This document shows, one piece after another, positions 1 to 64,000 of a stretch of DNA of 64,000 nucleotides. The notes beneath the pieces were generated by a model. That model did no database searches and had not been told where the DNA came from. It worked only from the letters and a program-made list of their open reading frames with translations. The DNA is from Candidatus Methanomethylophilaceae archaeon (GTDB lineage Archaea; Thermoplasmatota; Thermoplasmata; Methanomassiliicoccales; Methanomethylophilaceae), in assembly GCA_017461225.1 (NCBI GenBank), contig JAFTYV010000058.1:1-64000 (forward strand), given 5' to 3'. Position 1 is the stretch's first letter. Each line of letters opens with the position of its first letter. Position numbers and translations under genes: made by a program.

Positions 1-18
1 AAGAAAGTTAAGAAGTGA
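1..18 (+). CDS. C-terminal end of ribosomal protein uL2 (partial)
   Basis: Only the last five codons (KKVKK) and a TGA stop are inside the window. The identity is inferred from archaeal gene order, where uL2 directly precedes uS19, and from the basic tail; nothing else of the protein is visible. The stop lies six bases before the uS19 start, as expected for one operon. Confidence 0.55.
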   Translation, partial: KKVKK

Positions 19-23
19 TTGCA

Positions 24-485
24 ATGGCAAAGAAGATTATTGCAGGATCGGCAAAAGCCTCGAGGAGGAAGTCCAGGAAGAAGGCGTCGGCAATCCAGGC
101 AAGGAGGAAGAAGGAGTTCCTCTACCGTGGATTCACGCTTGAGGAGCTTCTGGCAATGCCCTTCGACGAGATTCTCGGACTCCTTCCCGCAAGGGCAAGG
201 AGGACGTACCTCCGCGGTCTGAACTACGAGCAGCAGCTCCTGTTCGACAAGCTGAAGGATGCGACCGAGCCCGTCAGGACCCACCGCAGAGACCTGCCCA
301 TCATCCCCCAGTTCGTGGGAAAGACCGTCAGCATCTACAACGGTCGCGAGTTCAAAGACGTAGAGATCAAGCCCGAGATGATCGGTTGCTTCCTCGGTGA
401 GTTCGCACTCACAAGGAAGGCGCCCCAGCACTCCGGACCCGGAGTCGGTGCAACCAGGTCCTCGAAGTTCATGCCGCTCAAGTGA
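24..485 (+). CDS. rpsS: 30S ribosomal protein uS19 (S19)
   Basis: Head protein of the small subunit that contacts 16S rRNA near the decoding region. The 153-residue product has the long basic N-terminal extension of archaeal/eukaryotic S19, then the conserved core ending in the run GEFALTRKAPQHSGPG typical of the family. I chose ATG at 24 over GTG at 15 because GTG lies inside the uL2 stop region. The gene is 10 bases from uL22 and is the first complete gene of the superoperon in view. Confidence 0.97.
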   Translation: MAKKIIAGSAKASRRKSRKKASAIQARRKKEFLYRGFTLEELLAMPFDEILGLLPARARRTYLRGLNYEQQLLFDKLKDATEPVRTHRRDLPIIPQFVGKTVSIYNGREFKDVEIKPEMIGCFLGEFALTRKAPQHSGPGVGATRSSKFMPLK

Positions 486-495
486 GGTGTAAGAC

Positions 496-945
496 ATGGT
501 TTCAGGATATACTACAGTTGCAGACCCGGACACCACCGCCAAGGCACTTGGTAAGGAGATGCCCGTCTCCCCCAAGTTCGCCCGCGAGGTCGCCGGAATG
601 ATCCGTGGAATGAAGGTCGAGGTCGCCCAGAAGGCACTCGAGGATGTCATCGACAAGAAGAGGCCCGTCCCCCTCAGGAGATACAACAAGCGCGTCTCCC
701 ACAAGGCCGGAGTCGGACCCGGAAGGTACCCCGTCAAGGCCGCCAAGGCCATCCTCGGAGTCCTCAACAGCGCTGCATCCAACGCCGAGTACAAGGGACT
801 CGACGTTTCCAACATGGCTATCTCTACGATCTCCGTCTCCAGGGGACGCGTCATCCCCGGGCACATGCCCAGGGCACACGGACGTGCCACCCAGTGGAAC
901 CAGGAGACCGTGAACCTCGAGGTCATCATCGAGGAGGTTGAGTGA
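496..945 (+). CDS. rplV: 50S ribosomal protein uL22 (L22)
   Basis: Large-subunit protein lining the peptide exit tunnel. The 149-residue archaeal form carries the conserved NAEYKGLD stretch and the C-terminal hairpin segment around RGRVIPGHMPRAHGRAT that reaches into the tunnel. ATG at 496 follows uS19 by 10 bases with a GAGGTG ribosome-binding sequence just upstream. Order uS19-uL22-uS3 is universal, so the identity is secure. Confidence 0.97.
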   Translation: MVSGYTTVADPDTTAKALGKEMPVSPKFAREVAGMIRGMKVEVAQKALEDVIDKKRPVPLRRYNKRVSHKAGVGPGRYPVKAAKAILGVLNSAASNAEYKGLDVSNMAISTISVSRGRVIPGHMPRAHGRATQWNQETVNLEVIIEEVE

Positions 946-946
946 A

Positions 947-1633
947 ATGGCATCAGAGAGAAAATTCGTCGCTGAGAACGTCCGCAGGGTCCTTCTCAAG
1001 GAGTACCTCATGAAAGAGGTCAGCCGTGCAGGATTCGGAGGACTCGACGTCCAGAGGACCCCCATGGGTACCCGTGTCATCCTCACGACCGAGAGGCCCG
1101 GACTCGTCATCGGAAGGCGCGGTCAGACAATCAAGAACCTGACCTCCGTCATCGAGGAGCGCTTCGGATTCGAGAACCCCCAGATCGAGGTTCAGGAAGT
1201 CGAGAACGCGAGCCTCAACGCACAGATCATGGCAGAGAAGCTGGCCTTCTCCCTCGAGAGGGGATGGCACTTCCGCAGAGCAGGACACTCCACGGTCCGC
1301 AGGATCATGGATGCAGGTGCCCGCGGATGCCACATCATCGTGGCCGGAAAGCTCACCGGACAGAGGCACAGGACCGAGAAGTTCAAAGAGGGCAACATCA
1401 AGTTCTGCGGTGAGACCAAGGAGCTCTTCATCGACCACGGATACGCGGTCGCGAAACTCAAGATGGGAGTCATCGGAGTCACCGTCGAGATCATGGCAAA
1501 GGATGCGAAGATGCCCGCAGACATCGCTGTCCTCAACAAGACAGAGGCGTCTGCGGTCCTTCCCGACCTGTTCGCCGCGCCCGCCGAGGCTGCACCCGCA
1601 GTCGAGGAGGCCCCCGCAGAGGAGGGACAGTGA
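947..1633 (+). CDS. rpsC: 30S ribosomal protein uS3 (S3)
   Basis: Small-subunit head protein at the mRNA entry. The KH domain is visible around residues 48-70, with the GXXG-type loop in LVIGRRGQTIKNL. The ATG at 947 has a GAGGAGG ribosome-binding site (931-937) and is preferred to TTG at 938, which overlaps uL22. The 228-residue protein ends in a low-complexity Ala/Pro/Glu tail (from about residue 207) that also appears in eS1 of this window. It overlaps uL29 as TGATG. Confidence 0.96.
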   Translation: MASERKFVAENVRRVLLKEYLMKEVSRAGFGGLDVQRTPMGTRVILTTERPGLVIGRRGQTIKNLTSVIEERFGFENPQIEVQEVENASLNAQIMAEKLAFSLERGWHFRRAGHSTVRRIMDAGARGCHIIVAGKLTGQRHRTEKFKEGNIKFCGETKELFIDHGYAVAKLKMGVIGVTVEIMAKDAKMPADIAVLNKTEASAVLPDLFAAPAEAAPAVEEAPAEEGQ

Positions 1634-1836
1634 TGGCAGCACTCAAAACAGCAGACATCAGGAACATGTCCGTCGAGGAGCGCAACCAGAAACTGAAAGA
1701 GCTCCGTGACGAGCTGATGCACGAGAGGGGAGTCTCCGCCATGGGCGGTGCCCCCTCGAGCCCCGGCGCGATCCGCGCCCTCAGGCTCAACATCGCACGC
1801 ATCCTGACCGTCCAGAAGGAGGAGGAAGAGATCTGA
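1633..1836 (+). CDS. rpmC: 50S ribosomal protein uL29 (L29)
   Basis: Small helical protein beside the exit tunnel, part of the docking site for nascent-chain factors. The 67 residues fit the two-helix L29 fold, with the conserved ending PGAIRALRLNIARILTV. The start overlaps the uS3 stop (TGATG) and the stop overlaps the aIF1 start in the same way, so the three genes are translationally coupled. Confidence 0.95.
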   Translation: MAALKTADIRNMSVEERNQKLKELRDELMHERGVSAMGGAPSSPGAIRALRLNIARILTVQKEEEEI

Positions 1837-2135
1837 TGGCTGAGATCTGCCCAGTATGTGGATTGCCGAAGGAACTCTGCATGTGCGAGGAGATCGCACG
1901 TGAGCAGCAGACCGTTAGGATCTCCATCGACAGCCGCAGGTACGGTAAGACCGTGACCGTGATCGACGGTATCGACGAGAACGACATCGATATCGGGGAT
2001 CTCGCGAAGCAGCTGAAGAACAAATGCGCCGCCGGCGGAACATGCAAGGACGGCCGCATTGAACTCCAGGGGGATCACAAGAAGAAAGTGAAGGCCGTCC
2101 TGGAGGAGATGGGATTCCGTACAGAGGTAAGATGA
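1836..2135 (+). CDS. translation initiation factor aIF1 (SUI1)
   Basis: Acts on the small subunit to enforce start-codon selection and initiator tRNA fidelity. The 99-residue protein has the archaeal N-terminal cysteine cluster (C5, C8, C15, C17; CPVCGLPKELCMC), probably zinc binding, followed by the SUI1 beta-sheet domain with the signature CAAGGTCKDGRIELQGDH. Its position between uL29 and Rpp29 is the normal archaeal arrangement. It overlaps both neighbours, by 1 and 4 bases. Confidence 0.95.
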   Translation: MAEICPVCGLPKELCMCEEIAREQQTVRISIDSRRYGKTVTVIDGIDENDIDIGDLAKQLKNKCAAGGTCKDGRIELQGDHKKKVKAVLEEMGFRTEVR

Positions 2136-2386
2136 AAGACACTCTCTTCATCAGAACTGAACTCATTGGATTGGACGTGGAAGTGCTGTCTGCACCATAC
2201 TCGGAAATCTCCGGTAAGGTGGTCGACGAGACGAAAAACACGTTCACCATCGAATCGGCCGGAACTGAGAGAATGGTACCCAAACCAGGCAATGTGTTCA
2301 GATTCGCATATGAAGGCAGAACCATAGACATCATCGGATCAGAGATACTGCACCGACCAGAGGACAGAATCAAGAAGGTTAGGTGA
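2132..2386 (+). CDS. rnp1: ribonuclease P protein component 1 (Rpp29/Pop4)
   Basis: Protein subunit of archaeal RNase P, which removes 5' leaders from pre-tRNA. The 84-residue product is close to the minimal Sm-like barrel of Rpp29, with the conserved segments ELIGLDVEVL and GRTIDIIGSEIL. ATG overlaps the aIF1 stop by four bases (ATGA). Placement between aIF1 and uS17 is the standard archaeal order. Confidence 0.93.
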   Translation: MKDTLFIRTELIGLDVEVLSAPYSEISGKVVDETKNTFTIESAGTERMVPKPGNVFRFAYEGRTIDIIGSEILHRPEDRIKKVR

Positions 2387-2391
2387 ATTAA

Positions 2392-2724
2392 ATGACAGCA
2401 GAAATCAGAGACATCGGAATCGACGTCGTCCCTCCTACCTCGGAGTGCAATGACCCCAACTGCCCGTTCCACGGCAGCCTCCCGGTCAGGGGACAGACGA
2501 TCGACGGAGTGGTTGCGACAGTCAAGATGAACAAGACCGTCGTCGTTGAGCGCAACTACCTCAAGTATCAGCAGAAGTACGAGAGATACGAGAAAAGGAG
2601 CAACAGGTACTCCGCACACGCCCCCGCTTGCCTCGGCCTGAAGGTCGGGGACAGGGTCAAGATCGCAGAGTGCCGCCCCCTCTCCAAGACCGTGTCCTTC
2701 GTAGTCATCGAGAAGAAGGAGTGA
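2392..2724 (+). CDS. rpsQ: 30S ribosomal protein uS17 (S17)
   Basis: Primary 16S rRNA-binding protein of the small-subunit body with an OB fold. The 110-residue archaeal form has an N-terminal extension containing DPNCPFHG, then the core with [17 protein letters not shown] and the terminal [14 protein letters not shown]. Start ATG at 2392 is five bases after the Rpp29 stop. Confidence 0.96.
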
Positions 2725-2729
2725 TCGCA

Positions 2730-3128
2730 ATGAAGGGAATTGCTGGAAACCAGACAAGAGGACTTCAGAACGGATCCCGTCTCGATGTCATCGACAACAC
2801 TGGAGCCAAGGTCATCGAGATCATCACCGTTCCCGGTTACCACGGCGTAGCAAGAAGGGTCCCCTCCGCAGGAGTCGGGGACATCGTCATCGCTTCCGTC
2901 AAGAAGGGAACCCCCCAGATGAGGAGGCAGATCGTCTTCGCAGTCATCGTCCGCCAGAGGCGCCCCATGAGGAGGCCCGACGGAACCATGGTCTACTTCG
3001 AGGACAACGCCGCCGTCATCACCACCGAGACCGGTGAGACAAAGGGAACCGACATCAAGGGACCGGTTGCAAGGGAGGCCGCCGAGAGGTGGCCCCGTGT
3101 GTCCGCTACCGCGAACACTATCGTGTGA
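2730..3128 (+). CDS. rplN: 50S ribosomal protein uL14 (L14)
   Basis: Large-subunit interface protein. The 132 residues contain the L14 signature region LDVIDNTGAKVIEIITVPGY and the conserved GDIVIASVKKGTP. I set the start at ATG 2730, five bases past the uS17 stop; the open frame extends much further upstream but only as out-of-frame uS17 sequence. Confidence 0.96.
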   Translation: MKGIAGNQTRGLQNGSRLDVIDNTGAKVIEIITVPGYHGVARRVPSAGVGDIVIASVKKGTPQMRRQIVFAVIVRQRRPMRRPDGTMVYFEDNAAVITTETGETKGTDIKGPVAREAAERWPRVSATANTIV

Positions 3129-3140
3129 GGAGTGAGAGAC

Positions 3141-3515
3141 ATGGTTAGTAGCAAAGCAAGGGTCCAGAGGAAGAACCAGGCCAACGCGGCCGCACACGTC
3201 AAGAGGAAGATGCTCTCCGCACACCTCAGCAACGACCTCCGTGAGAAGTACGGGGTCCGCACCGCAAGGGTTTGCAAGGGAGACACCGTCATCGTCGTCC
3301 GCGGAAACCAGGACATCAAGAACATCGAGGGCAAGGTCCTCGCAGTGTACACAAAGACCGGTCGTGTGTCCATCGAGGGCATCACGATCAACCAGGCGGA
3401 CGGAACCGCCGCAGAGCGCCCCATCCACGCATCCAACCTCGTGATCACCAAGCTGAACACCGAGGACCCGTGGAGGGTGGATTCCCTCTCCAAGAACAAG
3501 GAGGCTAAAGAATGA
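3141..3515 (+). CDS. rplX: 50S ribosomal protein uL24 (L24)
   Basis: Early assembly protein near the exit tunnel with a KOW motif (GDTVIVVRGNQDIKNIEGKV, around residues 50-70). The length of 124 residues fits archaeal L24/L26e. ATG at 3141 has a GAGG-type site; the in-frame GTG at 3132 lies too close to the uL14 stop. The stop overlaps the eS4 start (ATGA). Confidence 0.95.
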   Translation: MVSSKARVQRKNQANAAAHVKRKMLSAHLSNDLREKYGVRTARVCKGDTVIVVRGNQDIKNIEGKVLAVYTKTGRVSIEGITINQADGTAAERPIHASNLVITKLNTEDPWRVDSLSKNKEAKE

Positions 3516-4219
3516 GCGACCACATGAAGAGACTGGCAGCACCCAGGTCCTGGCCCCTGAAGAGGAAGGCCAGCGTCTGGATCACCAAACAGTCCGCCGG
3601 AGCACACTCCGTCGAGGACTCTATGTCCGCAGTGACCGTCCTCAGGGACATGGTCGGGGCATGTGACACCGCCAGGGAAGCAAAGAGAATCATCGGAAAC
3701 CGCGAGATGTTCGTCGACGGAAAGGCCGTCAAGAACCCCAAGATGCCCGTTGGATTCATGGATGTCATCAGCATCCCCAAGATGAACCTCAACTACCGCA
3801 TGCTCCTCACCGACAAGGGAAAGCTCACGCTCGTCCCCATCGACGAGGCAGAGGCGGCATGGAAGATCTGCAGGATCGAGGACAAGACCATCATCAAGGG
3901 CGGAAAGTTCCAGCTCAACCTCAGCGGTGGAAGGAACGTCCTCCTGGATGCCAACGACTACAAGTGCGGCGACTCCGTCAAGATCGCGTTCGAGGGTCAG
4001 GCCATCGTCGAGCACTACGCACTCGCAGCCGGCAACACCGTCATGATCAAGAGCGGTTCCCAGAGCGGAAAGGTCAAGACCGTCAAGGACGTCGAGATCA
4101 TCCGCGGATCCGCACCCAACATCATCCTGTTCACCGACGGAACCCAGACCATCATGGACAACTGCTTCATCATCGGAGGAGCATCCTCCGCAGTCAAGCT
4201 CCCGGAGGTCTCCGAATGA
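3512..4219 (+). CDS. 30S ribosomal protein eS4 (S4e)
   Basis: Archaeal/eukaryotic small-subunit protein unrelated to bacterial S4. The 235 residues begin with the typical MKRLAAPRSWPLKRKASVW, followed by an S4-like RNA-binding segment (TAREAKRIIGNREMFVDGK) and a KOW-containing C-terminal part (AAGNTVMIKSGSQSGKV). Overlaps uL24 by 4 bases and uL5 by 4 bases. Confidence 0.96.
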   Translation: MSDHMKRLAAPRSWPLKRKASVWITKQSAGAHSVEDSMSAVTVLRDMVGACDTAREAKRIIGNREMFVDGKAVKNPKMPVGFMDVISIPKMNLNYRMLLTDKGKLTLVPIDEAEAAWKICRIEDKTIIKGGKFQLNLSGGRNVLLDANDYKCGDSVKIAFEGQAIVEHYALAAGNTVMIKSGSQSGKVKTVKDVEIIRGSAPNIILFTDGTQTIMDNCFIIGGASSAVKLPEVSE

Positions 4220-4725
4220 GCAGCATGAGGGAAGTCCACGTGGAGAAGGTCGTCGTCAACATCGGTGTCGGCGAGGCCGGAGAGAGACTCGTCAAGGCAG
4301 AGAAGGTCCTCGAGATGGTCACCGGTCAGAAGCCCGTCGAGACGATCTCCAAGACCGTCAACAGGGACCTCGGTATCCGTCAGGGCATGCCCCTCGGATG
4401 CAAGGTCACCCTCAGGGGCGAGTCCGCAGAGGAGTTCATCAGGAGGGCACTCGTCATCAGGGAGATGCGCGTCCCCGAGTACTCCTTCGACCAGGAGGGC
4501 AACATGTCCTTCGGTATCTCCGACTACACCGACTTCGATGGTATGAAATACGATCCCGAAATCGGTATCTTCGGAATGGACATCAGCGTCGTCCTTAGGA
4601 GGCCTGGAAACAGGATCACCCAGAGGGCACTCCTCAAGAGGAGGGTCCCCAAGAAGCACCGCGTCGAGCGCGGCGAGGCGATCCAGTTCATGAAAGACAA
4701 ATTTGAGGTTGAGGTGGTTCAGTGA
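4216..4725 (+). CDS. rplE: 50S ribosomal protein uL5 (L5)
   Basis: Binds 5S rRNA in the central protuberance. The 169-residue archaeal form contains [19 protein letters not shown] near the N-terminus and [20 protein letters not shown], both typical. The start ATG at 4216 overlaps the eS4 stop; the frame is open far upstream but that part is a shadow of eS4. A GTG start for uS14 overlaps its stop. Confidence 0.96.
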
Positions 4726-4868
4726 AGCCCAAGAAGCAGTTTGGAAGGTCGATCGGCTGCACCCGTTGCGGACGCAGAAGAGGAATCATAAGGAGGTACG
4801 GGATGCACCTGTGCCGCCAGTGCTTCAGGGATATGGCCCCCGAGCTCGGTTTCAAGAAGTATTCGTGA
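4722..4868 (+). CDS. rpsN: 30S ribosomal protein uS14, zinc form
   Basis: Short head protein of the small subunit. Reading directly, GTG at 4722 (overlapping the uL5 stop as GTGA) opens a 48-codon frame ending TGA at 4868. The product has the zinc-binding pairs CTRC (residues 13-16) and CRQC (31-34) and the archaeal ending ELGFKKYS. It lies exactly between uL5 and uS8 as expected. The GTG start and small size make it easy to miss. Confidence 0.95.
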
Positions 4869-4878
4869 GGTGTCATAA

Positions 4879-5268
4879 ATGCAGAGCGATCCACTCAATG
4901 ACGCAATGTGCGTTATCAAAAATGCAGCCCTCAATGGAAAAAGCGAGTGCGTTATCCAGCCCTCCTCCAAACTCATCGGCCGTGTGCTGAAGGTTATGCA
5001 GGACCGCGGATACATCACCCAGTTTGAGTACGTGGAGGATGGAAAAGCAGGAAAGTTCCGCGTCATGCTCGATGGAGCAATCAACGACTGCGGAGTTATC
5101 AAGCCCAGGTATTCCGTCAAGGTCACCGATGTCGAGAAGTTCGAGGCAAGGTTCCTCCCTGCCCAGGACTTCGGACTCCTGATCATGACGACAACCGCCG
5201 GTGTGATCACACAGGACCGTGCCAAGGAGCTCGGAATCGGCGGAAAACTGCTGGCATATGTGTACTGA
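4879..5268 (+). CDS. rpsH: 30S ribosomal protein uS8 (S8)
   Basis: Central-domain 16S rRNA binder of 129 residues. The opening DPLNDAMCVIKNA and the C-terminal segment DFGLLIMTTTAGVITQDRA are characteristic. A GAGGTG ribosome-binding site precedes ATG at 4879, ten bases after uS14. Archaeal S8 is also thought to repress ribosomal operons in some lineages; no such site was identified here. Confidence 0.96.
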   Translation: MQSDPLNDAMCVIKNAALNGKSECVIQPSSKLIGRVLKVMQDRGYITQFEYVEDGKAGKFRVMLDGAINDCGVIKPRYSVKVTDVEKFEARFLPAQDFGLLIMTTTAGVITQDRAKELGIGGKLLAYVY

Positions 5269-5277
5269 GGAATAAAG

Positions 5278-5829
5278 ATGACAATTGCAGGGAAAATCGA
5301 AAGCACCATCGCTATCCCCGGTGGGGTGTCCGTCACATTCGACGGGAACATCATGAAGGTCTCCGGACCTAGGGGTGAATTAAGCAGAAACTTCGCGCAC
5401 CCTGGCATAGATATTGCCGTCGGAGAAGAAGAGGTCAGCGTCAGCTGCGAGTATCCTAGAATCAAGGATAAGGCAATGGTCGGAACCTATGTGGCCCACG
5501 TCAGGAACATGATCAGGGGAGTCACAGAGGGTTACACCTACACGCTCAAAATCGTGTTCTCTCACTTCCCGATGAAAGTAGCCGTCAAGGGCGACCGCGT
5601 CGAGATCAACAACTACATGGGAGGACGTGCCCCCCGCTACGCGAACATCGCGAAGGGATGCACAGTCAAGGTCAACGGAAACGATGTCACCGTCGAGGGT
5701 AACGACATCGAGGCCGTCGGTCAGACCTCCGCCAACCTCGAGAGGGCAACCTCCAGGCTCGGATTCGACAAGAGAACGTTCCAGGACGGAATCTACATCG
5801 TCCACAAGTCGCACAAGGTGAAAGAATGA
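5278..5829 (+). CDS. rplF: 50S ribosomal protein uL6 (L6)
   Basis: Large-subunit protein near the factor-binding stalk, built of two repeated domains. The 183 residues include FDGNIMKVSGPRGELSRNF in the first repeat and VEGNDIEAVGQTSANLERA in the second, both family hallmarks. Starts nine bases after uS8; overlaps eL32 by four bases (ATGA). Confidence 0.96.
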   Translation: MTIAGKIESTIAIPGGVSVTFDGNIMKVSGPRGELSRNFAHPGIDIAVGEEEVSVSCEYPRIKDKAMVGTYVAHVRNMIRGVTEGYTYTLKIVFSHFPMKVAVKGDRVEINNYMGGRAPRYANIAKGCTVKVNGNDVTVEGNDIEAVGQTSANLERATSRLGFDKRTFQDGIYIVHKSHKVKE

Positions 5830-6497
5830 CCGTGAAAGCACTCACAGACCTTCAGGGTCTCAAAGACAAGAATGTCGATGAGCTCGCACAGATCGGAATC
5901 ACATCCGTCCCCGAGCTCGCCGAGGCGATCAACGACGATGCAAAGGTCAAGGAAGTCATCAAGGCTCTGTCCGGAGTCGGACCCAAGACCGTCGCAGCCT
6001 GGAAGGCAGCCCTCGCAGAGGGGGATGTCGCAGAGGCGGCTCCCGCAGAGGAGAAGGCCGCAGAGGTCGTCGAGGTCTCCGAGCAGCAGTACGTCGTCAA
6101 GGCAAAGCCCGAGCTCGATGATGAGACCGCCGATGCACTCGCGAAGAGGGCAATCATCTCCGGAAGGAGGCCCGCCTTCAAGAGGCAGGAGTGGTTCAGA
6201 TACTCCAAGCTCGGTGAGATGTGGAGGAAGCCCAAGGGAATCCACTCCAAGATGAGGAGGCACGAGAAGAGGCGCTCCCCCATGGTCGACATCGGATTCC
6301 GTGGCCCCGCAGCCGCAAGGGATCTCCACCCCTCCGGATTCGAGGAGGTCCTCGTCTACAACGTCGATGGACTCGAGGGTATCGACCCCAAGAAGCAGGC
6401 GGTCCGTATCGGTGGAACCGTCGGAACGAAGAAGAGAATGGCAATCGAGGACAGGGCCGACGAGCTCGGTATCAGGGTCCTCAACAGGATGGTGTGA
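5826..6497 (+). CDS. 50S ribosomal protein eL32 with N-terminal helix-hairpin-helix extension
   Basis: Archaeal/eukaryotic large-subunit protein. At 223 residues it is nearly twice the minimal L32e length. Residues about 1-70 form a helix-hairpin-helix-like domain (IKALSGVGPKTVAAWKAAL), joined by an Ala/Glu-rich linker to the normal L32e core that starts near residue 107 (ISGRRPAFKRQEWFRYSKL). Such extensions are known from some euryarchaea; the extra domain probably binds rRNA or DNA, which is inference. Confidence 0.94.
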   Translation: MTVKALTDLQGLKDKNVDELAQIGITSVPELAEAINDDAKVKEVIKALSGVGPKTVAAWKAALAEGDVAEAAPAEEKAAEVVEVSEQQYVVKAKPELDDETADALAKRAIISGRRPAFKRQEWFRYSKLGEMWRKPKGIHSKMRRHEKRRSPMVDIGFRGPAAARDLHPSGFEEVLVYNVDGLEGIDPKKQAVRIGGTVGTKKRMAIEDRADELGIRVLNRMV

Positions 6498-6499
6498 CC

Positions 6500-6958
6500 A
6501 TGGCAGACCTGAAGAACCAGAGAAGGATGGCCGCAGAGGTCCTGAAGTGCGGTGAGAACAGGGTTTGGATGAACCCCGACAAGCTCGACGAGGTCGCCGA
6601 GTGCATCACCCGTGCCGACATTCGTACCGCAGTCGCCTCCGGCCTCATCAAGGCGAAGGCGAAGAACGGAACCTCCAAGGGAAGGATCAGATACGTTGCC
6701 GGACAGAAGGCAAACGGAAAGAGGAAGGGACCCGGATCCAGGAAGGGTACCGCGAACGCACGCGTCCGCGACAAGGAGCGCTGGATGGCGACCATCAGGC
6801 CCATCCGTGACGAGCTCAAGACCCTCAGGGCCGACGGAACAATCACCCCCTCCATCTACAGGCTTTACTACAGGAAGGCCAAGGGAGGCATGTTCAAGTC
6901 CCGCAGGCACATGAGGCAGCACATGATCGCTGCCGGACACCTCAAGGAGGAGATCTGA
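6500..6958 (+). CDS. 50S ribosomal protein eL19 (L19e)
   Basis: Helical, strongly basic large-subunit protein that makes an intersubunit bridge. The 152 residues open with LKNQRRMAAEVLKCGENRVW and contain the basic stretch GKRKGPGSRKGTANAR, both diagnostic. ATG at 6500 lies two bases after the eL32 stop; the stop overlaps the uL18 start. Confidence 0.96.
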   Translation: MADLKNQRRMAAEVLKCGENRVWMNPDKLDEVAECITRADIRTAVASGLIKAKAKNGTSKGRIRYVAGQKANGKRKGPGSRKGTANARVRDKERWMATIRPIRDELKTLRADGTITPSIYRLYYRKAKGGMFKSRRHMRQHMIAAGHLKEEI

Positions 6959-7458
6959 TGGCAACAGGACCTAGATACAAAGTTGCGTTCCGCAGAAGAA
7001 GAGAGAACCGCACGGACTACTACGTCCGCCGCAAGCTCCTCAACTCCAGAGAGGCAAGGGCAGTCGTCAGGAGATCCAACAAGAACATCACCATCCAGTT
7101 CGCAGAGTTCGACATGGAGGGTGACAAGGTCATCGCAGCGGCCAACACGGCAGAGCTCAAGGACATGGGATGGGAGTACTCCTGTTCCTCCATCCCCGCA
7201 GCCTACCTGGTCGGATACCTTGCAGGCAAGAAAGCAATCAAGGCAGGAATCGAGTACGCAGTCCTCGACATCGGCATGCAGAAGGTCCAGCACGGCGGAG
7301 TCCTCTTCGCAACCGTCGCCGGAATGAACGATGCCGGACTCGAGGTTCCCTACGGCGAGGATGTTCTCCCCGAGGAGGACAGGCTCTACGGAAAGCACAT
7401 CGACGATGCCATCGAGGCTGCAGTGAACAGCCTCAAAGAGAAGATGGAGGCTGAGTAA
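6958..7458 (+). CDS. rplR: 50S ribosomal protein uL18 (L18)
   Basis: 5S rRNA-binding protein of the central protuberance. The 166-residue archaeal form contains YKVAFRRRRENRTDYYVRRK at the N-terminus and the internal AAYLVGYLAGKKA. It ends with TAA, one of only nine TAA stops in the window. The uS5 start follows by one base. Confidence 0.96.
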   Translation: MATGPRYKVAFRRRRENRTDYYVRRKLLNSREARAVVRRSNKNITIQFAEFDMEGDKVIAAANTAELKDMGWEYSCSSIPAAYLVGYLAGKKAIKAGIEYAVLDIGMQKVQHGGVLFATVAGMNDAGLEVPYGEDVLPEEDRLYGKHIDDAIEAAVNSLKEKMEAE

Positions 7459-7459
7459 A

Positions 7460-8140
7460 ATGGCTGACTGGGTCCCCAAGACAAGACTCGGACAGATGGT
7501 CCTCAACGGTGAGATCACCACCATGAGCGACGCACTGGCAACCAAACTGCCCCTCCGCGAGCCCGAGATCGTGGACATCCTCCTCCCCGACCTTAAGGAC
7601 GAGGTCATCGACCTCAACATGGTCCAGAGGATGACCGACTCCGGAAGGAGGGTCAGGTTCGCCGTTACCTGTATCGTCGGTAACGGTGACGGATTCATCG
7701 GAATCGGAAGGGCAAAAGGAAAGGAAGTCGGACCTTCCATCAAGAAGGCAATCGACAACGCGAAACTCAACATGATCGAGATCAAGAGGGGCTGCGGCTC
7801 CTGGCAGTGCGGCTGCGGACAGCCCCACTCCCTCCCGTTCGAGGTCGTCGGATCCACCGGATCCGTCACCGTCAGCCTGAAACCCGCTCCCCGCGGAGTG
7901 TCCCTGGCTGTCGGAGATGTCGCGAAGAGTCTCCTGACCCTCGCCGGCGTCCGCGACGCATGGGGTTTCGCAAGAGGAAACACCAAGACCAAGGTCAACT
8001 ACGCTATGGCCACCTACGAGGCACTCAAGATGACCTCCCGCATGAGGGTCACCGACGAGCAGGCGAAGAACCTGAACATCGTGTCCGGTCCCACCGGCAT
8101 CAACTATGCCGAGACCGATGTCGATGCACAGGAGGAGTGA
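7460..8140 (+). CDS. rpsE: 30S ribosomal protein uS5 (S5)
   Basis: Small-subunit body protein important for decoding accuracy and mRNA unwinding. The 226 residues have the double-stranded RNA-binding-like N-domain (VVGNGDGFIGIGRAKGKEVG region) and an archaeal cysteine-containing insert (RGCGSWQCGCGQPHS, around residues 111-125) that could bind metal. The C-terminal half keeps the conserved LLTLAGVRDAWGFARGNT. Confidence 0.96.
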   Translation: MADWVPKTRLGQMVLNGEITTMSDALATKLPLREPEIVDILLPDLKDEVIDLNMVQRMTDSGRRVRFAVTCIVGNGDGFIGIGRAKGKEVGPSIKKAIDNAKLNMIEIKRGCGSWQCGCGQPHSLPFEVVGSTGSVTVSLKPAPRGVSLAVGDVAKSLLTLAGVRDAWGFARGNTKTKVNYAMATYEALKMTSRMRVTDEQAKNLNIVSGPTGINYAETDVDAQEE

Positions 8141-8142
8141 AG

Positions 8143-8607
8143 ATGACATACGCTGTAATTCGTGTACGTGGACAGCCCGACGTCAACTACGACATCGAGC
8201 ACACCATGGGCCTCCTCGGCCTCACCAAGGTCAACCACTGTGTCGTCGTCCCCGAGAACCCCTCCACCAAGGGAATGCTCCAGGTAGTCAAGGACTACTG
8301 CACCTGGGGAGAGGTCGACGAGGCAACCCTCGCAGCGATGATCCGCGCCCGCGGAAAGCTCGCTGGAGACAAGGACATCACCGACGATTACCTCAAGGAG
8401 AAGTCCGAGTTCGCCACCGTCGAGGACATGGCAAAGGCCATCATTGAGAACAACTACAAGATGAGGGATGTCGAGGCAGCAAAGCCCGTGTTCCGTCTCC
8501 ACCCCCCCGTCAAGGGATACGAGGGCAACAAGCGCTCCTTCCAGAACGGCGGTGCACTCGGATACAGGGGAGCTGCGATCAACGACCTCATCAACAGGAT
8601 GCTCTGA
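8143..8607 (+). CDS. rpmD: 50S ribosomal protein uL30 (L30/L7e type)
   Basis: Large-subunit protein; the 154-residue length is that of the archaeal/eukaryotic form, longer than bacterial L30. AVIRVRGQPDVNYDIEHTM at the start and FRLHPPVKGYEGNKRSFQ near the end are typical. ATG at 8143 lies three bases after uS5; the open frame upstream of it is a shadow of uS5. Confidence 0.95.
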   Translation: MTYAVIRVRGQPDVNYDIEHTMGLLGLTKVNHCVVVPENPSTKGMLQVVKDYCTWGEVDEATLAAMIRARGKLAGDKDITDDYLKEKSEFATVEDMAKAIIENNYKMRDVEAAKPVFRLHPPVKGYEGNKRSFQNGGALGYRGAAINDLINRML

Positions 8608-8617
8608 GGTGTAAGAA

Positions 8618-9040
8618 ATGCCTAGCAGAACCAAGAAATTCAGAGGATACAGGACTCACGGACGCGGAAAGAAATCCGGTCGTGGAGCAGGTATCATCGG
8701 TGGTCACGGTCAGGCAGGACTGGGAAAGACCGGCAAGATCGGTATGCTGAAGTACGACAGGGACCACTTCGGTCGCCACGGCTTCAAGAGACCCCAGTGC
8801 ATGGTCGAGGCCAACCGCACCATCAACGTCGGAGAGCTCTGCGAGCAGATCGAGAGGTTCGTCTCGATGGGATTCGCATCCAAGGAGGGTGACGCATACG
8901 CCGTCAACCTCACGGATGCGGGCATCGACAAACTTCTCGGTAACGGCAACATCGACTTCGCGGTCAATGTCGTCGTCGCAGAGGCATCCGAGAAGGCCCG
9001 TTCCAAGATCGAGGCCGTCGGCGGATCTATCGCTGAGTAA
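8618..9040 (+). CDS. rplO: 50S ribosomal protein uL15 (L15)
   Basis: Late-assembly large-subunit protein of 140 residues. The Gly/Arg-rich N-terminus (RGYRTHGRGKKSGRGAG) and GRHGFKRP are family signatures. It is the last ribosomal gene before secY, with a 25-base gap, and ends in TAA. Confidence 0.95.
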   Translation: MPSRTKKFRGYRTHGRGKKSGRGAGIIGGHGQAGLGKTGKIGMLKYDRDHFGRHGFKRPQCMVEANRTINVGELCEQIERFVSMGFASKEGDAYAVNLTDAGIDKLLGNGNIDFAVNVVVAEASEKARSKIEAVGGSIAE

Positions 9041-9065
9041 ACAATATCGGGAGAGGTAGATAGGG

Positions 9066-10601
9066 ATGGAAGAAACACCCAGCCTGTTGTACAAGATCAA
9101 ACCCTTGTCCGACAGGCTCCCCTCCGTCAAGAGGCCTGAAGGGCACGTGCACTTCAGGACCAAACTGATGTGGGTAATAGTCGTGTTGGTCGTCTACTTC
9201 GTGATGACCAACGTCTATCTGTATGGTTTGGACCAGTCCGAATCATTGGATCTGTTCGCACAGTATAGGACCATCATGGCAGGAGCTTCCGGATCGCTAC
9301 TGCAACTCGGTATTGGACCGATCGTCACAGCTTCGATCATAATGCAGCTGTTCGTCGGTGCGAAAATCATCAAACTGGACCTTGGAAAGCGCGAGGACAA
9401 GGCATGCTATCAGTCTGTGCTGAAGCTGTTGGTCATCGTCATGATCCTGTTCGAGTCCATCCCCCAGGTGTTCGGGTACCTCGTACCCTCATCTGGTGCG
9501 GAGGGACTCCTGGGATCCGCCGGAGCCAAAGTGCTCTTGATCGCCCAGCTCTTTGCAGGGTCCTACATCATCTTCATGATGGATGAGGTGGTGTCCAAGT
9601 GGGGTATCGGAAGCGGTATCTCGCTGTTCATCGCCGCAGGTGTGGCCCAGGCACTGTTCACGGGAGCCCTCAACTGGAACCCCATAGACATGTCCGAGGC
9701 CATGAGCCTGAGCAACCCCCCTGGAGGAACCATCCCCAGGGCCCTGTACTACGTCTTCACCATGTCCCCTGCGGAGATGGCAAGCGGAGGATACGAGCAG
9801 ATCTTCCTCGGTTCGCCCAACCCGATGATCGCCCTGGTCGGTACCATAGTGATCTTCGCAATAGTGGCGTACCTAGAGTCCACCCGTATCGAGCTCCCGC
9901 TCTCCCATGGAAACGCAAGGGGTGCGAGAGGACGCTATCCGATCAAACTGATGTACGCAAGCAACATCCCCGTCATCCTGATGTCCGCACTGCTCGCCAT
10001 CGTGAGCATGTCCGCACTGCTGCTCTACAGCAACGACTTCCTCAGTCAGATACCCCTGATCGGAGGAAACGCGGCCATCGGATACTTCGAGGAGGGATCG
10101 ACATACGCGGCGGGAGGTATCGCATGGTATCTGTCCGCCCCCCAGGGACTCACGTCCTGGCTCATGCCGATCCTCGACCCCGTCGCATACGGCAACGGAC
10201 ACAACGCAATCCAGAACCTGGCGCACGTGGCGATCTACTTCACCGTCATGGTGATGGGATCGATCCTGTTCGCCAAATTCTGGGTCGAGACCACCAACCT
10301 CGGTCCCGAGGCAGTGGCCAACCAGATCCAGAGGAGTGGAATGCAGATGCCCGGATTCCGTCGCGACCCCCGTGTGCTGAAGCGCGTGCTGGAGAGGTAC
10401 ATCCCCACCATCACCGTGCTCTCCGGAGCCCTCGTCGGAGGACTCGCGGCATTCGCGGACTGTGTCGGAACCACCGGAAACGCTTCCGGTACCGGAGTGC
10501 TGCTGTGCGTCGGAATCCTGATCCATCTGTACGAGGCCATCGGCCGCGAGCAGATGATGGAGATGAACCCTGTCATGAGGGGTTTCTTCGGAGGAGAGTG
10601 A
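9066..10601 (+). CDS. secY: protein translocase subunit SecY (Sec61 alpha)
   Basis: Forms the membrane channel for protein export and membrane insertion. The 511-residue protein has about ten hydrophobic segments, the first near residues 35-55. The stretch GASGSLLQLGIGPIVTASI (about 73-91) covers the plug/TM2 region, and ESTRIELPLSHGNARGARGRY matches the cytosolic loop used for ribosome and SecA docking. It closes the spc operon, as in most prokaryotes. The Sec61-beta partner is at 61605-61769; SecE is not in the window. Confidence 0.97.
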   Translation: MEETPSLLYKIKPLSDRLPSVKRPEGHVHFRTKLMWVIVVLVVYFVMTNVYLYGLDQSESLDLFAQYRTIMAGASGSLLQLGIGPIVTASIIMQLFVGAKIIKLDLGKREDKACYQSVLKLLVIVMILFESIPQVFGYLVPSSGAEGLLGSAGAKVLLIAQLFAGSYIIFMMDEVVSKWGIGSGISLFIAAGVAQALFTGALNWNPIDMSEAMSLSNPPGGTIPRALYYVFTMSPAEMASGGYEQIFLGSPNPMIALVGTIVIFAIVAYLESTRIELPLSHGNARGARGRYPIKLMYASNIPVILMSALLAIVSMSALLLYSNDFLSQIPLIGGNAAIGYFEEGSTYAAGGIAWYLSAPQGLTSWLMPILDPVAYGNGHNAIQNLAHVAIYFTVMVMGSILFAKFWVETTNLGPEAVANQIQRSGMQMPGFRRDPRVLKRVLERYIPTITVLSGALVGGLAAFADCVGTTGNASGTGVLLCVGILIHLYEAIGREQMMEMNPVMRGFFGGE

Positions 10602-10606
10602 GCTGA

Positions 10607-11329
10607 ATGCCTAATCCAGGTAGCCCGCAGAGCATGCAGGCGGCGCAGCAACAGGCGCCGCCCATGTCCAACAAGACAATGATCGGCATGATGCTGACCA
10701 TGTTCATCATGATGGCCGTCATGATGTTCAGGGACGCCATCGGTCAGGCACTGGATTTCGTGTTCAGGTACATCTCCTTCGACGGGCAGTACCCCGTGCT
10801 GACCCTGATCATCGCCGGACTGGTGATGATCACCGTCAGCACCCTGATCAGGTCCCTGATGTCCGATCCCATCGAGATGGCCCGCAATCAGCAGATTCAG
10901 GCGGACTTCAACAAGGAGTTCCGCCAGGCGAGGATCGAGAACAACCTGTTCAAGCTGAAGAAGCTCCAGGAGGAGCAGCCCCAGATCATGGCGATGTCCA
11001 TGGAGGCCAGCACGAGTCAGATGAAGGTCATGCCCATAACCATGCTCTTCATCATCCCCGTGTACGCCTGGGTCTACTACTTCCTCATCGAGGGCGGTGC
11101 GTACTTCAACGAGGCCGCGGGGACACTGGACCTGCTCCATGTCGCCATGCCCTGGGGAACGCTCGACCTCAACACGCTCCTGATGGGATTCTTCCCCGCG
11201 TGGATCGTCATCTACACGATGGTGAGTCTCCCCATAGGTCAGATCGAGAACAGGTTGATCAGGTTCATAGCACTCAAGAAGCGTCTGAACGAGCTCGACC
11301 GCGAAGTCAAGAGAGCTGAGATCGAATGA
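10607..11329 (+). CDS. DUF106 membrane protein, Oxa1/YidC/EMC3-like insertase
   Basis: Archaeal DUF106 proteins are distant relatives of YidC/Oxa1 and eukaryotic EMC3/TMCO1 and are thought to insert membrane proteins, probably at SecY. The 240-residue product has hydrophobic segments near residues 25-45, 63-83, 143-165 and 195-215, and a charged, likely coiled stretch between the second and third (MARNQQIQADFNKEFRQAR). It follows secY by five bases and overlaps cmk by four. Membership is by pattern and position; the activity is inferred. Confidence 0.88.
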   Translation: MPNPGSPQSMQAAQQQAPPMSNKTMIGMMLTMFIMMAVMMFRDAIGQALDFVFRYISFDGQYPVLTLIIAGLVMITVSTLIRSLMSDPIEMARNQQIQADFNKEFRQARIENNLFKLKKLQEEQPQIMAMSMEASTSQMKVMPITMLFIIPVYAWVYYFLIEGGAYFNEAAGTLDLLHVAMPWGTLDLNTLLMGFFPAWIVIYTMVSLPIGQIENRLIRFIALKKRLNELDREVKRAEIE

Positions 11330-11859
11330 GAATAACCATAAGCGGTCCTCCCGGATCCGGGAAGACGACCGCCTGCAGCAAGCTTTCGGAGGCACTCGGC
11401 ATGGAGGCCGTGGTCTTCGGCAAGATCTTCCGTCAGCTTGCTGCAGAAAAAAACTTAACACTTGGAGAGCTCGGCGAGTTGGCCGAGAAGGATCCCTCCA
11501 TAGACGAGATGATCGACGGCAGGATACTGGAGATCGCGAGGTCCAACGAGGACATCATTCTTGAATCCAGGTTGTCCGCCTACATGCTCACCCGCAACGG
11601 CATACCCGCGTTCAGGATCTACCTGGATGCGAGTCCCGACGTCCGTATGGCCAGGGTGGGTCTGCGCGAGGGCGAGACCTTCGAGGAGGCCCATGCTAAG
11701 ACCGTCGAGCGCCAGAGGTCCGAGGCCAAGAGGTACATGATGTACTACGGCATCGACATAGAGGACCGCAGTGTCTACGACCTCGTGGTCCTGACCGACG
11801 ACCTGACCCCCGACGAGGTCCTCGAGACCATCCTCGGTGCAATCGGGTGTTCGAATTGA
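11326..11859 (+). CDS. cmk: cytidylate kinase, archaeal type
   Basis: Phosphorylates CMP/dCMP with ATP. The 177-residue protein begins directly with the P-loop MRITISGPPGSGKTTACSKL. ESRLSAYMLTRNGIPAFRIYL and the terminal VLTDDLTPDEVLE fit the short archaeal Cmk family. In many euryarchaea L34e lies before cmk and L14e after it; here DUF106, cmk and cbf5 overlap directly, so both genes are absent from this locus. Confidence 0.92.
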   Translation: MRITISGPPGSGKTTACSKLSEALGMEAVVFGKIFRQLAAEKNLTLGELGELAEKDPSIDEMIDGRILEIARSNEDIILESRLSAYMLTRNGIPAFRIYLDASPDVRMARVGLREGETFEEAHAKTVERQRSEAKRYMMYYGIDIEDRSVYDLVVLTDDLTPDEVLETILGAIGCSN

Positions 11860-12854
11860 TCGTGAGGGACCCGGACGCGCTCCCCGACAGGTGGGGCAAG
11901 AGGCCCTCCGACCGTTCCGTGGGGGAGCTGCTCCGGGGAGGCGTCATCATCCTCGACAAACCCTCCGGGCCAACCTCGCACCAGGCGACCGCCTGGGCAC
12001 GCGATGCCCTGAAGGTCGACCGCATAGGCCACGGCGGCACATTGGACCCGTACGTCAGCGGTGTGCTACCCGTCACCGTGGGGAAGGCCGTCCGTCTCAC
12101 GGACATCGTCCTGTCCTCCGACAAGGAGTACATATGCCTCATGCGCCTCCATGCGGACCGTCCCGAGGAGCGCATCAGGGCGGTCATGTCCCGTTTCACA
12201 GGAAAGATCTATCAGCTGCCCCCCGTCCGTTCCGCAGTGAAGCGCCAGCTGAGGATCAGGACCATCCGCGAACTGGAGATCTTGGACATCAGGGGGCGCG
12301 ACATCCTGTTCAGGGTCTCGTGCGATGCCGGCACCTACGCCCGTACGCTTTGCACGGACATAGGGGATGTCCTGGGCTGCGGTGCCAACATGGTCGAGCT
12401 TCGCCGCACCCGCTCCGGGAAGATGACGGAGGCGCGTGCGGCCAGTCTCCAGGACCTGCGCGACGCTTACGTGTTCTGGCAGCAGAACGGGCGCGAGGAG
12501 TGGCTCAGGAGCCTCATCCTCCCGATGGAGGTCCTCGTGGAACCGCTTCCGAAGGTCGTCGTCAAGGCCACCGCCGTCGATGCCGTCTGCCATGGTGCGG
12601 ATCTGAACATCTGCGGCATCCATATGCTCGACGAGGACATACGCAAGAACGCACTGGTGGCGATGATGACCGCCCGTGGGGAGCTGATAGCTCTCGGCAG
12701 GATGGCGATGTCCACCTCCAAGGTGATGTCGACCTCCAAGGGCAAGGCCGTCGAGACCGAGCGTGTCTTCATGGAACCCGGTCATTATCCGAGGATGTGG
12801 AGGTACTCCACCGATCTCGATGACATCGATGCGGAGCCCGTGTTCCCCGAGTGA
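11847..12854 (+). CDS. cbf5: tRNA/rRNA pseudouridine synthase Cbf5 (TruB family)
   Basis: Catalytic subunit of archaeal H/ACA ribonucleoproteins; also makes pseudouridine 55 in tRNA. The catalytic motif with its aspartate is in GHGGTLDPYVSGVLPV (about residues 56-71). The C-terminal third (from about residue 235) fits a PUA RNA-binding domain. Start is GTG at 11847, 13 bases inside cmk; TTG at 11856 is an alternative. Last gene of the superoperon; the following TATA box starts a new unit. Confidence 0.94.
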   Translation: MFELIVRDPDALPDRWGKRPSDRSVGELLRGGVIILDKPSGPTSHQATAWARDALKVDRIGHGGTLDPYVSGVLPVTVGKAVRLTDIVLSSDKEYICLMRLHADRPEERIRAVMSRFTGKIYQLPPVRSAVKRQLRIRTIRELEILDIRGRDILFRVSCDAGTYARTLCTDIGDVLGCGANMVELRRTRSGKMTEARAASLQDLRDAYVFWQQNGREEWLRSLILPMEVLVEPLPKVVVKATAVDAVCHGADLNICGIHMLDEDIRKNALVAMMTARGELIALGRMAMSTSKVMSTSKGKAVETERVFMEPGHYPRMWRYSTDLDDIDAEPVFPE

Positions 12855-12857
12855 CCC

Positions 12858-12868
12858 GTCAGGTTATA
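12858..12868 (+). promoter_or_regulatory. TATA box for 12904-14312 unit
   Basis: AGGTTATATCC lies about 36 bases before the TTG start at 12904, which leaves a leader of roughly 10-15 nt. A GGTGAGG ribosome-binding sequence sits between them. Assignment rests on sequence and spacing only. Confidence 0.5.
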
Positions 12869-12903
12869 TCCGTTGAATCCATCCTCCGGGCAGGTGAGGT
12901 TGT

Positions 12904-13239
12904 TTGTCCCTCTTCGATAAGAGATCGCAGGTGTATGGTCCGGAGACGTTCTCCATGGGCGAGTTCGATGTGAATGCCGACGGGTACTACCGCAACGTCG
13001 TGACCGTGCCCATCGACACCAAACCGCGCAGGATGCTTTATGTGAAGGTCGCATCGGATGCCCCGGTGGACGTCGTCGTGGCAAAGGAGGACCGTTCCTC
13101 CGCGATGCACAAGGAGCATGTCGCCGATGCGGTCCTCGGCCCCATCCCCACGGAGAAGTCGCACAGCATGGGCGTCATCATCGGTGTCTTCAGAGGGGAC
13201 AGGGCGAACGTGACCCTCGAGGTATGGATGGATCGTTGA
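12904..13239 (+). CDS. conserved hypothetical protein, soluble, 111 residues
   Basis: I do not recognise a family. The product is a small soluble protein that looks mainly beta-stranded (RMLYVKVASDAPVDVVVA; GVIIGVFRGDRANVTLEVW), compatible with a small beta-sandwich. Start TTG at 12904 is supported by GGTGAGG just upstream; no ATG lies near the N-terminus. It overlaps the following membrane protein gene as TGATG, so the two are coupled and may work together, for example as a soluble partner of the membrane protein. That is inference. Confidence 0.7.
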   Translation: MSLFDKRSQVYGPETFSMGEFDVNADGYYRNVVTVPIDTKPRRMLYVKVASDAPVDVVVAKEDRSSAMHKEHVADAVLGPIPTEKSHSMGVIIGVFRGDRANVTLEVWMDR

Positions 13240-14312
13240 TGTCCCCGTCCGCAACCGGTTCCGCCATCCGCAACCGGGGTACCCGTCCACTCGCCCGGGA
13301 GCAGGACGCCGTCGCCCTGCGCCTGTTCTCCGTGATGGCCGTCCTGTCCCTGGTGACGACCGTGGCCATCTTCCTGACCACCGATGCGGGGTACCAGTCC
13401 ATGGCCGTACTGGCGGTGCCGTTCTTCGTCTTGGGTCTGCTGGACTACATCGTCAGCCGCCGTTGGGTGGCCGTGGCGTTCATTTCCGTCGCATCGGTAG
13501 CGGTGTACGTCCTCGAACCCGTCCTGGTGCCATTCATCCTCTACGTGCTGGTGTGTGCGGAGGGGGTGGTCGTTATGGTGGAGGTGATCCAGCGTCTCCT
13601 GTTCTTCAGGATAGTCCGTTCCGTGGAGGGGATGAACATCAGATCCGAACAGACCCTGTTCGACAGGGCTGTGAGGTTCCTCTTCAGCATACCATGTGAT
13701 CTGGACACCCGCAACCTGGTCCTGGATCCGGATGTCCGCAGGGACCGGATACCGTGGGGGGAGATGCTCAGGACCATGATGCTGGCACTGTGCCTCTGCA
13801 CGTTCCTGTGGATGTACATGTTCCTCAACCCGTCGTTCTCGGTGCCGACATCCGGTGCCCTGATCTACACGTTCACCATCGTCCTCTACGTGTCCATGGC
13901 GGTGATGCCGTGGAGCGTATTCGGATCGCTGGATGTGAGGATAGCCACGGGCTACCGTGACTTCAGGCTGTTCGACGGCCTGTTCGAGACAATGAAGAGG
14001 ATGTTCCTCCCCGCGGGCATCGCCCTCCTGTTCCTGGTCCTCGCACTCTCCAGCGACGGCTACACGTTCTACTACGTGTGCCTGTCCATAATGATGATCG
14101 TCATAACGACCGTGTTCTCCTCCGTGATGTACTACACCCGCAACGAGTCGTCCGTGGTCGGCGACATACTGGTGGAATGGACGGAGCACCATCCCGTCGA
14201 CATATACTCGGGATACGGGATGGGTGGGGAGGGTACGGGACACGACGTCCCCGGCACCCCCCGCAGGGATCCGGACTCCTGCTTCCAGGAGCCCGGGGAT
14301 CAGAAGTACTGA
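13239..14312 (+). CDS. polytopic membrane protein of unknown function
   Basis: A 357-residue protein with about seven to eight hydrophobic segments: two pairs near residues 30-90, a pair near 95-115, a cytoplasmic-looking charged stretch (about 125-180), and further segments at about 185-205, 208-228, 265-285 and 288-308. The tail is hydrophilic and Gly/Pro-rich. No transporter or enzyme motif was found. ATG at 13239 overlaps the preceding stop. Its end overlaps the convergent gene at 14300-14743 by 13 bases. Confidence 0.75.
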   Translation: MSPSATGSAIRNRGTRPLAREQDAVALRLFSVMAVLSLVTTVAIFLTTDAGYQSMAVLAVPFFVLGLLDYIVSRRWVAVAFISVASVAVYVLEPVLVPFILYVLVCAEGVVVMVEVIQRLLFFRIVRSVEGMNIRSEQTLFDRAVRFLFSIPCDLDTRNLVLDPDVRRDRIPWGEMLRTMMLALCLCTFLWMYMFLNPSFSVPTSGALIYTFTIVLYVSMAVMPWSVFGSLDVRIATGYRDFRLFDGLFETMKRMFLPAGIALLFLVLALSSDGYTFYYVCLSIMMIVITTVFSSVMYYTRNESSVVGDILVEWTEHHPVDIYSGYGMGGEGTGHDVPGTPRRDPDSCFQEPGDQKY

Positions 14313-14743
14313 GACTCGAACTGCTTGTTCAGTCTGCCGGGGCCGTCGAGGCTCTGGATGATGGGTTTGAAGACCTGTCCCGATGACATACCCTCGGTCT
14401 TGTTGAGTCCGATGATCTCGGGCTCGTGCCAGTTGGTGATGATGACCTGGTACTTCTGGCGGGTGTCCTCGACCTCCACACAGGGGAAGTCGATGTCCTT
14501 GAGGATGCCCAGGGACACGTCGGCGAGGATCTGGATCTCCTCCGGTGTTATCTCGTCGGACACCCTGATGAAGAACGTGTGCTCCTCGGTGGTGCCGTTG
14601 AGGAGGTACGTGACCTCCGATGCCTCCACGATGGTCTTGAACTTCACCGATGCCTCGTCATCGCCCGCAAGCTCGAGCATGCGCTCCTTCCAGGTCCTGG
14701 CGATGTCGAGGTATATCGTCTGCTTTCCGAGAATCTTCCACAT
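14300..14743 (-). CDS. conserved hypothetical protein, 147 residues
   Basis: Not recognised. The protein is soluble and mixed alpha/beta (GKQTIYLDIARTWKERMLEL; EEHTFFIRVSDEITPEEIQ), with no cysteine cluster or nucleotide-binding motif. I chose ATG at 14743; an upstream ATG at 14818 would add 25 residues of poor quality and would crowd the trpS promoter. It is divergent from trpS and convergent with the membrane protein gene. Confidence 0.65.
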   Translation of the reverse strand: MWKILGKQTIYLDIARTWKERMLELAGDDEASVKFKTIVEASEVTYLLNGTTEEHTFFIRVSDEITPEEIQILADVSLGILKDIDFPCVEVEDTRQKYQVIITNWHEPEIIGLNKTEGMSSGQVFKPIIQSLDGPGRLNKQFESQYF

Positions 14744-14831
14744 GAGCCGATGATTGTCCGCCTCGTAGTAATATGTTATTATGGATGGACATGTGCGCAC
14801 GTTCCTAAATAACCGCACGCGCGCGCCCGAG

Positions 14832-14843
14832 AAAAGTTATAAG
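14832..14843 (+). promoter_or_regulatory. trpS promoter (TATA box)
   Basis: AAAAGTTATAAG, an A-rich BRE-like stretch followed by TTATAAG, lies 32-43 bases before the trpS ATG at 14875. The predicted transcript start near 14867 gives a leader shorter than 10 nt. Confidence 0.55.
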
Positions 14844-14874
14844 ACATGGTCGCCGTTGCGCCCTCGGGTATTCT

Positions 14875-15996
14875 ATGCCAGAGGATTTCAAGGTCACACC
14901 ATGGGAAGTAACGGGGGACATCGATTACGACCTCCTCCAGGAGAAGTTCGGGACGACACCTATAGACGACGCGCTCAAGGAGAGGTTGTCCAGGTACGGC
15001 GAGCTCCACCCCATGATAAGGCGCGGGGTCTTCTACTCCCACAGGGACATGGTGCCGCTGCTCGACATGTACGACAAGGGCGAGAGGTTCGTCCTGTACA
15101 CGGGCAGGGGCCCCTCCGGCAACACGCATCTCGGTCACCTCATGCCCTGGATCTTCAACAAATGGGTCCAGGACACATTCGGAGTGGACATGCTGTTCCA
15201 GATGACCGACGATGAGAAGTTCCTCTTCAAGGACCTCACCCTCGGGGACACATCCTCAATGGCGTACGAGAACGCCCTCGATTTCATCGCACTCGGATTC
15301 GATCCGGCGAAGACCAGGATAATCCTCAACACGAAGAACATCGACAAGCTGTATCCGATGGCCCTCAGGATATCCAAGAAGGTGACCTTCTCCACGGCCA
15401 AGGCCGTCTTCGGTTTCGACAACTCGACCAACATCGGATCGATATTCTACACGACGCTCCAGTCGGTACCCGCGTTCATCCCCTCGGAGGAGGCCGGCAA
15501 GCAGGTGCCCGTGCTCATCCCCTGCGGTATCGACCAGGACCCCCACTTCAGGGTGACCAGGGATGTCGCCCCCGGTCTGGGCTATCCCAAACCCTCCCTG
15601 ATGTACTGCAAGATGTTCCCCGCACTGAACGGCGGGGACAAGATGTCGTCCTCGGACGAGAACGCCACCATATACACCACCGACACCCCCAAGGCCGTCA
15701 AGAAGAAGGTCGGGAGGGCGTTCACCGGAGGGTGCGTGTCCGTCGAGGAGCAGAGGGAGAAGGGCGGCAACCCCGAGGTCTGTGCCGTCTTCAAGTACAA
15801 CTACTACCTGTTCGAGCACGACGATGAGGCCCTCAACGAGATGGCCACCAAGTGCCGCAACGGGGAGATCCTCTGCGGTGAGTGCAAGATGTGCCTGACC
15901 GAGAAGATCAACGTGTTCCTCGAGGGACACCAGGACCGCAGGGAGAAGGCCAAGGATGTCGTGGCCGGCATGACCTACGACGGTTTCGAATGGTGA
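14875..15996 (+). CDS. trpS: tryptophan--tRNA ligase
   Basis: Class I synthetase that charges tRNA-Trp. The 373-residue protein is of the archaeal/eukaryotic type. The HIGH-class motif is GPSGNTHLGHL (about 79-89) and the KMSKS-class motif is GGDKMSSS (about 253-260). A C-terminal cysteine cluster (CRNGEILCGECKMC) may bind metal. Its substrate tRNA-Trp is at 48423-48594. It is four bases from pheS, so the two synthetases form an operon. Confidence 0.95.
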   Translation: MPEDFKVTPWEVTGDIDYDLLQEKFGTTPIDDALKERLSRYGELHPMIRRGVFYSHRDMVPLLDMYDKGERFVLYTGRGPSGNTHLGHLMPWIFNKWVQDTFGVDMLFQMTDDEKFLFKDLTLGDTSSMAYENALDFIALGFDPAKTRIILNTKNIDKLYPMALRISKKVTFSTAKAVFGFDNSTNIGSIFYTTLQSVPAFIPSEEAGKQVPVLIPCGIDQDPHFRVTRDVAPGLGYPKPSLMYCKMFPALNGGDKMSSSDENATIYTTDTPKAVKKKVGRAFTGGCVSVEEQREKGGNPEVCAVFKYNYYLFEHDDEALNEMATKCRNGEILCGECKMCLTEKINVFLEGHQDRREKAKDVVAGMTYDGFEW

Positions 15997-16000
15997 TCAC

Positions 16001-17521
16001 ATGATAGGTTCGGATATTCTGGAAGGATTGAGCCACAACGAGAAGAGGCTCCTGCTCGCATTGGACGAGGTCGGCGGTTCCGCATCCCCGGTGGATCTCA
16101 TCGGCAGCGGCAGGTTCGACCTGGAGGTCGAGATCATGGGTGCCGCCTCGTGGCTGGAGTCCAAGGGCATGGCGACCCTCACCGAGGTCGTCGAGAGGTT
16201 CTACGTGGTCTCGGACGCATCCGTCCTCGAGACGGGGCTCCCGGAGCGTGTCGCGATCAGGTGCATCGATGCCGCCGGCGGTAGGATGGACATGAACGCC
16301 CTGGCCGAGGCCATGCCCGGTGGAGCGGACAAGATCGCCGTGGGATGGCTCAAGAGGAAGGGTCTCGCCGACATCGTCAAGGACGGTGACGTGAAGGCCC
16401 TGGTGCTCACCGACAGGGCGAGGGACCTCCTGGATTCGCAGATGCCCGACGAGGAGCTCCTGGCCAGGATGGCCGCGGGACCGGTCCCCGAGGCGGAGGC
16501 GGATCCCGCCGTCGTCAAGGACCTCAGGGGACGTCAGGGCATGATCGCCGAGAAGGTGGTCACATCCAGGACCGTGTCGCTCACGGACCTCGGTACCGAG
16601 GCCGCCCGTTCGGGCATAGAGCTCAGGCCCCAGGTCTCCGACATCACCGACCGCATGATCCAGAACGGGGAGTGGAGGGATGCCGAGTTCCGCAGGTACG
16701 ACATCCAGACGTTCGCCCCCACGATCGCCCCCGCCAAGAAGCACCCCCTCTCCAGGCTCGGTGCCCAGGTCAGGAGGCTGTTCACGGACATGGGGTTCAC
16801 GGAGATGTCCTCCGAGTACGTGCAGCCCGCGTTCTGGAACCTCGACATCCTGTTCACGCCCCAGGACCATCCGGCAAGGGACCTCCAGGACACGTTCTAC
16901 CTCGAGACCCCCTCGAAGATAAGGGTCGAGGACGAGGAGCTCGTGGAGGCGGTCCGCAACATCCACGAGAACGGTTGGACGACCGGTTCCACCGGATGGG
17001 GCGGGGAGTGGTCCAGAGAGAAGGCGGAGGCCGCACTCCTCAGGACCCACAGCACCGTGAGCAGCATAAGGTACATCGCCGAGCATCCGGATGCCCCCCA
17101 GAAGGCGTTCTCCATATCCAGGATCTTCAGGAAGGAGTCCATCGATGCCACGCACCTGCCCGAGTTCACCCAGATCGAGGGTATCGTCATCGACGAGAAC
17201 GCGGACTTCAACATGCTCATCTCGATCATCAGGGAGTTCTACGCCAGGATGGGTTTCGACCAGATCCGCATCCGTCCCGCGTACTTCCCTTACACGGAGC
17301 CGTCCCTCGAACTGGAGGTGTTCTTCAACGGCAAGTGGATGGAACTGGGTGGAGCCGGCATATTCAGGCCCGAGGTCCTCGCGCCGTTCGGTGTGAAGCA
17401 CCCGGTCCTCGCATGGGGATTCGGTTTCGAGAGGTTGGCCATGCTCAAATGGAACATCAGGGACATCAGGGACCTGTACATATCCGACCTCGACAACCTC
17501 AAGGCCAACACCATACTCTGA
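16001..17521 (+). CDS. pheS: phenylalanine--tRNA ligase alpha subunit
   Basis: Catalytic subunit of the alpha2-beta2 class II synthetase. The 506-residue archaeal form begins with winged-helix-like domains (LSHNEKRLLLALDEVGG and following), then the catalytic core with motif 2 region THSTVSSIRYI and FTQIEGIVIDE, and motif 3 (AWGFGFERLAMLKWNIRDIR). The start has a very clear site, GGTGATC followed two bases later by ATG. That spacing is used below to judge another start. The beta-subunit gene pheT is not adjacent. Confidence 0.95.
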   Translation: MIGSDILEGLSHNEKRLLLALDEVGGSASPVDLIGSGRFDLEVEIMGAASWLESKGMATLTEVVERFYVVSDASVLETGLPERVAIRCIDAAGGRMDMNALAEAMPGGADKIAVGWLKRKGLADIVKDGDVKALVLTDRARDLLDSQMPDEELLARMAAGPVPEAEADPAVVKDLRGRQGMIAEKVVTSRTVSLTDLGTEAARSGIELRPQVSDITDRMIQNGEWRDAEFRRYDIQTFAPTIAPAKKHPLSRLGAQVRRLFTDMGFTEMSSEYVQPAFWNLDILFTPQDHPARDLQDTFYLETPSKIRVEDEELVEAVRNIHENGWTTGSTGWGGEWSREKAEAALLRTHSTVSSIRYIAEHPDAPQKAFSISRIFRKESIDATHLPEFTQIEGIVIDENADFNMLISIIREFYARMGFDQIRIRPAYFPYTEPSLELEVFFNGKWMELGGAGIFRPEVLAPFGVKHPVLAWGFGFERLAMLKWNIRDIRDLYISDLDNLKANTIL

Positions 17522-17524
17522 TCA

Positions 17525-18715
17525 TCACAGGGGTCCGGTGCCGGACACGGTCCGCCCGAGCCCCTCCCTTCTCACCTCGTCCCTCGTTATGCAGGAGGCC
17601 AGTTCGGCCAGCGCACGGGCGCGCTCGTCGAAACCCAGTCCGACGGATGCCTCCGACTCCATCTCCAGCACCTCGTCCAACCTGAACGTGCACCTCTCGG
17701 CCACCATGAGCTCCCGTGTCCTGCCGAGGAACACCAGGGCCTCCTCGTAACGGCCCGCCATGAGCATGCTCTTCCCCAGGGAGAAACCCGATACGCGGTC
17801 CCCCCGGTACGTCTTCAGGGAGAGCTCCACCGCCTCGTCCGGGAACCCCTCCCCCGCCATGAGCTCCGCCCTCAGGGCATCGTTCACCGGGCCGTCGAAC
17901 CTGTCCAGGACGGTGTGCGCGGATTCGAACCTGCCATGCCGGATGTCGACCATCGCCGCCGCGATGTGCACCCATTCGTCGGCGCAGTTCCCGGACAGGG
18001 TGTCGAGGGTGACGGACATGTCCGTGTCCCCCGTCTCCACTATGTCGAAGAAACCACTGTTCACGAGGGTGACCGCCTCATGGTACCTCCCTGCGTTCAC
18101 CAGATGGTACAGCCTCTCGTGTTCGTTCCCGCGACCGACCCACCAGTCCGCCGCCCCGCTGTGCCACCTCCTCAGGGACCGGTCGTCCGCCCTGGACAGC
18201 ACCCTGTCCCGTGCATCCTCCCTGATCCTAACGTAACCCCGGACGTCGTACTGGATCATGGGTATCCCGTCGGGGATCTCGTCACGATGGATGTCGCACC
18301 GGAGGACGCAGAGGGAACCTATCGTGTCCCGGTCCTCCTCGCCCAGGTCGTCGAACGCATCGGAGCTGCAGTGGTTAATGTTGGGGCGTGGGCGCAGCTC
18401 CTCCTCCGAGTACCCGTCGTCGAGGAGGCTCTTCACCATGCGGTCATGCTCCATGCGTCCCTTCACGGTGAGGAAGTAGATCTTGCGCTTCAGCTTGGAT
18501 CCGGATCCGCGTATCGTCGACAGTCCCGTCTCCACGATCCCGTTCTGCTCCATGCGGCCGAGTATGAGTGATGCGTACGAGCGCGAGATGCCGAGTTCCA
18601 TCCCGACCCCGTCCTGGGTGATCTCGTACGGGGCACCGAACCGTATGCAGTGCTCGATGTGGTTGTAGCCGTTCAGGTGGATGAGCACCCTGTTCCTTAG
18701 CGTGAGGGGGTTCAT
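17525..18715 (-). CDS. HTH protein with helical repeats, probable transcription regulator
   Basis: The 396-residue protein starts with a winged-helix DNA-binding region: residues 12-60 (HIEHCIRFGAPYEITQDGVG, then ELGISRSYASLILGRMEQNG). From about residue 185 it is made of paired helices that look like TPR-type repeats (LYHLVNAGRYHEAVTLVNSG; GKSMLMAGRYEEALVFLGR). No enzymatic domain is visible. It is divergent from dtdA; the spacer holds repeated TTAACC half-sites over a TATA box, which fits autoregulation. Function and family are inferred; the ligand is unknown. Confidence 0.75.
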   Translation of the reverse strand: MNPLTLRNRVLIHLNGYNHIEHCIRFGAPYEITQDGVGMELGISRSYASLILGRMEQNGIVETGLSTIRGSGSKLKRKIYFLTVKGRMEHDRMVKSLLDDGYSEEELRPRPNINHCSSDAFDDLGEEDRDTIGSLCVLRCDIHRDEIPDGIPMIQYDVRGYVRIREDARDRVLSRADDRSLRRWHSGAADWWVGRGNEHERLYHLVNAGRYHEAVTLVNSGFFDIVETGDTDMSVTLDTLSGNCADEWVHIAAAMVDIRHGRFESAHTVLDRFDGPVNDALRAELMAGEGFPDEAVELSLKTYRGDRVSGFSLGKSMLMAGRYEEALVFLGRTRELMVAERCTFRLDEVLEMESEASVGLGFDERARALAELASCITRDEVRREGLGRTVSGTGPL

Positions 18716-18740
18716 GCGACGGTTCTCGACGGGACGGCAC

Positions 18741-18800
18741 TTAACCGCTGACCCGCAGATTAACCTTTATAAGGGTTAATCCGGGGAAACGTAGTTAACC
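18741..18800. promoter_or_regulatory. candidate operator: four TTAACC half-sites around a TATA box
   Basis: Between the divergent starts of the HTH/repeat gene (18715) and dtdA (18822) TTAACC occurs at 18741-18746, 18760-18765, 18774-18779 (inverted) and 18795-18800. The two middle copies form an inverted repeat, GATTAACC and GGTTAATC (18758-18765 and 18774-18781), whose 8-base spacer contains the TATA sequence TTTATAAG. A protein bound here would block TBP. The binding protein is not shown by the sequence. Confidence 0.6.
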
Positions 18801-18821
18801 GATCGTCCGGATTCCCGGGAT

Positions 18822-19664
18822 ATGACTAGATTGCTCGTGTGCAGCGAACCGGATCTCCCATCCGTCAACATGAGGTCCAGCCTCCTGTCCATGCATGATT
18901 GGGAGGACCTCGGGGACGACGGCGTCAACAGGTACTGTGCCCATGGGGACACCGTCATGGTGTCCATCCCGGACACGCATATCCGCCACGAGTGCCTGGA
19001 TGAGACGGTCGCGGGGTTCGGGATCCATCCCGACGAGGTCGTGTTCATGTCCCGGCATTCGGCGAAGAGCGGCACACCGGCACTGACCGTGCATCCGATC
19101 GGGAACTACCATGAGAACGACTTCGGCGGGAGGGAGCGCACACTGGTCCCGGCGGCATCCGCGACGATGACCGATGCGTTGCGTCGCATCGTCGCGTACA
19201 ACGACATGCCGGGGACGCAGACCTGCGTCGAGGTGACCCACCACGGCCCGTGGCTGGACATCCCCACGTTCTTCATAGAGATCGGAAGCGACGAATCGAA
19301 CTGGGGGAACATGCACGCTGCGGAGGTGCTGGCACATGTCCTCTCGGACCTGGATCCCGACACAGGGTCGCCGGTCGCAGTGGGTCTGGGCGGAGGCCAT
19401 TACGCGCCGAGGTTCACGGACATCGCACTGAAGTACAGGCTGAACTTCGGGCACATGATCCCCAATTACCAGCTGGAGGGCCGTGACGACGAGGATGTCC
19501 TGCGCATGCTGAGACAGGCGTGTTCCGCATCCGGGACCAGGCTGGTGTACGTCCACCGCAAGTCCATGAAGAAGCCCGAGGAGAGGCGCATGGCGGAACT
19601 GATCGCGTCCGCTGGGTACGAACAGGTGACCTCGGCGGACCTGGAACCCCTCAACGTGAACTGA
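18822..19664 (+). CDS. dtdA: D-aminoacyl-tRNA deacylase (DtdA/GEK1 type)
   Basis: Zinc-dependent editing enzyme that removes D-amino acids from tRNA; archaea and plants use this type instead of bacterial Dtd. The 280-residue product has the family signatures FMSRHSAKSGTPALTVHPIG, VEVTHHGPW (histidines likely metal or catalytic ligands) and GLGGGHYAPRFTDIAL. ATG at 18822 is about 45 bases downstream of the TATA within the operator region. It overlaps the convergent pyrH by 14 bases. Confidence 0.93.
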   Translation: MTRLLVCSEPDLPSVNMRSSLLSMHDWEDLGDDGVNRYCAHGDTVMVSIPDTHIRHECLDETVAGFGIHPDEVVFMSRHSAKSGTPALTVHPIGNYHENDFGGRERTLVPAASATMTDALRRIVAYNDMPGTQTCVEVTHHGPWLDIPTFFIEIGSDESNWGNMHAAEVLAHVLSDLDPDTGSPVAVGLGGGHYAPRFTDIALKYRLNFGHMIPNYQLEGRDDEDVLRMLRQACSASGTRLVYVHRKSMKKPEERRMAELIASAGYEQVTSADLEPLNVN

Positions 19665-20331
19665 CGGATGTTCCGGAGAACGGCTCACCGAGGATCGCGT
19701 TGCGGAGTTCGGTCAGGTTGCGGCCGTCGACGATGCTTATGTCGATGCCGCACTCCGCGGCTATCCTCACACCGAGCGGGTCGAAGACGCTGGACCTGGA
19801 TGCCCCGTGCTCCTTGTAGACTATGTCGCCGAGTTCGGTGATGGTCATGGAGGGTATCCTCACGGCATCCTTGTTGACACGGGGGTCGTCGGTGTAGACC
19901 GCATCCACGGATGTGGCGTTGACCACCCTGCATGCACCGAGCTCCCTGGCGACCATCATCGACACGGCATCGGTGGTGTGTCCCGGGACGGTCCCGCCCA
20001 TGACGACTATCCTCCCCGGTTCGGACCTGTCTGCCGTCTCCTCCGCGGTGGTCGGGACGGTATCTGGCATGTCCCCGAGTGCCAGGGACAGGAGCTGGGC
20101 GTTGAGCCTGGTGGCACCTATGCCGAGGATGTCCAGCTGGTAGGTGTCCCCTCCGAGCCCCCTGCCGACCTCCGCGTAGTACCTGGCGGTCTTGCCGCCG
20201 CCGCAGACGATCGCGAGCTGGACCCTGTCGGAGATGCCCTTCAGCATCCCGGCGAGTTCGGAGATGTAATCAGCATCATTCTCTCCGGGTACGAGGATCG
20301 ACCCGCCAATAGAAACCACGACCTTATCCAT
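19651..20331 (-). CDS. pyrH: uridylate kinase (UMP kinase), archaeal type
   Basis: Amino-acid-kinase-fold enzyme converting UMP to UDP. VVSIGGSILVPGENDADYI at the N-terminus, AIVCGGGKTARYYAEVGRGL and ATSVDAVYTDDPRVNKDAVR are diagnostic of archaeal PyrH. I set the start at ATG 20331; GTG at 20340 would add only three residues. Length 226 fits the archaeal family. Another pyrimidine gene, pyrC, is at 41578-42843. Confidence 0.93.
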   Translation of the reverse strand: MDKVVVSIGGSILVPGENDADYISELAGMLKGISDRVQLAIVCGGGKTARYYAEVGRGLGGDTYQLDILGIGATRLNAQLLSLALGDMPDTVPTTAEETADRSEPGRIVVMGGTVPGHTTDAVSMMVARELGACRVVNATSVDAVYTDDPRVNKDAVRIPSMTITELGDIVYKEHGASRSSVFDPLGVRIAAECGIDISIVDGRNLTELRNAILGEPFSGTSVSSR

Positions 20332-20407
20332 GGGACTCACTGCGCGTCCCTATGGTCAGCGTGGATATGAACCCACCGATTACGCGTGCACCCGCGCCAC
20401 CGATATG

Positions 20408-20420
20408 TTTAATATAAAGG
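20408..20420 (+). promoter_or_regulatory. prf1 promoter (TATA box)
   Basis: TTTAATATAAAGG lies 29-41 bases before ATG 20449. The expected transcript start near 20440 gives a very short leader and argues against the in-frame GTG at 20440 as start, although leaderless GTG initiation is not excluded. Confidence 0.5.
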
Positions 20421-20448
20421 GAGCCTGACATGGAACCGGGTGGACCAT

Positions 20449-21681
20449 ATGGGTGAAACCAATTCGATGGATAAAGCGAAATACGATTTCAAGAAGGATA
20501 TGCAGGAGATCACAGGTTACAGGGGAAGGGGAACCGAGCTCATCTCGGTCTACGTCCCCGGCAACAAGCAGATCTCGGATGTCATGGCCTACCTCAGGAA
20601 CGAGCAGTCCCAGGCATCCAACATCAAGTCCAAGACGACGATGAAGAACGTCACGAGTGCGATCGATTCCATCGCCGCTCGACTCAAAACGTACAAGACG
20701 CCTCCGGAGAACGGAGTCGTGATCTTCTGTGGGGAGGTCCCCCGTGCAGGTGACCAGACCAAGATGGTCCAGTATGTCATCAACCCCCCGGAACCCATCA
20801 CCGCGTTCCTGTACAGATGCGATGCCCAGTTCTTCACCGAACCCCTCGAGGCGATGCTCCTCGACAAGAAATGCTACGGTCTCATAACCATCGACAGGTC
20901 CGAGGCCACGATAGGTCTCCTCAGCGGGAGCAGGATCCAGGTCATGAAGCACTTCGACTCCCTGGTCCCCAGCAAGCACCACCAGGGAGGTCAGTCGTCC
21001 GTCCGTTTCGAGAGGCTGATCGAGATCGCCGCCCACGAGTTCTTCAAGAAGGTCGCCGACAACGCGACCGAGATATTCCTCAACAGGCCTGAGATGCTCG
21101 GACTCCTGATAGGCGGGCCCGGAGCGACCAAGGACTTCTTCGTGAAGGAGGAGTACCTCCACCACGAGCTCAGGAAGAAGGTCTGCTCGCCCCTCGTGGA
21201 CACCGGGTACACCGACGAGTCCGGACTCAGGGAGCTCGTCGAGAACGCCAAGGACATCATCACCGACATGCAGCTCACCGTGGAGAAGGAGTTCATGCAG
21301 AGGCTCTTCGCCGAGATCAGGAAGTCCGACGGAGGGCTCTCCTGCTACGGGGAGGACGAGGTCAGGGCCGCCACCGACATGGGTGCCGCCGACATACTCC
21401 TCCTGTCCGAGTCGCTCAGCAAGAGGCGCGTCACGGTGCAGTGCTCCTCAGGACACACGCACGAGCTGACGGTGAAGGATGCCGACGAGAGGATCAACTG
21501 CCCCGAGTGCGGCGGCTCCGCCACCGTCATCAAGGACGAGGACCTCATCGACGACTTCTTCCTCAGGGCGGACGCGTTCAACACCCGCGTCCAGATCATA
21601 TCCCCCGATTCCGAGGAGGGGGACATGCTCCTCAAGGCGTTCGGAGGCATAGCCGCGCTCCTCAGGTACAAGGTGAACTAA
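20449..21681 (+). CDS. prf1: peptide chain release factor aRF1
   Basis: Single archaeal class I release factor; recognises stop codons and triggers peptide release. The codon-recognition motif NIKS is at residues 58-61 and the catalytic GGQ at 180-182 (HHQGGQSSVRFERL). The C-terminal domain has a cysteine pair (CPECGG). The 410-residue length is normal. This factor must serve the TGA/TAA stops that dominate this genome while tolerating UAG read-through if pyrrolysine is used. It abuts argS with no spacer. Confidence 0.96.
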   Translation: MGETNSMDKAKYDFKKDMQEITGYRGRGTELISVYVPGNKQISDVMAYLRNEQSQASNIKSKTTMKNVTSAIDSIAARLKTYKTPPENGVVIFCGEVPRAGDQTKMVQYVINPPEPITAFLYRCDAQFFTEPLEAMLLDKKCYGLITIDRSEATIGLLSGSRIQVMKHFDSLVPSKHHQGGQSSVRFERLIEIAAHEFFKKVADNATEIFLNRPEMLGLLIGGPGATKDFFVKEEYLHHELRKKVCSPLVDTGYTDESGLRELVENAKDIITDMQLTVEKEFMQRLFAEIRKSDGGLSCYGEDEVRAATDMGAADILLLSESLSKRRVTVQCSSGHTHELTVKDADERINCPECGGSATVIKDEDLIDDFFLRADAFNTRVQIISPDSEEGDMLLKAFGGIAALLRYKVN

Positions 21682-23442
21682 ATGTCTGTAATGGATGATT
21701 TCACAGCGGAGGTCCGCGCAGCGGTCTCCACGGCGCTCGCGGACATGGGCGCCGACGGCACGGAGTTCGCCGTCGAACCCTCCTCCATGGAGAACGTGGA
21801 CCTCGCGGTCCCCTGCTTCACGATGTCCAAGGTGCTCAGGAAGGCCCCCCAGGCCATCGCCGACGACCTCGCGTCCAGGATCGCCCCCTCGGGACTGATC
21901 TCGGCAGTCGCGTCCGTCAACGGGTACCTCAACTTCAACATAGACCAGGCCGCCATGGTCGGCGGTGTGGTCGGTGAGATAGTGGCCAGGGGCACCGGGT
22001 ACGGGCACCACCCCTCCACCGGGCTCAGGGTCAACCTCGAGCACACCTCGACCAACCCCACCGGCCCCATCCACGTCGGACGCGCGCGCAACCCCGTTAT
22101 CGGAGACACCCTCGCCCGCTGCCTGAAGAGGTGCGGCCACGAGGTCACCACGGAGTACTACGTCAACGACGTCGGTAAGCAGGTCGTCATCCTGACCTGG
22201 GGTGTGAACAACGTCTCCGACGAGGAGGCGGCCGCCGAGGCGGAGGAGCACGCGAAGTCCATCGGACAGAACGAGAAGGAGCGCGACAAGACTGACCACA
22301 GGCTCGTGGCCAACTACCGTGTGGCCAACAAGAGGATGGAGGCGGAACCCGAGGTCCAGGCCTGCATCTCCGACATGCTCAGGAGGTTCGAGGACGGTGA
22401 CGCCGAGGTCATCGGCACCGTCAGGCACACCGCCGAGATAATGCTCGACGGTCTCCGCGAGACCCTCTCCAACATCAACGTGACCCTCGACAGGTACACC
22501 TGGGAGTCCGACTTCATCGCGGACGGTTCCGCCAGGGATGTGGTGGAGAGGCTCAAGACCTCCGACTACGCCGGACAGACCGACGACGGCGCATGGTACC
22601 TCGACCTGAAGGACTTCGGCATCCAGGGGAAGAACACCAAGTTCACGTTCACCAGGTCCGACGGGACCACCCTGTACACCACCCGCGACCTCGCGTACCA
22701 CCTGGACAAGTTCACCAGGGCCGACCGTGTCATCGACGTCCTCGGGGAGGACCAGAAGCTCGGATCCAAACAGCTCTGCTCCGCCCTCGAGATCCTCGGG
22801 AACGAGAAGATGCCCGAGCCCCTGTTCTACTCCTTCGTCTCCCTTCCCGAAGGGAAGATGTCCACCAGGAAGGGTGTCGTCGTCTACCTCGACGACCTCA
22901 TCGACGAGTCCGTCTCCCGTGCCTACGAGGAGATCAGGAGCAGGCGCTCCGACATGCCCGAGGAGAGGATGCGCGAGATCGCATGGACCGTGGGTGTCGG
23001 TGCCGTGAGGTACAACATCGTGCGCGTCCAGCCCGAGAAGCAGTTCGTCTTCAAGTGGGAGGAGGCCCTCAACTTCGACGGTAACTCCGGACCCTACCTC
23101 CAGTACGTCCATGCGAGGGCGTGCAGCATGCTGAGGAAGGCCGGCGAGTACTCCCACGACACGGACGCATCCAAGCTGACCGACGAGTACGAGGTCAGAT
23201 TGGTCAGCGCGCTGTCCCGCTACTCCGACGTCCTGGACGCCGCCGGGAACGGCGGACGCATCCACATGCTCCCCGCATACGGACACGAGGTGGCATCCGC
23301 GTTCAACCAGTTCTACGCGGCGGTCCCCGTGCTCGATGCCGGTCCCAGGAGGGATGCGCGCCTCACACTCGTCGAGTGTGCGAAGACCGTGTTGGCCGAT
23401 GTGCTCGACTGTCTCGGAATGGGTGCTCCGGAGGAGATGTGA
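21682..23442 (+). CDS. argS: arginine--tRNA ligase
   Basis: Class I synthetase of 586 residues. The N-terminal additional domain is followed by the HIGH-class motif NPTGPIHVGRARN (about 130-142) and the KMSKS-class motif EGKMSTRKG (about 391-399). The C-terminal anticodon-binding helices end in TLVECAKTVLADVLDCLGM, a normal ArgRS ending. It starts immediately after prf1 and overlaps the acetyltransferase gene (TGATG), so the three form one operon. A cognate tRNA-Arg(TCT) is at 48173-48247. Confidence 0.96.
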   Translation: MSVMDDFTAEVRAAVSTALADMGADGTEFAVEPSSMENVDLAVPCFTMSKVLRKAPQAIADDLASRIAPSGLISAVASVNGYLNFNIDQAAMVGGVVGEIVARGTGYGHHPSTGLRVNLEHTSTNPTGPIHVGRARNPVIGDTLARCLKRCGHEVTTEYYVNDVGKQVVILTWGVNNVSDEEAAAEAEEHAKSIGQNEKERDKTDHRLVANYRVANKRMEAEPEVQACISDMLRRFEDGDAEVIGTVRHTAEIMLDGLRETLSNINVTLDRYTWESDFIADGSARDVVERLKTSDYAGQTDDGAWYLDLKDFGIQGKNTKFTFTRSDGTTLYTTRDLAYHLDKFTRADRVIDVLGEDQKLGSKQLCSALEILGNEKMPEPLFYSFVSLPEGKMSTRKGVVVYLDDLIDESVSRAYEEIRSRRSDMPEERMREIAWTVGVGAVRYNIVRVQPEKQFVFKWEEALNFDGNSGPYLQYVHARACSMLRKAGEYSHDTDASKLTDEYEVRLVSALSRYSDVLDAAGNGGRIHMLPAYGHEVASAFNQFYAAVPVLDAGPRRDARLTLVECAKTVLADVLDCLGMGAPEEM

Positions 23443-23939
23443 TGGAGTACCGTCCCATGAGGATCAGGGACATCGAGGGCGTGCGCGAACTCGAGGTCAG
23501 CTGCATCCGCGAGTACTTCGCGGAGACCCTCGAGAACAAATGGGACGAACTCCCCCAGGATTGGAGGGACGGCCTCGGCGCGAGCAGCAAGAGGCACTTC
23601 AAGGCGTACCTGGACAGCGGGCTGAGCTTCGTGGCGGAGGAGGACGGCGAGATAGTCGGCTTCATCTTCGCACAGATGCTCCACCATGTCTTCGACGAGG
23701 ACAACGTGCTCTGGATCGAGAACATGGGCGTCCACCCGTACTTCAGGCGCAACGCGATCGGCTACAAGCTCCTCAGGGAGTGCGTCAGGAAGGGTCGCGA
23801 GATGGGTGCCACGGTCGCACACAGCATGATCCAGCCGAGCAACGCGCCGTCGATCCTGCTCCACAAGAAACTCGGTTTCTTCATGGACAGGCGCGAGGTG
23901 GCGCTCCTGGATCTCAGGGATCCCAACCTCGGTTTCTGA
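23442..23939 (+). CDS. GNAT-family N-acetyltransferase (RimI/Ard1-like)
   Basis: Acetyl-CoA-dependent acetyltransferase, possibly for protein N-termini. The 165-residue protein has the GNAT core: strand FVAEEDGEIVGFIFAQ, then IENMGVHPYFRRNAIGYKLL, where the R-x-x-A/G-I-G segment matches the acetyl-CoA pyrophosphate loop, and the terminal NAPSILLHKKLGFF. ATG overlaps the argS stop. The substrate cannot be read from sequence; RimI/Ard1-like activity is the best guess. Confidence 0.85.
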   Translation: MEYRPMRIRDIEGVRELEVSCIREYFAETLENKWDELPQDWRDGLGASSKRHFKAYLDSGLSFVAEEDGEIVGFIFAQMLHHVFDEDNVLWIENMGVHPYFRRNAIGYKLLRECVRKGREMGATVAHSMIQPSNAPSILLHKKLGFFMDRREVALLDLRDPNLGF

Positions 23940-23959
23940 GATAAAACACAATGAAAGAG

Positions 23960-23992
23960 GGGGAGGGCGACCCCTCCCCGGTTTCCTTTTTT
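23960..23992. terminator. terminator hairpin between convergent genes
   Basis: GGGGAGGG (23960-23967) pairs with CCCTCCCC (23972-23979) and is followed by a T-rich run (TTTCCTTTTTT). It lies between the acetyltransferase gene and the convergent gene at 23992-24588. Confidence 0.6.
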
Positions 23993-24588
23993 CAATCCTT
24001 CTTACCGGAGTACTTCTTCCTCTCGGTGGTGACGGCCTTCTTGGCCTCCTTCCTGGAACCCTTCTCCGCCATGGCGGCCTTCCTCTGGGCCTCGAGCTCC
24101 TCGAAGGTCATGGTGTTCTCCTTCTTGGGTGCATCGCGCATCTTGAGGTAGACTATGACGGCGATGGCGATGATCGCCACGATCACGACGACATAGGTGG
24201 TCCAGTTGGAGAGTATGTTCTCATCGACCGTGACGGTCATGTTGAACTCCGCGAATTTGAACTGGTCCGCAGGTTCCATCGTGACGACGAGGTCGTGGTT
24301 GCCGGCGCTCTTGAGGTTGGGTAGTTCGATGGTGATCCTCTGCTCCCCGTACGCGATGGTCTGGGCCCCGCTGTACAGGACCTTGCTCCCCTCGGTGACG
24401 GTGATCTCGGCCTCGAACGCCTTGGTGTCGTTGAACAGGTCGAACCAGATCTTCCCCCCGTTGAGGTCGTCCAGGTCGTAGCCCCTGTCGGAGATGGTGG
24501 TCTCCCCATCGGCACCGGCGACGGGGATGATGCAGAGTGCGGCGACGAGTGCCGCCACGACGAGCATCGTTGCTTTCATGCCCCTCAT
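23992..24588 (-). CDS. secreted, C-terminally membrane-anchored protein of unknown function
   Basis: Has an N-terminal signal peptide (hydrophobic TMLVVAALVAALCIIPVAGA, probable cleavage after AGA). An extracellular beta-rich domain follows (residues about 30-130; EAEITVTEGSKVLYSG, DLVVTMEPADQFKFAEFNM), then one transmembrane helix (YVVVIVAIIAIAVIVYLKM). It ends in a basic cytoplasmic tail rich in Lys/Ala/Glu. The outer part resembles a small Ig- or CARDB-like fold, which is inference. ATG at 24579 is an alternative start. It is downstream of purP on the same strand. Confidence 0.75.
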   Translation of the reverse strand: MRGMKATMLVVAALVAALCIIPVAGADGETTISDRGYDLDDLNGGKIWFDLFNDTKAFEAEITVTEGSKVLYSGAQTIAYGEQRITIELPNLKSAGNHDLVVTMEPADQFKFAEFNMTVTVDENILSNWTTYVVVIVAIIAIAVIVYLKMRDAPKKENTMTFEELEAQRKAAMAEKGSRKEAKKAVTTERKKYSGKKD

Positions 24589-24597
24589 CGGATCGCC

Positions 24598-25755
24598 TCA
24601 GGTGATGATCTCCTCGATGCGCTCCTGTTCGATGGCCTTCCTGACCTCCATGGAGAGCCTCCTTCCGGAGGACATCTCCCTCCTCCAGAGGGTGTTGCCG
24701 TAGGGGTGTCCGACGGACATGTGGACGTTGGTTCCGCCACCGATGCGGGGTGCGACATCGTAGATGTAGAAGTTCAGGTCCTTGTCGACACAGGTCTGGA
24801 GACAGAAGGGTCCGATGATACCGGGGTCGTAGAACTTCTTGGATGCGGCGATGTACTTCTCCGCCATCTCGAAGGCCTTGTCGAGGAGGGACTCCCTGAG
24901 CGTGGCGGAGTTGTGTCCGCACACGGTGTACTCGGGGATGATTCCGTCGTTCTCGAGCTCCACCTGCTGCTTTCCGGGGAGCCTGCAGTATCCGTCGAGG
25001 GAGCTCTCGAACCTCCAGTCGACTCCGAGGAGCTCCAGCCTCTCGCCCTTCTCCTCCAGAGGGGAGTAGAAGAAGTCGAGGTTGAAGACGGGGCCGATGA
25101 TGTACTGCTCCATCCTGGCGTGCTCGAGGAAGTTCTCCTCGATGACGCCCTGCTTGATGAGCTCGGTGGACTTCTCGACGAACTGGTCGTAGTCCTTGGC
25201 GGTGAAGAAGCCCCTCTCGAGCTTCTTGACCTTGTGGTGGACCTTCACGATGGTGAGTCCGTCGATGTCCTCGGGCTTCTCGACCTTCTTGGGGAAGGGC
25301 ATACCTGCCTGCTCGAGGATCCAGTAGTAGTCCCTCTCATCCCCCCTCTCCTCGGACCTGAGCAGGTTCCTGCTTCCGACGATGGGCATCTTGAAATCGT
25401 TCTCGACGGCATCGATTCCGCAGTACGAGACGAAAGACCTGTTGGGGACGAAGAGGACGTTCTTGTCCATCAGGCTCTGCTGGACCTCGGGTTTGAGGAT
25501 GCTGTTGAACCTGTCGAGGATGACGGGTTCGTCGACGACTCCCCTGATGATGTTGCCCTGTGCGTCCCTCTGCGCCTTGAAGTACCTGGAGAAGGTGGCA
25601 TCCCTGCCCTGCTGGCAGATCGCCACGGTCTTGAAGCCCTCGGATATGGCTCCGTCGCAAGTGTCGAGTGCGGAGTGGGATGCGACCACTCCGATCTTGG
25701 CATCCTTGAGGTTGTACTTCTCGAGGTTGCCCAGAACTTCGTCTCTGCTGATCAT
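24598..25755 (-). CDS. purP: FAICAR synthetase PurP (formate-dependent)
   Basis: ATP-grasp enzyme that formylates AICAR with free formate in archaeal purine synthesis, replacing the transformylase half of PurH. The 385-residue product carries the family features IGVVASHSALDTCDGA at the start and GIIGPFCLQTCV plus YDVAPRIGGGTNVHMS near the end. The promoter is AT-rich at 25789-25804. It shares the purine pathway with purF at 44419-45834. Confidence 0.94.
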   Translation of the reverse strand: MISRDEVLGNLEKYNLKDAKIGVVASHSALDTCDGAISEGFKTVAICQQGRDATFSRYFKAQRDAQGNIIRGVVDEPVILDRFNSILKPEVQQSLMDKNVLFVPNRSFVSYCGIDAVENDFKMPIVGSRNLLRSEERGDERDYYWILEQAGMPFPKKVEKPEDIDGLTIVKVHHKVKKLERGFFTAKDYDQFVEKSTELIKQGVIEENFLEHARMEQYIIGPVFNLDFFYSPLEEKGERLELLGVDWRFESSLDGYCRLPGKQQVELENDGIIPEYTVCGHNSATLRESLLDKAFEMAEKYIAASKKFYDPGIIGPFCLQTCVDKDLNFYIYDVAPRIGGGTNVHMSVGHPYGNTLWRREMSSGRRLSMEVRKAIEQERIEEIIT

Positions 25756-25788
25756 GATTAATCCTCTGGTTCGGTATTTGGTGTTCGT

Positions 25789-25804
25789 ATATTATATTTT
25801 ATTA
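25789..25804 (-). promoter_or_regulatory. purP promoter (TATA region)
   Basis: On the minus strand the sequence reads AATAAAATATAATATA, a strong archaeal TATA region 34-49 bases upstream of the purP ATG at 25755. Confidence 0.55.
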
Positions 25805-25867
25805 AACACGCGCGCGGAACCAGATGTGACGGGATGGTACCGGTGAAGATGGAAATGGAAAAAGTGG

Positions 25868-25940
25868 TAGCCTCGCGCAGATTCGAACTGCGGTCGCAGG
25901 ATCCAGAGTCCCGCATGATTGACCACTACACTACGAGGCT
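25868..25940 (-). tRNA. tRNA-Gln (anticodon CTG)
   Basis: The minus strand folds into a cloverleaf: acceptor AGCCTCG/CGAGGCT, anticodon stem CGGGA/TCCTG around the loop CTCTGGA, and T-arm containing GTTCGAATC. Anticodon CTG reads CAG codons. The discriminator base is A and the CCA end is encoded (25865-25867). Confidence 0.93.
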
Positions 25941-25965
25941 ATCAAGACCCCTGATTCAATCCTCA

Positions 25966-26301
25966 TTAATAAACTTTTTCAATTGAACTGAAACGGTCGG
26001 CCTTATTGCCAGTACCGCATCGCGCCCTCCCCAGGTTGTGGACTATGCTCGATGCGCGGAGGAGCAGTTCGGACACCTCGGCCCCCGCGGGCGTTAGTTC
26101 CCATATCCTGCGGTTGTACAGGTGCCTCTCGTCGTCCCTGACCGTGACGAGCCCCATCTCGCAGAGGTCGAGGGCCACGTCCCTCACAGCGGGGTAGTTG
26201 CTACCGACCTCGTAGAGGTCCTGGGACACTATGGCACCGCGTTCCATGATGAGGAGCAGGATGCCGACGGCGTATTTCCTGGTCAGGGGGTTGTCAGCCA
26301 T
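25966..26301 (-). CDS. winged-helix transcription regulator, 111 residues
   Basis: Small DNA-binding protein. Helices LTRKYAVGILLLIMERGAI and DLYEVGSNYPAVRDVALDLC (about residues 6-46) form a helix-turn-helix, followed by a wing (LVTVRDDERHLYNRRIWELT) and a C-terminal helix. It resembles the small MarR/ArsR-like winged-helix proteins of archaea. ATG at 26301 follows a TATA sequence (minus strand GATTTATACATCC), and a perfect 8-base inverted repeat lies just upstream at 26341-26363, suggesting autoregulation. It ends in TAA. Confidence 0.8.
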   Translation of the reverse strand: MADNPLTRKYAVGILLLIMERGAIVSQDLYEVGSNYPAVRDVALDLCEMGLVTVRDDERHLYNRRIWELTPAGAEVSELLLRASSIVHNLGRARCGTGNKADRFSSIEKVY

Positions 26302-26340
26302 GACACAGCGAGTTCACGGGATGTATAAATCTGATATCTG

Positions 26341-26363
26341 GGTGAACGGTAGGGACGTTCACC
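26341..26363. promoter_or_regulatory. perfect inverted repeat, candidate operator
   Basis: GGTGAACG (26341-26348) and CGTTCACC (26356-26363) are perfect inverted copies separated by 7 bases. The element is immediately upstream of the TATA box of the winged-helix gene. Centre-to-centre spacing of about 15 bases puts the arms roughly one and a half helical turns apart. A role as operator is inferred. Confidence 0.5.
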
Positions 26364-26389
26364 AAGGACAGTGGTTTGTGAAAATGGCA

Positions 26390-26410
26390 GGGAGGGGCCG
26401 GACCCCTCCC
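26390..26410 (-). terminator. adk terminator hairpin
   Basis: GGGAGGGG (26390-26397) pairs with CCCCTCCC (26403-26410), directly after the adk stop on the minus strand and followed on that strand by ATTTTC. Confidence 0.55.
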
Positions 26411-26417
26411 ATCGGTC

Positions 26418-27044
26418 TCACTGGACCGTCTTCTTGACTTCCTCGAAGATGTCGTCGATGCTGCCGACACCCTTGATGGTGACGAGTGTGCCCTTCCCGG
26501 CGTAGTAGTCGATGAGGGGCATGGTGTTCTCGCGGTAGACCCTGAGCCTGTTCTTGACGGTCTCCTCCTTGTCGTCGTCCCTCTGGTAGAGCTGGGATCC
26601 GCATTTGTCGCAGGCACCCTCGGTCTTGGGGGGGTTGTACACGAGGTGGTAGACGGCGTTGCACTGGGGGCAGGAGCGCCTCTTGGTGAGCCTGGTGACG
26701 AGCTCGTCGTCATCGACGTCGAGGTTGAGTGCGAGGTCGACGTCGAGCTGCTCCGCGAGCGCGTCCGCCTGCTCCACGGTCCTGGGGAAACCGTCGAGGA
26801 TGACCCCTCCGTCCGCCTGTGCGATCTTCTCCTTCATGAGTCCGATGATGAGGTCGTTGGGGACGAGAGCACCGGCGTCCATGAACTCTTTGGCCTTCAA
26901 CCCGAGTTCGGTCTGGTTCCTGACTGCCTCACGGAGCATGTCGCCCGTGGAGAGTCTGATGTAACCGAGCTCTTCGCTGAGTTTCTCTCCCTGGGTTCCC
27001 TTTCCGGATCCCGGGGGGCCGAGAAGTACGATCGTGGATTTCAT
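26418..27044 (-). CDS. adk: adenylate kinase with zinc-binding LID domain
   Basis: Converts AMP + ATP to 2 ADP. The 208-residue protein is of the bacterial long type: P-loop GPPGSGKGT (9-17), RLSTGDMLREAV, ILDGFPRT, and a LID domain with a four-cysteine zinc site (C125, C128, C145, C148). This is not the short archaeal AdkA that often follows secY, so the gene was probably acquired or retained in place of it. ATG at 27044 was chosen because an upstream TTG-type extension has no conserved sequence and crosses the TATA box. Confidence 0.94.
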   Translation of the reverse strand: MKSTIVLLGPPGSGKGTQGEKLSEELGYIRLSTGDMLREAVRNQTELGLKAKEFMDAGALVPNDLIIGLMKEKIAQADGGVILDGFPRTVEQADALAEQLDVDLALNLDVDDDELVTRLTKRRSCPQCNAVYHLVYNPPKTEGACDKCGSQLYQRDDDKEETVKNRLRVYRENTMPLIDYYAGKGTLVTIKGVGSIDDIFEEVKKTVQ

Positions 27045-27064
27045 GGAGCTTCGGATTGTATCCT

Positions 27065-27074
27065 CATATAAAAC
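27065..27074 (-). promoter_or_regulatory. adk promoter (TATA box)
   Basis: The minus strand reads GTTTTATATG, 21-30 bases upstream of the adk ATG, compatible with a leaderless or nearly leaderless transcript. Confidence 0.5.
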
Positions 27075-27173
27075 GAGTCCGCCGGTTCCAGTCCCGGTCA
27101 ATCCAGTCGGTTCCGCACACGGTGATGCGTACAGGTTTCACATGACTTAACAATCGTCAAAAAGACACGTCAC

Positions 27174-27183
27174 TTATATATCG
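27174..27183 (+). promoter_or_regulatory. promoter of the GlcD-type gene (TATA box)
   Basis: TTATATATCG lies 24-33 bases before GTG 27207, a standard archaeal TATA position. Confidence 0.5.
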
Positions 27184-27206
27184 AAAGATACCAATCGTGC
27201 GAATAG

Positions 27207-28649
27207 GTGTTCATATTGGAACAGAGAATCATCGACCAGATCGAGGCCGTCGTAGGCAAGGAGGGCTATTCCGTCGAGCCCGCCGTCCTCTACACGTACG
27301 GTTTCGACGCATCCATATTCCACAACACTCCGGACATCGTGGTCCAGCCCAGGACCACCGAGCAGGTCTCGGAGATCATGAAGATCGCGTACGCCAACAA
27401 GATCCCCGTCGTCCCCAGGGGTGCGGGAACCGGACTCTGCGGGTCCGCCGTCCCGATCAAGGGCGGGATCGTCATGGCTATGCAGAGGATGAACCAGGTC
27501 AAGAACATCAGTGTTGCGGACCTGTGGGTCGATGTCGAGGCGGGTTGTGTGTACAACGACCTCAACAACGAGCTCTCGAAGTACGGCTTCTTCTTCCCCC
27601 CGTCACCCGGATCGGCCGAGGCCTGTCAGATCGGTGGCATGGTCGCCACGAACGCCTCGGGCATGCGCGCCGTCAAGTACGGCGCCACCAGGGACTTCGT
27701 CCTGGGACTCACGTTCGTGAAGGCGGATGGGGAGATCGTCCGCTGCGGCACCAGGACCATCAAGGACTCGTCCGGATATCAGCTCGCACGCCTCCTCTGC
27801 GGATCCGAGGGTACCCTCGGCATCATCACCGAGGTCACGCTGAAGCTGACCACCAAGCCCAAGAAGTCCGCATCCTGCCTCTGCTGCTTCAAGACCGTGG
27901 AGGATGCCGGAAGGTGCATCTCCGCGATCATCGCGAAGCCCCTCATCCCCGCATCATGCGAGCTCATGGACAGCGTGAGCATCAACGCGGTCAACAAGGC
28001 CCGCGGCAACCCACTCCCCGACTGCGGTGCACTCTGCATCGTGGAGGTCGACGGTGAGACCGACGAGGTCATCGACCGCGATCTCGCGATCGTGGACGAG
28101 GTCGCCAACGAGATCGGGGCCGTGTCCGTCATCCCCACCAAGGACAAGGCGCTCATCGCGCAGTGGACGGATGCCAGGAAGTCCGTCATGACGTCCCTGT
28201 CCGCACTCAAGCCCGGTTGCTCGTCCGTGTCCCTCGCCGATGATATGGGCGTGCCCGTGTCCCAGGTGCCCAAGGCCGTAACTGCGTTCCAGGAGATCGC
28301 CGACAGGTACAGGGTCACCATAGCGACGTACGGTCACGCATCGGACGGCAACCTCCACACGAAGATGGTCCTCGACCCCACCGACAAGGACGAGTGGGAG
28401 AGGGGTATCGCAGCCGTCAACGAGATCTTCGACGTCTGCATTGAGCTCGGCGGAACCGTCACCGGGGAACACGGCGTGGGCATATCCAAGGCACCCAACT
28501 ACATGAAGGAGAGGGAGTCCGAACTCTCCTCCATCAGGGCGATCAAGAAGGCCATGGATCCCGAGAACATCCTCAACCCCGGCAAGCTCGAGCAGTGGGA
28601 GGGGACGATCCTCAGGAACCTCAGGTACCCCTGCCAGGGTTGCATGTGA
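27207..28649 (+). CDS. glcD: FAD-linked oxidoreductase, GlcD / D-lactate dehydrogenase family
   Basis: Flavoprotein that probably oxidises a 2-hydroxy acid such as D-lactate or glycolate. The 480-residue protein has the FAD-binding PCMH domain (VPRGAGTGLCGSAVP; PGSAEACQIGGMVATNASG; GSEGTLGIITEV) and the C-terminal FAD-oxidase domain (YGHASDGNLHTKMVLDP; GTVTGEHGVGISK). Start is GTG at 27207; TTG at 27216 fits the AGGTG site equally well. GlcD relatives in methanogens have been linked to HdrD-type partners, but none is adjacent here; the electron acceptor is unknown. Confidence 0.88.
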   Translation: MFILEQRIIDQIEAVVGKEGYSVEPAVLYTYGFDASIFHNTPDIVVQPRTTEQVSEIMKIAYANKIPVVPRGAGTGLCGSAVPIKGGIVMAMQRMNQVKNISVADLWVDVEAGCVYNDLNNELSKYGFFFPPSPGSAEACQIGGMVATNASGMRAVKYGATRDFVLGLTFVKADGEIVRCGTRTIKDSSGYQLARLLCGSEGTLGIITEVTLKLTTKPKKSASCLCCFKTVEDAGRCISAIIAKPLIPASCELMDSVSINAVNKARGNPLPDCGALCIVEVDGETDEVIDRDLAIVDEVANEIGAVSVIPTKDKALIAQWTDARKSVMTSLSALKPGCSSVSLADDMGVPVSQVPKAVTAFQEIADRYRVTIATYGHASDGNLHTKMVLDPTDKDEWERGIAAVNEIFDVCIELGGTVTGEHGVGISKAPNYMKERESELSSIRAIKKAMDPENILNPGKLEQWEGTILRNLRYPCQGCM

Positions 28650-28651
28650 GC

Positions 28652-28673
28652 GGGACGGGGTCATCCCCGTCCC
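28652..28673 (+). terminator. GC-rich hairpin after the GlcD-type gene
   Basis: GGGACGGGG pairs with CCCCGTCCC across a 4-base loop just after the stop. A clear T run is missing, so it may act as an RNA stabiliser rather than a terminator. Confidence 0.4.
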
Positions 28674-28704
28674 CGGAAACATCTTACATCCACTTTTCGG
28701 TCCC

Positions 28705-29391
28705 TCATGCCCAGTACAGTGCGGGCATGAACCCTCCCATGAGGTACACGAGTTCCAGCGCGGCGGCACCCATCGCGCAGACCCATACGGCCTTGTTCCA
28801 GGTCAGGACCTTGGAACCGTCCAGTGGAGGGATGGGCAGCAGGTTGAACACCGCCAGGAACGCGTTGAGGTTCGCCAGCATTATGAAGACGAACACGAGG
28901 GGCGTGTGGTTGGTCGCGAAGCAGCCCGCTATGCCGATCCCGGCCAGGACTATGTTGACCACCGGTCCAGCGATGCTGACCCTCCCGTTGGTGCGTGCGT
29001 CCATGTTGCCGTGGATGTACACCGCCCCCGGCGCCGCGAACAGGAACCCGAGGAACGACATCACCAGGGACAGGACCAGTCCCATGGGGTACATGCGGTA
29101 CTCGGACCACAGCCCGGCACGCTGCGCGGTGAACTTGTGACCGAACTCGTGGAAGAGGAAGCTGACCACAACCAGGAGCGCGGAGAGTCCGAGGAGGCAT
29201 GCGAACGCCGCCGTCTCCGAACCGGTCCTCCATCCGAGGTAGTCCATGACGGATCCCGAGCGGTAGATCAGCGCGAACGCTATCGCGAGCACGGCGACGG
29301 AGATCAGGATGTCGCGCAACTCCAGTCTGCTGAACCTCGGTCTCCCGTATCCGGTGTTCACCCGGGTCAATCCATCGTCGAAACGGTCCAT
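28705..29391 (-). CDS. M50-family membrane metalloprotease (site-2-protease-like)
   Basis: Intramembrane zinc protease homologue of 228 residues with about six hydrophobic segments. The zinc motif HEFGH is in FLFHEFGHKFTAQRAG (about residues 79-94) and the second conserved motif is FNLLPIPPLDGSK (about 183-195), whose aspartate completes the site. It belongs to the short M50 group without PDZ or CBS domains. The substrate is unknown. The gene is divergent from the PUA/PAPS-reductase gene. Confidence 0.88.
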   Translation of the reverse strand: MDRFDDGLTRVNTGYGRPRFSRLELRDILISVAVLAIAFALIYRSGSVMDYLGWRTGSETAAFACLLGLSALLVVVSFLFHEFGHKFTAQRAGLWSEYRMYPMGLVLSLVMSFLGFLFAAPGAVYIHGNMDARTNGRVSIAGPVVNIVLAGIGIAGCFATNHTPLVFVFIMLANLNAFLAVFNLLPIPPLDGSKVLTWNKAVWVCAMGAAALELVYLMGGFMPALYWA

Positions 29392-29449
29392 GCCCTTTGT
29401 TAGATGCTCATGGATTATAAAGATGGAGTCCGTTGGTGCGGGCGATCCA

Positions 29450-31378
29450 ATGGTTCAGAGGAACATCGCTCATGGGAAGGAGATCCGCAGGTGGTGCGAC
29501 ACGTGCGGGACGCTGCTGTTGGGTGAATCGTGTTCGGAATGCGGTTCGCCGGGCAGGGAGTTCGAGATCAACAGTCCCGGCGACATAAGACCGTGCATGG
29601 GCGACAGCATCGGGATGGTCACAGGACTCTTCAGGGAGGCCTTCGGCACATCCTCCCCCTTGGACGGCAAGGCGCTGTTCCTCAACAAGGTCGCGGGAGA
29701 GGACCGCACGGACGAGATCGTCGCACACGGTGCCGTCCTGGGGATCGTGCGCTTCGACATGAGGTCGGACCGCATGGTCCTGGAGATCAGGCAGCCCGGT
29801 GCGGACCTCTTCGCCGACGTGGCCGTGAAGAACACGATCATGTTCGGCCGCATGTCGGGTCACCTCAAGGGGAAGACGATCCCGGGCGAGAACATCGCCG
29901 ATGTCAGGGGCGAGTTCTCCGCTGGCGACACGCTGATCATCCGCAAGGGTCAGAAGGTCGGCCCCGGAATCGCCCTCGCAGACAGCACGGACCTCCGCAG
30001 TGTGGAGCGCGCCGTGAAGATACGCGACCTCAACGCCCCGTCGGACCTCCCCAGGTCGCCCGATTCGGACCTGGGCGCGTTCGTCAGGTCGAACAGGGAC
30101 CACGTCCGCCGCATAGGCAGGCGTGCGGTCCGCGAGATAAGGCGCTTCATGGACGAGGGCAATCCGAAGGGACTTCCGGTGACCGTCTCATTCTCCGGAG
30201 GCAAGGACTCCCTGGCCGCATACGCACTCGCGAGGGAGGCCGTGGGGTCCCCGGATCTCCTGTACATAGACACGGGTCTGGAGTTCCCCGAGACCGTGGA
30301 GTACGTGCGCAGGTTCGCCGAGTCGCACGGGAACAGGCTGCATGTGGCCGAGGCGGGCGATGCGTTCTGGCAGAACGTCGGGACGTTCGGCCCTCCGGCC
30401 AAGGACTTCAGGTGGTGCTGCAAGGTGTGCAAGCTCGGCCCGATGACCGATATGATCTCGCGCAGGTTCCCGAAGGGAACCGTCACCGTGGAGGGGAACC
30501 GCTGGCTCGAATCCTACGCCCGTTCCGGCATAGGCTTCGTGACGAAGAACCCGTTCGTACCCAACCAGGTGAACCTGAATCCGATCAGGTCGTGGTGCGC
30601 CGCGGACGTGTGGGCATACATACTGTACCACGGGCTGGAGTACAACCCCCTGTACGATCTCGATTTCGAGAGGATAGGGTGCTACCTGTGCCCGTCGTGC
30701 CTGTCGAGCGAGTGGCGCAACACAGGACGTCTGCATCCGGACCTGTACGCCCGCTGGGAGGAGCATCTGCACGCATACGCCGCGGACCGCGGACTGCCGC
30801 CGGAGTTCGTCGACATGGGTTTCTGGAGGTGGAAGGTCCTGCCTCCGAAGATGGTGCAGCTGTCCGAGGGTCTGGACCTGTGCATGACCCCGCGCGACGT
30901 CCACGGCCCGTCCATGGACGTGCTGAAGGGGGCGTCCCCGTGCACGGCCGGAGGCTACTCCATGGAGGCGGTGGTCAGCGTCCAGAGGAACAGGGACTTC
31001 TCGTATGTGGAGGATGCCCTCCGCACGGTCGGGGATGCGAAGTACTCCCCGGATTACGAGATCGCGCTCCTGAGGACCCCCGTCGGCCGTGCGAAGCTCT
31101 TCGGAGGGGGACAGGTGTCCGTGACGGCGCAGGACCAGAAGGGTGCCAGACTGGTGTTCGAGAAGGCGGTGAAGGCACTCATCCGCGCGGAGATGTGCAC
31201 GGAATGCGGCATATGCGTCAAGAGGTGCCAGAGGAAGGCCGTACGCATCGCAGGGGGTATGCGCGTCGATCCCGATCGCTGCAACTCGTGCGGCAGGTGC
31301 ATCCAGTCCTGCATGGTCGTCCACTACTACGACAAGCTGATGGAGTCGGTTCCCGGGGGCGTCCCTCGCAAGGATTAA
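29450..31378 (+). CDS. PUA / PAPS-reductase / ferredoxin fusion protein
   Basis: A 642-residue multidomain protein. In order: zinc ribbon (C16, C19, C28, C31), a region ending in a PUA-like RNA-binding domain (about 105-180), a PP-loop ATPase of the CysH/PAPS-reductase superfamily with SFSGGKDSLAAYA (about 247), cysteine-containing insertions (CCKVCKLGP; CYLCPSC), and a C-terminal two-[4Fe-4S] ferredoxin (CTECGICVKRCQ at about 583; CNSCGRCIQSC). The fusion is known in methanogens and proposed to act in RNA thiolation or sulfur assimilation; activity is unproven. TATA at 29415 makes ATG 29450 better than ATG 29423. Confidence 0.85.
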   Translation: MVQRNIAHGKEIRRWCDTCGTLLLGESCSECGSPGREFEINSPGDIRPCMGDSIGMVTGLFREAFGTSSPLDGKALFLNKVAGEDRTDEIVAHGAVLGIVRFDMRSDRMVLEIRQPGADLFADVAVKNTIMFGRMSGHLKGKTIPGENIADVRGEFSAGDTLIIRKGQKVGPGIALADSTDLRSVERAVKIRDLNAPSDLPRSPDSDLGAFVRSNRDHVRRIGRRAVREIRRFMDEGNPKGLPVTVSFSGGKDSLAAYALAREAVGSPDLLYIDTGLEFPETVEYVRRFAESHGNRLHVAEAGDAFWQNVGTFGPPAKDFRWCCKVCKLGPMTDMISRRFPKGTVTVEGNRWLESYARSGIGFVTKNPFVPNQVNLNPIRSWCAADVWAYILYHGLEYNPLYDLDFERIGCYLCPSCLSSEWRNTGRLHPDLYARWEEHLHAYAADRGLPPEFVDMGFWRWKVLPPKMVQLSEGLDLCMTPRDVHGPSMDVLKGASPCTAGGYSMEAVVSVQRNRDFSYVEDALRTVGDAKYSPDYEIALLRTPVGRAKLFGGGQVSVTAQDQKGARLVFEKAVKALIRAEMCTECGICVKRCQRKAVRIAGGMRVDPDRCNSCGRCIQSCMVVHYYDKLMESVPGGVPRKD

Positions 31379-31402
31379 TAGACCACAGTCGATCCCCCGT
31401 GC

Positions 31403-32128
31403 ATGGATATCCTCTTCGGATTGGCGATGGTCCTGGGAATAGGGCCCGCACTCGCACTCATGTACGTGGTCGTGAGGAAGTACACCTTCCCCCGTGTGGA
31501 GCAACCCTTCTTCAGCGACCCCACGTTCTTCGGACTGTTCATGGTCGGTCTGGTCATAGGATCGGTCGAGTTCTTCGCCATGTCCATGCTGAGGCTGTCC
31601 AGCAACATGATCCTCATGGTGCTTCTGTCGGTCATCCAGATGATGGCGTTCCTCCTGGTGATGAACCTCAGGAGGTTCCGCGGCAAGTCCGATTCCGTGT
31701 TCTACGGGTACGGTCTCGGTCTGGGGACATCCAGCGGTCTCGCGACGGGGATATGCTTCACGACGACCAGCGTCATCTCCCAGTCATCGGCCTTCGATGC
31801 GTCCGTGCTGGTGCTGGTGGTGATCTCCGTGTCCCTAACGATGATACTCGGTGCCTGCGGGACCAACGTCGGGGAGGGTATCGCGAGGAACAGGCCCACG
31901 GAGTACCTCCTCCAGGGGCTCCTGCCCCTTGTCGCGTACAACATGGTCCTGACGGTCCTGTTCTCCGATGCATCCGCGGTCGGCGACATCGTCTACTACG
32001 CATCCGCGGCCGTGGTCATGCTGCTGTCCGCTGCGTACTTCTACTACAGCATGTACGTCAGACTGCCCGGTGTGGTCAGGGACGTGCTGAGGATGGAGGG
32101 CAAGAGGCGCGACGACATCCCGCGTTGA
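31403..32128 (+). CDS. polytopic membrane protein of unknown function
   Basis: A 241-residue protein with about seven hydrophobic segments (for example GLAMVLGIGPALALMYVVV, MILMVLLSVIQMMAFLLVM, YASAAVVMLLSAAYFYY) and a basic C-terminus. I recognise no family motif; a small polar stretch GLGTSSGLATGICFTTTSV within the membrane region could line a pore or site. It is 24 bases after the PUA/PAPS-reductase gene on the same strand and may be cotranscribed. Confidence 0.7.
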   Translation: MDILFGLAMVLGIGPALALMYVVVRKYTFPRVEQPFFSDPTFFGLFMVGLVIGSVEFFAMSMLRLSSNMILMVLLSVIQMMAFLLVMNLRRFRGKSDSVFYGYGLGLGTSSGLATGICFTTTSVISQSSAFDASVLVLVVISVSLTMILGACGTNVGEGIARNRPTEYLLQGLLPLVAYNMVLTVLFSDASAVGDIVYYASAAVVMLLSAAYFYYSMYVRLPGVVRDVLRMEGKRRDDIPR

Positions 32129-32132
32129 GTCG

Positions 32133-32567
32133 TCAGGCCCTGTACACGCCGGGACGCACTTCCGCCACGATGCAACGGTCGAGCATGGCCTCCAACAGCT
32201 TCTCGGCGTTCCTCTCGTCGATCTCGCGCACATCCTCCAGGGTGAACGTACCCTTGATCGAGGTCAACCCCTCCGCCAGTATCTCCATGCGTTCCTCCAG
32301 GTCGCGGCTGTGCTCGTACCTGTACACCATCGTGGAGTACGGGTCCGCATGCGAGATCCTGCGTCTTTTCTCCGACGTGTCGGGTGCAGTGAAGCCGGTC
32401 GCCTGGTCGAGGGCCGCCCGGACAGTCTCCTGATCCGCCGATTCGAAGTAGAACACCAGGTTCCTGGTCTTCTCCCTCGCGCCGCAGTACGGGCAGGAGG
32501 ACGTCGCTTGGGACTTGTCCGCGATGCGCGGACGTCTGCAGACGCCGCAGAGGGCGAGGCCGTACAG
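32133..32567 (-). CDS. zinc-ribbon/HTH protein (DUF5817-like) with CTG start codon
   Basis: Canonical starts give only a 107-residue fragment from GTG 32456. In-frame upstream codons encode LYGLALCGVCRRPRIADKSQ and then SSCPYCG, a four-cysteine zinc ribbon (C7, C10, C25, C28) resembling the N-terminus of archaeal DUF5817 proteins, whose first residues align as Met-Tyr. The only codon at that place is CTG (32565-32567), preceded two bases away by AGGTGATC, the same arrangement as the pheS start. The C-terminal part (residues 70-144) looks helical and HTH-like. It lies five bases downstream of pdaD on the same strand. Function unknown, probably nucleic-acid binding. Confidence 0.7.
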   Translation of the reverse strand: MYGLALCGVCRRPRIADKSQATSSCPYCGAREKTRNLVFYFESADQETVRAALDQATGFTAPDTSEKRRRISHADPYSTMVYRYEHSRDLEERMEILAEGLTSIKGTFTLEDVREIDERNAEKLLEAMLDRCIVAEVRPGVYRA

Positions 32568-32571
32568 ACGA

Positions 32572-33045
32572 TCACCTGTACTCGGTGAAGACCAGGGCGG
32601 CGATGCAGCATCCGTAGTGGTCCATGGGGATCTGTAGCTCCTCTGTGACGAAGTTGATCTCCTCGAACTCCACCCCGCGGATGCGCGACATCTCGTCCAT
32701 CTTCCACTTGAGGATCTCCTTGAGGGACTCCGCGGAGCCGTGCATGTGGCCTTCGGCGACGTAGCCCCCCTTGCCGTCCTTCCTGTAGGTGTATGCGATC
32801 CCTGCGGAGATCGTCTCTCCCTCGCATCCCCTCATCTGTGCGAGGACGCAGTGGGTGACGGCACCCATGGGCATCTCGCAGATGTCGATGCACTCGGCTC
32901 CGACGGGTATGACGGACGACACGGAGACCAGGTTCTGCTCTCCGATCCCGGCGGTGATCAGTGCCCTGTCGAACGCGTTGAGGTCCGAGACGGTGCTTAC
33001 TGCGGAGCTGTGCGTTATGAAGAACTTGGAGGGGACGAGGTTCAT
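32572..33045 (-). CDS. pdaD: pyruvoyl-dependent arginine decarboxylase
   Basis: Makes agmatine from arginine; in archaea agmatine feeds polyamines and the agmatidine modification of tRNA-Ile2. The 157-residue proenzyme contains SVSSVIP; by family knowledge it cleaves itself between S43 and S44 to form the pyruvoyl group. FITHSSAVS near the start, GIGEQNLV, and AQMRGCEGETISAGIAY are conserved. The gene precedes the CTG-start zinc-ribbon gene by four bases. Confidence 0.94.
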   Translation of the reverse strand: MNLVPSKFFITHSSAVSTVSDLNAFDRALITAGIGEQNLVSVSSVIPVGAECIDICEMPMGAVTHCVLAQMRGCEGETISAGIAYTYRKDGKGGYVAEGHMHGSAESLKEILKWKMDEMSRIRGVEFEEINFVTEELQIPMDHYGCCIAALVFTEYR

Positions 33046-33085
33046 GTCCCGTCCATGCCGACGTTCCTTTAATTACTATCGACGT

Positions 33086-33808
33086 TCAGCCGTAGTACTG
33101 GGCCTCCGACCCCCTGTTGAGGGCCTCCTGCTCGTCGATCCTCCTCTGGATCTCGTCGGCCTCCGCCAGAAGTGGTTTCGTGTCCACCCTGAAGCCGGGG
33201 ACTATCTTGTTGACCGGTGACATGAACATTATGGCGGATCCCGGGTCGGGCACCGCCTGGTTGGCGGGGCACATGAGCGACAGGACGGTCATGCCCGCGG
33301 ACGGTCCGTCGTACAGGAGGATCCCCGTGATGCCGCGGACCATGCCGTTGTCCATGACCTTCAGCTTGGTCTTCCTCAGGAGGCTCCTGGCCCTGGGGCC
33401 GGATCCGAAGGCGACCATCTCGTCCTCGTCCGTGAAGCGGGGGACCCCCTCGAGGCATATGACCTCCTCGCAACCGAGGCCCCTGAGGTAGTCCAGGATG
33501 GCATGTGCCAGATCGTAGCAGCACTCCGGCTTGGGGGTGTACTCGGACATGCAGACGACGACGTCGCGCCCGGTCTTCCCGGTCCCCTTGCGTCCGAAGA
33601 ACCTGACCGGCGGGAGGGCCATCCCGTTCCCGATGAGGCAGTACGGCGGCATGTCCGCCGACGACATCCCGGCGATGGGGGTCATCTCGAGCTGCGTTAT
33701 GTAGAAGTTCGCTGCGATGGAGCTGACGAGTCCAGCGGTCGGGAACCCTATGACGGCGACAGGCCTGTCGAGTTCCAGGTCCGTGTACTTCGTAGTCTTC
33801 ACCTTCAT
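33086..33808 (-). CDS. PAC2-family protein (proteasome assembly chaperone-like)
   Basis: Member of the PAC2/ATP-grasp-associated family related to eukaryotic proteasome assembly chaperone 2. PVAVIGFPTAGLVSSIAANF at the N-terminus and PSAGMTVLSLMCPANQAVPD in the second half are typical. The 240-residue length is normal. I preferred ATG 33808 to the upstream start at 33847 because a TATA-like sequence (TTATTATCC, minus strand) lies between them. The archaeal function remains unproven. Confidence 0.85.
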   Translation of the reverse strand: MKVKTTKYTDLELDRPVAVIGFPTAGLVSSIAANFYITQLEMTPIAGMSSADMPPYCLIGNGMALPPVRFFGRKGTGKTGRDVVVCMSEYTPKPECCYDLAHAILDYLRGLGCEEVICLEGVPRFTDEDEMVAFGSGPRARSLLRKTKLKVMDNGMVRGITGILLYDGPSAGMTVLSLMCPANQAVPDPGSAIMFMSPVNKIVPGFRVDTKPLLAEADEIQRRIDEQEALNRGSEAQYYG

Positions 33809-33860
33809 GGACGGGTGATTGCCATTAGGATAATAAGGGGTTTCCATCTACGGTCGGTCC

Positions 33861-35135
33861 ATGAGCGGTCACACCATCTCGGTATCGAGGACATCCGGGG
33901 GCATCCCGGTAGTTGTTGAACAGATTCCAGACAGTCAGAGCGTCGGATACATGATCGCCGTCGCCACCGGGTCCAGGGACGAGACCGAGGACGTCCTGGG
34001 TATCTCGCACCTCCTGGAGCACACCGTATTCAGGGAGACCGGGACGAGGGACTCGTACCAGATGGCCAAGGAGATGGAGGGTGCCGGTGGCGAGATGAAC
34101 GCCTTCACCGGGAGGGAGATGACCGCGTTCTACGGGATAACGATCCGCGAGACCGCCGATGTGGCCAGGGAGCTCGTCGGGGACATCGTGGCAAATCCGC
34201 TCATAAACGAGAAGGGCACCGAGCTCGAGAAGAAGATAGTCCTCCAGGAGCTCAGCATGATCCGCAACGAACCCGACACATACATCCACGACCTCTTCGA
34301 ATCCACCCTGTGGAGGGGGCACAAGCTGTCCCAGGACGAGGGCGGGGACGAGGACCTCGTGAGGGGCATGACCGCGGCCGACCTCAGGGGTTACTACGAG
34401 GAGAAGTACAGGGTGCCCAACCTGGCCGTGTACGCCGCCGGTTCCGCCAACATCGAGGAGACCGTCGCGTGGGCGGAGGAGACCCTGGACGGGATGTCCG
34501 GAGGCCAGAGGAACATCAGGTCCGCCCCCGGGACCCCCGTCTCCGAGTACCGTTTCGTCAAGGGCGATGCGGAGCACTGCCATGTAGCCATGGGATTCCC
34601 CTCCTACGGTGCGTCCCATCCCGACCGCATGGCCGTGTCGATGCTCAGCGCGGTCCTCGGGTCCGGGACGAGCTCCCGCCTGTTCCAGGCCGTCAGGGAG
34701 CAGAAGGCACTCGTGTACTCCGTCTACACCACCGTCGCCCAGTGCAGCGACGCCAGCTCGATGACCACGTACATGTCCTGCACGGACGACAACGTGATCG
34801 AGGCGATGGAGACGACCGCGGGCGTGTTCGCGGGCCTCCTGGAGAACGGCCTCGAGGACGGCGAGCTGGAACGCGCCAAGAGGCTCATCAAGGGTGCGAA
34901 CGTGAGGTCCATGGAGTCCACGGAGCACAGGCTCTACAGGCTCGGTGTGAACCACATGCTCAACGGGAGCACGGAGTCCCTCGAGGAGCGCCTTGCCCGG
35001 ATCGACGCCGTCACCGAGGACGACGTCATGCGCGTCGCGGGGGACATCCTCCGCGGAGACCGCCTCAACACCGTGGTCCTGGGCAAGGGCAACCGCAGGA
35101 TCAGGAACTACGATCCGGCGGCGCTCGCTCTCTGA
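33861..35135 (+). CDS. M16-family zinc peptidase (insulinase / PqqL-like)
   Basis: Clam-shell metallopeptidase homologue of 424 residues. The inverted zinc motif HxxEH is present (HLLEHTVF, about residues 51-58), with the downstream glutamate expected in the segment ELEKKIVLQELSMIRNEPD. The second half contains the conserved substrate-groove region SSRLFQAVREQKALVYSVY. Cytoplasmic, no signal peptide. Divergent from PAC2 with only 52 bases between starts. Its 3' end overlaps the hydrogenase-protease gene by 35 bases. Confidence 0.9.
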   Translation: MSGHTISVSRTSGGIPVVVEQIPDSQSVGYMIAVATGSRDETEDVLGISHLLEHTVFRETGTRDSYQMAKEMEGAGGEMNAFTGREMTAFYGITIRETADVARELVGDIVANPLINEKGTELEKKIVLQELSMIRNEPDTYIHDLFESTLWRGHKLSQDEGGDEDLVRGMTAADLRGYYEEKYRVPNLAVYAAGSANIEETVAWAEETLDGMSGGQRNIRSAPGTPVSEYRFVKGDAEHCHVAMGFPSYGASHPDRMAVSMLSAVLGSGTSSRLFQAVREQKALVYSVYTTVAQCSDASSMTTYMSCTDDNVIEAMETTAGVFAGLLENGLEDGELERAKRLIKGANVRSMESTEHRLYRLGVNHMLNGSTESLEERLARIDAVTEDDVMRVAGDILRGDRLNTVVLGKGNRRIRNYDPAALAL

Positions 35136-35607
35136 AACCGGATATGATGTGGAGGACCGCGTTGCACGCGCTCTCCACGGACACCTCCACCGCGGGGGTC
35201 ATGGTCTCGGTGACGGTCATGATGTCCTCCACCTCCACCGCCACGAACATGACCTCACGGGGCATGATGTCCGGGTCCATCTGACGACCGATCTTCATCG
35301 CGGTGGGGAGGTTCACGTCGTGTGTGGACGCCTCCGTCACCGTGCTGTCGAAGTCCGCCTCCCTGAATATCATCACCGTGCCCGGTTCGTACTGCGAGGT
35401 CTGTATCGCATCGGCTATCACGGCGTAGTCGTACCCGTGGATGACCGGGAGGATGTCCAGTCCGCCGATAGCCTCCTGGAAGCAGTCCACGTCCGGGAGT
35501 CCCATCGACTCTATCCTCTCCGAAATCCTGAGTCCGACCGCATCGTCACACATAATGGGGCTGCCGAGGCCCACAACCGCGATCCTGCATCCCTGGTTGC
35601 CTGTCAT
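35101..35607 (-). CDS. [NiFe]-hydrogenase maturation protease (HycI/FrhD/HyaD family)
   Basis: Endopeptidase that trims the C-terminus of a hydrogenase large subunit after nickel insertion. VVGLGSPIMCDDAVGLRI at the N-terminus carries the conserved aspartate/glutamate pattern, and ADAIQTSQYEPGTVMIF is the expected second metal-binding strand. The 168-residue size is normal. No hydrogenase gene is in the window, so the client, likely a methanogen [NiFe] hydrogenase such as Mvh, is inferred. Confidence 0.88.
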   Translation of the reverse strand: MTGNQGCRIAVVGLGSPIMCDDAVGLRISERIESMGLPDVDCFQEAIGGLDILPVIHGYDYAVIADAIQTSQYEPGTVMIFREADFDSTVTEASTHDVNLPTAMKIGRQMDPDIMPREVMFVAVEVEDIMTVTETMTPAVEVSVESACNAVLHIISGFRERAPPDRSS

Positions 35608-35688
35608 CGGACCCCGTAGCGCGTCGGGGGTTATTTACCCCGCAGTCCGACGGGATGTATTATCAACGCGTAGGTCCGTCGGAGTGCC

Positions 35689-36489
35689 GTGGAAATATCC
35701 GTTCAGAGTTCCCAGACCATCAACGGCAAGACGGTGACCAGCCGTCAGCTGGAGGCCCTGCTGGCGGTGCAGGACACGGGCAGTCAGACCGCGGCCGCAC
35801 GCAGACTCGGCATATCCGTGCCCGTCCTCCACAAGTACCTGGCGGCGGTGGAGTCCGCCGCAGGGGCGCCCGTGGTCCACGCCACCCCCGCCGGCACGAC
35901 GCTCACCCCGGAGGGGACGGAGATAGCGGACCTGGCCCGCACCATGGCCTACCGCTGCGACACCGGGCGCGGGTTCACGGTGTGCTGCAGCCCCGTGACG
36001 GAGGACCTCATGATGTCCGTGATCTCCTCGGTCAGGATCCCTGGGGCGAACCTGGTCGTGTCCAACGACGAGTACAACATCAGGATGATGAGGGAGGACC
36101 GCGCGGACCTCGCCATCATCGACGACCCCCTGTACCTCTTCGACGCCGAGGAGTTCGAGATGGAGGAGATAGGGTACATGGGGATGGTCTTCGTGGACAA
36201 CGGCCCGACGTTCATACGCTACAAGTACGGGGCGCAGAGGGTCGCGTTCATGTTCCTGGATTCCGAGGACAGGCAGTACACGATAGACTCCGAGACCTTC
36301 TCATTGCCGGAGCTGCTCGGATCCAACAAGAGCTTCTTCATAGACGAGTTCATGCTGACGCGCAGGAACCTGCGTCTGAAGAGCGCTGTCGACCCCAAGA
36401 TGCTGAGGCATGCGATCACCGCGATATACCGCAGGAGGGACCGCAACGTGGAGAAGGTCATGCGCGCGGTCATGAAGAGGAACCTGTGA
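35689..36489 (+). CDS. LysR/ModE-type HTH transcription regulator
   Basis: A 266-residue protein with an N-terminal LysR-like helix-turn-helix (TSRQLEALLAVQDTGSQTAA, then ARRLGISVPVLHKYLAAVES, residues 17-56). A periplasmic-binding-protein-like effector domain follows (residues 95-250: FTVCCSPVTEDLMMSVISSV and ADLAIIDDPLYLFDAEEFEM). Such one-component regulators sense small ligands or oxyanions. It starts at GTG 35689 and lies just upstream of hdrC in the same direction, with a separate hdrC promoter, so it might control hdrCB; that is inference. Confidence 0.8.
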   Translation: MEISVQSSQTINGKTVTSRQLEALLAVQDTGSQTAAARRLGISVPVLHKYLAAVESAAGAPVVHATPAGTTLTPEGTEIADLARTMAYRCDTGRGFTVCCSPVTEDLMMSVISSVRIPGANLVVSNDEYNIRMMREDRADLAIIDDPLYLFDAEEFEMEEIGYMGMVFVDNGPTFIRYKYGAQRVAFMFLDSEDRQYTIDSETFSLPELLGSNKSFFIDEFMLTRRNLRLKSAVDPKMLRHAITAIYRRRDRNVEKVMRAVMKRNL

Positions 36490-36546
36490 GGGACCGCTGA
36501 AAACGGTATTATCCAATCGGGTAACACCCTGCGGCCATCTACGGTC

Positions 36547-36559
36547 CCTATTAAATATG
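36547..36559 (+). promoter_or_regulatory. hdrC promoter (TATA box)
   Basis: CCTATTAAATATG lies 27-39 bases before the ATG at 36586, supporting that ATG over the GTG at 36568 as start. Confidence 0.5.
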
Positions 36560-36585
36560 GTAAGTGCGTGACAAGGCCGATTACT

Positions 36586-37080
36586 ATGGTAACGCCGAAC
36601 CCCGAATTCGCAAAGGAGATCGCCGCCGCCGGTGGCGAGGAAGTCAAGATGTGCTTCCAGTGCGGTACCTGCACTGCAGGATGCCCCTCCGGAAGGCAGA
36701 CCTCCTACAGGGTCAGGAAACTCATGAGGATGGCCCAGCTCGGAATGAAGGAGGAGATCATCAACTCCGATGAGCTCTGGGAGTGCAGCACCTGCTACAC
36801 CTGCGTCGAGAGATGCCCCCGCCAGGTCCCCATCGTCGACATCGTCATCTCCCTCAGGAACATCGCTGTCGCAGAGGGCCACATGTTCCCCGCTCACAAG
36901 AAGACCGCATCCAACCTCGTCGCATACGGACACACCGTTCCCGTCCAGGACAAGATCACTGCACTCAGGGCAGAGCTCGGACTTCCCGAGGTTCCCCCCA
37001 CAGTCCTTGCTAACGACGCTGCGAAGGCAGACCTTGAGAAGCTCTTCAAGGCAACCGGATTCGACAAGATCGTGGAGTGA
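36586..37080 (+). CDS. hdrC: CoB-CoM heterodisulfide reductase subunit C
   Basis: Electron-transfer subunit of heterodisulfide reductase, which reduces CoM-S-S-CoB at the end of methanogenesis. The 164-residue protein has two [4Fe-4S] motifs, CFQCGTCTAGCP (C23, C26, C29, C33) and CSTCYTCVERCP, as in ferredoxin-like HdrC. hdrB follows at once. The codon choice (many GGA, GCA and ATC codons) resembles that of the ribosomal genes, which suggests high expression. Confidence 0.95.
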   Translation: MVTPNPEFAKEIAAAGGEEVKMCFQCGTCTAGCPSGRQTSYRVRKLMRMAQLGMKEEIINSDELWECSTCYTCVERCPRQVPIVDIVISLRNIAVAEGHMFPAHKKTASNLVAYGHTVPVQDKITALRAELGLPEVPPTVLANDAAKADLEKLFKATGFDKIVE

Positions 37081-37085
37081 TTAGA

Positions 37086-37931
37086 ATGGCAAAGTACGCA
37101 TTTTTCCTTGGTTGCATCGCACCCCTCAGGTACCCCGGAATCGAGAAGTCCACCAGAGAGGTCTGCAAAGCGCTCGACATCGAGCTCGTTGATCTGACAG
37201 ACGCATCCTGCTGCCCCGCACCCGGAGTCATCAGGGCATTCAGCAAGAAGACCTGGCTCGCAGCAGCCGCCAGGAACCTCGCACTCGCCGAGAAGGAGGG
37301 TCTCGAGATCGTCACAATCTGCAACGGATGCTACGGATCCCTCTTCGACGCAGCCCACGAGCTCGCACACGACGCGGAGCTCCTCGCAGAGGTCAACAAG
37401 GTCCTCGCAGAGATCGGAATGGAGTACAAGGGAACCACCAAGGTCCACCACTTCGCAGAGGTCCTCTACAAGGAGGTCGGAGTCGAGGCAATCAAGTCCA
37501 AGATCACCAACCCCCTCGAGTACCAGGTCGCAGCATTCTACGGATGCCACTTCCTCAAGCCCAGCAACATCAAGGAGCTGGATGACCCCGAGGACCCCAA
37601 GATCCTCGACGAGCTCATCGAGGCCACCGGTGCAAAGAGCATGCCCAGGAAGCAGAAGACCCTCTGCTGCGGAGCAGGAGGAGGACTCAAGGCCGCATTC
37701 GGAGACGTCGCAAAGAAGTTCACCCAGACCAACCTCGAGAACATCAAGGAGTCCGGAGCGCAGTTCATCGTCGATGTCTGTCCCTTCTGTCACCTCCAGT
37801 TCGACGGAACCCAGGGAGACCTCGGATACAGCATCCCCGTGCTCCACCTCTCCCAGCTCTACGGTCTCGCGATGGGCATGGACGCGAAGGACCTCGGTCT
37901 CTCCGCTCACATCACCCCTGTGAACCTCTGA
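37086..37931 (+). CDS. hdrB: CoB-CoM heterodisulfide reductase subunit B
   Basis: Catalytic subunit with two cysteine-rich CCG domains that bind the noncubane [4Fe-4S] clusters where the heterodisulfide is cleaved. Cysteine runs are visible at DASCCPAPGV, CNGCYGS, CYGCHFLKP-type FYGCHF, LCCGAGGGLK and VCPFCHLQFD. The 281-residue length is normal for HdrB. The flavin subunit HdrA is not adjacent, so it must be encoded elsewhere, as is known for several methanogens. Confidence 0.95.
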   Translation: MAKYAFFLGCIAPLRYPGIEKSTREVCKALDIELVDLTDASCCPAPGVIRAFSKKTWLAAAARNLALAEKEGLEIVTICNGCYGSLFDAAHELAHDAELLAEVNKVLAEIGMEYKGTTKVHHFAEVLYKEVGVEAIKSKITNPLEYQVAAFYGCHFLKPSNIKELDDPEDPKILDELIEATGAKSMPRKQKTLCCGAGGGLKAAFGDVAKKFTQTNLENIKESGAQFIVDVCPFCHLQFDGTQGDLGYSIPVLHLSQLYGLAMGMDAKDLGLSAHITPVNL

Positions 37932-38257
37932 AACACCAAATCCAGGAGGGGGCGACCCCTCCAACCTTCTACCCTCCATTTCACACACAGGCACCGATCC
38001 GTCGCATCCACGATGCGCTCCCGCGGTCCCGGCGGCATCATCCGACCCTCCGTCCCGGCGGCGTCTAATTCGAAGTTTTTTAGAGTCAACTTAATATAAT
38101 AGCGGTACTATTTTTTTCAGGATAAATTTATCCTCTTTGTGATAATCAAAAACTGTCTGGCTATGTATTTTTTTCACGGCGTTTATAAAAAATCGGAATT
38201 GCGAACCTTTTAATATGACCATCGAATCCCAAGCCCCAGTAAAAGGAGCTGTGAAAA
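37932..38257. other. 326-base intergenic region between hdrB and eS1
   Basis: The largest gap in the window. The first 150 bases are GC-rich with a GAGGGG/CCCCTC hairpin just after hdrB; the rest is strikingly AT-rich for this genome. It contains a perfect 16-base palindrome (38119-38134), a TATA box (TTTATAAAA, 38182-38190) and a GGAG ribosome-binding site before eS1. No open frame of credible length or tRNA was found. Confidence 0.7.
38119..38134. repeat. perfect 16-base palindrome
   Basis: AGGATAAATTTATCCT is its own reverse complement. It lies about 50 bases upstream of the eS1 TATA box inside the AT-rich stretch, where it could be an operator or form a small hairpin after T runs. Role unknown. 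Confidence 0.45.
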
Positions 38258-38974
38258 ATGGCACCCGGAAGAAAAGCAAAGGCAGCAGCAGGCCGCAAGG
38301 TCAAGGACAAGTGGAAGGCAAAGGAGTGGTACAAGATCCACGCACCCCGTATGTTCAACGAGGCCGAGATCGGAGAGACCCCCTCCGCAGATCCCGAGTA
38401 CGTCATCGGACGTACCGCAGAGGTCACCGTCCAGGACCTCACCGGCGACTTCTCCAAGATGCACATTAAGCTGAAGTTCAAGGTCGTCTCCGTCGACGGA
38501 TACGATGCGAAGACCGCATTCATCGGCCACGACCTGACCAGCGACTACGTCAGGAGGCTCACCCGCAGGAGAAAGACAAAGACCGACCACGTCGTCGATG
38601 TCGTCACCAAGGACGGATTCACCTACAGGATTAAGACCATGTCCATCGCCGAGAGGCGCATCCAGTCCTCCCAGGAGGACGGCATGAGGAGGATCATCGC
38701 CGAGACCCTCGTCCAGATCGGACAGGAGAGGACCCTCTCCGAGATCGTCAAGGACGTCGTCTCCGGTGACCTCGCAAAGGAGCTCGCAAGGGCATGCCGC
38801 ATCGTCATCCCCATCAAGAGGATCGAGATCCGCAAGTCCGAGGTCCTCGCAATGGGCGAGGGCGAGCCCGAGTCCATCCTCCCCGCAGCAGAGGCACCCG
38901 CAGAGGAGCCCGCGGTCGAGGAGGCACCCGCAGAGGAGCCCGCAGAGGCCCCTGCAGAGGAAGCCGCCGAGTGA
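38258..38974 (+). CDS. 30S ribosomal protein eS1 (S3Ae)
   Basis: Archaeal/eukaryotic small-subunit platform protein. The 238-residue product begins with the basic MAPGRKAKAAAGRKVKDKWK and has the typical RMFNEAEIGETP and SDYVRRLTRRRKTKTDHVVD segments. Its last 35 residues are an acidic Ala/Pro/Glu repeat tail, like that of uS3. A dedicated promoter and a strong terminator show it is a single-gene unit. Confidence 0.96.
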   Translation: MAPGRKAKAAAGRKVKDKWKAKEWYKIHAPRMFNEAEIGETPSADPEYVIGRTAEVTVQDLTGDFSKMHIKLKFKVVSVDGYDAKTAFIGHDLTSDYVRRLTRRRKTKTDHVVDVVTKDGFTYRIKTMSIAERRIQSSQEDGMRRIIAETLVQIGQERTLSEIVKDVVSGDLAKELARACRIVIPIKRIEIRKSEVLAMGEGEPESILPAAEAPAEEPAVEEAPAEEPAEAPAEEAAE

Positions 38975-38981
38975 TTCTAAA

Positions 38982-38999
38982 GGCCCCGGTTCCGGGGCC
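38982..38999 (+). terminator. eS1 terminator hairpin
   Basis: GGCCCCGG directly faces CCGGGGCC with a TT loop, eight bases past the stop; T-rich sequence (TTTTACCCTTTTT) follows about 10 bases later. Confidence 0.65.
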
Positions 39000-39075
39000 A
39001 TCACAAACATTTTACCCTTTTTCCCATCGTTTCCCTTCTGGTGTCAGGTCCCAGGCATCCCATTGGATAGAAATG

Positions 39076-39085
39076 CCTATATACC
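39076..39085 (+). promoter_or_regulatory. tRNA-Met promoter (TATA box)
   Basis: CCTATATACC lies 27-36 bases before the mature 5' end of tRNA-Met at 39112. Confidence 0.5.
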
Positions 39086-39111
39086 ATTAGCTAATCCACT
39101 GGTTACCAAAG

Positions 39112-39217
39112 GCCGGGGTGGCTCAGCCTGGTGGAGCGTCGGACTCATAGGGTTCTGGTCATATAGACCTCTTCCAGGGAAATCCGAAGGTCATGGGTTC
39201 GAACCCCATTCCCGGCA
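39112..39217 (+). tRNA. elongator tRNA-Met (anticodon CAT) with 32-nt intron
   Basis: Exon 1 is 39112-39149 and exon 2 is 39182-39217, giving acceptor GCCGGGG/TCCCGGC, anticodon stem TCGGA/TCCGA and loop CTCATAA with anticodon CAT. The intron (39150-39181) is at the canonical 37/38 position, where archaeal splicing endonuclease cuts a bulge-helix-bulge. The G1-C72 start is that of the elongator, not the initiator, tRNA. CCA is encoded at 39218-39220. The intron end could shift by one base because of an A run. Confidence 0.92.
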
Positions 39218-39260
39218 CCATATCTTTTCTCGACAACCACATCGAAAGAACTCCTGACTG

Positions 39261-39270
39261 GATTATATAC
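39261..39270 (+). promoter_or_regulatory. promoter of the ArsA/Get3 operon (TATA box)
   Basis: GATTATATAC lies 23-32 bases before ATG 39293, typical of a leaderless archaeal gene. Confidence 0.55.
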
Positions 39271-39292
39271 TCCCGAGGCACTGGGTCGGTTC

Positions 39293-40465
39293 ATGAGGCT
39301 CATAATATTCACAGGGAAGGGCGGTGTCGGGAAGACATCGACCTCCGCGGCCACAGCGTACAGACTGTCCGAACTCGGTTACCGCACCCTGTTGATGAGC
39401 ACGGATTCAGCGCATTCCCTGGGGGACTCCCTGGACATGAAACTCGGTACGGAGGTCATGAACGTCGCCGAGAACCTGGATGTCCTGGAAGTGGACATAA
39501 TCCACGAGATGAGGACGCGCTGGTCCACGATCCAGGACTACATCTCCGCGTTCATGCTGTCCCAGGGGATGGGGGAGATTTCCGCGGAGGAGATGGCCAT
39601 CCTGCCGGGGATGGAGATGATCTCCGCACTGTTCTACGTCAACCAGTTCAACAGGGAGGGCAGGTACGACGTCATCGTCATGGACACCGCCCCCACCGGT
39701 GAGACGCTGAGGCTCCTCAGTTTCCCGGATGTGACCAACTGGTACATCGACCGTGGTTTCGGGGTCATAAAGAAGCTCCTGGGCATAGCCCGTGCCACGG
39801 TCGGGAAGATCATGGACATGCCCCTGCCCTCCAACGAGGTCATGGAGAGTGTGGAGGACATCAAGAGGAACATGGAGGATGTGAAGGAGATCCTGGAGGA
39901 TCCCGAACGTACCACCGTGAGGCTCGTCCTCAACCCGGAGCGCATGGTCATCAAGGAGACCATGCGCGCGTACACCTACCTGTGCCTGTACAACAAGAAC
40001 GTGGACACCCTGATCGTCAACCGCGTGCTCCCCAAGGAGGCGGGCGACGGGGACTACTTCAGGGAGAAGCTCGGGGAGCAGGAGGGTTACCTGGACATGA
40101 TCCACAGCGCCTTCGATCCGATGAAGATGAGGTTCTGCAGGACCATGCGCACCGAGCTCAGGGGCACGGACAAACTCAGGCTCATGGCGGACGAGGTGTA
40201 CGGGCACGACGACCCGTTCCAGATCCATTCCAGGAGCAGCCCGATGCGCTTCACGCACGAGGGCGGCATAGACAACCTGGAGATGAGGATGCCGTTCGTG
40301 GAGGGCGGGGACGTGGAGCTGTTCAGACTCGATCCCAGCTCCATAATGGTCCACGTCGGAAGCCAGAAACGCAACATACAGCTCCCGGACACGCTCATCA
40401 ACGCGGATATCGCCGGGGCAGAGTTCAAGGATTCGAAACTCATTATCAGGTTCAAGAGGGATTGA
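39293..40465 (+). CDS. ArsA/Get3-family ATPase with C-terminal HSP20-like domain
   Basis: P-loop ATPase of the TRC40/Get3 group, which targets tail-anchored membrane proteins in eukaryotes. The deviant Walker A GKGGVGKTS is at 8-16, the switch segment is STDSAHSLGDSLD (about 36-48), and DTAPTGETLRLL follows. Residues from about 310 (PFVEGGDVELFRL to GAEFKDSKLIIRF) form the small alpha-crystallin-like domain seen on many archaeal ArsA proteins. It has one ATPase domain and no obvious CxxC, so arsenite transport is unlikely. First gene of an operon to 43951. Confidence 0.9.
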   Translation: MRLIIFTGKGGVGKTSTSAATAYRLSELGYRTLLMSTDSAHSLGDSLDMKLGTEVMNVAENLDVLEVDIIHEMRTRWSTIQDYISAFMLSQGMGEISAEEMAILPGMEMISALFYVNQFNREGRYDVIVMDTAPTGETLRLLSFPDVTNWYIDRGFGVIKKLLGIARATVGKIMDMPLPSNEVMESVEDIKRNMEDVKEILEDPERTTVRLVLNPERMVIKETMRAYTYLCLYNKNVDTLIVNRVLPKEAGDGDYFREKLGEQEGYLDMIHSAFDPMKMRFCRTMRTELRGTDKLRLMADEVYGHDDPFQIHSRSSPMRFTHEGGIDNLEMRMPFVEGGDVELFRLDPSSIMVHVGSQKRNIQLPDTLINADIAGAEFKDSKLIIRFKRD

Positions 40466-40466
40466 A

Positions 40467-40988
40467 ATGTCGGGGTTCGATGAAGAGGAGTTCCAGAGAT
40501 TCGTCAAGCAGAACAGGGATCTTATCGAGAGGATGATGGCCCTCCAGAAGGAGGCGGTGAAGGGTGTGGTCACGGATGCCGCATCCATGGGGAGGGATTT
40601 GACGCACGATGCGGTCTCCCTCGCGTCCGAGACCACCGGGAAGATGAGGGAGTCCGCGGACGCAACCAAGGAGAAGGCCGAGGAGTTCGCCAGGACCACC
40701 TACGGCATGTTCACGGATCCCACGGTCCAGAAGCACTTCATGACCATGGGCATGGAGTTCATGATGGGGCTGTCAGCGATGATGCAGAAGGCGCCGATGC
40801 CCGACTTCATGAAGGATGCAGCATCCGGTATGGAGCAGAACTGGAAGCAGAGTGCATGCAGGAACAACGACGAATGCGCCGCACGCAAGGCGAAGGCCAG
40901 GAAGGTCAACATAGACGTCGACACCCAGCCGGAGACCAAGACAGGTGCGCAGGAGATCGTAGTGACGGATGCCAGGGTGACCGAGTGA
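40467..40988 (+). CDS. helical protein of unknown function, coupled to ArsA/Get3
   Basis: A 173-residue protein, mostly amphipathic helix (residues 5-80, EEEFQRFVKQNRDLIERMMA and KMRESADATKEKAEEFARTT), with a Met-rich helix MTMGMEFMMGLSAMM (about 92-106) and a polar tail with two cysteines. The pattern recalls phasin-like or coiled-coil proteins. It starts one base after the Get3-like gene and overlaps the AMMECR1 gene, so it may assist substrate handling by the ATPase. That link is inference. Confidence 0.7.
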   Translation: MSGFDEEEFQRFVKQNRDLIERMMALQKEAVKGVVTDAASMGRDLTHDAVSLASETTGKMRESADATKEKAEEFARTTYGMFTDPTVQKHFMTMGMEFMMGLSAMMQKAPMPDFMKDAASGMEQNWKQSACRNNDECAARKAKARKVNIDVDTQPETKTGAQEIVVTDARVTE

Positions 40989-41572
40989 GTCACGACGGGG
41001 CGGCACGCGACCTGGTCGGTTACGCCAGGGCGTGTGCGGCCCACGAGGTGTGCGGCGGGATGGCTCCGCCCGTTCCCGACAATGCGGTCATGTCCGAGGT
41101 CCACGGGGTCTTCGTCACCCTGAACCTCCATCCGTCGGGCGATCTGAGGGGCTGCATCGGGTACCCGTACCCGGTCATGACCCTGGCCGATGCGGTGGAC
41201 GGGGCCGCGCGTGCCGCCTGCCACGACCCGCGTTTCGCAGACCTGTCCCCGGAGGAGCTCGATACGATCACCGTGGAGGTCACCGTGCTGACGGTGCCAC
41301 GGAGGATGGTGGCGGACGGTCCCGCGGACATCCCGGGGAGGATCGTCATCGGACGCGACGGACTGATCCTGGAATGCATGGGTCGTCGCGGTCTGCTGTT
41401 GCCGCAGGTTCCCCTGGAACAGGGTTGGGATGCGGACGAGTATCTCGGGCATCTGTCCATGAAGGCCGGTCTGCCCCCTTCGGCATGGACGTGGTCGGGT
41501 ACGGAACTGTACACCTTCGAGGGGAAGATATACCGTGAGGTCATGCCCCATGGTGACACCGAGGAGGTGTGA
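40985..41572 (+). CDS. AMMECR1-family protein
   Basis: Conserved protein found in archaea and eukaryotes, with the signature LRGCIGYPYPVMTL (residues about 56-69) and the pair of strands VEVTVLTVPRRM. The family is suspected of redox or radical-related chemistry; no activity is proven. GTG at 40985 overlaps the preceding stop as GTGA. The 195-residue length is normal. Confidence 0.9.
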   Translation: MSHDGAARDLVGYARACAAHEVCGGMAPPVPDNAVMSEVHGVFVTLNLHPSGDLRGCIGYPYPVMTLADAVDGAARAACHDPRFADLSPEELDTITVEVTVLTVPRRMVADGPADIPGRIVIGRDGLILECMGRRGLLLPQVPLEQGWDADEYLGHLSMKAGLPPSAWTWSGTELYTFEGKIYREVMPHGDTEEV

Positions 41573-41577
41573 GGGAC

Positions 41578-42843
41578 ATGGATCTGGATACGGTTCTGAT
41601 GGGTAGGGCGTTCGTGGACGGCGAGCTCACGTACGCAGAGATCGGTATAAGCGAAGGGCGTATCGTCGCGGTGGCGAAGGACCTGCGCGGTGGCGAACGC
41701 AGGGTCGACATGGGTTCCAGCAGGATAATCCTGCCCGGTTTCATGGATCCGCATGTCCATTTCCGCGATCCGGGGATGCCCTCCAAGGAGGATTTCTCCA
41801 CGGGTTCCCTCGCCGCGGTCCATGCCGGCGTCACCTGCGTGCTCGACATGCCCAACACCAAGCCCCCGGCGGCCGACGTCACCACCGTGATGGAGAAGAA
41901 GTCCAGGATCAGGGGCAGGTCCCATGTGGACTACGGGGTGTTCGCGGCGGTCACGCCCGGTGTGAACGCACGCCTCCTGGCCCCGTTGGTCCCCGGTTTC
42001 AAGCTCTTCATGGGTTCCACCACCGGGAACATCCTGCTCAACGACGATTCCGAGCTCGTGCCCGCCGTGACAGATGTCCTGTCGACCGGGAAGCGCATGA
42101 GCGTGCACGCGGAGGACGATTCCATGATGGGGCGCGAGATGGAGACGTGCACCCGCGACCATCTCCGCAACAGGCCCGCGGCGGCGGAATGGAACGCCAT
42201 ACGCAGGCTGGCAGACAACTTCGCGGGACGCGACATCAACATCTGCCACATCACGACCTCCGAGGGACTGGACCTCGCACGTGCAGCCGGTTTTACGACG
42301 GAGGTCACGCTCCACCACATGATGTTTGACGTCGACCGCTGTCCGGGCCAGGCGTTCAAGGTGAATCCGCCGATCCGCGACATAGGTTGCAGGGACAGGC
42401 TGTTCTCGAGGTTCGCATCCGGGGACATCACCATGTTCGGCTCCGACCACGCCCCACATACCGTGGAGGAGAAGGCCCAGGAGTTCGACGCCGCGCCAGG
42501 CGGGATGCCCGGTGTCGAGACCACGATGCCCATCGTGATGGACCTCGTCCGCAGGGACGTGGTGCCGCTGTCACTCGCGGTGCGCATGGGCACCCAGGCT
42601 CCCTCTGACGCGTTCGGCGTCAGGAAGGGCCGCATAGCCGTCGGGTACGATGCCGACTTCGCGGTCTTCGACATGCGCGGTTCCTCCCGCATAGATGCTC
42701 GCTCCCTCCACAGCAGGTGCGGCCACAGCCCGTTCGAGGGCATGCAGGCCGTGTTCCCCGATACAGTAATAATCAGGGGAGAGGTACAGGTCCACGGAAG
42801 AGAGTTCTGCGGAGAGCGGAGTGGAGTTGACATCTGTGGTTGA
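41578..42843 (+). CDS. pyrC: dihydroorotase
   Basis: Amidohydrolase that closes the pyrimidine ring precursor. The 421-residue protein has the zinc-binding PGFMDPHVHFRDPG (about residues 57-70), a conserved lysine region, HAEDD, CHITTSEG with another metal histidine, and GSDHAPHT with the catalytic aspartate. It belongs to the class I/allantoinase-like dihydroorotases. The start ATG 41578 is placed by the GGAGGTG site; GTG 41569 would sit on it. Confidence 0.94.
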   Translation: MDLDTVLMGRAFVDGELTYAEIGISEGRIVAVAKDLRGGERRVDMGSSRIILPGFMDPHVHFRDPGMPSKEDFSTGSLAAVHAGVTCVLDMPNTKPPAADVTTVMEKKSRIRGRSHVDYGVFAAVTPGVNARLLAPLVPGFKLFMGSTTGNILLNDDSELVPAVTDVLSTGKRMSVHAEDDSMMGREMETCTRDHLRNRPAAAEWNAIRRLADNFAGRDINICHITTSEGLDLARAAGFTTEVTLHHMMFDVDRCPGQAFKVNPPIRDIGCRDRLFSRFASGDITMFGSDHAPHTVEEKAQEFDAAPGGMPGVETTMPIVMDLVRRDVVPLSLAVRMGTQAPSDAFGVRKGRIAVGYDADFAVFDMRGSSRIDARSLHSRCGHSPFEGMQAVFPDTVIIRGEVQVHGREFCGERSGVDICG

Positions 42844-43951
42844 TTACGAGGTAGATTATTCAGAGGTGACCGGTAAGAAGATCGAGTGCCCCGCCGAGTG
42901 CGGGATGTGCTGCCTCTGCCAGCCGGAGGTCCTTCCGGAGGAGCGTGCGTTCTTCAGGAACAACCATCCGGATGCCCTCGTGAAGTCCAAGGGTCCCATA
43001 CCGTACTTCGCGCTCGCGCTCAAGAAGGGCAGGGGGTCGTGCGTGTTCCTCCAGAACAGGAGGTGCGCCGTCTACGACCACAGGACCGCCTACTGCAGGC
43101 AGTACCCGTTCCACCTCTACGCCAGCGACAGGATCCACATAGAGCTGGACCTCTCCTGCAGGGGCGCATGGTACGGTACCGGTAGCGATGCCGTGGCGGA
43201 GGCCAAGGACCTCGTCGCACGCGCCGACCGCAGGATCGTGGCCGCCCTCGAGGAATCCAAGGCGGTGTACAGGGAGTTCTACTCCAACTGCAGGGAGGCC
43301 GGCGTGTACCAGGACCCGTCCATGCTCCGCATGAGCGTGTCCGAGAACATCTCCATGTTCACGGACCTGGCGTACCTGAGCCGCATAATGGACCTCTCTC
43401 AGATCGAACCCGTCATGTCGCTCCAGGGGCTCCAGCCCGAGACCCGCCTCGACATGGATGCTCTGGAGGAGGCCGGTCGCGACCTGGCCATGGACTCCAT
43501 GTCCTCCGACGATCCCCTCAGCGTGCCCGTGTACTGCGACAGCGGATGGAACTGGAACATGTTCATGGCCGTTGACGGCAAGATCGAGTGGATGGTCATG
43601 GACGACGAGGGCGAGCTCCACCACAAGGCCTTCGCCGATGCAGCCGACATAAGGCTGAGGGCCCCTGACGCATCCGGTGTCCGCGTCCTCGCGGACTACG
43701 TGAAGGTGCTCAACGGAAGGGACAGCTTCATGGGCAGCGTGTTCGCACTGGTGGACCAGAACGGGTACGAGGACGACCTCGCCAACGCCTACTACGGATG
43801 CATGGCCGTCACCGTCATGGACCTCCTGTGGAGGATGTCCATGCTGGATCATTTCATGGGTATCGGATGTGGCGAGGACGCCGTCCGCGAGGCCATAATA
43901 TTCTACGACATGGATCGTCTGGACGCCCCCGCCATAGGGGCCTTCGTCTGA
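42821..43951 (+). CDS. YkgJ-type cysteine-cluster (probable Fe-S or zinc) protein
   Basis: A 376-residue protein whose N-terminal third has the YkgJ/Fer4-like cysteine pattern CPAECGMCCLCQPEVL (residues 23-38) and a later CVFLQNRRCAVYDHRTAYCR (about 73-92). The remaining 250 residues show no domain I recognise and are mixed alpha/beta, so this is a long family member. It starts at GTG 42821, 23 bases inside pyrC; TTG 42827 and GTG 42836 are alternatives. Possible roles in metal insertion or redox are inferred from the cysteine cluster only. Confidence 0.78.
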   Translation: MELTSVVDYEVDYSEVTGKKIECPAECGMCCLCQPEVLPEERAFFRNNHPDALVKSKGPIPYFALALKKGRGSCVFLQNRRCAVYDHRTAYCRQYPFHLYASDRIHIELDLSCRGAWYGTGSDAVAEAKDLVARADRRIVAALEESKAVYREFYSNCREAGVYQDPSMLRMSVSENISMFTDLAYLSRIMDLSQIEPVMSLQGLQPETRLDMDALEEAGRDLAMDSMSSDDPLSVPVYCDSGWNWNMFMAVDGKIEWMVMDDEGELHHKAFADAADIRLRAPDASGVRVLADYVKVLNGRDSFMGSVFALVDQNGYEDDLANAYYGCMAVTVMDLLWRMSMLDHFMGIGCGEDAVREAIIFYDMDRLDAPAIGAFV

Positions 43952-44008
43952 TATCCCAATCAGATACCTTCAAATAGTACATCTATAATGGAGTCTGAGG
44001 TACCACTT

Positions 44009-44224
44009 ATGATGAAACCTTTAACTGTCCTCAGCCAGGCGGCGAACAAGAACGTCATCGTGGAACTCAAGGGAAAAAGGGAGTACAGAGGCGTCCTTGA
44101 TGGGTACGATCCCCACATGAACGTGGTGCTCCGCAACGCCGAAGAGTATCATGAGGGTCAGTTTGTAAGGAAGCATAACGTGGCGATTGTCCGCGGGGAC
44201 AATGTAATTTACATATCACCATAA
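44009..44224 (+). CDS. Sm-like RNA-binding protein (Lsm / SmAP)
   Basis: Forms RNA-binding rings involved in RNA processing and turnover. The 71-residue core carries the Sm1 motif ([21 protein letters not shown]) and Sm2 motif ([14 protein letters not shown]). I chose ATG 44009, served by a GAGGT site; ATG 43988 is the alternative and would add seven residues. The Lsm-eL37 pair is conserved in archaea, and both genes lead into purF. Confidence 0.92.
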
Positions 44225-44237
44225 GGAGAGATTGATC

Positions 44238-44408
44238 ATGGGAAAGGGAACACCTGCACAGGGAAGGCACAACAAATACAAGACGCACATCCCCTGCCGC
44301 AGATGCGGAAAACGCTCCTACCACGTGAGGAAGGGAGTCTGTGCATCTTGCGGATACGGAAAGACCGCAAAGATTAGGTCCTACAACTGGGCCAAACTCC
44401 GTGACTGA
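44238..44408 (+). CDS. 50S ribosomal protein eL37 (L37e)
   Basis: Short zinc ribosomal protein. ATG 44238 opens a 56-codon frame ending at TGA 44406-44408. The product has the four zinc cysteines C20, C23, C35 and C38 ([11 protein letters not shown] and VCASCGYG) and the typical ending [12 protein letters not shown]. It follows lsm by 13 bases and precedes purF by 10. It is too short for length-based ORF calling. Confidence 0.95.
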
Positions 44409-44418
44409 GGTTCGGTTC

Positions 44419-45834
44419 ATGTCTGGGCCGGAGCACAGTTGCGGGGTCGTAGGTATAAGTGCCGATTTCGACGTCGCATCAGCGATGCACACGGCCTTGA
44501 TGATCATCCAGCACCGCGGGCAGGAGAGCGCGGGGCTGTCCACCTTCAACGGTCAGACCATCGAGTCTGTGAAGGGTAATGGACTGGTCACCGTCGCTCT
44601 TCCGAAGGAGGAGGTCAAGGGCCTCCTCGGTCACGTCGGTATAGGGCACGTCAGGTATGCCACTGCTGGAAACAAGAGCATAGCGTATGCTCAACCCATC
44701 ACGGTCACCACGAATTTTGGTCCCGTGGCGGTTGCCCACGACGGGGAGATCACGAACTTCGCCGAACTGAAGGAGAAGTGCATGAGGGGCGGTTCCACGT
44801 TCCTCACCGAATCCGACGGCGAGCTCATCATCAAACTCGTCGCGAAGTACATGAACCAGTGCAACGACCCCGTGAAGGCCATCCGTGCCGTCATGGGGGA
44901 GTTGGACGGTTCCTACGCCCTCGTCGTGATGGTGGGCGGAAGGCTGTTCGGTGTCAGGGACCCCTACGGGTTCAAACCCCTCTCCATCGGCAAGGTCGAC
45001 GGAGGGTACATGGTCGTATCCGAGACCGCCGCCATCGATTCGCTCAGGGGCGACTTCGTCAGGGATGTGGAACCCGGTGAGATCTGCGAGATCACCAGGG
45101 ACATGTACAAGACGTACCCGAACCCGGTCCAGCACCCCCGTGCGACCTGCATGTTCGAGTGGGTGTACTTCGCCAGGCCCGATTCCGTCATCGACGGGGT
45201 GGGTGTCTACGAGGTGCGCAGGAACATAGGCAGGGTCCTCGCCAGGGAGTGTCCCGCGGATGTGGATTTCGTCATGCCGGTCCCGGACTCCGGTCGTGCC
45301 CATGCGATCGGATACGCCTGCGAGGCGGGAATCCCCTACGAGGAGGGGTTCATGAAGAACCGTTTCGCCGACAGGACCTTCATAATGCCCACCCAGAAGG
45401 AGAGGGAGTTCGCAGTGTCCATGAAGATGAACCCCATCAAGAAGACCGTGGAGGGCAAGCGCATCATGATCGTGGACGACAGCATCGTCAGGGGCACCAC
45501 GTTGAAGAAGCTGGTCGCAATGCTCAGGAAGGCGGGTGCCAGGGAGGTCCACGTCCGTATCGGATGTCCTCCCGTCATCGCTCCGTGCTACTACGGTGTC
45601 GACATGAAGACCAGGGACGAGTTCATCGCCAACCATTACAGCGTCGAGGAGATATGCGGCATCATAGGTGCCGACAGTCTCGGATACATAAGCTACGATG
45701 GACTCATCGAGGCGATCGGGATCAGGGAGGGTGACCTCTGTCTCGCATGCATCAACGGGAAGTATCCGACGATCATCCCGGGCGAAGTGCACAGGTCCCA
45801 GTTCCAGTCGACCCTCAACCATGATTTCCAGTGA
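44419..45834 (+). CDS. purF: amidophosphoribosyltransferase
   Basis: First committed enzyme of purine synthesis, transferring glutamine amide nitrogen to PRPP. The glutaminase nucleophile is C8 in EHSCGVVG; a short propeptide is probably removed. Conserved IGHVRYATAG, and the PRPP-binding loop IMIVDDSIVRGTT (about residues 350-362), are present. The 471-residue size is normal. The start at ATG 44419 has a GAGGT site. It shares its pathway with purP at 24598-25755. Confidence 0.95.
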   Translation: MSGPEHSCGVVGISADFDVASAMHTALMIIQHRGQESAGLSTFNGQTIESVKGNGLVTVALPKEEVKGLLGHVGIGHVRYATAGNKSIAYAQPITVTTNFGPVAVAHDGEITNFAELKEKCMRGGSTFLTESDGELIIKLVAKYMNQCNDPVKAIRAVMGELDGSYALVVMVGGRLFGVRDPYGFKPLSIGKVDGGYMVVSETAAIDSLRGDFVRDVEPGEICEITRDMYKTYPNPVQHPRATCMFEWVYFARPDSVIDGVGVYEVRRNIGRVLARECPADVDFVMPVPDSGRAHAIGYACEAGIPYEEGFMKNRFADRTFIMPTQKEREFAVSMKMNPIKKTVEGKRIMIVDDSIVRGTTLKKLVAMLRKAGAREVHVRIGCPPVIAPCYYGVDMKTRDEFIANHYSVEEICGIIGADSLGYISYDGLIEAIGIREGDLCLACINGKYPTIIPGEVHRSQFQSTLNHDFQ

Positions 45835-45846
45835 TCATCAACCGGC

Positions 45847-45875
45847 GGTCCGATCCGTGTGTATCGGCTCGGACC
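45847..45875 (+). terminator. purF terminator hairpin
   Basis: GGTCCGA (45847-45853) pairs with TCGGACC (45869-45875); an alternative inner stem CCGAT/ATCGG is also possible. CCCATCTTTTCC follows. Confidence 0.55.
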
Positions 45876-45979
45876 CCATCTTTTCCACTTTTCATCCAGA
45901 TTCAGCACCCCATCGGAGTGGTTCGAGATCCCGCCCGATAGAAAGTTTTAATTACATGGAAATAATACCTCATTTTGCC

Positions 45980-46052
45980 GGGCAGGTAGATCAGTTGGAA
46001 GATCGTTACATTGGCATTGTAGAGGCCGCGAGTTCGAATCTCGCCCTGTCCA
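45980..46052 (+). tRNA. tRNA-Ala (anticodon GGC)
   Basis: Cloverleaf with acceptor GGGCAGG/CCTGTCC, anticodon stem TTACA/TGTAG and loop TTGGCAT (anticodon GGC). The G3-U70 wobble pair that identifies alanine tRNAs is present. The discriminator is A and CCA is encoded (46053-46055). Confidence 0.95.
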
Positions 46053-46066
46053 CCACTACTTCTTCT

Positions 46067-46936
46067 TCACACCTCTGATTCATCGTTTCTTCGTCTCCAT
46101 CGGTTCGGGAAGTACATCCTGTTCATGCCGATGCCCATCGAGAAGAGATCCCCCTCGTCCTCCATGCGTGACAGGATCTTCCGGGTGTAGTAGGGGGTCA
46201 TCATGAGCGATGCGGATATCCTGCGTTCATCGGATCCACGGAACGTCCTGACGAAGGTCAGTACCTGTCTCCTCCGCGATTCGAAGTCCCTGTAGTCCCT
46301 CGTCAGCGCCGGATAGTTCACCACGAACCACCTCTCGTCCCTGACCACTGTGGGCATGAGTCCGGTGCCGGTGTAAGGTTCCCTCATCGCATGCATCCCG
46401 TGGCCCCTGAGTCCCGCACGTCCCCTCTCCAGCATCAGATTGCCCAGGTTGCGGTTGCGTGGCCTGGTGCCGCTCCCGGACCCCAGCAATCCGCCCTTCC
46501 ACACCCCTCCTGGAGAGATTATGGACAGAACGTCCGGATCCACGAGGACCGTCACATCCCGTCCCAAGGACAGGTCGCAGTGGATCACCGCGTTCACCAC
46601 CCCCTCCTCCAGACCCTTTCGGGGGAAGCGCCTGCAGAGTCCCGTACGTCCCTTGATGTACATGCGGGGGTTCATGCAGTCCAGGACATCCAACACGTCG
46701 TCCACCTGGTTCATGATCGGTCCGGTGGTCCTGTGGACCTGTCCGTAGTGACTGGACACGACCGTGAAGCCCCAGGGACACTGATCGGACAGCAGCAGTG
46801 CTAGGTTGTTGTACAACCCCTCCTCGTTGCGAACCCTCACATCATCCATCATGTGCGGGAAACGGTCGGAGATCCCCTCGAAGGAGAGGTCCTGATCATA
46901 CGAGGTGAGGTACTCGTAATAGACTGTCATGGGCAC
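46067..46936 (-). CDS. HATPase_c_4 (RecG-like C-terminal) regulator without AlbA_2 domain
   Basis: A 289-residue protein. Residues about 105-185 match the C-terminal domain of Schlafen-AlbA_2/RecG-like regulators (GLEEGVVNAVIHCDLSLGRD, VLSIISPGG, RPRNRNLGNLMLERGRAG). The tail (about 225-285) is a winged-helix-like segment (RISASLMMTPYYTRKILSRM) ending in a very basic stretch. The usual N-terminal AlbA_2 domain is not recognisable in residues 1-100. Probably a DNA-binding regulator; possibly a shortened relative. Starts at ATG 46936 or 46930. Confidence 0.7.
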   Translation of the reverse strand: MPMTVYYEYLTSYDQDLSFEGISDRFPHMMDDVRVRNEEGLYNNLALLLSDQCPWGFTVVSSHYGQVHRTTGPIMNQVDDVLDVLDCMNPRMYIKGRTGLCRRFPRKGLEEGVVNAVIHCDLSLGRDVTVLVDPDVLSIISPGGVWKGGLLGSGSGTRPRNRNLGNLMLERGRAGLRGHGMHAMREPYTGTGLMPTVVRDERWFVVNYPALTRDYRDFESRRRQVLTFVRTFRGSDERRISASLMMTPYYTRKILSRMEDEGDLFSMGIGMNRMYFPNRWRRRNDESEV

Positions 46937-47058
46937 GATGAGGTGTTACACGGTAAATACTGCTCATTCGAACTATTAGAAAAGTAGACCTCTAGGTTAC
47001 ATCCCTGATACCGATTGTACAAATACGTTCCACAGGATACCAAGGTAAGGTGAATTCA

Positions 47059-47457
47059 ATGGTGGATATACCCGCAAACGTCATGGAGAAGATGGCAGAC
47101 CCCGCAACGACCAAGGTCCTCGTCACAGCATCCGAGAGTGGAAGGCCCCACGCGATCGTGTGTGGAAGCATCGTCGCACCCTCCCCCGACAAGGTCATCG
47201 TCGGAGAGGTCCTCATGAAGAGGGCGGCGGCGAACCTCGCAGCCAACCCCAAGGCGGCGTTTCTCGTCTCCTCCGGCATGGAGTCCTACGAGATCATCGT
47301 CAGAAACCCCGTCCGCATCGCAGAGGGCCCCATCCTCGAGCAGATGAACGAGAACCTCGCCAAGATCAACCTCAAGGCGGCCGCCGTGTGGGCATTCGAT
47401 GTCTGTGCCGTCTACAACGAGGGCGCCAACCCCCAGGCTGGAACCCAGATCGCCTGA
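47059..47457 (+). CDS. pyridoxamine-5'-phosphate-oxidase-like flavin-binding protein
   Basis: A 132-residue split-barrel protein. KVLVTASESGRPHAIVCGSI and KVIVGEVLMKRAAANLAANP fit the PNPOx-like fold that binds FMN or F420. The codon use is close to that of the ribosomal genes, which suggests good expression. ATG 47059 was chosen over GTG 47050. The real substrate and cofactor cannot be told from sequence. Confidence 0.82.
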   Translation: MVDIPANVMEKMADPATTKVLVTASESGRPHAIVCGSIVAPSPDKVIVGEVLMKRAAANLAANPKAAFLVSSGMESYEIIVRNPVRIAEGPILEQMNENLAKINLKAAAVWAFDVCAVYNEGANPQAGTQIA

Positions 47458-47533
47458 TGCCGGTGAAACCGGGGGCACCACATGCCCCCTCCAAACCTCT
47501 TCCGGTTTTATACATACGATGTGATTCACCACC

Positions 47534-48142
47534 ATGGATACGAATGATATCACCTCGTGGGTGGATTCCAACCTCCCCGAGACGATACTGCTCCTGGGTG
47601 GTGTGCTGATTGTTGCGATAGCACTGTCCTATGCGACCAACCGCGAGTCCCTCAAGTACAAGTTCGTGACGTTCCTCGGCCTCATCTTCGGTGCCGTGAT
47701 GGCATACGAGGCCATAACCCTCTACGGGGAGTGGCGTCTCGTCACATCGGTGATCGTGGCGGTGGCCGCGTTCGCCCTCATGATCAGACCGTTCCGTGAT
47801 GTGCACTTCGCAGCGATCCTGTCCCTCCTGGTGATGGTGATAATCTACATCGCACTGGGTGAGCTGGCGGGCGTCATGCTCTTCGACAACATAGATCTGA
47901 CCGTTCTGTCCGAAGGTTGGCCCAGACTGATCATCGCGTTCATCTTCGGTGCGATCGTCTACATGTTCACGAACTTCGCCGAGGAGATCGTGAAGCTGTT
48001 CGGGAAGTTCCTGAACTTCTGGCCGGTTCTCCTGGTTCTCGGACTCGTCTGTATAGTGGAATCCGTGTTCATGTTCATGGGTTACGGCTCCATTGCGGAC
48101 TACATCGACACCAGTCAGTTGGCCCTGTATCTAAAGCTTTAA
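47534..48142 (+). CDS. polytopic membrane protein of unknown function
   Basis: A 202-residue protein with about six hydrophobic segments (for example TILLLGGVLIVAIALSYATN, VTSVIVAVAAFALMI, AAILSLLVMVIIYIALGELA, WPVLLVLGLVCIVESVFMFM). Few charged residues and no motif I recognise; the size and spacing recall small membrane-shaping or channel proteins. It ends in TAA shortly before tRNA-Arg. Confidence 0.72.
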   Translation: MDTNDITSWVDSNLPETILLLGGVLIVAIALSYATNRESLKYKFVTFLGLIFGAVMAYEAITLYGEWRLVTSVIVAVAAFALMIRPFRDVHFAAILSLLVMVIIYIALGELAGVMLFDNIDLTVLSEGWPRLIIAFIFGAIVYMFTNFAEEIVKLFGKFLNFWPVLLVLGLVCIVESVFMFMGYGSIADYIDTSQLALYLKL

Positions 48143-48172
48143 ATCATAGTAGGCAATGGGGGGATTTAGAGT

Positions 48173-48247
48173 GGGCTCGTGGCTTAGCCAGGATATAGCG
48201 CTGGCCTTCTAAGCCAGACGCCCCGGGTTCGAATCCCGGCGGGCCCG
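48173..48247 (+). tRNA. tRNA-Arg (anticodon TCT)
   Basis: Cloverleaf with acceptor GGGCTCG/CGGGCCC, anticodon stem CTGGC/GCCAG, loop CTTCTAA (anticodon TCT, reads AGA/AGG), and T-arm CCGGGTTCGAATCCCGG. The discriminator is G and CCA is encoded (48248-48250). AGG is the favoured arginine codon in many genes here. Confidence 0.95.
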
Positions 48248-48296
48248 CCAAGGATGCATCACCCTCGGTGATGACGCATTCAAGGAAGGAAATCAC

Positions 48297-48404
48297 ATGA
48301 AGAGAGGCTCACGCGCCTGGAAGAAACGCGGCAACCAGCGTTGGAAATGGCGCAAGAAGAAAATGAGAAGAAGAAAGAGAGCAGCAAAGATGCGCAAGAA
48401 GTGA
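48297..48404 (+). CDS. ribosomal protein eL41 (L41e), 35 residues
   Basis: ATG 48297 opens a 35-codon frame ending TGA 48404. Eighteen of the 35 residues are Lys or Arg, and RWKWRKKKMRRRKRAAKMRK aligns well with the known single-helix L41e (KWRKKRMRRLKRKRRKM type). A weak AGGAAGGA ribosome-binding site precedes it. The gene is sandwiched between tRNA-Arg and tRNA-Trp. L41e is usually missed in annotation because of its size. Confidence 0.85.
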   Translation: MKRGSRAWKKRGNQRWKWRKKKMRRRKRAAKMRKK

Positions 48405-48422
48405 TCCTGATATCACACTCCA

Positions 48423-48594
48423 GGGGGTATAGGCTAACCTGGCAGACTGGCGGGCTCCAGTTATTGAGCGTGATTGTAAATGGGTTTGCTGACAGTTGAT
48501 GATTAACTGGAGCGATGACTCATTGATTCCGCGGGAGGTAGCTCCTCCCGTAGGTGGAAACCCGCTGACGGGGGTTCAAATCCCTCTGCCCCCA
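48423..48594 (+). tRNA. tRNA-Trp (anticodon CCA) with 99-nt intron
   Basis: Exons 48423-48460 and 48560-48594 form acceptor GGGGGTA/TGCCCCC, anticodon stem GCGGG/CCCGC and loop CTCCAGA with anticodon CCA (48457-48459). The intron (48461-48559) is at the canonical 37/38 position. The discriminator is A; CCA is not encoded (CCT follows). The intron holds a box C/D guide RNA, listed separately. The charging enzyme trpS is at 14875-15996. Confidence 0.94.
48465..48522 (+). ncRNA. box C/D guide RNA inside the tRNA-Trp intron
   Basis: In order: terminal stem TGAG (48465-48468), box C GTGATTG (48470-48476), guide GGGTTT, box D' CTGA (48489-48492), box C' TTGATGA (48496-48502), guide CTGGAGC (48507-48513), box D ATGA (48515-48518), closing stem CTCA (48519-48522). 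The fifth base before D' pairs with tRNA position C39; the fifth base before D pairs with C34. Guides for 34 and 39 in this intron are known from other euryarchaea; box C and box D deviate from consensus here. Confidence 0.8.
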
Positions 48595-48620
48595 CCTTGC
48601 GTATCTTTACTGAACTCTTT

Positions 48621-48660
48621 GGCACCTCGAGTGCCGTCAATCCTTTTTCTCATTTTTTCT
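48621..48660 (+). terminator. terminator after tRNA-Trp
   Basis: GGCAC (48621-48625) pairs with GTGCC (48631-48635), followed by CCTTTTTCTCATTTTTTCT, two strong T runs. Confidence 0.6.
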
Positions 48661-48735
48661 ATTATAATCCGGTTGTATTTCGAATCCGTTCGCACGTGTG
48701 GATGTCCGGGATTCGAGTTGAGAAAAAAGTAAGTC

Positions 48736-48751
48736 CGGGGCATGTGCCCCG
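48736..48751 (-). terminator. terminator of the UPF0210 operon
   Basis: CGGGGCATGTGCCCCG is a hairpin with CGGGGC/GCCCCG arms, eight bases after the stop on the minus strand, followed on that strand by ACTTACTTTTTTCT. Confidence 0.65.
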
Positions 48752-48759
48752 TGTTTGCA

Positions 48760-50124
48760 TCAGTTCTTGAAACTGTGTATGGGTGCAGGGATCCTTCCGC
48801 CACGGTTTACGAAGCCGGCACATCCGTATCTGTTCACGGGCATGATCTGCGCCTCCCCGAGGAGGCCTCCGAACTCCGCGAAATCTCCGACACCCTTGCC
48901 TATCACGGGAATCAGCCTGACCGCGGTGGTCTTCTGGTTCACCATGCCGATCGCCATCTCGTCGGCTATGATTCCGGATATGGTGGTGGCCGGTGTGTCC
49001 CCGGGTATGGCGATCATGTCCAGGCCGACGGAGCACACGCACGTCATGGCCTCGAGCTTCTCGAGGGTGAGCGCACCGATGGCGGCCGCCTCGGCCATGG
49101 ACCTGTCCTCTGTCACGGGGATGAATGCTCCACTGAGCCCACCCACGTAGGAGGATGCCATGACTCCTCCCTTCTTCACCTGGTCGTTGAGGATCGCAAG
49201 CGCGGCGGTGGTGCCGGGCGCCCCTGCGTACTCGAGTCCCATCTCGTGCAGGATGTCCGCGATGCTGTCCCCGACCGCCGGTGTGGGGGCGAGGGACAGG
49301 TCCACGATGCCGAACGGGACGTTCAGTCTCCTGGACGCCTCCTTGGCGAAGAGCTGGCCCACCCTGGTGACCTTGAACGCGGTCTTCTTGATCGTCTCGC
49401 ACAGGACCTCGAAGCTCTCTCCGTGGACCTTGGAGAGTGCCGTCTTCACGACACCGGGTCCGCTGACACCGACGTTGATGATGCGGTCCGCCTCGGTCAC
49501 GCCGTGGAACGCGCCCGCCATGAACGGGTTGTCGTCGGGCGGGTTGCAGAACACCACCAGCTTGGCACATCCTATGGAGTCCGAATCGCGGGTCTCCTCG
49601 GCGGTCCTGACGACGATGTCCCCCATGAGTCTCACCGCATCCATGTTTATCCCGGTCCTGGTCGAACCCAGGCTTATGGACGAGCAGACGCAGTCCGTGC
49701 AGGCCAGCGCCTTGGGGATGGACTCTATGAGGTTCCTGTCGGCCTCCGTCATGCCCTTCTGCACCAGTGCGGAGTACCCGCCTATGAAGTTGACTCCGAC
49801 CTCCTTGGCGGCCCTGTCGAGGGTCTTCGCCAGTTCCACGAAGTCGTCGGGGCATCTGCATGCGGCGCCCCCGACGATCGCCGCGGGCGTGATCGAGATC
49901 CTCTTGTTTATCACGGGTACGCCGTACTCGAGACCGATCGAATCCCCGACGGTCACGAGATCCCTCGCGGATTCGGTGATCTTGGTGTAGACCTTCTCGC
50001 ACAGTCTGTCCAGATCGGGGTCTATGCAGTCGAGAAGACTGATACCCATCGTGATCGTCCTGACGTCGAGGTTCTCGTTGGAGACCATCTCATAGGTCTC
50101 CAGGACTTCTCCCAGTTCTATCAA
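48760..50124 (-). CDS. UPF0210 (DUF711, PFL-family) protein
   Basis: Large conserved family of unknown function, structurally glycyl-radical-like. The 454-residue protein starts with the family feature [16 protein letters not shown] and contains [40 protein letters not shown] and [21 protein letters not shown] placed the start at TTG 50124, six bases after a TGAGGTG site; the GTG at 50133 is part of that site. It follows the ACT protein gene, a pairing conserved across bacteria and archaea. Confidence 0.9.
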
Positions 50125-50134
50125 GTGCGGCACC

Positions 50135-50407
50135 TCAGATCCTGTGCATCATGTTGAAGATGTCTTCCCTGTGCGCCTTCACGATGCATCCGATGGATTC
50201 TCCGACGGATTCGAGTCCGGATGCGAGATCGGAGAACACGCCCTGGAAGCCGTCTATGTCCACTATCATCATCATGTTGATGTACTCCTGGACCGTGGTC
50301 TGTTTGATATCCAGGATGTTTATGTTGTTCTGGGCGAGGTAGTTGCACATCGTCGCGATGAGTCCGACGCGGTCCTTCCCCACGAGTGTGATGATTATCC
50401 TGTTCAT
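50135..50407 (-). CDS. UPF0237 ACT-domain protein
   Basis: A 90-residue single ACT domain ([20 protein letters not shown] at residues 4-23; the glycine is at the ligand-binding turn). The family is always found beside UPF0210 and presumably senses an amino acid for it. The gene starts at ATG 50407, 22 bases after cimA. Confidence 0.92.
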
Positions 50408-50429
50408 GTCTTCACCTTCCTTTGTATCG

Positions 50430-51986
50430 TTACCTTATCAGTGCGTACTCTATCGAATCCACCAGGGCTATCAGACTTGCCTCTATGACGTTGTCCGAAA
50501 CCCCCACGGTGGTCCAGCTGTCGACTCCGTCCGACGACCTTATCAGGACGCGTACGGTGGATGCCGTGGCGCTCTTCCCGTCCAGCACACGGACCTTGTA
50601 GTCGGTCAGCCTGATGTCCCCGAGTTTGGGGTAGAATCTCAGGAGGGCCTTCCTGAGGGCGTTGTCCAGCGCGTTGACGGGTCCGTTGCCGTCGGCGGCC
50701 GTGTGCTCCACGTTGCCCTCCCTGTCACGGACCTTGACGCTGGCCTCGGAGTCCATCCCGTCGGCGGAGTGCTGGTCGATGTATATCCTGAACCCGGGGA
50801 CTTCGAACATCGGTTCGATCTCCCCTCTGAGCCTCCTCACGATGAGTTCGAAGCTCGCATCGGCACCCTCGAACTGGTACCCCTCCGCCTCCATCCTCTT
50901 GATGATGTTCGTGATGTCCGGGCTGTCGTCGCCGATGTCCATGCCCAGTTCCCTGAGCTTCTCGGACACGCTGGCGTTCCCCGCCATCTCGGAGATCAGG
51001 ATCCTGCGGACGTTGCCCACGGATCCAGGTTCGATGTGCTCGTACGTGCGACTGTCCCTGGCGAGTGCGGAGACGTGTATGCCGCCCTTGTGTGCGAACG
51101 CGCGTTCGCCTACGAACGGGGTCCCCGGAGGTGCCGGCATGTTCGCGATCTCCCCGACGAACCTGGACAGCGGCGTCAGGTCCTCCAGGGACGCATCGGT
51201 GTCGTAACCCATCTTGAACACGAGGTTGGGTATGACGGAGCAGAGGTCGGCGTTGCCGCACCTCTCCCCCAGTCCGTTCACCGTGCCCTGCACCATCGTG
51301 CATCCCGACTCCACGGCCGCCAGGGTGTTGGCCGTGGCGAGTCCCGAGTCGTTGTGGCAGTGGATCCCCAGCGGTGTCCCCACGGACAGGAGGACCTCGC
51401 CCACGGCCTCGGAGATCTCGGAGGGCAGGCTTCCCCCGTTGGTGTCGCAGAGGATCAGGTACTCGGCCCCTCCGGACTCGGCCGCCCTGAGGGCGTTGAT
51501 GGCGTACCTGCTGTTCGACCTGTACCCGTCGAAGAAGTGCTCCGCGTCGAACATCACGTGTTTGCCTGATTCCACGAGGAAGCGCACGCTGTCCTCGATC
51601 ATGTCCAGGTTCCTGTCCAAGTCGATGTTCAGTGCATCGGTCACCTGGAAGTCCCATGCCTTGCCGAATATGCAGCACCATTCCGCGGGGCATCCCGCGA
51701 GAGCCACGAGGTTGGGGTCATCGGACGGTCTGTTGGCGGACCTGCGTGTGCTGCCGAACGCCACCAGCTTCGTGTGCGCGAGCTCCAGTTCCGCCGCACG
51801 GGTGAAGAACTCGTCATCACGGGGGTTGGAGCCGGGCCATCCCCCCTCCACGAAGTCCATCCCGAACGAATCCAGCCTGCGGAGTATGTCCAGCTTGTCC
51901 TCGGATGAGAACAGGACCCCGTCGGTCTGGGCTCCGTCGCGGAGGGTGGTGTCGTAGATCTGTATCCTTCCCGCTTCCTCTGTCAT
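50430..51986 (-). CDS. cimA: (R)-citramalate synthase, CimA type
   Basis: Condenses pyruvate and acetyl-CoA to citramalate, the first step of the threonine-independent isoleucine route. The 518-residue protein has the DRE-TIM signature IYDTTLRDGAQTDGVLFS (about residues 9-26), the metal-site CDTNGGSLP and GIHCHNDSGLA, then a C-terminal LeuA-like allosteric domain (ELIVRRLRGEIEPMFEVPGF). It resembles the citramalate-type subgroup (TIGR00977) rather than isopropylmalate synthase; distinction is by pattern. The start ATG 51986 overlaps the hom stop. The upstream open frame is a shadow of hom. Confidence 0.88.
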   Translation of the reverse strand: MTEEAGRIQIYDTTLRDGAQTDGVLFSSEDKLDILRRLDSFGMDFVEGGWPGSNPRDDEFFTRAAELELAHTKLVAFGSTRRSANRPSDDPNLVALAGCPAEWCCIFGKAWDFQVTDALNIDLDRNLDMIEDSVRFLVESGKHVMFDAEHFFDGYRSNSRYAINALRAAESGGAEYLILCDTNGGSLPSEISEAVGEVLLSVGTPLGIHCHNDSGLATANTLAAVESGCTMVQGTVNGLGERCGNADLCSVIPNLVFKMGYDTDASLEDLTPLSRFVGEIANMPAPPGTPFVGERAFAHKGGIHVSALARDSRTYEHIEPGSVGNVRRILISEMAGNASVSEKLRELGMDIGDDSPDITNIIKRMEAEGYQFEGADASFELIVRRLRGEIEPMFEVPGFRIYIDQHSADGMDSEASVKVRDREGNVEHTAADGNGPVNALDNALRKALLRFYPKLGDIRLTDYKVRVLDGKSATASTVRVLIRSSDGVDSWTTVGVSDNVIEASLIALVDSIEYALIR

Positions 51987-52978
51987 CTGCGCGCTTCCAT
52001 TATTGCCACGAGATCGCTCAGGATGGCGGATGCGGTCTCCATGCGTCCGGCACCGCGTCCCTGCACGGTCACCGGTCCCGCGAGGTCGGTGTTGATCTGG
52101 GCGGTGTTCAGTGTGCCCGAGAGTCCGAGGGCGTGTCCGCGTGGGATCAGCCTGGGCCCCACGGAGAGCTTCGTGTCGGACACCTCCCCGATGAGCCTGA
52201 TGACCATGTTGCGCGATTTGGCGAGTGCGATCGCACCCTCCGTGATGGAGGTGATGCCCGTGATCTCCACGTCGTCGAAGGTGACGTCCCTGCCGAACAC
52301 AGAGTTGGCCAGGATGACGACCTTGCAGGCACTGTCGTAACCCTCTATGTCGTTGGTCGGATCCGTCTCCGCATAGCCCATCTGCTGGGCCTCCTTGAGG
52401 GCCTGCTCGAAGGGCTGTCCGTTGTCCATCTTGCTCAGGATGAAGTTGCACGTACCGTTGAATATGCCGCGGATCGATCTGATGTTCTCCCCGGCGAGGT
52501 TCTCCCTGCACAGGTTTATGATCGGCATGGCGCCTCCGACCGAACCCTCGAAGCGCAGCATGCACCCCTTGGATTCCGCCAGGTCCATGAGTTCGCGGAA
52601 CCTCAGCGCCAGGGGGCCCTTGTTGACGGTGATGACGTCCTTCCCGCACTCCAGTGCGTGTCTGATCGTGATGAGGCCCGTCCCCCCGGTCTTCACATCG
52701 GTGGGGCTGACCTCCACGAGGATGTCGTAGTCGACGGAATCGAGCACCGCCAGGGGGTCGTCGTACCCGTCCGGTCCGACCCTGCCGTTCTCCGCCTTGC
52801 CGATGACGATGGACATCGGATCGAGCCCGTCCTGCGACGTCACGTACGATCTGGAGTCCATGGCACCCACGATGGTGACATCCTCCCCGAACCTCTCCTC
52901 GAAGAATCCCTTCCTGGAGGCGACGACCTCCGCGAAACCCTGTCCCACGGTGCCGAAGCCGCATATGAACAACCTCAT
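51983..52978 (-). CDS. hom: homoserine dehydrogenase
   Basis: NAD(P)H-dependent reduction of aspartate semialdehyde to homoserine, on the way to threonine and methionine. The 331-residue protein starts with the Rossmann motif MRLFICGFGTVGQGFAEV and has the catalytic region GTCNFILSKM and AYAETDPT-type GYAETDPTNDIEGYDSACK. It lacks a C-terminal ACT domain, which is instead encoded by the neighbouring gene at 52980-53474. It overlaps cimA by four bases (ATGA). Confidence 0.94.
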   Translation of the reverse strand: MRLFICGFGTVGQGFAEVVASRKGFFEERFGEDVTIVGAMDSRSYVTSQDGLDPMSIVIGKAENGRVGPDGYDDPLAVLDSVDYDILVEVSPTDVKTGGTGLITIRHALECGKDVITVNKGPLALRFRELMDLAESKGCMLRFEGSVGGAMPIINLCRENLAGENIRSIRGIFNGTCNFILSKMDNGQPFEQALKEAQQMGYAETDPTNDIEGYDSACKVVILANSVFGRDVTFDDVEITGITSITEGAIALAKSRNMVIRLIGEVSDTKLSVGPRLIPRGHALGLSGTLNTAQINTDLAGPVTVQGRGAGRMETASAILSDLVAIMEARR

Positions 52979-52979
52979 C

Positions 52980-53474
52980 TCACACACCCCTCACATAGAC
53001 GATTCCGGATTTCCTGCAGACATCGTTGAGGAGACCGTCCAATCTGTCGAGGTCCTCCTCGCTGCGGGCCTTGACCGAGATCATCCCGGTGCGTTTGCTC
53101 GGGTCCACGGTCTTGGAGGAGTACCTCACATCGACGGCCTCGAGAGATATCGTCTTGGAGGCCTCGTCGATGATGCCCTCGATGTAGGAGGCATCGAGGT
53201 CCCCGATGAGGAGGTAGTCCATGGTGAACGTCTCGTACACCGATCCGATGCGGGATATCACGATGTCCCTGGACTTCCAAATGTTCTTGAGGCCCTCCAC
53301 CTGGGAGTTGTCATCGACCTCGAACGTGATGTTGATGCAGATCCTATTGTTGATGATCTGTTCACGGTTGTGGACCACACCCATAATGTTCCCGTTCACC
53401 ATGGAGACGGGTTCGAGCGATCCCACCAGTTGTCCGGGCAGGTCCTTTACAAACAGTTCTGCGTTCACTATCAT
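52980..53474 (-). CDS. ACT-domain protein next to homoserine dehydrogenase
   Basis: A 164-residue protein with an N-terminal ACT domain (NAELFVKDLPGQLVGSLEPV, residues 4-23) and a second ACT-like half (TGMISVKARSEEDLDRLDGL). It lies immediately upstream of hom (one base), whose own product lacks an ACT domain, so it is probably a separate regulatory subunit sensing threonine or another product. That is a common archaeal arrangement. ATG 53474 was chosen; the longer open frame runs into the promoter and the tRNA-Ser region. Confidence 0.85.
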   Translation of the reverse strand: MIVNAELFVKDLPGQLVGSLEPVSMVNGNIMGVVHNREQIINNRICINITFEVDDNSQVEGLKNIWKSRDIVISRIGSVYETFTMDYLLIGDLDASYIEGIIDEASKTISLEAVDVRYSSKTVDPSKRTGMISVKARSEEDLDRLDGLLNDVCRKSGIVYVRGV

Positions 53475-53586
53475 GTGCGCACCAGTGTCACGGTTATTCC
53501 TGCCACGTGTATTTAATGAAATTGCGCGCGCGACTACATGATGCACGGGAACGTGTGCAGGAACAACGCTTGAAGAATGGGAGAAG

Positions 53587-53670
53587 CGCCGAGAGGGAGA
53601 TTTGAACTCCCGAGGGAAAGTTCCCACGAGCTTTCCAGGCTCGCGCCTTACCGGGCTGGGCCATCTCGGC
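53587..53670 (-). tRNA. tRNA-Ser (anticodon GGA)
   Basis: Class II tRNA of 84 nt with a long variable arm. The acceptor is GCCGAGA/TCTCGGC, the anticodon stem CGAGC/GCTCG and the loop CTGGAAA (anticodon GGA). The variable arm GTGGGAACTTTCCC folds into a stem. The discriminator is G; CCA is not encoded. Confidence 0.93.
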
Positions 53671-53698
53671 TTATTAACCGGGGGATTTAGTAAACATA

Positions 53699-54478
53699 TT
53701 AATAATTTTTGTTCACCCAATCCACGTCGGATCTGAAATCCTCGAGGTGACGGCGCGTTTCACGGCATTCCCTGAGCATTTCACCATCCACGGTGAACGT
53801 TGCGAACCCCTCGTCCGCTCCGCATTCCGCTATCGTCGCTCCGAACGGATCCAGGGCGCGTGAGCATCCGTGCATCCGCAGGTCTCCGACCGTCCCCGTG
53901 TTGTTCACGTACGCCGTGTATGTGACGTTCTCCAGGGCGCGTGCGGGCAGGACCGTGTCGAGGAACCTCTTCGACTGCACCGCCGAGGCGGCGACGCATA
54001 TGTTCACGGATGATCCGCCGAGCGAGCACCCGTGGAGGATCTCGGGGAAGAACACGTCGTAGCATATGCACATCCCGAACCCGATGCCGTGGTAGCGGCC
54101 GATGGCCGGTCCGGAACCCTCCGAGAAACCGTCCTCCGAGTAGATGCCGAACCTGGCCAGGTGGGCCTTGTCGTAGTGGACGTCCCCGTCGGGGGACAGG
54201 AACGCGAGGCTGTTGAACACCTCCCCGTCCCCGTAGCGCGGGGTCCCGACGGCGACGGCGCGGTCCGATTCCCTGCATGCGTCCGATATCATGCCGAGGC
54301 ATCTCCCGACCTCCGTCTCCATGCCGGTCGGGTCCACCCCGTATCCAGTGAGGAACGATTCTGGGAAGATGCAGACGTCCGCGGGTCCCGAGGACAACTC
54401 CTCGAGGATCCTCCGTGCGTTGGCATCGGGGTCCCCCATCACGGGGATGAACTGGCAAAGGCCTACAACAGGGTCCAT
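53699..54478 (-). CDS. carbon-nitrogen hydrolase (nitrilase superfamily)
   Basis: Amidase-type enzyme of 259 residues with the Glu-Lys-Cys catalytic triad: E40 in FPESFLTGYG, K104 in DKAHLARFG and C139 in CICYDVFFPE. Branch and substrate are not clear; it may be an omega-amidase or carbamoyl-type hydrolase. Because nadE next door lacks a glutaminase domain, supply of ammonia is one speculation. Start ATG 54478; ATG 54496 would fit a leaderless transcript from the shared TATA element. Confidence 0.88.
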   Translation of the reverse strand: MDPVVGLCQFIPVMGDPDANARRILEELSSGPADVCIFPESFLTGYGVDPTGMETEVGRCLGMISDACRESDRAVAVGTPRYGDGEVFNSLAFLSPDGDVHYDKAHLARFGIYSEDGFSEGSGPAIGRYHGIGFGMCICYDVFFPEILHGCSLGGSSVNICVAASAVQSKRFLDTVLPARALENVTYTAYVNNTGTVGDLRMHGCSRALDPFGATIAECGADEGFATFTVDGEMLRECRETRRHLEDFRSDVDWVNKNY

Positions 54479-54516
54479 GTGCGCGGATGGCCGCATGCTT
54501 AGAAAACAGTTGCCAA

Positions 54517-54527
54517 GGATTATATCC
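54517..54527. promoter_or_regulatory. near-palindromic TATA element shared by divergent genes
   Basis: GGATTATATCC reads GGATATAATCC on the other strand. It lies 22 bases before nadE ATG 54549 and 21 bases before the alternative nitrilase ATG 54496, so one element could fire both ways. Confidence 0.45.
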
Positions 54528-54548
54528 GAACCATGCGATAGCCAGACG

Positions 54549-55334
54549 ATGTCAGTGACCAAGCTGCCCAACATTACCGAAGAGGATGTCCAGAACCTGG
54601 TGGGATTCATCAGGACGACCGTGGAGGGTGCCGGTTGCGACGGCGTGGTCATAGGCATCAGCGGCGGTATCGATTCCGCCGTCGTCACCAAGCTGTGCGT
54701 GGACGCACTCGGATCGGACAGGGTCCTCAACATCTTCATGCCGTCCCGCGTCACACCCGCCGAGGACTACAAGACGACCTCCGAGCTGTGCTCCGGATGG
54801 GGCACCGAGTACAGGGTGGTCGACATCCAGCCCGCGGTGGATGCGCTCGCCGCGGTGCTGCTCACCGGCGAGGAGACCCCGCTCGAGAGGGGGAACATCT
54901 CCGCCAGGTGCAGGATGGTGGTCCTGTACAACTTCGCCAAGAAGAGGAGGTACCTCGTCGTGGGGACGTCCAACCAGAGCGAGATCATGATGGGCTACTT
55001 CACCAAGTTCGGCGACGGTGCCTGCGACGTCACGCCGTTGGCCAACCTGTACAAGACCGAGGTCCGTCAGGTGGCCCGTCTCATAGGGGTGCCTGAGGAC
55101 ATAATCGTGAAGCCCCCGTCCGCCGGCCTCTGGGAGGGGCAGACCGATGAATCCGACATGGGGATCAAGTACGCCGATCTGGATGCCATCCTCTACGATC
55201 TGGAGCACGACATGACCGTGGCTCAGATCTCCCAGGACACGGGCATCCCGCGCGAGAAGGTCGACGAGATCCGCAGACAGGTCGAGTCGATGGAGCACAA
55301 GAGGCTTCCCCCGGTCCGTCCCAGCGATTTCTGA
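54549..55334 (+). CDS. nadE: NAD synthetase, ammonia-dependent
   Basis: Final step of NAD synthesis: amidates nicotinate adenine dinucleotide. The 261-residue single-domain protein has the PP-loop VIGISGGIDSAVVTKL (about residues 35-50), VGTSNQSEIMMGYFTKFGDG and GLWEGQTDESDMGIKYADLD. It lacks the N-terminal glutaminase domain and thus needs free ammonia or a partner amidase. The start ATG 54549 fits a leaderless message; the open frame upstream is a shadow of the nitrilase gene. Confidence 0.95.
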   Translation: MSVTKLPNITEEDVQNLVGFIRTTVEGAGCDGVVIGISGGIDSAVVTKLCVDALGSDRVLNIFMPSRVTPAEDYKTTSELCSGWGTEYRVVDIQPAVDALAAVLLTGEETPLERGNISARCRMVVLYNFAKKRRYLVVGTSNQSEIMMGYFTKFGDGACDVTPLANLYKTEVRQVARLIGVPEDIIVKPPSAGLWEGQTDESDMGIKYADLDAILYDLEHDMTVAQISQDTGIPREKVDEIRRQVESMEHKRLPPVRPSDF

Positions 55335-55383
55335 ACCAGATCGCGGGAATCTTGATTCCCCGTGGGTTCGGAGAATAGAAAAC

Positions 55384-55393
55384 TATATAAACA
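55384..55393 (+). promoter_or_regulatory. tRNA-Glu promoter (TATA box)
   Basis: TATATAAACA lies 24-33 bases before the tRNA 5' end at 55417. Confidence 0.5.
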
Positions 55394-55416
55394 AGTGATG
55401 TATCACGAGGTTTGTT

Positions 55417-55489
55417 GCTCCTGTAGTGTAGCGGCCAATCATGAAGCCCTCTCGAGGCTTCGACTCGGGTTCAAATCCCGACGGGAGCA
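55417..55489 (+). tRNA. tRNA-Glu (anticodon CTC)
   Basis: Cloverleaf with acceptor GCTCCTG/CGGGAGC, anticodon stem AAGCC/GGCTT and loop CTCTCGA (anticodon CTC, reads GAG). T-arm TCGGGTTCAAATCCCGA. The discriminator is A and CCA is not encoded. GAG is by far the commoner glutamate codon in this window. Confidence 0.94.
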
Positions 55490-55607
55490 CTATTCTCATC
55501 TTCTACATTCATGATTTCGATATCGCGTCCGCATTCCGAGTCAATCGCTGTTTTTCCTGATGCCGGATCCGTTCGCGACGGTCATGTGATGGGGCGGATG
55601 CCCCGTC

Positions 55608-55895
55608 TCATATCTTGGAGAACTGCTGGAGGACCTTGGAGAACTCCGCGATCGTCTCGTCCGCATCCCCGTTCTCGATACCGTCCCTGACGCAGTGGTT
55701 GAGGTGTCCCTCCAGGACGATCTGTCCGACCTTGTGTATGGCGCTCTTGACCGCGTTTATCTGGATCATGATCTCCTCGCAGGGTACATCCTCGTCGATC
55801 ATGCGATCTATCGCGGAAACCTGTCCGGAAATCCTGTTGAGGCGTCTGTGGAGGTTGTCCGTGTCCATACACTGTCTCATGGACGGTGGATACAC
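55608..55895 (-). CDS. CsoR/RcnR-family metal-responsive repressor
   Basis: All-helical repressor of metal efflux genes. The 95-residue protein has the family start (LHRRLNRISGQVSAIDRMI) and the copper-type ligand set C39, H64 and C68, with the same spacing (25 and 4 residues) as Cu(I)-CsoR. The Met at residue 1 is used, though Met6 or Met10 could be the start. It sits beside terC, a ZIP transporter and a NikR-like regulator, so it probably controls part of this metal island. Confidence 0.88.
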   Translation of the reverse strand: MYPPSMRQCMDTDNLHRRLNRISGQVSAIDRMIDEDVPCEEIMIQINAVKSAIHKVGQIVLEGHLNHCVRDGIENGDADETIAEFSKVLQQFSKI

Positions 55896-55929
55896 GGGGT
55901 CGGATAAAACCTGTGCGAAGGTAAGTTCG

Positions 55930-55958
55930 GTACGGGGGCACTGAACGGCCCCCCGTAC
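55930..55958 (-). terminator. terC terminator hairpin
   Basis: GTACGGGGG (55930-55938) pairs perfectly with CCCCCGTAC (55950-55958), just after the terC stop on the minus strand. No T run follows. Confidence 0.5.
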
Positions 55959-55961
55959 GTT

Positions 55962-56882
55962 TCAGGCGGTGCCACGGGCATCCATGCGGTTGCGCACCAT
56001 GGAGGCCACGACCGTGACGGCCAGGGTCCCGAGGATGATCCCCAGGGACACGAGGATGGGGATCTCGACGAAGTCCGCAGCCATGAGCTTGAAGGCCACG
56101 AACAGCAGGATGACCCCGAGTCCGTACTTGAGGTACCTGAGGGAGGCGAGTCCGCCGCGTATCGCGAAGTACAGGGACCTGAGTCCGAGGATCGCGAAGA
56201 TGTTGGATGTGTACACGACCAGCATGTCGGTGGATATCGCGAGCACCGCGGGGATGGAATCTATCGCGAACACTATGTCCGTGAGCTCGATGACCAGGAT
56301 GCACATCAGCATGGGTGTGATGACCTTCCTGCCGTCGATCCTGGTGGTGAGCTTGTCTCTGTCCAGCGTGGGGCTGCAGTTGAGGTGCTTGCTGAGGAAG
56401 TCGGCGATCTTGCTGCCGCCCCCTTCCTCCTCCTTCTTGAACATCGTCTTGAGGGCGGCGTAGATGAGCAGCACCCCGAAGATGTACATGACGACATGGA
56501 ACCTCTCCAGGAGCTCCACTCCGGCCACGATGAACAGGGCGCGGAACACGACCGCTCCGATGATCCCGTAGTAGAGTGCCTTGTGCTGGTACTCGTCGGG
56601 GATCGCGAACATCGAGAATATTATGATGAACACGAACAGGTTGTCTATGCTCATCGCCTTCTCTATCACGTACGCAGTCAGGTACTCCGTACCTGTGACC
56701 GGGCCGAACTCGTAGAACATGAATGCGCCGAAGAGCAGGGCGATCCCGATCCACATCGCCGTCTCCAGCAGGGCCTTGCGTGTGCTTATGTGATGGGCCC
56801 CGCGGTTGAAAACGAACAGGTCCAGAGCGAGCAACACGACGACCACGATGCCGAATATGATCCAGACCATCATTTCGTCCAT
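55962..56882 (-). CDS. TerC-family integral membrane protein
   Basis: Membrane protein of the TerC/Alx family, which exports manganese and is linked to tellurite resistance in bacteria. The 306-residue product has about eight or nine hydrophobic segments and the family signatures EKAMSIDNLFVFIIIFSMF and VIELTDIVFAIDSIPAVLAI, where the acidic residues are thought to bind metal. It lies upstream of csoR on the same strand, after the ZIP gene. Confidence 0.92.
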   Translation of the reverse strand: MDEMMVWIIFGIVVVVLLALDLFVFNRGAHHISTRKALLETAMWIGIALLFGAFMFYEFGPVTGTEYLTAYVIEKAMSIDNLFVFIIIFSMFAIPDEYQHKALYYGIIGAVVFRALFIVAGVELLERFHVVMYIFGVLLIYAALKTMFKKEEEGGGSKIADFLSKHLNCSPTLDRDKLTTRIDGRKVITPMLMCILVIELTDIVFAIDSIPAVLAISTDMLVVYTSNIFAILGLRSLYFAIRGGLASLRYLKYGLGVILLFVAFKLMAADFVEIPILVSLGIILGTLAVTVVASMVRNRMDARGTA

Positions 56883-56946
56883 GCGTCATCCCATGGCGGT
56901 TACTTATTAAAAGTGTTGTAAGGGGTTTTGAGGATGTTCCGCGGCA

Positions 56947-57765
56947 TCACAGGATGCCCATGATGACGAGCTCGTGGGCGTGCACGTGTGCATGGGGGAA
57001 CACGAGCGTCATCAGGAGGATCAGGACGATCCCCAGGACGATGAGGGTGAACGACTTCACATCGATGTTCTTCCTGTGGAACGCCTCGGGCAGCATGTCG
57101 CACAGTGCGACGTACATGAACGTGCCCGCCGCGAATGCCAGGGGGATCCCGACGAAACCGTCGATGTGGATCCCGTTCAGGACGAGGAAGAACAGGATCC
57201 CGGCGACGGGGGTTATCAGGGAGAATCCGAGGAGGCGTCTCAGTGCGGACGACCTGTCCATGTTGGTGAGCAGCATGGTCGAGGACAGGGAGAACAGGAC
57301 CACGAACTTGTGGATGCACATCCCGACGGTCGCCATCAGTCCGACGGTCTCCCCCGCGAGGAAGGTCGCGGCCAGTGCGAGTCCGTCGCATGCCGCGTGC
57401 ACGGACAACCCGATGAACGATGACATGGATGTGATCTTGTGGCTGTGGGCATCCTCGCAGCACTGGCAGCTGCACTCGCACATGTGCCTGTGCTTCATGA
57501 CGACCTCCACGACCATCATCACGACGAATCCGGCGAGGATGGCGTACATGGCGGTGTCCATGTCGTGGCCGCCGTGCTCGACCTGTTCCATCGCCTCGGG
57601 GAGGAGCATGAGGAAGAGGAGTCCGAGGAATATCCCGGTGCTGAGCGCCACGAGGAGATGGGCCTCCTCGTCCCTCAGCTTCTTGACATGTGGGAGGAAC
57701 GCCCCGGCCATCGACACTATGACCAGGATCGCGGCGTACAGCAGGAACGTCATTAGGGAATCCAT
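56947..57765 (-). CDS. ZIP-family metal transporter
   Basis: Imports divalent metal ions such as zinc, iron or manganese. The 272-residue protein has eight hydrophobic segments. The metal-site helix is SFIGLSVHAACDGLALAATF (about 115-134) with its partner in GMCIHKFVVLFSLS. A Cys/His-rich loop HRHMCECSCQCCEDAHSH (about 92-109) may bind metal at the cytoplasmic side. It is divergent from the NikR-like gene. Confidence 0.92.
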   Translation of the reverse strand: MDSLMTFLLYAAILVIVSMAGAFLPHVKKLRDEEAHLLVALSTGIFLGLLFLMLLPEAMEQVEHGGHDMDTAMYAILAGFVVMMVVEVVMKHRHMCECSCQCCEDAHSHKITSMSSFIGLSVHAACDGLALAATFLAGETVGLMATVGMCIHKFVVLFSLSSTMLLTNMDRSSALRRLLGFSLITPVAGILFFLVLNGIHIDGFVGIPLAFAAGTFMYVALCDMLPEAFHRKNIDVKSFTLIVLGIVLILLMTLVFPHAHVHAHELVIMGIL

Positions 57766-57782
57766 GTGTGCGAGTCCGGGAT

Positions 57783-57818
57783 TATGTATTAAAATATTGG
57801 TGCAATGTTAATAACATA
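57783..57818. promoter_or_regulatory. candidate metal-regulator operator between ZIP and NikR-like genes
   Basis: TATGTATT (57783-57790) is imperfectly inverted as AATAACATA (57810-57818), within an AT-rich stretch with TATA-like sequence for both directions. Centre spacing is about 31 bases. The short arms and the extra base make this a weak candidate. Confidence 0.35.
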
Positions 57819-57854
57819 TGCCGTCCGGGACGGCTGAAGTTAATAAGTGGTACC

Positions 57855-58238
57855 ATGGGGATAGTGAGCATATCATTGAACGAGGACAATCTGACCGCAC
57901 TCGACCGCATCCAGGACACGTACGGTCTCAGCGGCAGGTCCGAGGCCGTGCGCATGTCCATCAACGCCGCCCTCGCCGACATCCGCGAGCTGGAGAGCAT
58001 GGACGGTGTGGTGGAGGGGGTCCTCGTCATCGTGCGCGGCAACCATGCGGACCCGTGGATGATCCAGATCCAGGCCCGTTACGAGGAGAACATCAAGACC
58101 CAGATGCACTCGCACCTCAGGAACCACAAGTGCCTCGAGGTCATGGTCGTCTCCTGCCAGGCGGAGGTCCTGTCGGAGATGATGCGGGCGATACAGGCGG
58201 AGGGCAAGGCGGACTACGTCAAGTTCGTCCGCAGCTGA
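57855..58238 (+). CDS. nikR: NikR-like ribbon-helix-helix metal regulator lacking one nickel ligand
   Basis: Homologue of the nickel-responsive repressor NikR. Residues 3-45 form the ribbon-helix-helix DNA-binding domain (VSISLNEDNLTALDRI; LSGRSEAVRMSINAAL); residues 50-127 form the ACT-like metal domain (MHSHLRNHKCLEVMVV). Of the four nickel ligands three are present (H85, H87, C93), but the expected first histidine is A74. It may bind nickel with a substitute or another metal. ATG 57855 starts a 127-residue protein, divergent from ZIP. Confidence 0.87.
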   Translation: MGIVSISLNEDNLTALDRIQDTYGLSGRSEAVRMSINAALADIRELESMDGVVEGVLVIVRGNHADPWMIQIQARYEENIKTQMHSHLRNHKCLEVMVVSCQAEVLSEMMRAIQAEGKADYVKFVRS

Positions 58239-58243
58239 TCCCC

Positions 58244-58266
58244 CGGAGGGATGCGGAATCCCTCCG
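58244..58266 (+). terminator. nikR terminator hairpin
   Basis: CGGAGGGAT (58244-58252) pairs with ATCCCTCCG (58258-58266) a few bases after the stop. An A-rich rather than T-rich stretch follows. Confidence 0.5.
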
Positions 58267-58306
58267 AAAACATCCAAAAACGGGCATGAAACGGCGTTTT
58301 ACGTCT

Positions 58307-58317
58307 GTTTTATAAAG
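58307..58317 (+). promoter_or_regulatory. promoter of the disordered-protein gene (TATA box)
   Basis: GTTTTATAAAG lies 34-44 bases before ATG 58351. Confidence 0.5.
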
Positions 58318-58350
58318 TAGTAAGGTGTAACTCCCCGCGGATGGGATGGC

Positions 58351-60114
58351 ATGAGTGATTCAAACTCGCGCACAATTAGCAGCGGCAGTGCTCGCAAGGG
58401 CATCTTCGGCCGCATAACGCTGCCGAAGTTGTCGGGAAACGAGGCGGCGGATTCGTTCAAGAAGAAGATCAACCAGTTCTCGGACGCCACTCGCAGCATG
58501 GGCACCACGATACAGGGAGCGTTCGGCAACGGCAAGAAGGAGTCCAACCCCTACTCCAAAGGTATCGGGGAGCTGGACGACTACGGCTATGAGAAGTACA
58601 ACATAGCCGAGGACACCGAGATCTTCATCTCCAAGGTCCCCGAGAGGGCCCTCTTCAACGAGGGTGAGCCCATGATGATGAGGGCGAGCAGCGGGGCGTT
58701 CATAGGTTCGAACGAGGTGGTGCCGGAGGCACCCGTGGACACGTCCGATGTTGTGGCGGAGTCCAAGCAGAGCATCGCCAGACTGTTCTCCAATGTGGAG
58801 GTCGGTCCCGGCAACGACGGTACCATCGCAGGGTTCACAGGTCCCGTGATCGATGGCAGGGTCGAGGTCGAGAGCAGATCCGAGATCGACAACGCCTTCC
58901 TCAACAAGGTGTCCAGGCCGTCGGTGTCCTACCCCAAGGGTGACGTCGTCGGGGACGTCGCTGCAGAGGATCCCGAACCGATCGTCCCCTCAGAGGTCCC
59001 CGTCGAGGAGGACGACAGCTGGATGTACCGCGATGACGACGAGGCACAGGCCATCCTGGAAATGCACAGGGACTCGATCGATGCGATCGTGGACGGTTCG
59101 TCCATGGGATCCACATCCATAATGTGCAGGGAGGTCCCCATCGCGGAACCCGTCCCCGAGGTCGATGCACAGGTCCAGCCCACCGAGGAGGTCCCCGTCG
59201 AGGCACCTGTCAGTATCGAGACCGCCGAGGAGGTCCCCGTGGATGAGGTCCAGCCCACCGAGGAGATCCAGGCCGTCGCAGACGTTCCCGTCGAGGAGGC
59301 CCCCGTGGAGACGATGGTCGCCAAGCCCGCGCTCCCGACCATCGACATCCCGAACGACGGTGTGTTCACAGAGGCCGCGACCGAGCCCGAGACAACCGTG
59401 TCCACAGACGAGGCCGCGACAGTCCTGAACGCCGAGGCCGCCGCGACATCCGCGGCCGTCGAGGTCCCCGAGGCCCCCGCACGCATCCTCCCGTCCAACC
59501 TGGACGAGGACGGTTCGTCCTGCCTCGCACCCATAGCGGACCCCGTCAGGCGTCGTCCCAAGACGAGGACGTACAGGTTCGGTAAGAACGGCGTCCTGCA
59601 GAACGTCGACTCGGAGAAGAAAGAGGAGTCCGCGGAGGGGCTCCGTGGCCCTTTTGATGTGACAGTCGGGGAGACTGTCGCCCGGGTCGAGACAGAGGAG
59701 TCCGAACCCGTCACCACCGTTCCCCCAGTGGAACTGTCGGACGAGGTCGCGGACGTGATGAGGCTGGTTCTGCCGGAGCTGGACCTGGACGAGGACTCGT
59801 CCACCGTCCCGTTCGACGATGTGCAGATCCCGGCCGACGGTATGGAGTCAATTTGCTTCGAGCGCATCGCGGACGATCCCGTCGATGCGACCGGGGAGGA
59901 AGTCGCGACGATGCAGTTGCCCGAGCCGCCGGTGGCGGCGGAGGTGCCCGTGTCGCACGCACCGGAACAGGGTGCCGCACCCATCCATGAAACGCAGGCA
60001 CCCGTCGACGGTCCCGGGTCCCCGGTGACGGATGCACCATCCCACGGGGTGGTGTTCTCGTTCGGAACGGGGGGCACGGCCATGGGGGGATCCATGGTCT
60101 GCTTCTCGTTCTGA
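58351..60114 (+). CDS. large acidic, probably disordered protein, function unknown
   Basis: A 587-residue protein without recognisable domains. Residues 1-75 are basic and Gly/Ser-rich (SGSARKGIFGRITLPKL; KKKINQFSDATRSM). Residues about 190-540 are strongly acidic and rich in Glu, Val, Pro and Ala, with repeated EEVPV / PVEE units (for example TEEVPVEAPVS and ETAEEVPVDEVQPTEEIQ). There is no signal peptide or membrane segment. A short basic island occurs near residue 400 (PVRRRPKTRTYRFG). It could be a scaffold or polymer-like partner, which is a guess. Confidence 0.75.
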   Translation: MSDSNSRTISSGSARKGIFGRITLPKLSGNEAADSFKKKINQFSDATRSMGTTIQGAFGNGKKESNPYSKGIGELDDYGYEKYNIAEDTEIFISKVPERALFNEGEPMMMRASSGAFIGSNEVVPEAPVDTSDVVAESKQSIARLFSNVEVGPGNDGTIAGFTGPVIDGRVEVESRSEIDNAFLNKVSRPSVSYPKGDVVGDVAAEDPEPIVPSEVPVEEDDSWMYRDDDEAQAILEMHRDSIDAIVDGSSMGSTSIMCREVPIAEPVPEVDAQVQPTEEVPVEAPVSIETAEEVPVDEVQPTEEIQAVADVPVEEAPVETMVAKPALPTIDIPNDGVFTEAATEPETTVSTDEAATVLNAEAAATSAAVEVPEAPARILPSNLDEDGSSCLAPIADPVRRRPKTRTYRFGKNGVLQNVDSEKKEESAEGLRGPFDVTVGETVARVETEESEPVTTVPPVELSDEVADVMRLVLPELDLDEDSSTVPFDDVQIPADGMESICFERIADDPVDATGEEVATMQLPEPPVAAEVPVSHAPEQGAAPIHETQAPVDGPGSPVTDAPSHGVVFSFGTGGTAMGGSMVCFSF

Positions 60115-60179
60115 AACCCCTTAACGCCCTTCCGTTCTGAACTACTGCGGTTAAATACGGTACTGTTCATCCATCTGTC

Positions 60180-61475
60180 ATGGAATTAATGATGCAGCTG
60201 TTGTTCACGATGGCTGTCCTCTTCGTCCTGGCCCGTTGCGGATCCGCACTGGTCAGCAGGTTCGGCCTACCCGGACTGATCGGTGAGATCGTCATCGGTA
60301 TAGTCGTCGCCAACCTGGCATTCGGTGACTGGTCCCTCATGGAGGCCCTGGGCCTCGCCGTGCCGGCACCCGGTATGGATGTGACCACGGGCAGCGATCT
60401 GTACATGATAATCTACACGTTCGCCGAACTGGGGGTCATATTCCTCCTGTTCACAGTCGGTCTCGAGACCAAGGTCGGTGACCTGCTCGGTTCCGGCAAG
60501 GCCGCACTCCTCACCGCCGTGATGGGAGTCATACTGCCCTTCATCGCCGGTTTCGCGGTCATCATGGCCACGGAGGGCCATATGAACCACGCCCTGTTCA
60601 TGGCGGCCGCGATGGTGGCGACATCCGTCGGAATCACCGCGCGCATCATCAAGGACATGAGGCTCATGGACACCCGCGAGGCCCGCATCATCATCGGTGC
60701 GGCGGTCATCGACGATGTCCTGGGCATGATCGTCCTCGCCATAGTCAAGGGCATGGCGGATTCGGGCGAGGTGTCCATCCCGAGCATCCTCAGCATCACC
60801 CTCCAGGCTATCCTGTTCGTCGTGGCGGTCCTGCTGGCCTGCAAGTTCGTCGTACCGCGTATATACGACTACTTCGATGCCCGCAAGAGGCGCGCGGAGG
60901 CGGAGGGCAGGGTCGTCGGATCCGTCAACAAGCTCATCCTCGCCATAGTCGTGTGCCTTGCGATGGCGGCACTGGCGGAGTACATGGGTCTCGCCGCGAT
61001 CATCGGGGCGTTCCTCGCCGGGATGCTGTTCGCAGACTACGCATGGGAGTGGGATCTGGAGCACAAGGTGGAGTCGATCACCTCGTTCTTCATATCGTTC
61101 TTCTTCCTCAACGTGGGTTTCCAGGTGGACATCTCCACGCTCACGGACACCTCCGTCATCGTTCTGGCGGTCTTCATCATCGCCTTGGCCCTGGTGACGA
61201 AGTACATCGGATGCGGCGTCGGTGCGAAGATGGGTGACAGGAGCATAGACAGGTCCTCGTTCAACATCATCGGAGTCGGTATGGTGCCCAGGGGCGAGGT
61301 CGGAATAATCGTGGCGTCGATAGGTCTCGCATCCGGTGCCATGTCGCCCGAGCTCTATGCTGTCGTCGTCCTGATGTCCGTCTCCACGACGATCATCGCG
61401 CCGCCAATCCTGTCCAAGATGTTCAGGAAGAAGTATCCGGAGGATTACAGGATCCTGCCGGATGACCAGGTCTGA
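60180..61475 (+). CDS. CPA2-family monovalent cation:proton antiporter
   Basis: Membrane exchanger of Na+ or K+ for H+. The 431-residue protein has about 12 hydrophobic segments. The conserved acidic pair in the crossing helices is visible in IIGAAVIDDVLGMIVLAIVK, and GVGMVPRGEVGIIVASIGL matches the arginine-containing conserved helix. No C-terminal RCK/TrkA domain is present. The TATA sequence GTTAAATAC at about 60148 gives it its own promoter, and a hairpin ends the unit. Confidence 0.92.
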   Translation: MELMMQLLFTMAVLFVLARCGSALVSRFGLPGLIGEIVIGIVVANLAFGDWSLMEALGLAVPAPGMDVTTGSDLYMIIYTFAELGVIFLLFTVGLETKVGDLLGSGKAALLTAVMGVILPFIAGFAVIMATEGHMNHALFMAAAMVATSVGITARIIKDMRLMDTREARIIIGAAVIDDVLGMIVLAIVKGMADSGEVSIPSILSITLQAILFVVAVLLACKFVVPRIYDYFDARKRRAEAEGRVVGSVNKLILAIVVCLAMAALAEYMGLAAIIGAFLAGMLFADYAWEWDLEHKVESITSFFISFFFLNVGFQVDISTLTDTSVIVLAVFIIALALVTKYIGCGVGAKMGDRSIDRSSFNIIGVGMVPRGEVGIIVASIGLASGAMSPELYAVVVLMSVSTTIIAPPILSKMFRKKYPEDYRILPDDQV

Positions 61476-61482
61476 TGAAAAC

Positions 61483-61508
61483 AGGGGCTCGGCCCCTTCT
61501 TTTTTCTC
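61483..61508 (+). terminator. terminator after the antiporter gene
   Basis: GGGGC and GCCCC with a TCG loop (61484-61496), followed by the T-rich run TTCTTTTTTCTC. Confidence 0.7.
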
Positions 61509-61604
61509 CTATCGCTTCCCCGGAGTCCGGATGTCGGAGGCGATGTCCGTGTCGCGGAGTAGCGCCCAAGCTGATGCTGTGTAAAATCGATGGAACCCCT
61601 GTGT

Positions 61605-61769
61605 TCAGAGGGGGAACAGTGTGTTCGCCAGGAGGACGATGACCACGAGTCCGACCGCAAGACCTATGACGGCCCTGGGGCTGATCTTGAGACCCTTCTC
61701 GTTCTCGGAGTCGAAGTACCTCATGAGACCTGCAGAGGACTGGAATCCACTGTCGTTCTTCTTTGCCAT
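61605..61769 (-). CDS. secG: protein translocase subunit Sec61 beta
   Basis: Small tail-anchored subunit of the SecY translocon. ATG 61769 on the minus strand opens 54 codons ending TGA 61605. The product has the archaeal Sec61-beta signature SSAGLMRYFDSE (residues 11-22), a basic patch GLKISPRAV and one C-terminal transmembrane helix (IGLAVGLVVIVLLANTLF). It stands alone and is the partner of secY at 9066. Too short for length-based calling. Confidence 0.92.
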   Translation of the reverse strand: MAKKNDSGFQSSAGLMRYFDSENEKGLKISPRAVIGLAVGLVVIVLLANTLFPL

Positions 61770-61910
61770 GGTGTGGCGAATCGGAGGTACATATAAAAAC
61801 GTTATCTGGGTTGGGCCAATGCGTTCCCCGGATGCGACATCGGCCCGGACCCCTCCCGCATCAATGTTTTATAATCCAGTATCATCGCGTCCCCATAGAC
61901 GGGCCGTATT

Positions 61911-62870
61911 GTGCCCGAGAACGGGAAGTGCGTTGCAATGGTGTCGAACAGCGGTCTCACGATCGGATCCGGGTTGCCCGAACTCCTGGCCGAGTCCCTC
62001 GGTCGGGATGTCGGTGACGTCCGCCCGTTGGGCCGCGTCTGCATGTTCGCGTTCGGCATCTCCTCGACCGCACCCGAGATGCTGTCTTCCTATGCTGACG
62101 AGTGCCTCCCCGTCCCGTTGCCGTTGGTCATGGACCGCAGGGTCCCCGGGTGGGTGGGATCCGATGTGGATGCGATCCTCATCTCGTGCTCCGGCGACGA
62201 GCCGGAGCTGATGGAGGTGTACCACGAGGTCCGCCGCAGGGGATGCCGCATCCACTGCGTGACGTCGGGAGGTGGACTGATGGATGCCGCCGTGTTCGAC
62301 GGGGTCGACCTCGTAAGGATCCCGGAGGGCCTCACCCGTTCCGGTTCCACCGGCGCGATCCTGGGATCGATCGCATCCATCCTGCGCAGTGCGGGTGTGT
62401 GCGACATAGTCGGCAGGTTGGGGTCCGAGTGTCCGGATCTGGTCAGGTACCGGGACTCCCTGTCGTCGTCCGACACCGTGTCCCTGATCGCCTCCGCACT
62501 CACGGGGAAGGTCCCCGCGGTGTACGGCACCGCCGACGTCCGTGCGGTGACCCGCAGGTGGAAGATGGCCATGAACGAGTCCGTGGGGACGCTCGCGTTC
62601 TTCGGGGAGCTCCCAGAGTTCGACCACAACGAGCTGGTCGGGTGGTTCGATCCCAACCCGCACGCACCGGAACTGGCGATAGTGGTCCTCCGCGGCGACA
62701 CGCGTTCAGACCTCCTGAACTTCATAACCGGTTCCATGGTCGAGATCCTCCGCGAGGAGGGCAGACCGGTGACCACCGTCGAACTGGAGGGGGATGTGAT
62801 AACCCGCAACCTCCGCGGCATAGTCCTGGCCGATACCGTGGCCGAAGCGATGGCAGGTGGCCGCAGATGA
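61911..62870 (+). CDS. SIS-domain protein, degenerate bifunctional phosphoglucose/phosphomannose isomerase paralogue
   Basis: A 319-residue relative of the next gene with the two-SIS-domain layout of archaeal phosphoglucose/phosphomannose isomerases. Where the neighbour has GMGGSAITADV and SYSGNTAET, this copy has FGISSTAPEML and SCSGDEPELM, so the sugar-phosphate loops are changed. RRWKMAMNESVGT matches RWKTQFNENSKYV of the neighbour. The start is GTG 61911, behind a TATA box at 61869. It overlaps the next gene by four bases; a regulatory or different-substrate role is possible. Confidence 0.78.
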   Translation: MPENGKCVAMVSNSGLTIGSGLPELLAESLGRDVGDVRPLGRVCMFAFGISSTAPEMLSSYADECLPVPLPLVMDRRVPGWVGSDVDAILISCSGDEPELMEVYHEVRRRGCRIHCVTSGGGLMDAAVFDGVDLVRIPEGLTRSGSTGAILGSIASILRSAGVCDIVGRLGSECPDLVRYRDSLSSSDTVSLIASALTGKVPAVYGTADVRAVTRRWKMAMNESVGTLAFFGELPEFDHNELVGWFDPNPHAPELAIVVLRGDTRSDLLNFITGSMVEILREEGRPVTTVELEGDVITRNLRGIVLADTVAEAMAGGRR

Positions 62871-63862
62871 CCGATCCGACGACACTCGAGCAGCTCCACA
62901 ACTTCGTGGACGACCTCGGCAACACCCTGGACACGGTGTTCCCCGGCGACATCCGGTGCGGGAACATCATACTCTGCGGCATGGGCGGATCCGCGATAAC
63001 CGCCGATGTCGTCGCGGACTGCTGCTCCCCGTCCTCCGTGAAACCGATCACCGTCGTCAAGAGCCCCGTTCTGCCGTCATGGGTGGGCGGGGAGACATTG
63101 GCGATAGTCTCGAGCTACTCCGGGAACACCGCGGAGACGATCGAGATGTACCGTTGTGCGTGCGACGCGGGATGCACCGTCGTGGCCATAACGTCAGGGG
63201 GCGTCCTCGGACAGCTGGCGGAATCGGACGGCAGACCGATCATGGTGCTCCCGAAGGGCCTCCATCCCAGGCACTCGATAGGCTACATGATCGGGTACAC
63301 CCTGGCCGTGATGCGTGCCGCGGGATGTCCCGACGTCTCGGACGAGGTCCGCAGGGTGCTCCCCGAGCTGAGGGCCTACAGGGACTCCCTCGAGGGGGAG
63401 GGGTCCATGGCCGTCGAGCTGGCATCCCTCTACATGGGGCACGTCCCCGTCGTCTGTTCCGACAGCGGTCTGAAGTCGGTGGTCCTCAGGTGGAAGACGC
63501 AGTTCAACGAGAACTCCAAGTACGTGGCGTTCTGCAGTCCGATCCCGGAGTTCAACCACTGCGGTCTGGGCTCCTGGCTGGACGACCACAGGGACAACTA
63601 CGCACTCACGGTCCTGGTGACCGGCGTGGACCGTGCATCCGGTCCGGTCGCGGACGCGATGTCCCGTCTGGACTCCGCGGGGGTCCCGTACAGGCGCATC
63701 GACATGGACGGTTCGTCCCCCATGGCGGACATGCTCATGGCCGTGATGCTCGGCGACTACACGTCCGTCCGCATGGCGGAGATGCGCGGAATAGACCCTG
63801 CCGAGGTGAAGCCCGTCATGCTGATGAAGGAGAGGCTGTCCCGCAGGCATCCGGTCGGCTGA
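62867..63862 (+). CDS. bifunctional phosphoglucose/phosphomannose isomerase
   Basis: Two-SIS-domain isomerase interconverting fructose-6-phosphate with glucose- or mannose-6-phosphate. The 331-residue protein has GMGGSAITADVVADC (about residues 38-52), the phosphate loop VSSYSGNTAETIEMY (about 82-96), and RWKTQFNENSKYVAF with the catalytic glutamate region. It lies just before a glmM-like gene, fitting a role in activated-sugar supply for glycosylation. Confidence 0.88.
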   Translation: MTDPTTLEQLHNFVDDLGNTLDTVFPGDIRCGNIILCGMGGSAITADVVADCCSPSSVKPITVVKSPVLPSWVGGETLAIVSSYSGNTAETIEMYRCACDAGCTVVAITSGGVLGQLAESDGRPIMVLPKGLHPRHSIGYMIGYTLAVMRAAGCPDVSDEVRRVLPELRAYRDSLEGEGSMAVELASLYMGHVPVVCSDSGLKSVVLRWKTQFNENSKYVAFCSPIPEFNHCGLGSWLDDHRDNYALTVLVTGVDRASGPVADAMSRLDSAGVPYRRIDMDGSSPMADMLMAVMLGDYTSVRMAEMRGIDPAEVKPVMLMKERLSRRHPVG

Positions 63863-63868
63863 GCTCAA

Positions 63869-63880
63869 AGCATATTTTTA
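63869..63880 (+). promoter_or_regulatory. promoter of the glmM-like gene (TATA box)
   Basis: AGCATATTTTTA lies 30-41 bases before ATG 63910, the spacing seen elsewhere in this window. Confidence 0.45.
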
Positions 63881-63909
63881 CCGCCGTGGCGTTCCGCCGT
63901 CCGATAACG

Positions 63910-64000
63910 ATGAAGATGTTCGGCACCAACGGAATCCGCGGGGTCGCGAACGGCTACCTCTGCAGCGAACTGGCACTCAAGGTCGGAAAGGCGATCGCGA
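63910..64000 (+). CDS. phosphohexomutase, GlmM/ManB family (5' part only)
   Basis: Only the first 30 codons are inside the window. MKMFGTNGIRGVANGYLCSE is the typical N-terminus of archaeal phosphoglucosamine/phosphomannomutases (the FGTxGIRG motif), enzymes that interconvert hexosamine- or hexose-6- and 1-phosphates. The active-site serine and the sugar-specificity loop lie outside, so the exact substrate cannot be told. Confidence 0.85.
   Translation, partial: MKMFGTNGIRGVANGYLCSELALKVGKAIA

Follow-up and report, generated by a model that had tools for sequence, protein, structure and literature searches.

A very probable CTG start codon behind pdaD, and CGA at gene ends, in Methanomethylophilaceae archaea

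Described non-canonical starts and code changes

We know of no sense-to-stop reassignment in a cellular genome. Bacterial RF2 limits its own synthesis via an in-frame UGA. For start codons, the excerpts of PMC5622118 used here report that, of 2,468 starts that were ancestrally UUG, one changed to CUG, and they count four switches to CUG in the genome triplets of that study. For sense codons, excerpts of the Codetta study describe bacteria in which arginine codons, including CGA, have been reassigned to amino acids, and the part of its table used here lists no "other amino acid" call for the 2,309 species of archaea (PMC8629427). No report of CTG/CUG starts in the archaea discussed here, or of CGA stops or a sense-to-stop change in them, was found in the open-licence literature. 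The text on isolate ISO4-G1 makes no mention of CGA stops (PMC4824259), and the term CGA is absent from the excerpts on ISO4-H5 (PMC5011839).

The locus compared with these systems lies in the window, the whole 64,000-nt stretch of DNA that was analysed. G000 denotes the window's own genome, G094 its sister genome, and L numbers denote loci or stretches. The features are collected in Table 1.

Table 1. Coordinates of the features discussed, in window positions
Feature	Position	Strand	Basis
DUF5817-like gene, 144 codons plus TGA, CTG-initiated (very probably)	32133..32567	-	frame, profile, start column of relatives
TGA stop of the DUF5817-like gene	32135-32133	-	frame
CTG start codon (very probably)	32565..32567	-	start column of 107 relatives; TTG in sister G094 (L003)
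Shine-Dalgarno AGGTGATC, sharing bases with pdaD's last codon (AGG) and stop (TGA)	32570..32577	-	pairs with own 16S 3' end
GTG, first canonical in-frame start, rejected since it lies 3' of the metal site	32454..32456	-	frame and Cys conservation
pdaD (pyruvoyl-dependent arginine decarboxylase), the gene upstream, probably coupled	32572..33045	-	PF01862, E 1.8e-38
PAC2-family gene, further upstream than pdaD	33086..33847	-	PF09754, E 4.3e-35
aRF1 release factor gene	20470..21681	+	TIGR03676, 537 bits
Sole in-frame CGA of aRF1	20680..20682	+	same codon in 25/26 genus genomes

Start codon of the gene downstream of pdaD

The sequence-only reading had proposed a CTG-initiated gene here, with a four-cysteine zinc ribbon upstream of GTG 32456 and no ATG, GTG or TTG before that codon. 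Its gene coordinates are correct, down to the stop. The DUF5817-like frame extends from stop to stop over 32831 to 32133, GTG 32456 is its first ATG, GTG or TTG, and an independent scan (row L001) counted zero canonical start codons upstream of the first Cys. As read from the CTG, the protein begins LYGLALCGVC...CPYC, and both CxxC pairs precede the GTG.

The 3' edge of AGGTGATC lies 2 nt from the CTG. The eight-base anti-SD match proposed for it was borne out, since the 3' end of the genome's own 16S, ...GGATCACCTCCT (L232), is complementary to all eight bases. AGGTGATCNNCTG has a single occurrence in the window, for an expectation of 0.06. Wherever pdaD ends in AGG TGA, its last codon and stop supply a Shine-Dalgarno sequence. 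A comparison that had been drawn with pheS also stands: GGTGATCACATG is found at 15992-16003, with the ATG at 16001, and the gene is pheS by NCBIfam. Among the relatives read, a Shine-Dalgarno match of at least 6 nt accompanies 14 of the 15 non-ATG loci versus 11 of the 92 ATG loci (Fisher 4.9e-10, uncorrected for kinship, so that this P is too small). This agrees with the excerpts of PMC5622118, in which weak starts accompany strong Shine-Dalgarno sequences.

Of the 147 genomes of the order that were searched, 120 have a DUF5817-like relative. We fetched 110 loci and read 107; the other three were dropped because they had no local match. The start codons of the 107 are ATG in 92, TTG in four, GTG in four, CTG only in three, either GTG(-9) or CTG(-6) in three and ATC in one. 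The homologues' starts thus fall at the CTG codon, as an alignment check suggested with the original claim had anticipated, and 92/107 have ATG at the CTG column or at most 3 codons off. CTG without a credible alternative start is found in G000, G089 and G047. On a tree, these CTG-only loci need three changes, and the well-supported branches force at least two. Three further candidates (L019, L023 and L073) were dropped as CTG starts since an in-frame GTG 3 codons upstream, in or beside the Shine-Dalgarno sequence, could start them. The sister genome (L003) has an identical AGGTGATCGT, followed by TTG exactly at the CTG column. In L043 (G033), the sole credible start is ATC after AGGTGATC, and an error or decay at the start codon may be at work in some relatives. 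The DUF5817 genes of G083 and G080 (L017, L018) carry an in-frame TAG, which represents either pyrrolysine or a broken gene.

Codon usage was scanned over 421,978 bases of the own genome (the window plus 20 stretches, 28%), with known genes as the seed. The scan places the beginning of a coding segment exactly at the CTG. A canonical start is near in 388/390 coding segments, the exceptions being the DUF5817-like gene and RNase HI. The latter (L243:10524-10526) opens CTG AGG TAC within a CTGA overlap with panD, and G076, G099, G100, G097, G074, G085 and G042 have TTG in TTGA at this start. CTG starts are therefore rare in the window's genome, yet not unique. In 20-kb stretches of 20 relatives, 3/382 segments lack a canonical start, and there was no clear additional CTG start among them. 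These data bear on a sequencing or assembly error, in which the true codon would be TTG (or ATG) as in the relatives. An error would fit the draft state of the window's assembly (64 contigs) and the TTG of the sister, but CTG is the only start in G089 and G047 too, and the second CTG start of the genome likewise stands where relatives have TTG. We consider an error improbable.

The coding evidence comes from the comparison of G000 with G094. Over the 36 codons from the CTG to residue 37, the DUF5817 frame shows 11 synonymous and 7 non-synonymous changes. Over the 30 codons upstream of the CTG, it shows 0 synonymous and 11 non-synonymous changes, while the pdaD frame shows 10 and 1. By these counts, the constraint switches from the pdaD frame to the DUF5817 frame at the CTG. 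Translation from GTG 32456, by which the zinc ribbon would not be produced, has in its favor that this is the first canonical start of the frame, but synonymous changes outnumber the others upstream of it, Cys7, 10, 25 and 28 are invariant across 50 aligned relatives, and the starts of relatives lie at the CTG column instead. This alternative is very unlikely.

The protein could also arise by frameshifting, either out of pdaD or from a GTG overlapping the pdaD stop (GTGA). AGGTGA does contain a GTG in another frame, and this GTG is in frame in at least four relatives (L019, L023, L029, L073). Against it, the offset to pdaD varies among relatives, several of which have a stop codon in frame immediately upstream of their ATG, and the sister has a simple TTG; a frameshift seems scarcely credible. 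The varying offset also rules out an indel that would restore the GTG at the pdaD stop to this frame, and it led us to reject a fusion with pdaD.

The gene very probably starts at the CTG. As a whole, the best explanation, which we hold to be highly likely from the sequence comparisons, is a CTG restart via AGGTGATC after pdaD termination, with a start derived from TTG. Ribosomes ending pdaD at TGA 32574-32572 would be held by the 8-nt AGGTGATC, which consists of the last codon and the stop of pdaD plus two further bases. They would then restart at CTG 32567, in a coupling to pdaD termination that we infer. The initiator tRNA-Met would decode the CTG, so the N-terminus of the protein would be Met. 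Since the sister's TTG follows the same AGGTGATCGT, a single T-to-C change would yield the window's CTG from the state kept in the sister. A weak CTG start would be tolerable because the Shine-Dalgarno sequence is strong, and the start very probably belongs to a rare but known class of events.

The 144-residue protein is predicted to combine an N-terminal zinc ribbon with a C-terminal winged-helix-like part. In the structure model (mean pLDDT 87.9, pTM 0.50), short strands form a ribbon, which is followed by helices and a winged-helix-like end. The C-terminal part gives a weak PF21100 MCM_C match (E 0.095), and a Foldseek search with the model returned no significant match (best E 0.18). The description of the protein as DUF5817-like holds for the two CxxC pairs and the profile alignment, which covers residues 5-51 from profile position 4 (PF19134, E 1.8e-6); it falls short on score, at 28.3 bits under a Pfam cut-off of 31, and the sister protein scores 28.6 bits. 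By these matches, it is a relative of DUF5817 and not a member. Its role is perhaps nucleic-acid binding, as we infer.

CGA at gene ends and in the aRF1 gene

CGA at gene ends is a larger surprise than the CTG start. In the window's genus and in Methanomethylophilus, CGA replaces the homologues' TGA at the stops of pdaD, DUF5817, panD, trm5 and PAC2 genes. Loci with CGA at a conserved stop include L013, L020, L024, L025, L026, L029, L030, L032, L040, L490, L493, L512, L513, L333 and L334. Among the 107 loci read, pdaD ends in TAC AGG CGA in G092, G084, G079, G090 and G085, and the DUF5817 stop position is CGA in G092, G096, G085, G088, G098, G102 and G044. For panD, the stop position is CGA in 10/30, clearly so in 7; in G087, G044 and G086 the end is not clear since a TGA follows 1-2 codons further on. 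The conserved end of trm5 is CGA in G080, G097, G098 and G102.

Gene ends were also tested by homology in the 20-kb stretches of the 20 relatives, using genes with up to 18 homologues. Genes there end at CGA, or within one codon of it, while the frame remains open. In G079, this holds for the PAC2 gene, whose frame is open for 386 further codons, and for pdaD and a 435-aa gene. Genes of 479 aa and 448 aa in G044, and a membrane-protein gene in G090 and G092, end at or near CGA with the frame open. With CGA imposed as a boundary, 13 of the 18 gene ends in a single 20-kb stretch of G079 are CGA, more than for any other codon. Apparent CGA ends in other genera (2 in G072, 2 in G031 and 3 in G121) were obtained with the same imposed boundary, for which the homology tests are safer.

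In the window's own species, the case for CGA stops rests on few genes. Its trm5 (L250:18641) has a CGA a few codons beyond the conserved end, after which the frame is open for more than 330 codons, and its Kae1 (L252:3169) has a CGA directly after the conserved end, with TIGR03722 matched to position 323/323. The window gene at 26301-26020 has a possible CGA end, with homologues that are too weak. CGA stands at 3/37 coding-segment ends in the own genome and is not among the enriched codons, so these ends lend no support by themselves to CGA stops in this species. A further CGA is found at L242:10451, at the junction of two parts that we take to be pyridoxamine-kinase-like (PdxK-like) and GNAT-like. 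The sister has TGA there; most relatives have a true fusion, so this CGA may be a linker Arg.

As a sense codon, CGA is nearly absent. In the homology-supported DNA of the 20-kb stretches, it accounts for 0/312 Arg codons in G000, and each of the other genomes has at most 2 CGA codons, most of them in doubtful frames. Of the 7,882 Arg codons in the own-genome sample, 10 are CGA, and roughly half of these 10 lie at segment edges. This is 0.33% of CGN, the lowest A-ending share among the eight four-fold boxes; CTA is likewise low, at 0.58%. Strong codon bias thus accounts for part of the scarcity of CGA.

Two observations count against a simple reading of CGA as a stop. One internal CGA in a gene that is presumably rpl18e (ribosomal protein L18e; query codon 25, L425-L454) is kept in 26/30 genomes of two genera, the codon being CGT in G079, G084, G090 and G091. 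In addition, G000 and 16 further members of the genus have tRNA-Arg(UCG), among them the CGA-stop genomes G090, G092 and G085. None was seen in 14 genomes of the genus and four of Methanomethylophilus, with a pattern that misses a known copy in G072; in two of the 14, the pattern has matches that are not tRNA-like. The tRNA-Arg(UCG) of the window's genus (L244:16210-16286 and the relatives read) seems to have 31-39 unpaired and a 4-bp anticodon stem. Elsewhere in the window, the Rfam model finds a 106-nt tRNA at 39112-39217 that ARAGORN missed, probably with an intron.

The release factor gene itself carries a CGA. The codon at 20680-20682 is the only CGA of aRF1 in 25 of the 26 genus genomes read (G085 partially). 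The remaining genome, G079, has CGC at this codon, and its own aRF1 reaches CGA at the conserved end. Methanomethylophilus-type aRF1 has exactly one CGA in 12/12 cases, always at residue 18, which is a different codon from that of the window's genus; G072 and G121, of other genera, have a CGA at residue 18 too. NIKS is intact wherever aRF1 was parsed, a set that leaves out G090 and G085. Because the genome hardly uses CGA, the conserved CGA of aRF1 is not due to chance. The favored possibility is that aRF1 competes at this codon and so limits its own synthesis. The conserved in-frame CGA is only a hint that aRF1 would release at CGA.

The comparative evidence for CGA at gene ends in the clade is strong, and CGA looks like an extra stop codon in the window's genus and in Methanomethylophilus. 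A wider reading, which we regard as probable on comparative grounds, is that the first base has been loosened in both punctuations. CTG would serve as a start beside TTG, and CGA as a fourth stop read by a self-limiting aRF1, in a sense-to-stop reassignment caught at several stages. Such stages would be the near loss of CGA from coding sequence, a tRNA-Arg(UCG) kept in some species and undetected in others, and CGA stops that range from rare, in the window's species, to the most frequent gene end, in the G079 stretch. That one common cause put C for T at the CTG start and at the CGA stops is only a guess. A further alternative is C-to-U mRNA editing, which would make UUG of the CTG and UGA of the CGA stops. 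In its favor, C replaces T in both oddities, and mRNA editing in plant mitochondria converts CGA to UGA; two papers on plant mitochondria use the phrase "CGA stop codon". Against it, the window's genes commonly use CTG as a sense codon (517 times), which would require site-specific editing, and we know of no such C-to-U system in archaea; this explanation is most improbable.

Comparison with known systems

Gene callers restricted to ATG, GTG and TTG would lose the metal site of the DUF5817-like protein and miss where RNase HI truly begins. In these gut methanogens, a stop function of CGA would mean that annotated genes extend far beyond their true ends; the group would then offer a living example of a sense codon becoming a stop in cells, and isolates or enrichments of it are available.

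DUF5817 (PF19134) proteins have the same two CxxC pairs as the window protein, which scores below the cut-off and would add a C-terminal winged-helix-like part. Known cases of a sense codon ending genes resemble the present one in having a sense codon as the gene end. Unlike in those cases, the codon here is CGA and the genes lie on archaeal chromosomes; coding sequence has all but lost this codon, and one in-frame copy is conserved in the release factor gene. Arginine codons including CGA are common to the Codetta cases (PMC8629427) and to these genomes. As we take the Codetta method to work, it assigns amino acids and not stops. By analogy to bacterial RF2 and its UGA, the one in-frame CGA of aRF1 is proposed to serve a like self-limitation. 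The CTG start shares with rare prokaryotic non-canonical starts (CUG, AUU) the lack of an ATG, GTG or TTG, a strong Shine-Dalgarno sequence and a probable switch from TTG. It differs from them in two respects: the DUF5817-like gene has a CTG start in at least two lineages and another gene of the window's genome has one as well, and the Shine-Dalgarno sequence is formed by the end of the upstream gene.

Follow-up and report, generated by a model that had tools for sequence, protein, structure and literature searches.

In H. volcanii the intron of tRNA-Trp(CCA), 103 nucleotides long and located at position 37/38, is a dual box C/D guide RNA that directs the methylation of C34 (Cm34) and U39 (Um39) in its own tRNA (PMC7994747, PMC7714728, PMC11408192). 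The corresponding RNA of Pyrococcus, sR50, shares the intron position, the dual guide and the two targets, C34 and position 39 (PMC7994747, PMC7714728). Deletion of the H. volcanii intron abolishes both methylations without an effect on growth (PMC11408192). For P. furiosus tRNA-Trp, methylation of C32, C34 and C39 is predicted, while most predicted sites were undetected in the tRNAs analysed (PMC7668247), and elsewhere tRNA-Trp is listed with 'Cm34 and Um39 (or Cm39)' (PMC6313347).

The window, i.e. the complete stretch of 64,000 nucleotides analysed here, contains an intron of this H. volcanii/Pyrococcus kind, and the mechanism proposed for it is already known. A reading made from the sequence alone (hereafter the sequence-only reading) had proposed a box C/D RNA in this intron whose targets in its own tRNA are C34 and position 39, and had stated that such self-targeting is established in other euryarchaea. 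It is indeed established in a few of them, and the comparative analysis below supports the proposal. The same reading had pointed out a C in place of U at position 39. Position 39 is indeed C in the window and U in H. volcanii, but a C there is not unusual, as Cm39 is already on record.

The whole tRNA-Trp(CCA) gene spans 48423-48594 on the forward strand, as do all its parts described below, just downstream of a tRNA-Arg gene and a small open reading frame, which we take, reading by eye, to encode something like ribosomal protein eL41. Exon 1 (48423-48460) holds the anticodon CCA at 48457-48459, with C34 at 48457 and G37 at 48460, and exon 2 (48560-48594) begins with A38 (48560) and C39 (48561). 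The intron (48461-48559) is 99 nucleotides long, like that of H. volcanii about 100 nucleotides, and occupies the canonical position 37/38; the anticodon stem GCGGG/CCCGC closes across it. Neither ARAGORN nor Rfam at its gathering threshold calls the gene, presumably because of the long intron, and the covariance model built in the present analysis (R1) scores it at 197 bits. At a relaxed threshold, the Rfam matches over the intron are at chance level only, the best box C/D family being sR3, whose 14.6 bits fall far short of its cut-off, 41, and the intron therefore lies outside every existing Rfam family. Another intron-containing gene of the window, tRNA-Met(CAU) at 39112-39217, is found by Rfam and missed by ARAGORN. 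It shares the canonical intron position and bulge-helix-bulge splicing, but its intron has only about 30 nucleotides and, unlike that of tRNA-Trp, no noted box C/D RNA.

The D-stem of the tRNA-Trp (GGCU/GACU) contains a C12.A23 mismatch (48434 and 48446). It is repeated in class families f1, f9, f14, f15, f27 and f31, mostly together with U13.G22, and relatives without it have either G12-C23 with U13.U22 or a genomic U12-A23. The mismatch may simply be tolerated, it may be removed by C-to-U editing at C12, or the pairing may be slipped, with C12-G22 and U13-A21 formed and A23 left as a bulge.

The guide RNA is flanked by a bulge-helix-bulge at 37/38, as in H. volcanii and Pyrococcus. Its 3' side is at 48554-48559, where the core GTGG faces C32, U33, C34 and C35 and is followed by the AA of the three-nucleotide bulge; the core helix has one mismatch, C34.U, and the cut falls before A38. 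According to pair counting in 40 order members, the C32-G and C35-G pairs are invariant and U33 stands opposite G or A. Downstream of the C/D module, and before the 3' splice site, there is a second hairpin, GCGGGAGG-TAGCT-CCTCCCGT (48531-48551), conserved in the order with changes on both sides in five of the seven pairs counted in the same 40 members; it is a point of difference from the H. volcanii and Pyrococcus introns. One extra G is present at 48553-48554, adjoining the bulge-helix-bulge core (GTAGGTGG in the window, GTAGTGG in sister genomes), and is either a genuine insertion or a mistake of the assembly.

Within the intron, box C (GTGATTG, 48470-48476), box D' (CTGA, 48489-48492), box C' (TTGATGA, 48496-48502) and box D (ATGA, 48515-48518) follow each other in the order of an archaeal dual box C/D guide sRNA. 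A four-base-pair terminal stem, formed by TGAG (48465-48468) and CTCA (48519-48522), joins boxes C and D. All of these elements had been recognised in the sequence-only reading, and all are present. Among the 40 order members, three of the four stem pairs show changes on both sides, and the canonical G6-C1 pair between C' and D' is constant.

The D guide, TAACTGGAGC (48504-48513, with the core CTGGAGC at 48507-48513), pairs with GCTCCAG^TTA (48454-48463) and has as the fifth base upstream of box D a G opposite C34. The earlier reading had this register right but saw only the core; the duplex is in fact 10 base pairs long without a mismatch, and it crosses the 5' splice site, covering the first three bases of the intron. 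The D' guide, GGGTTTG (48482-48488), pairs with AA^ACCC (48558-48563) in a six-base-pair duplex (GGGTTT) that spans the 3' splice site and, just as had been proposed, the fifth base upstream of D' is a G opposite C39. In both cases the base to be modified therefore stands opposite the N+5 position, and the two guides are addressed to the same positions of their own tRNA as in H. volcanii and Pyrococcus. When the intron was dinucleotide-shuffled 20,000 times, 21 of the resulting sequences carried a guide to C34 of 7 base pairs or more upstream of NTGA and 89 carried one to position 39 of 6 base pairs or more; none carried both.

Of 100 genomes from the genus, family and order, 86 have the tRNA-Trp locus, yielding 68 distinct complete genes. 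A protein-similarity scan of named genomes, made with a gene that Firmicutes share, matched mostly bacteria; its archaeal matches include Candidatus Methanoplasma, Methanomassiliicoccaceae archaeon (COG_1) and 'Thermoplasmata archaeon SIG9', which places the window in the order Methanomassiliicoccales. On several of these relatives' contigs the same tRNA-Trp gene adjoins the query gene. The gene covariance model matched 147 of 150 class genomes and 189 of 194 phylum genomes, some of the weaker matches being other tRNAs, and 151 phylum introns from dozens of families were parsed.

Of the 68 distinct order introns, all but one share the same D guide core, CTGGAGC (67 of 68); the exception is G053, where the module is lost. 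Across the phylum the core reads CTGGAGC in 130 and CTGGAAC in 11 of 144 introns. The base of the guide that faces intron base 2 forms a standard pair in all 144 (AU 104, GC 18, GU 17, CG 2, UA 2, UG 1), a result reached in none of 5,000 shuffles; these and the following shuffles ignore the kinship of the sequences and so overstate the significance, although identical pair changes turn up again in different families. For intron base 3, 136 of the 144 introns are paired against 124 expected (0 of 5,000 shuffles). Since the intron bases paired with the guides are absent from the mature tRNA, selection acts on the pairing with the precursor.

Over the complete structure, pair counting in the 40 distinct order sequences gives 98.8% paired cells, compared with 89.0% in shuffles and about 50% when the partners are slid. 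The search for compensatory changes across the order, suggested together with the original proposal, thus came out in its favour: the C34 guide is conserved, and the terminal stem, the k-turn and the guide-target pairs are compensated. Unconserved guide pairing in related introns had been named as what would speak against the proposal. The D guide is conserved, and the D' guide is weakened in some genera.

Within a box C/D k-turn, base 6 of box C is paired to base 1 of box D (PMC7994747). Here the terminal motif GUGAUUG/AUGA departs from the RUGAUGA/CUGA consensus, and the internal motif UUGAUGA/CUGA is near it. The 6-1 pair of box C/D k-turns is usually G-C. The sequence-only reading had noted that both terminal boxes are off consensus, which is correct, but the two departures compensate each other, as U6 of box C (48475) and A1 of box D form a Watson-Crick pair in place of G6-C1. 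Judged by sequence, the rest of the motif has the tandem sheared GA pairs, the U-U pair and the three-nucleotide bulge with a U expected of a k-turn (PMC7994747). The U-A pair at 6-1 separates the window intron from the consensus.

In 40 distinct order sequences the 6-1 pair is UA 29 times, AU three times, CG three times, another combination five times and never GC. Among 128 distinct phylum introns it is UA in 79, GC in 16, CG in 10, AU in 7 and unpaired in 16. Standard pairs thus occur in 112 of 128 phylum introns against 71.9 expected, and in 0 of 10,000 shuffles, which again ignore kinship, was this number reached. The CG and AU states each appear in more than one family, and the neighbouring U5.U2 also co-changes in places (C-G, A-U, C.C). 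This covariation shows that different Watson-Crick pairs can stand in for the usual 6-1 pair of the k-turn; sRNA finders that rely on the consensus and insist on CUGA would pass over such intron RNAs. In families f14 (L213-L217 and L254) and f13 (L211, L212 and L253) the core of the D guide is retained, and boxes C and D and their spacing are rearranged (e.g. GCGCGG in the D region).

We consider it very probable that the intron of the pre-tRNA-Trp is a dual-guide box C/D sRNA, which would direct 2'-O-methylation of C34 and C39 on the unspliced precursor, before splicing. The intron structure, the N+5 registers, the pairing across the junctions and the compensated k-turn are supported by sequence and covariation. 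Assembly of the RNP, methylation, the order of the steps and action in cis or in trans are proposed by analogy with studied relatives, above all H. volcanii. L7Ae would recognise the k-turn formed by C and D as well as the k-loop of C' and D', with Nop5 and fibrillarin assembling on the same RNA. The D guide, through its 10-base-pair duplex over the 5' splice junction, would place C34 for 2'-O-methylation, and the D' guide, through its six-base-pair duplex over the 3' splice junction, would do the same for C39. The duplexes would then yield to the bulge-helix-bulge, with splicing following modification. With intron bases in both duplexes, and with both competing against the bulge-helix-bulge, modification would have to take place on the unspliced precursor. 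The genome of the window encodes both fibrillarin and Nop5, and other box C/D sRNAs are present in it. Against this reading weigh the undetected sites in P. furiosus, the altered D' guides described below and the 16 phylum introns with a broken 6-1 pair.

A broader version of this reading, which we put forward only tentatively and think rather unlikely to hold in full, is that throughout the phylum both guides have stayed complementary to intron bases at the two cuts, that the guide duplexes and the splicing structure are therefore mutually exclusive, so that methylation gates splicing (the wobble base is marked and the guides are released first), and that the terminal k-turn has moved from G-C to different, compensated pairs, with G-C retained by the free sRNAs of the same genome.

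An intron that guides C34 only is an improbable alternative, in which the D' half would serve as a k-loop for structure, with no real constraint on its pairing to position 39. Of the 67 order introns whose D guide is intact, 53 keep the D' guide GGGTTT and 14 have it altered (GAGTTTG, GAGCTTG, GAGGTTG, GGGTAGG, GGGTACG and others), one intron (L121) has a D' guide without a match to position 39, and the D guide is unchanged in all of these. Against this stand the full six-base-pair match at N+5 in the window and the G opposite C39 at the N+5 position in 122 of 129 phylum introns. Further, in 113 of the 129 (UA 73, CG 27, AU 13) base -3 of the D' guide forms a pair with the final base of the intron, where 54.5 are expected and none of 5,000 shuffles reaches the observed number; box D' was located independently of complementarity to the target for this count. 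The D' guide is less constrained than the D guide and is eroded in some genera, and because of this weakening the C34 function is the better supported of the two. We regard it as very improbable that the complementarity serves the folding or splicing of the pre-tRNA, as a helix rivalling the bulge-helix-bulge, with the C/D boxes merely binding L7Ae. Both duplexes do span splice junctions and overlap the bulge-helix-bulge core, and the covarying intron bases are never part of the mature tRNA. However, the spacing obeys N+5 exactly at both C34 and C39, the sites demonstrated for H. volcanii, boxes C' and D' are conserved although a simple helix could do without them, and deleting the intron in H. 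volcanii removes both methylations and leaves growth unaffected (PMC11408192).

It is hardly credible that the off-consensus boxes belong to a decaying, non-functional guide retained by descent. Both GTGATTG and ATGA do depart from consensus, a truly degenerate intron (L085) exists in another member of the family, G053, whose genome is about 79% complete, and G349, from outside the class, has an intron of 41 nucleotides (L300) without guides. However, the D guide is invariant, and because the U6-A1 departures compensate each other and covary, the boxes form a compensated k-turn and not a decayed one. Decay elsewhere coincides with undetected fibrillarin, whereas the window's genome has fibrillarin and Nop5. 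Fibrillarin was found in 185 of 194 phylum genomes, and was not found in G053, G031 and G372 (same family) and in G349, nor was Nop5 in G031 and G053; these genomes may have lost the box C/D system, with completeness as the limiting factor. As a lead, loss of the guide after loss of the enzyme fits G053 and G349, both incomplete drafts; against it, G252, G353, G359 and others have a normal intron and undetected fibrillarin. In genus g2, fibrillarin was found in none of four genomes and Nop5 in none of three. A genus-wide loss of the C/D system in g2 was rejected, as G044, which shares this genus with G053, still has a box C/D sRNA (L351) that is intact and syntenic; this also weighs against the lead.

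With the dual-guide mechanism and Cm39 already known, what appears new relative to the literature surveyed is that this dual-guide intron is demonstrated in Methanomassiliicoccales and in the phylum at large, that its terminal k-turn is compensated without G-C, that covariation extends across the two splice junctions and that the guides are constrained to different degrees. In effect the phylum provides a natural mutagenesis, whose covariation shows that it is the precursor before splicing which both guides recognise, and that the guide for the wobble base is held far more tightly than the one for position 39. Why the C34 guide is so strongly conserved deserves an explanation, given that H. 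volcanii loses its intron without an effect on growth (PMC11408192). As Methanomassiliicoccales has cultured members, Cm34 and Cm39, and their loss with a weakened guide, are directly testable.

The same genome also carries free-standing box C/D sRNAs (the L334 and L345 families), which resemble the intron RNA in the C-D'-C'-D order, the k-turn and k-loop and the N+5 rule. Unlike the intron RNA, they have a canonical RUGAUGA/CUGA terminal motif, lie outside tRNA genes and carry other guides. The pattern used to find them required TGATGA and an internal CTGA but no terminal CTGA, and their terminal CTGA is therefore independent of the search. One of these sRNAs, at G000:C6:44555-44604, has canonical boxes and, with its homologues (L334, L351-L374), the D guide GACGGGCGAG, which presumably resembles the complement of CGCCCGUC near the 3' end of 16S rRNA; it is conserved in 24 of the 29 genomes tested.
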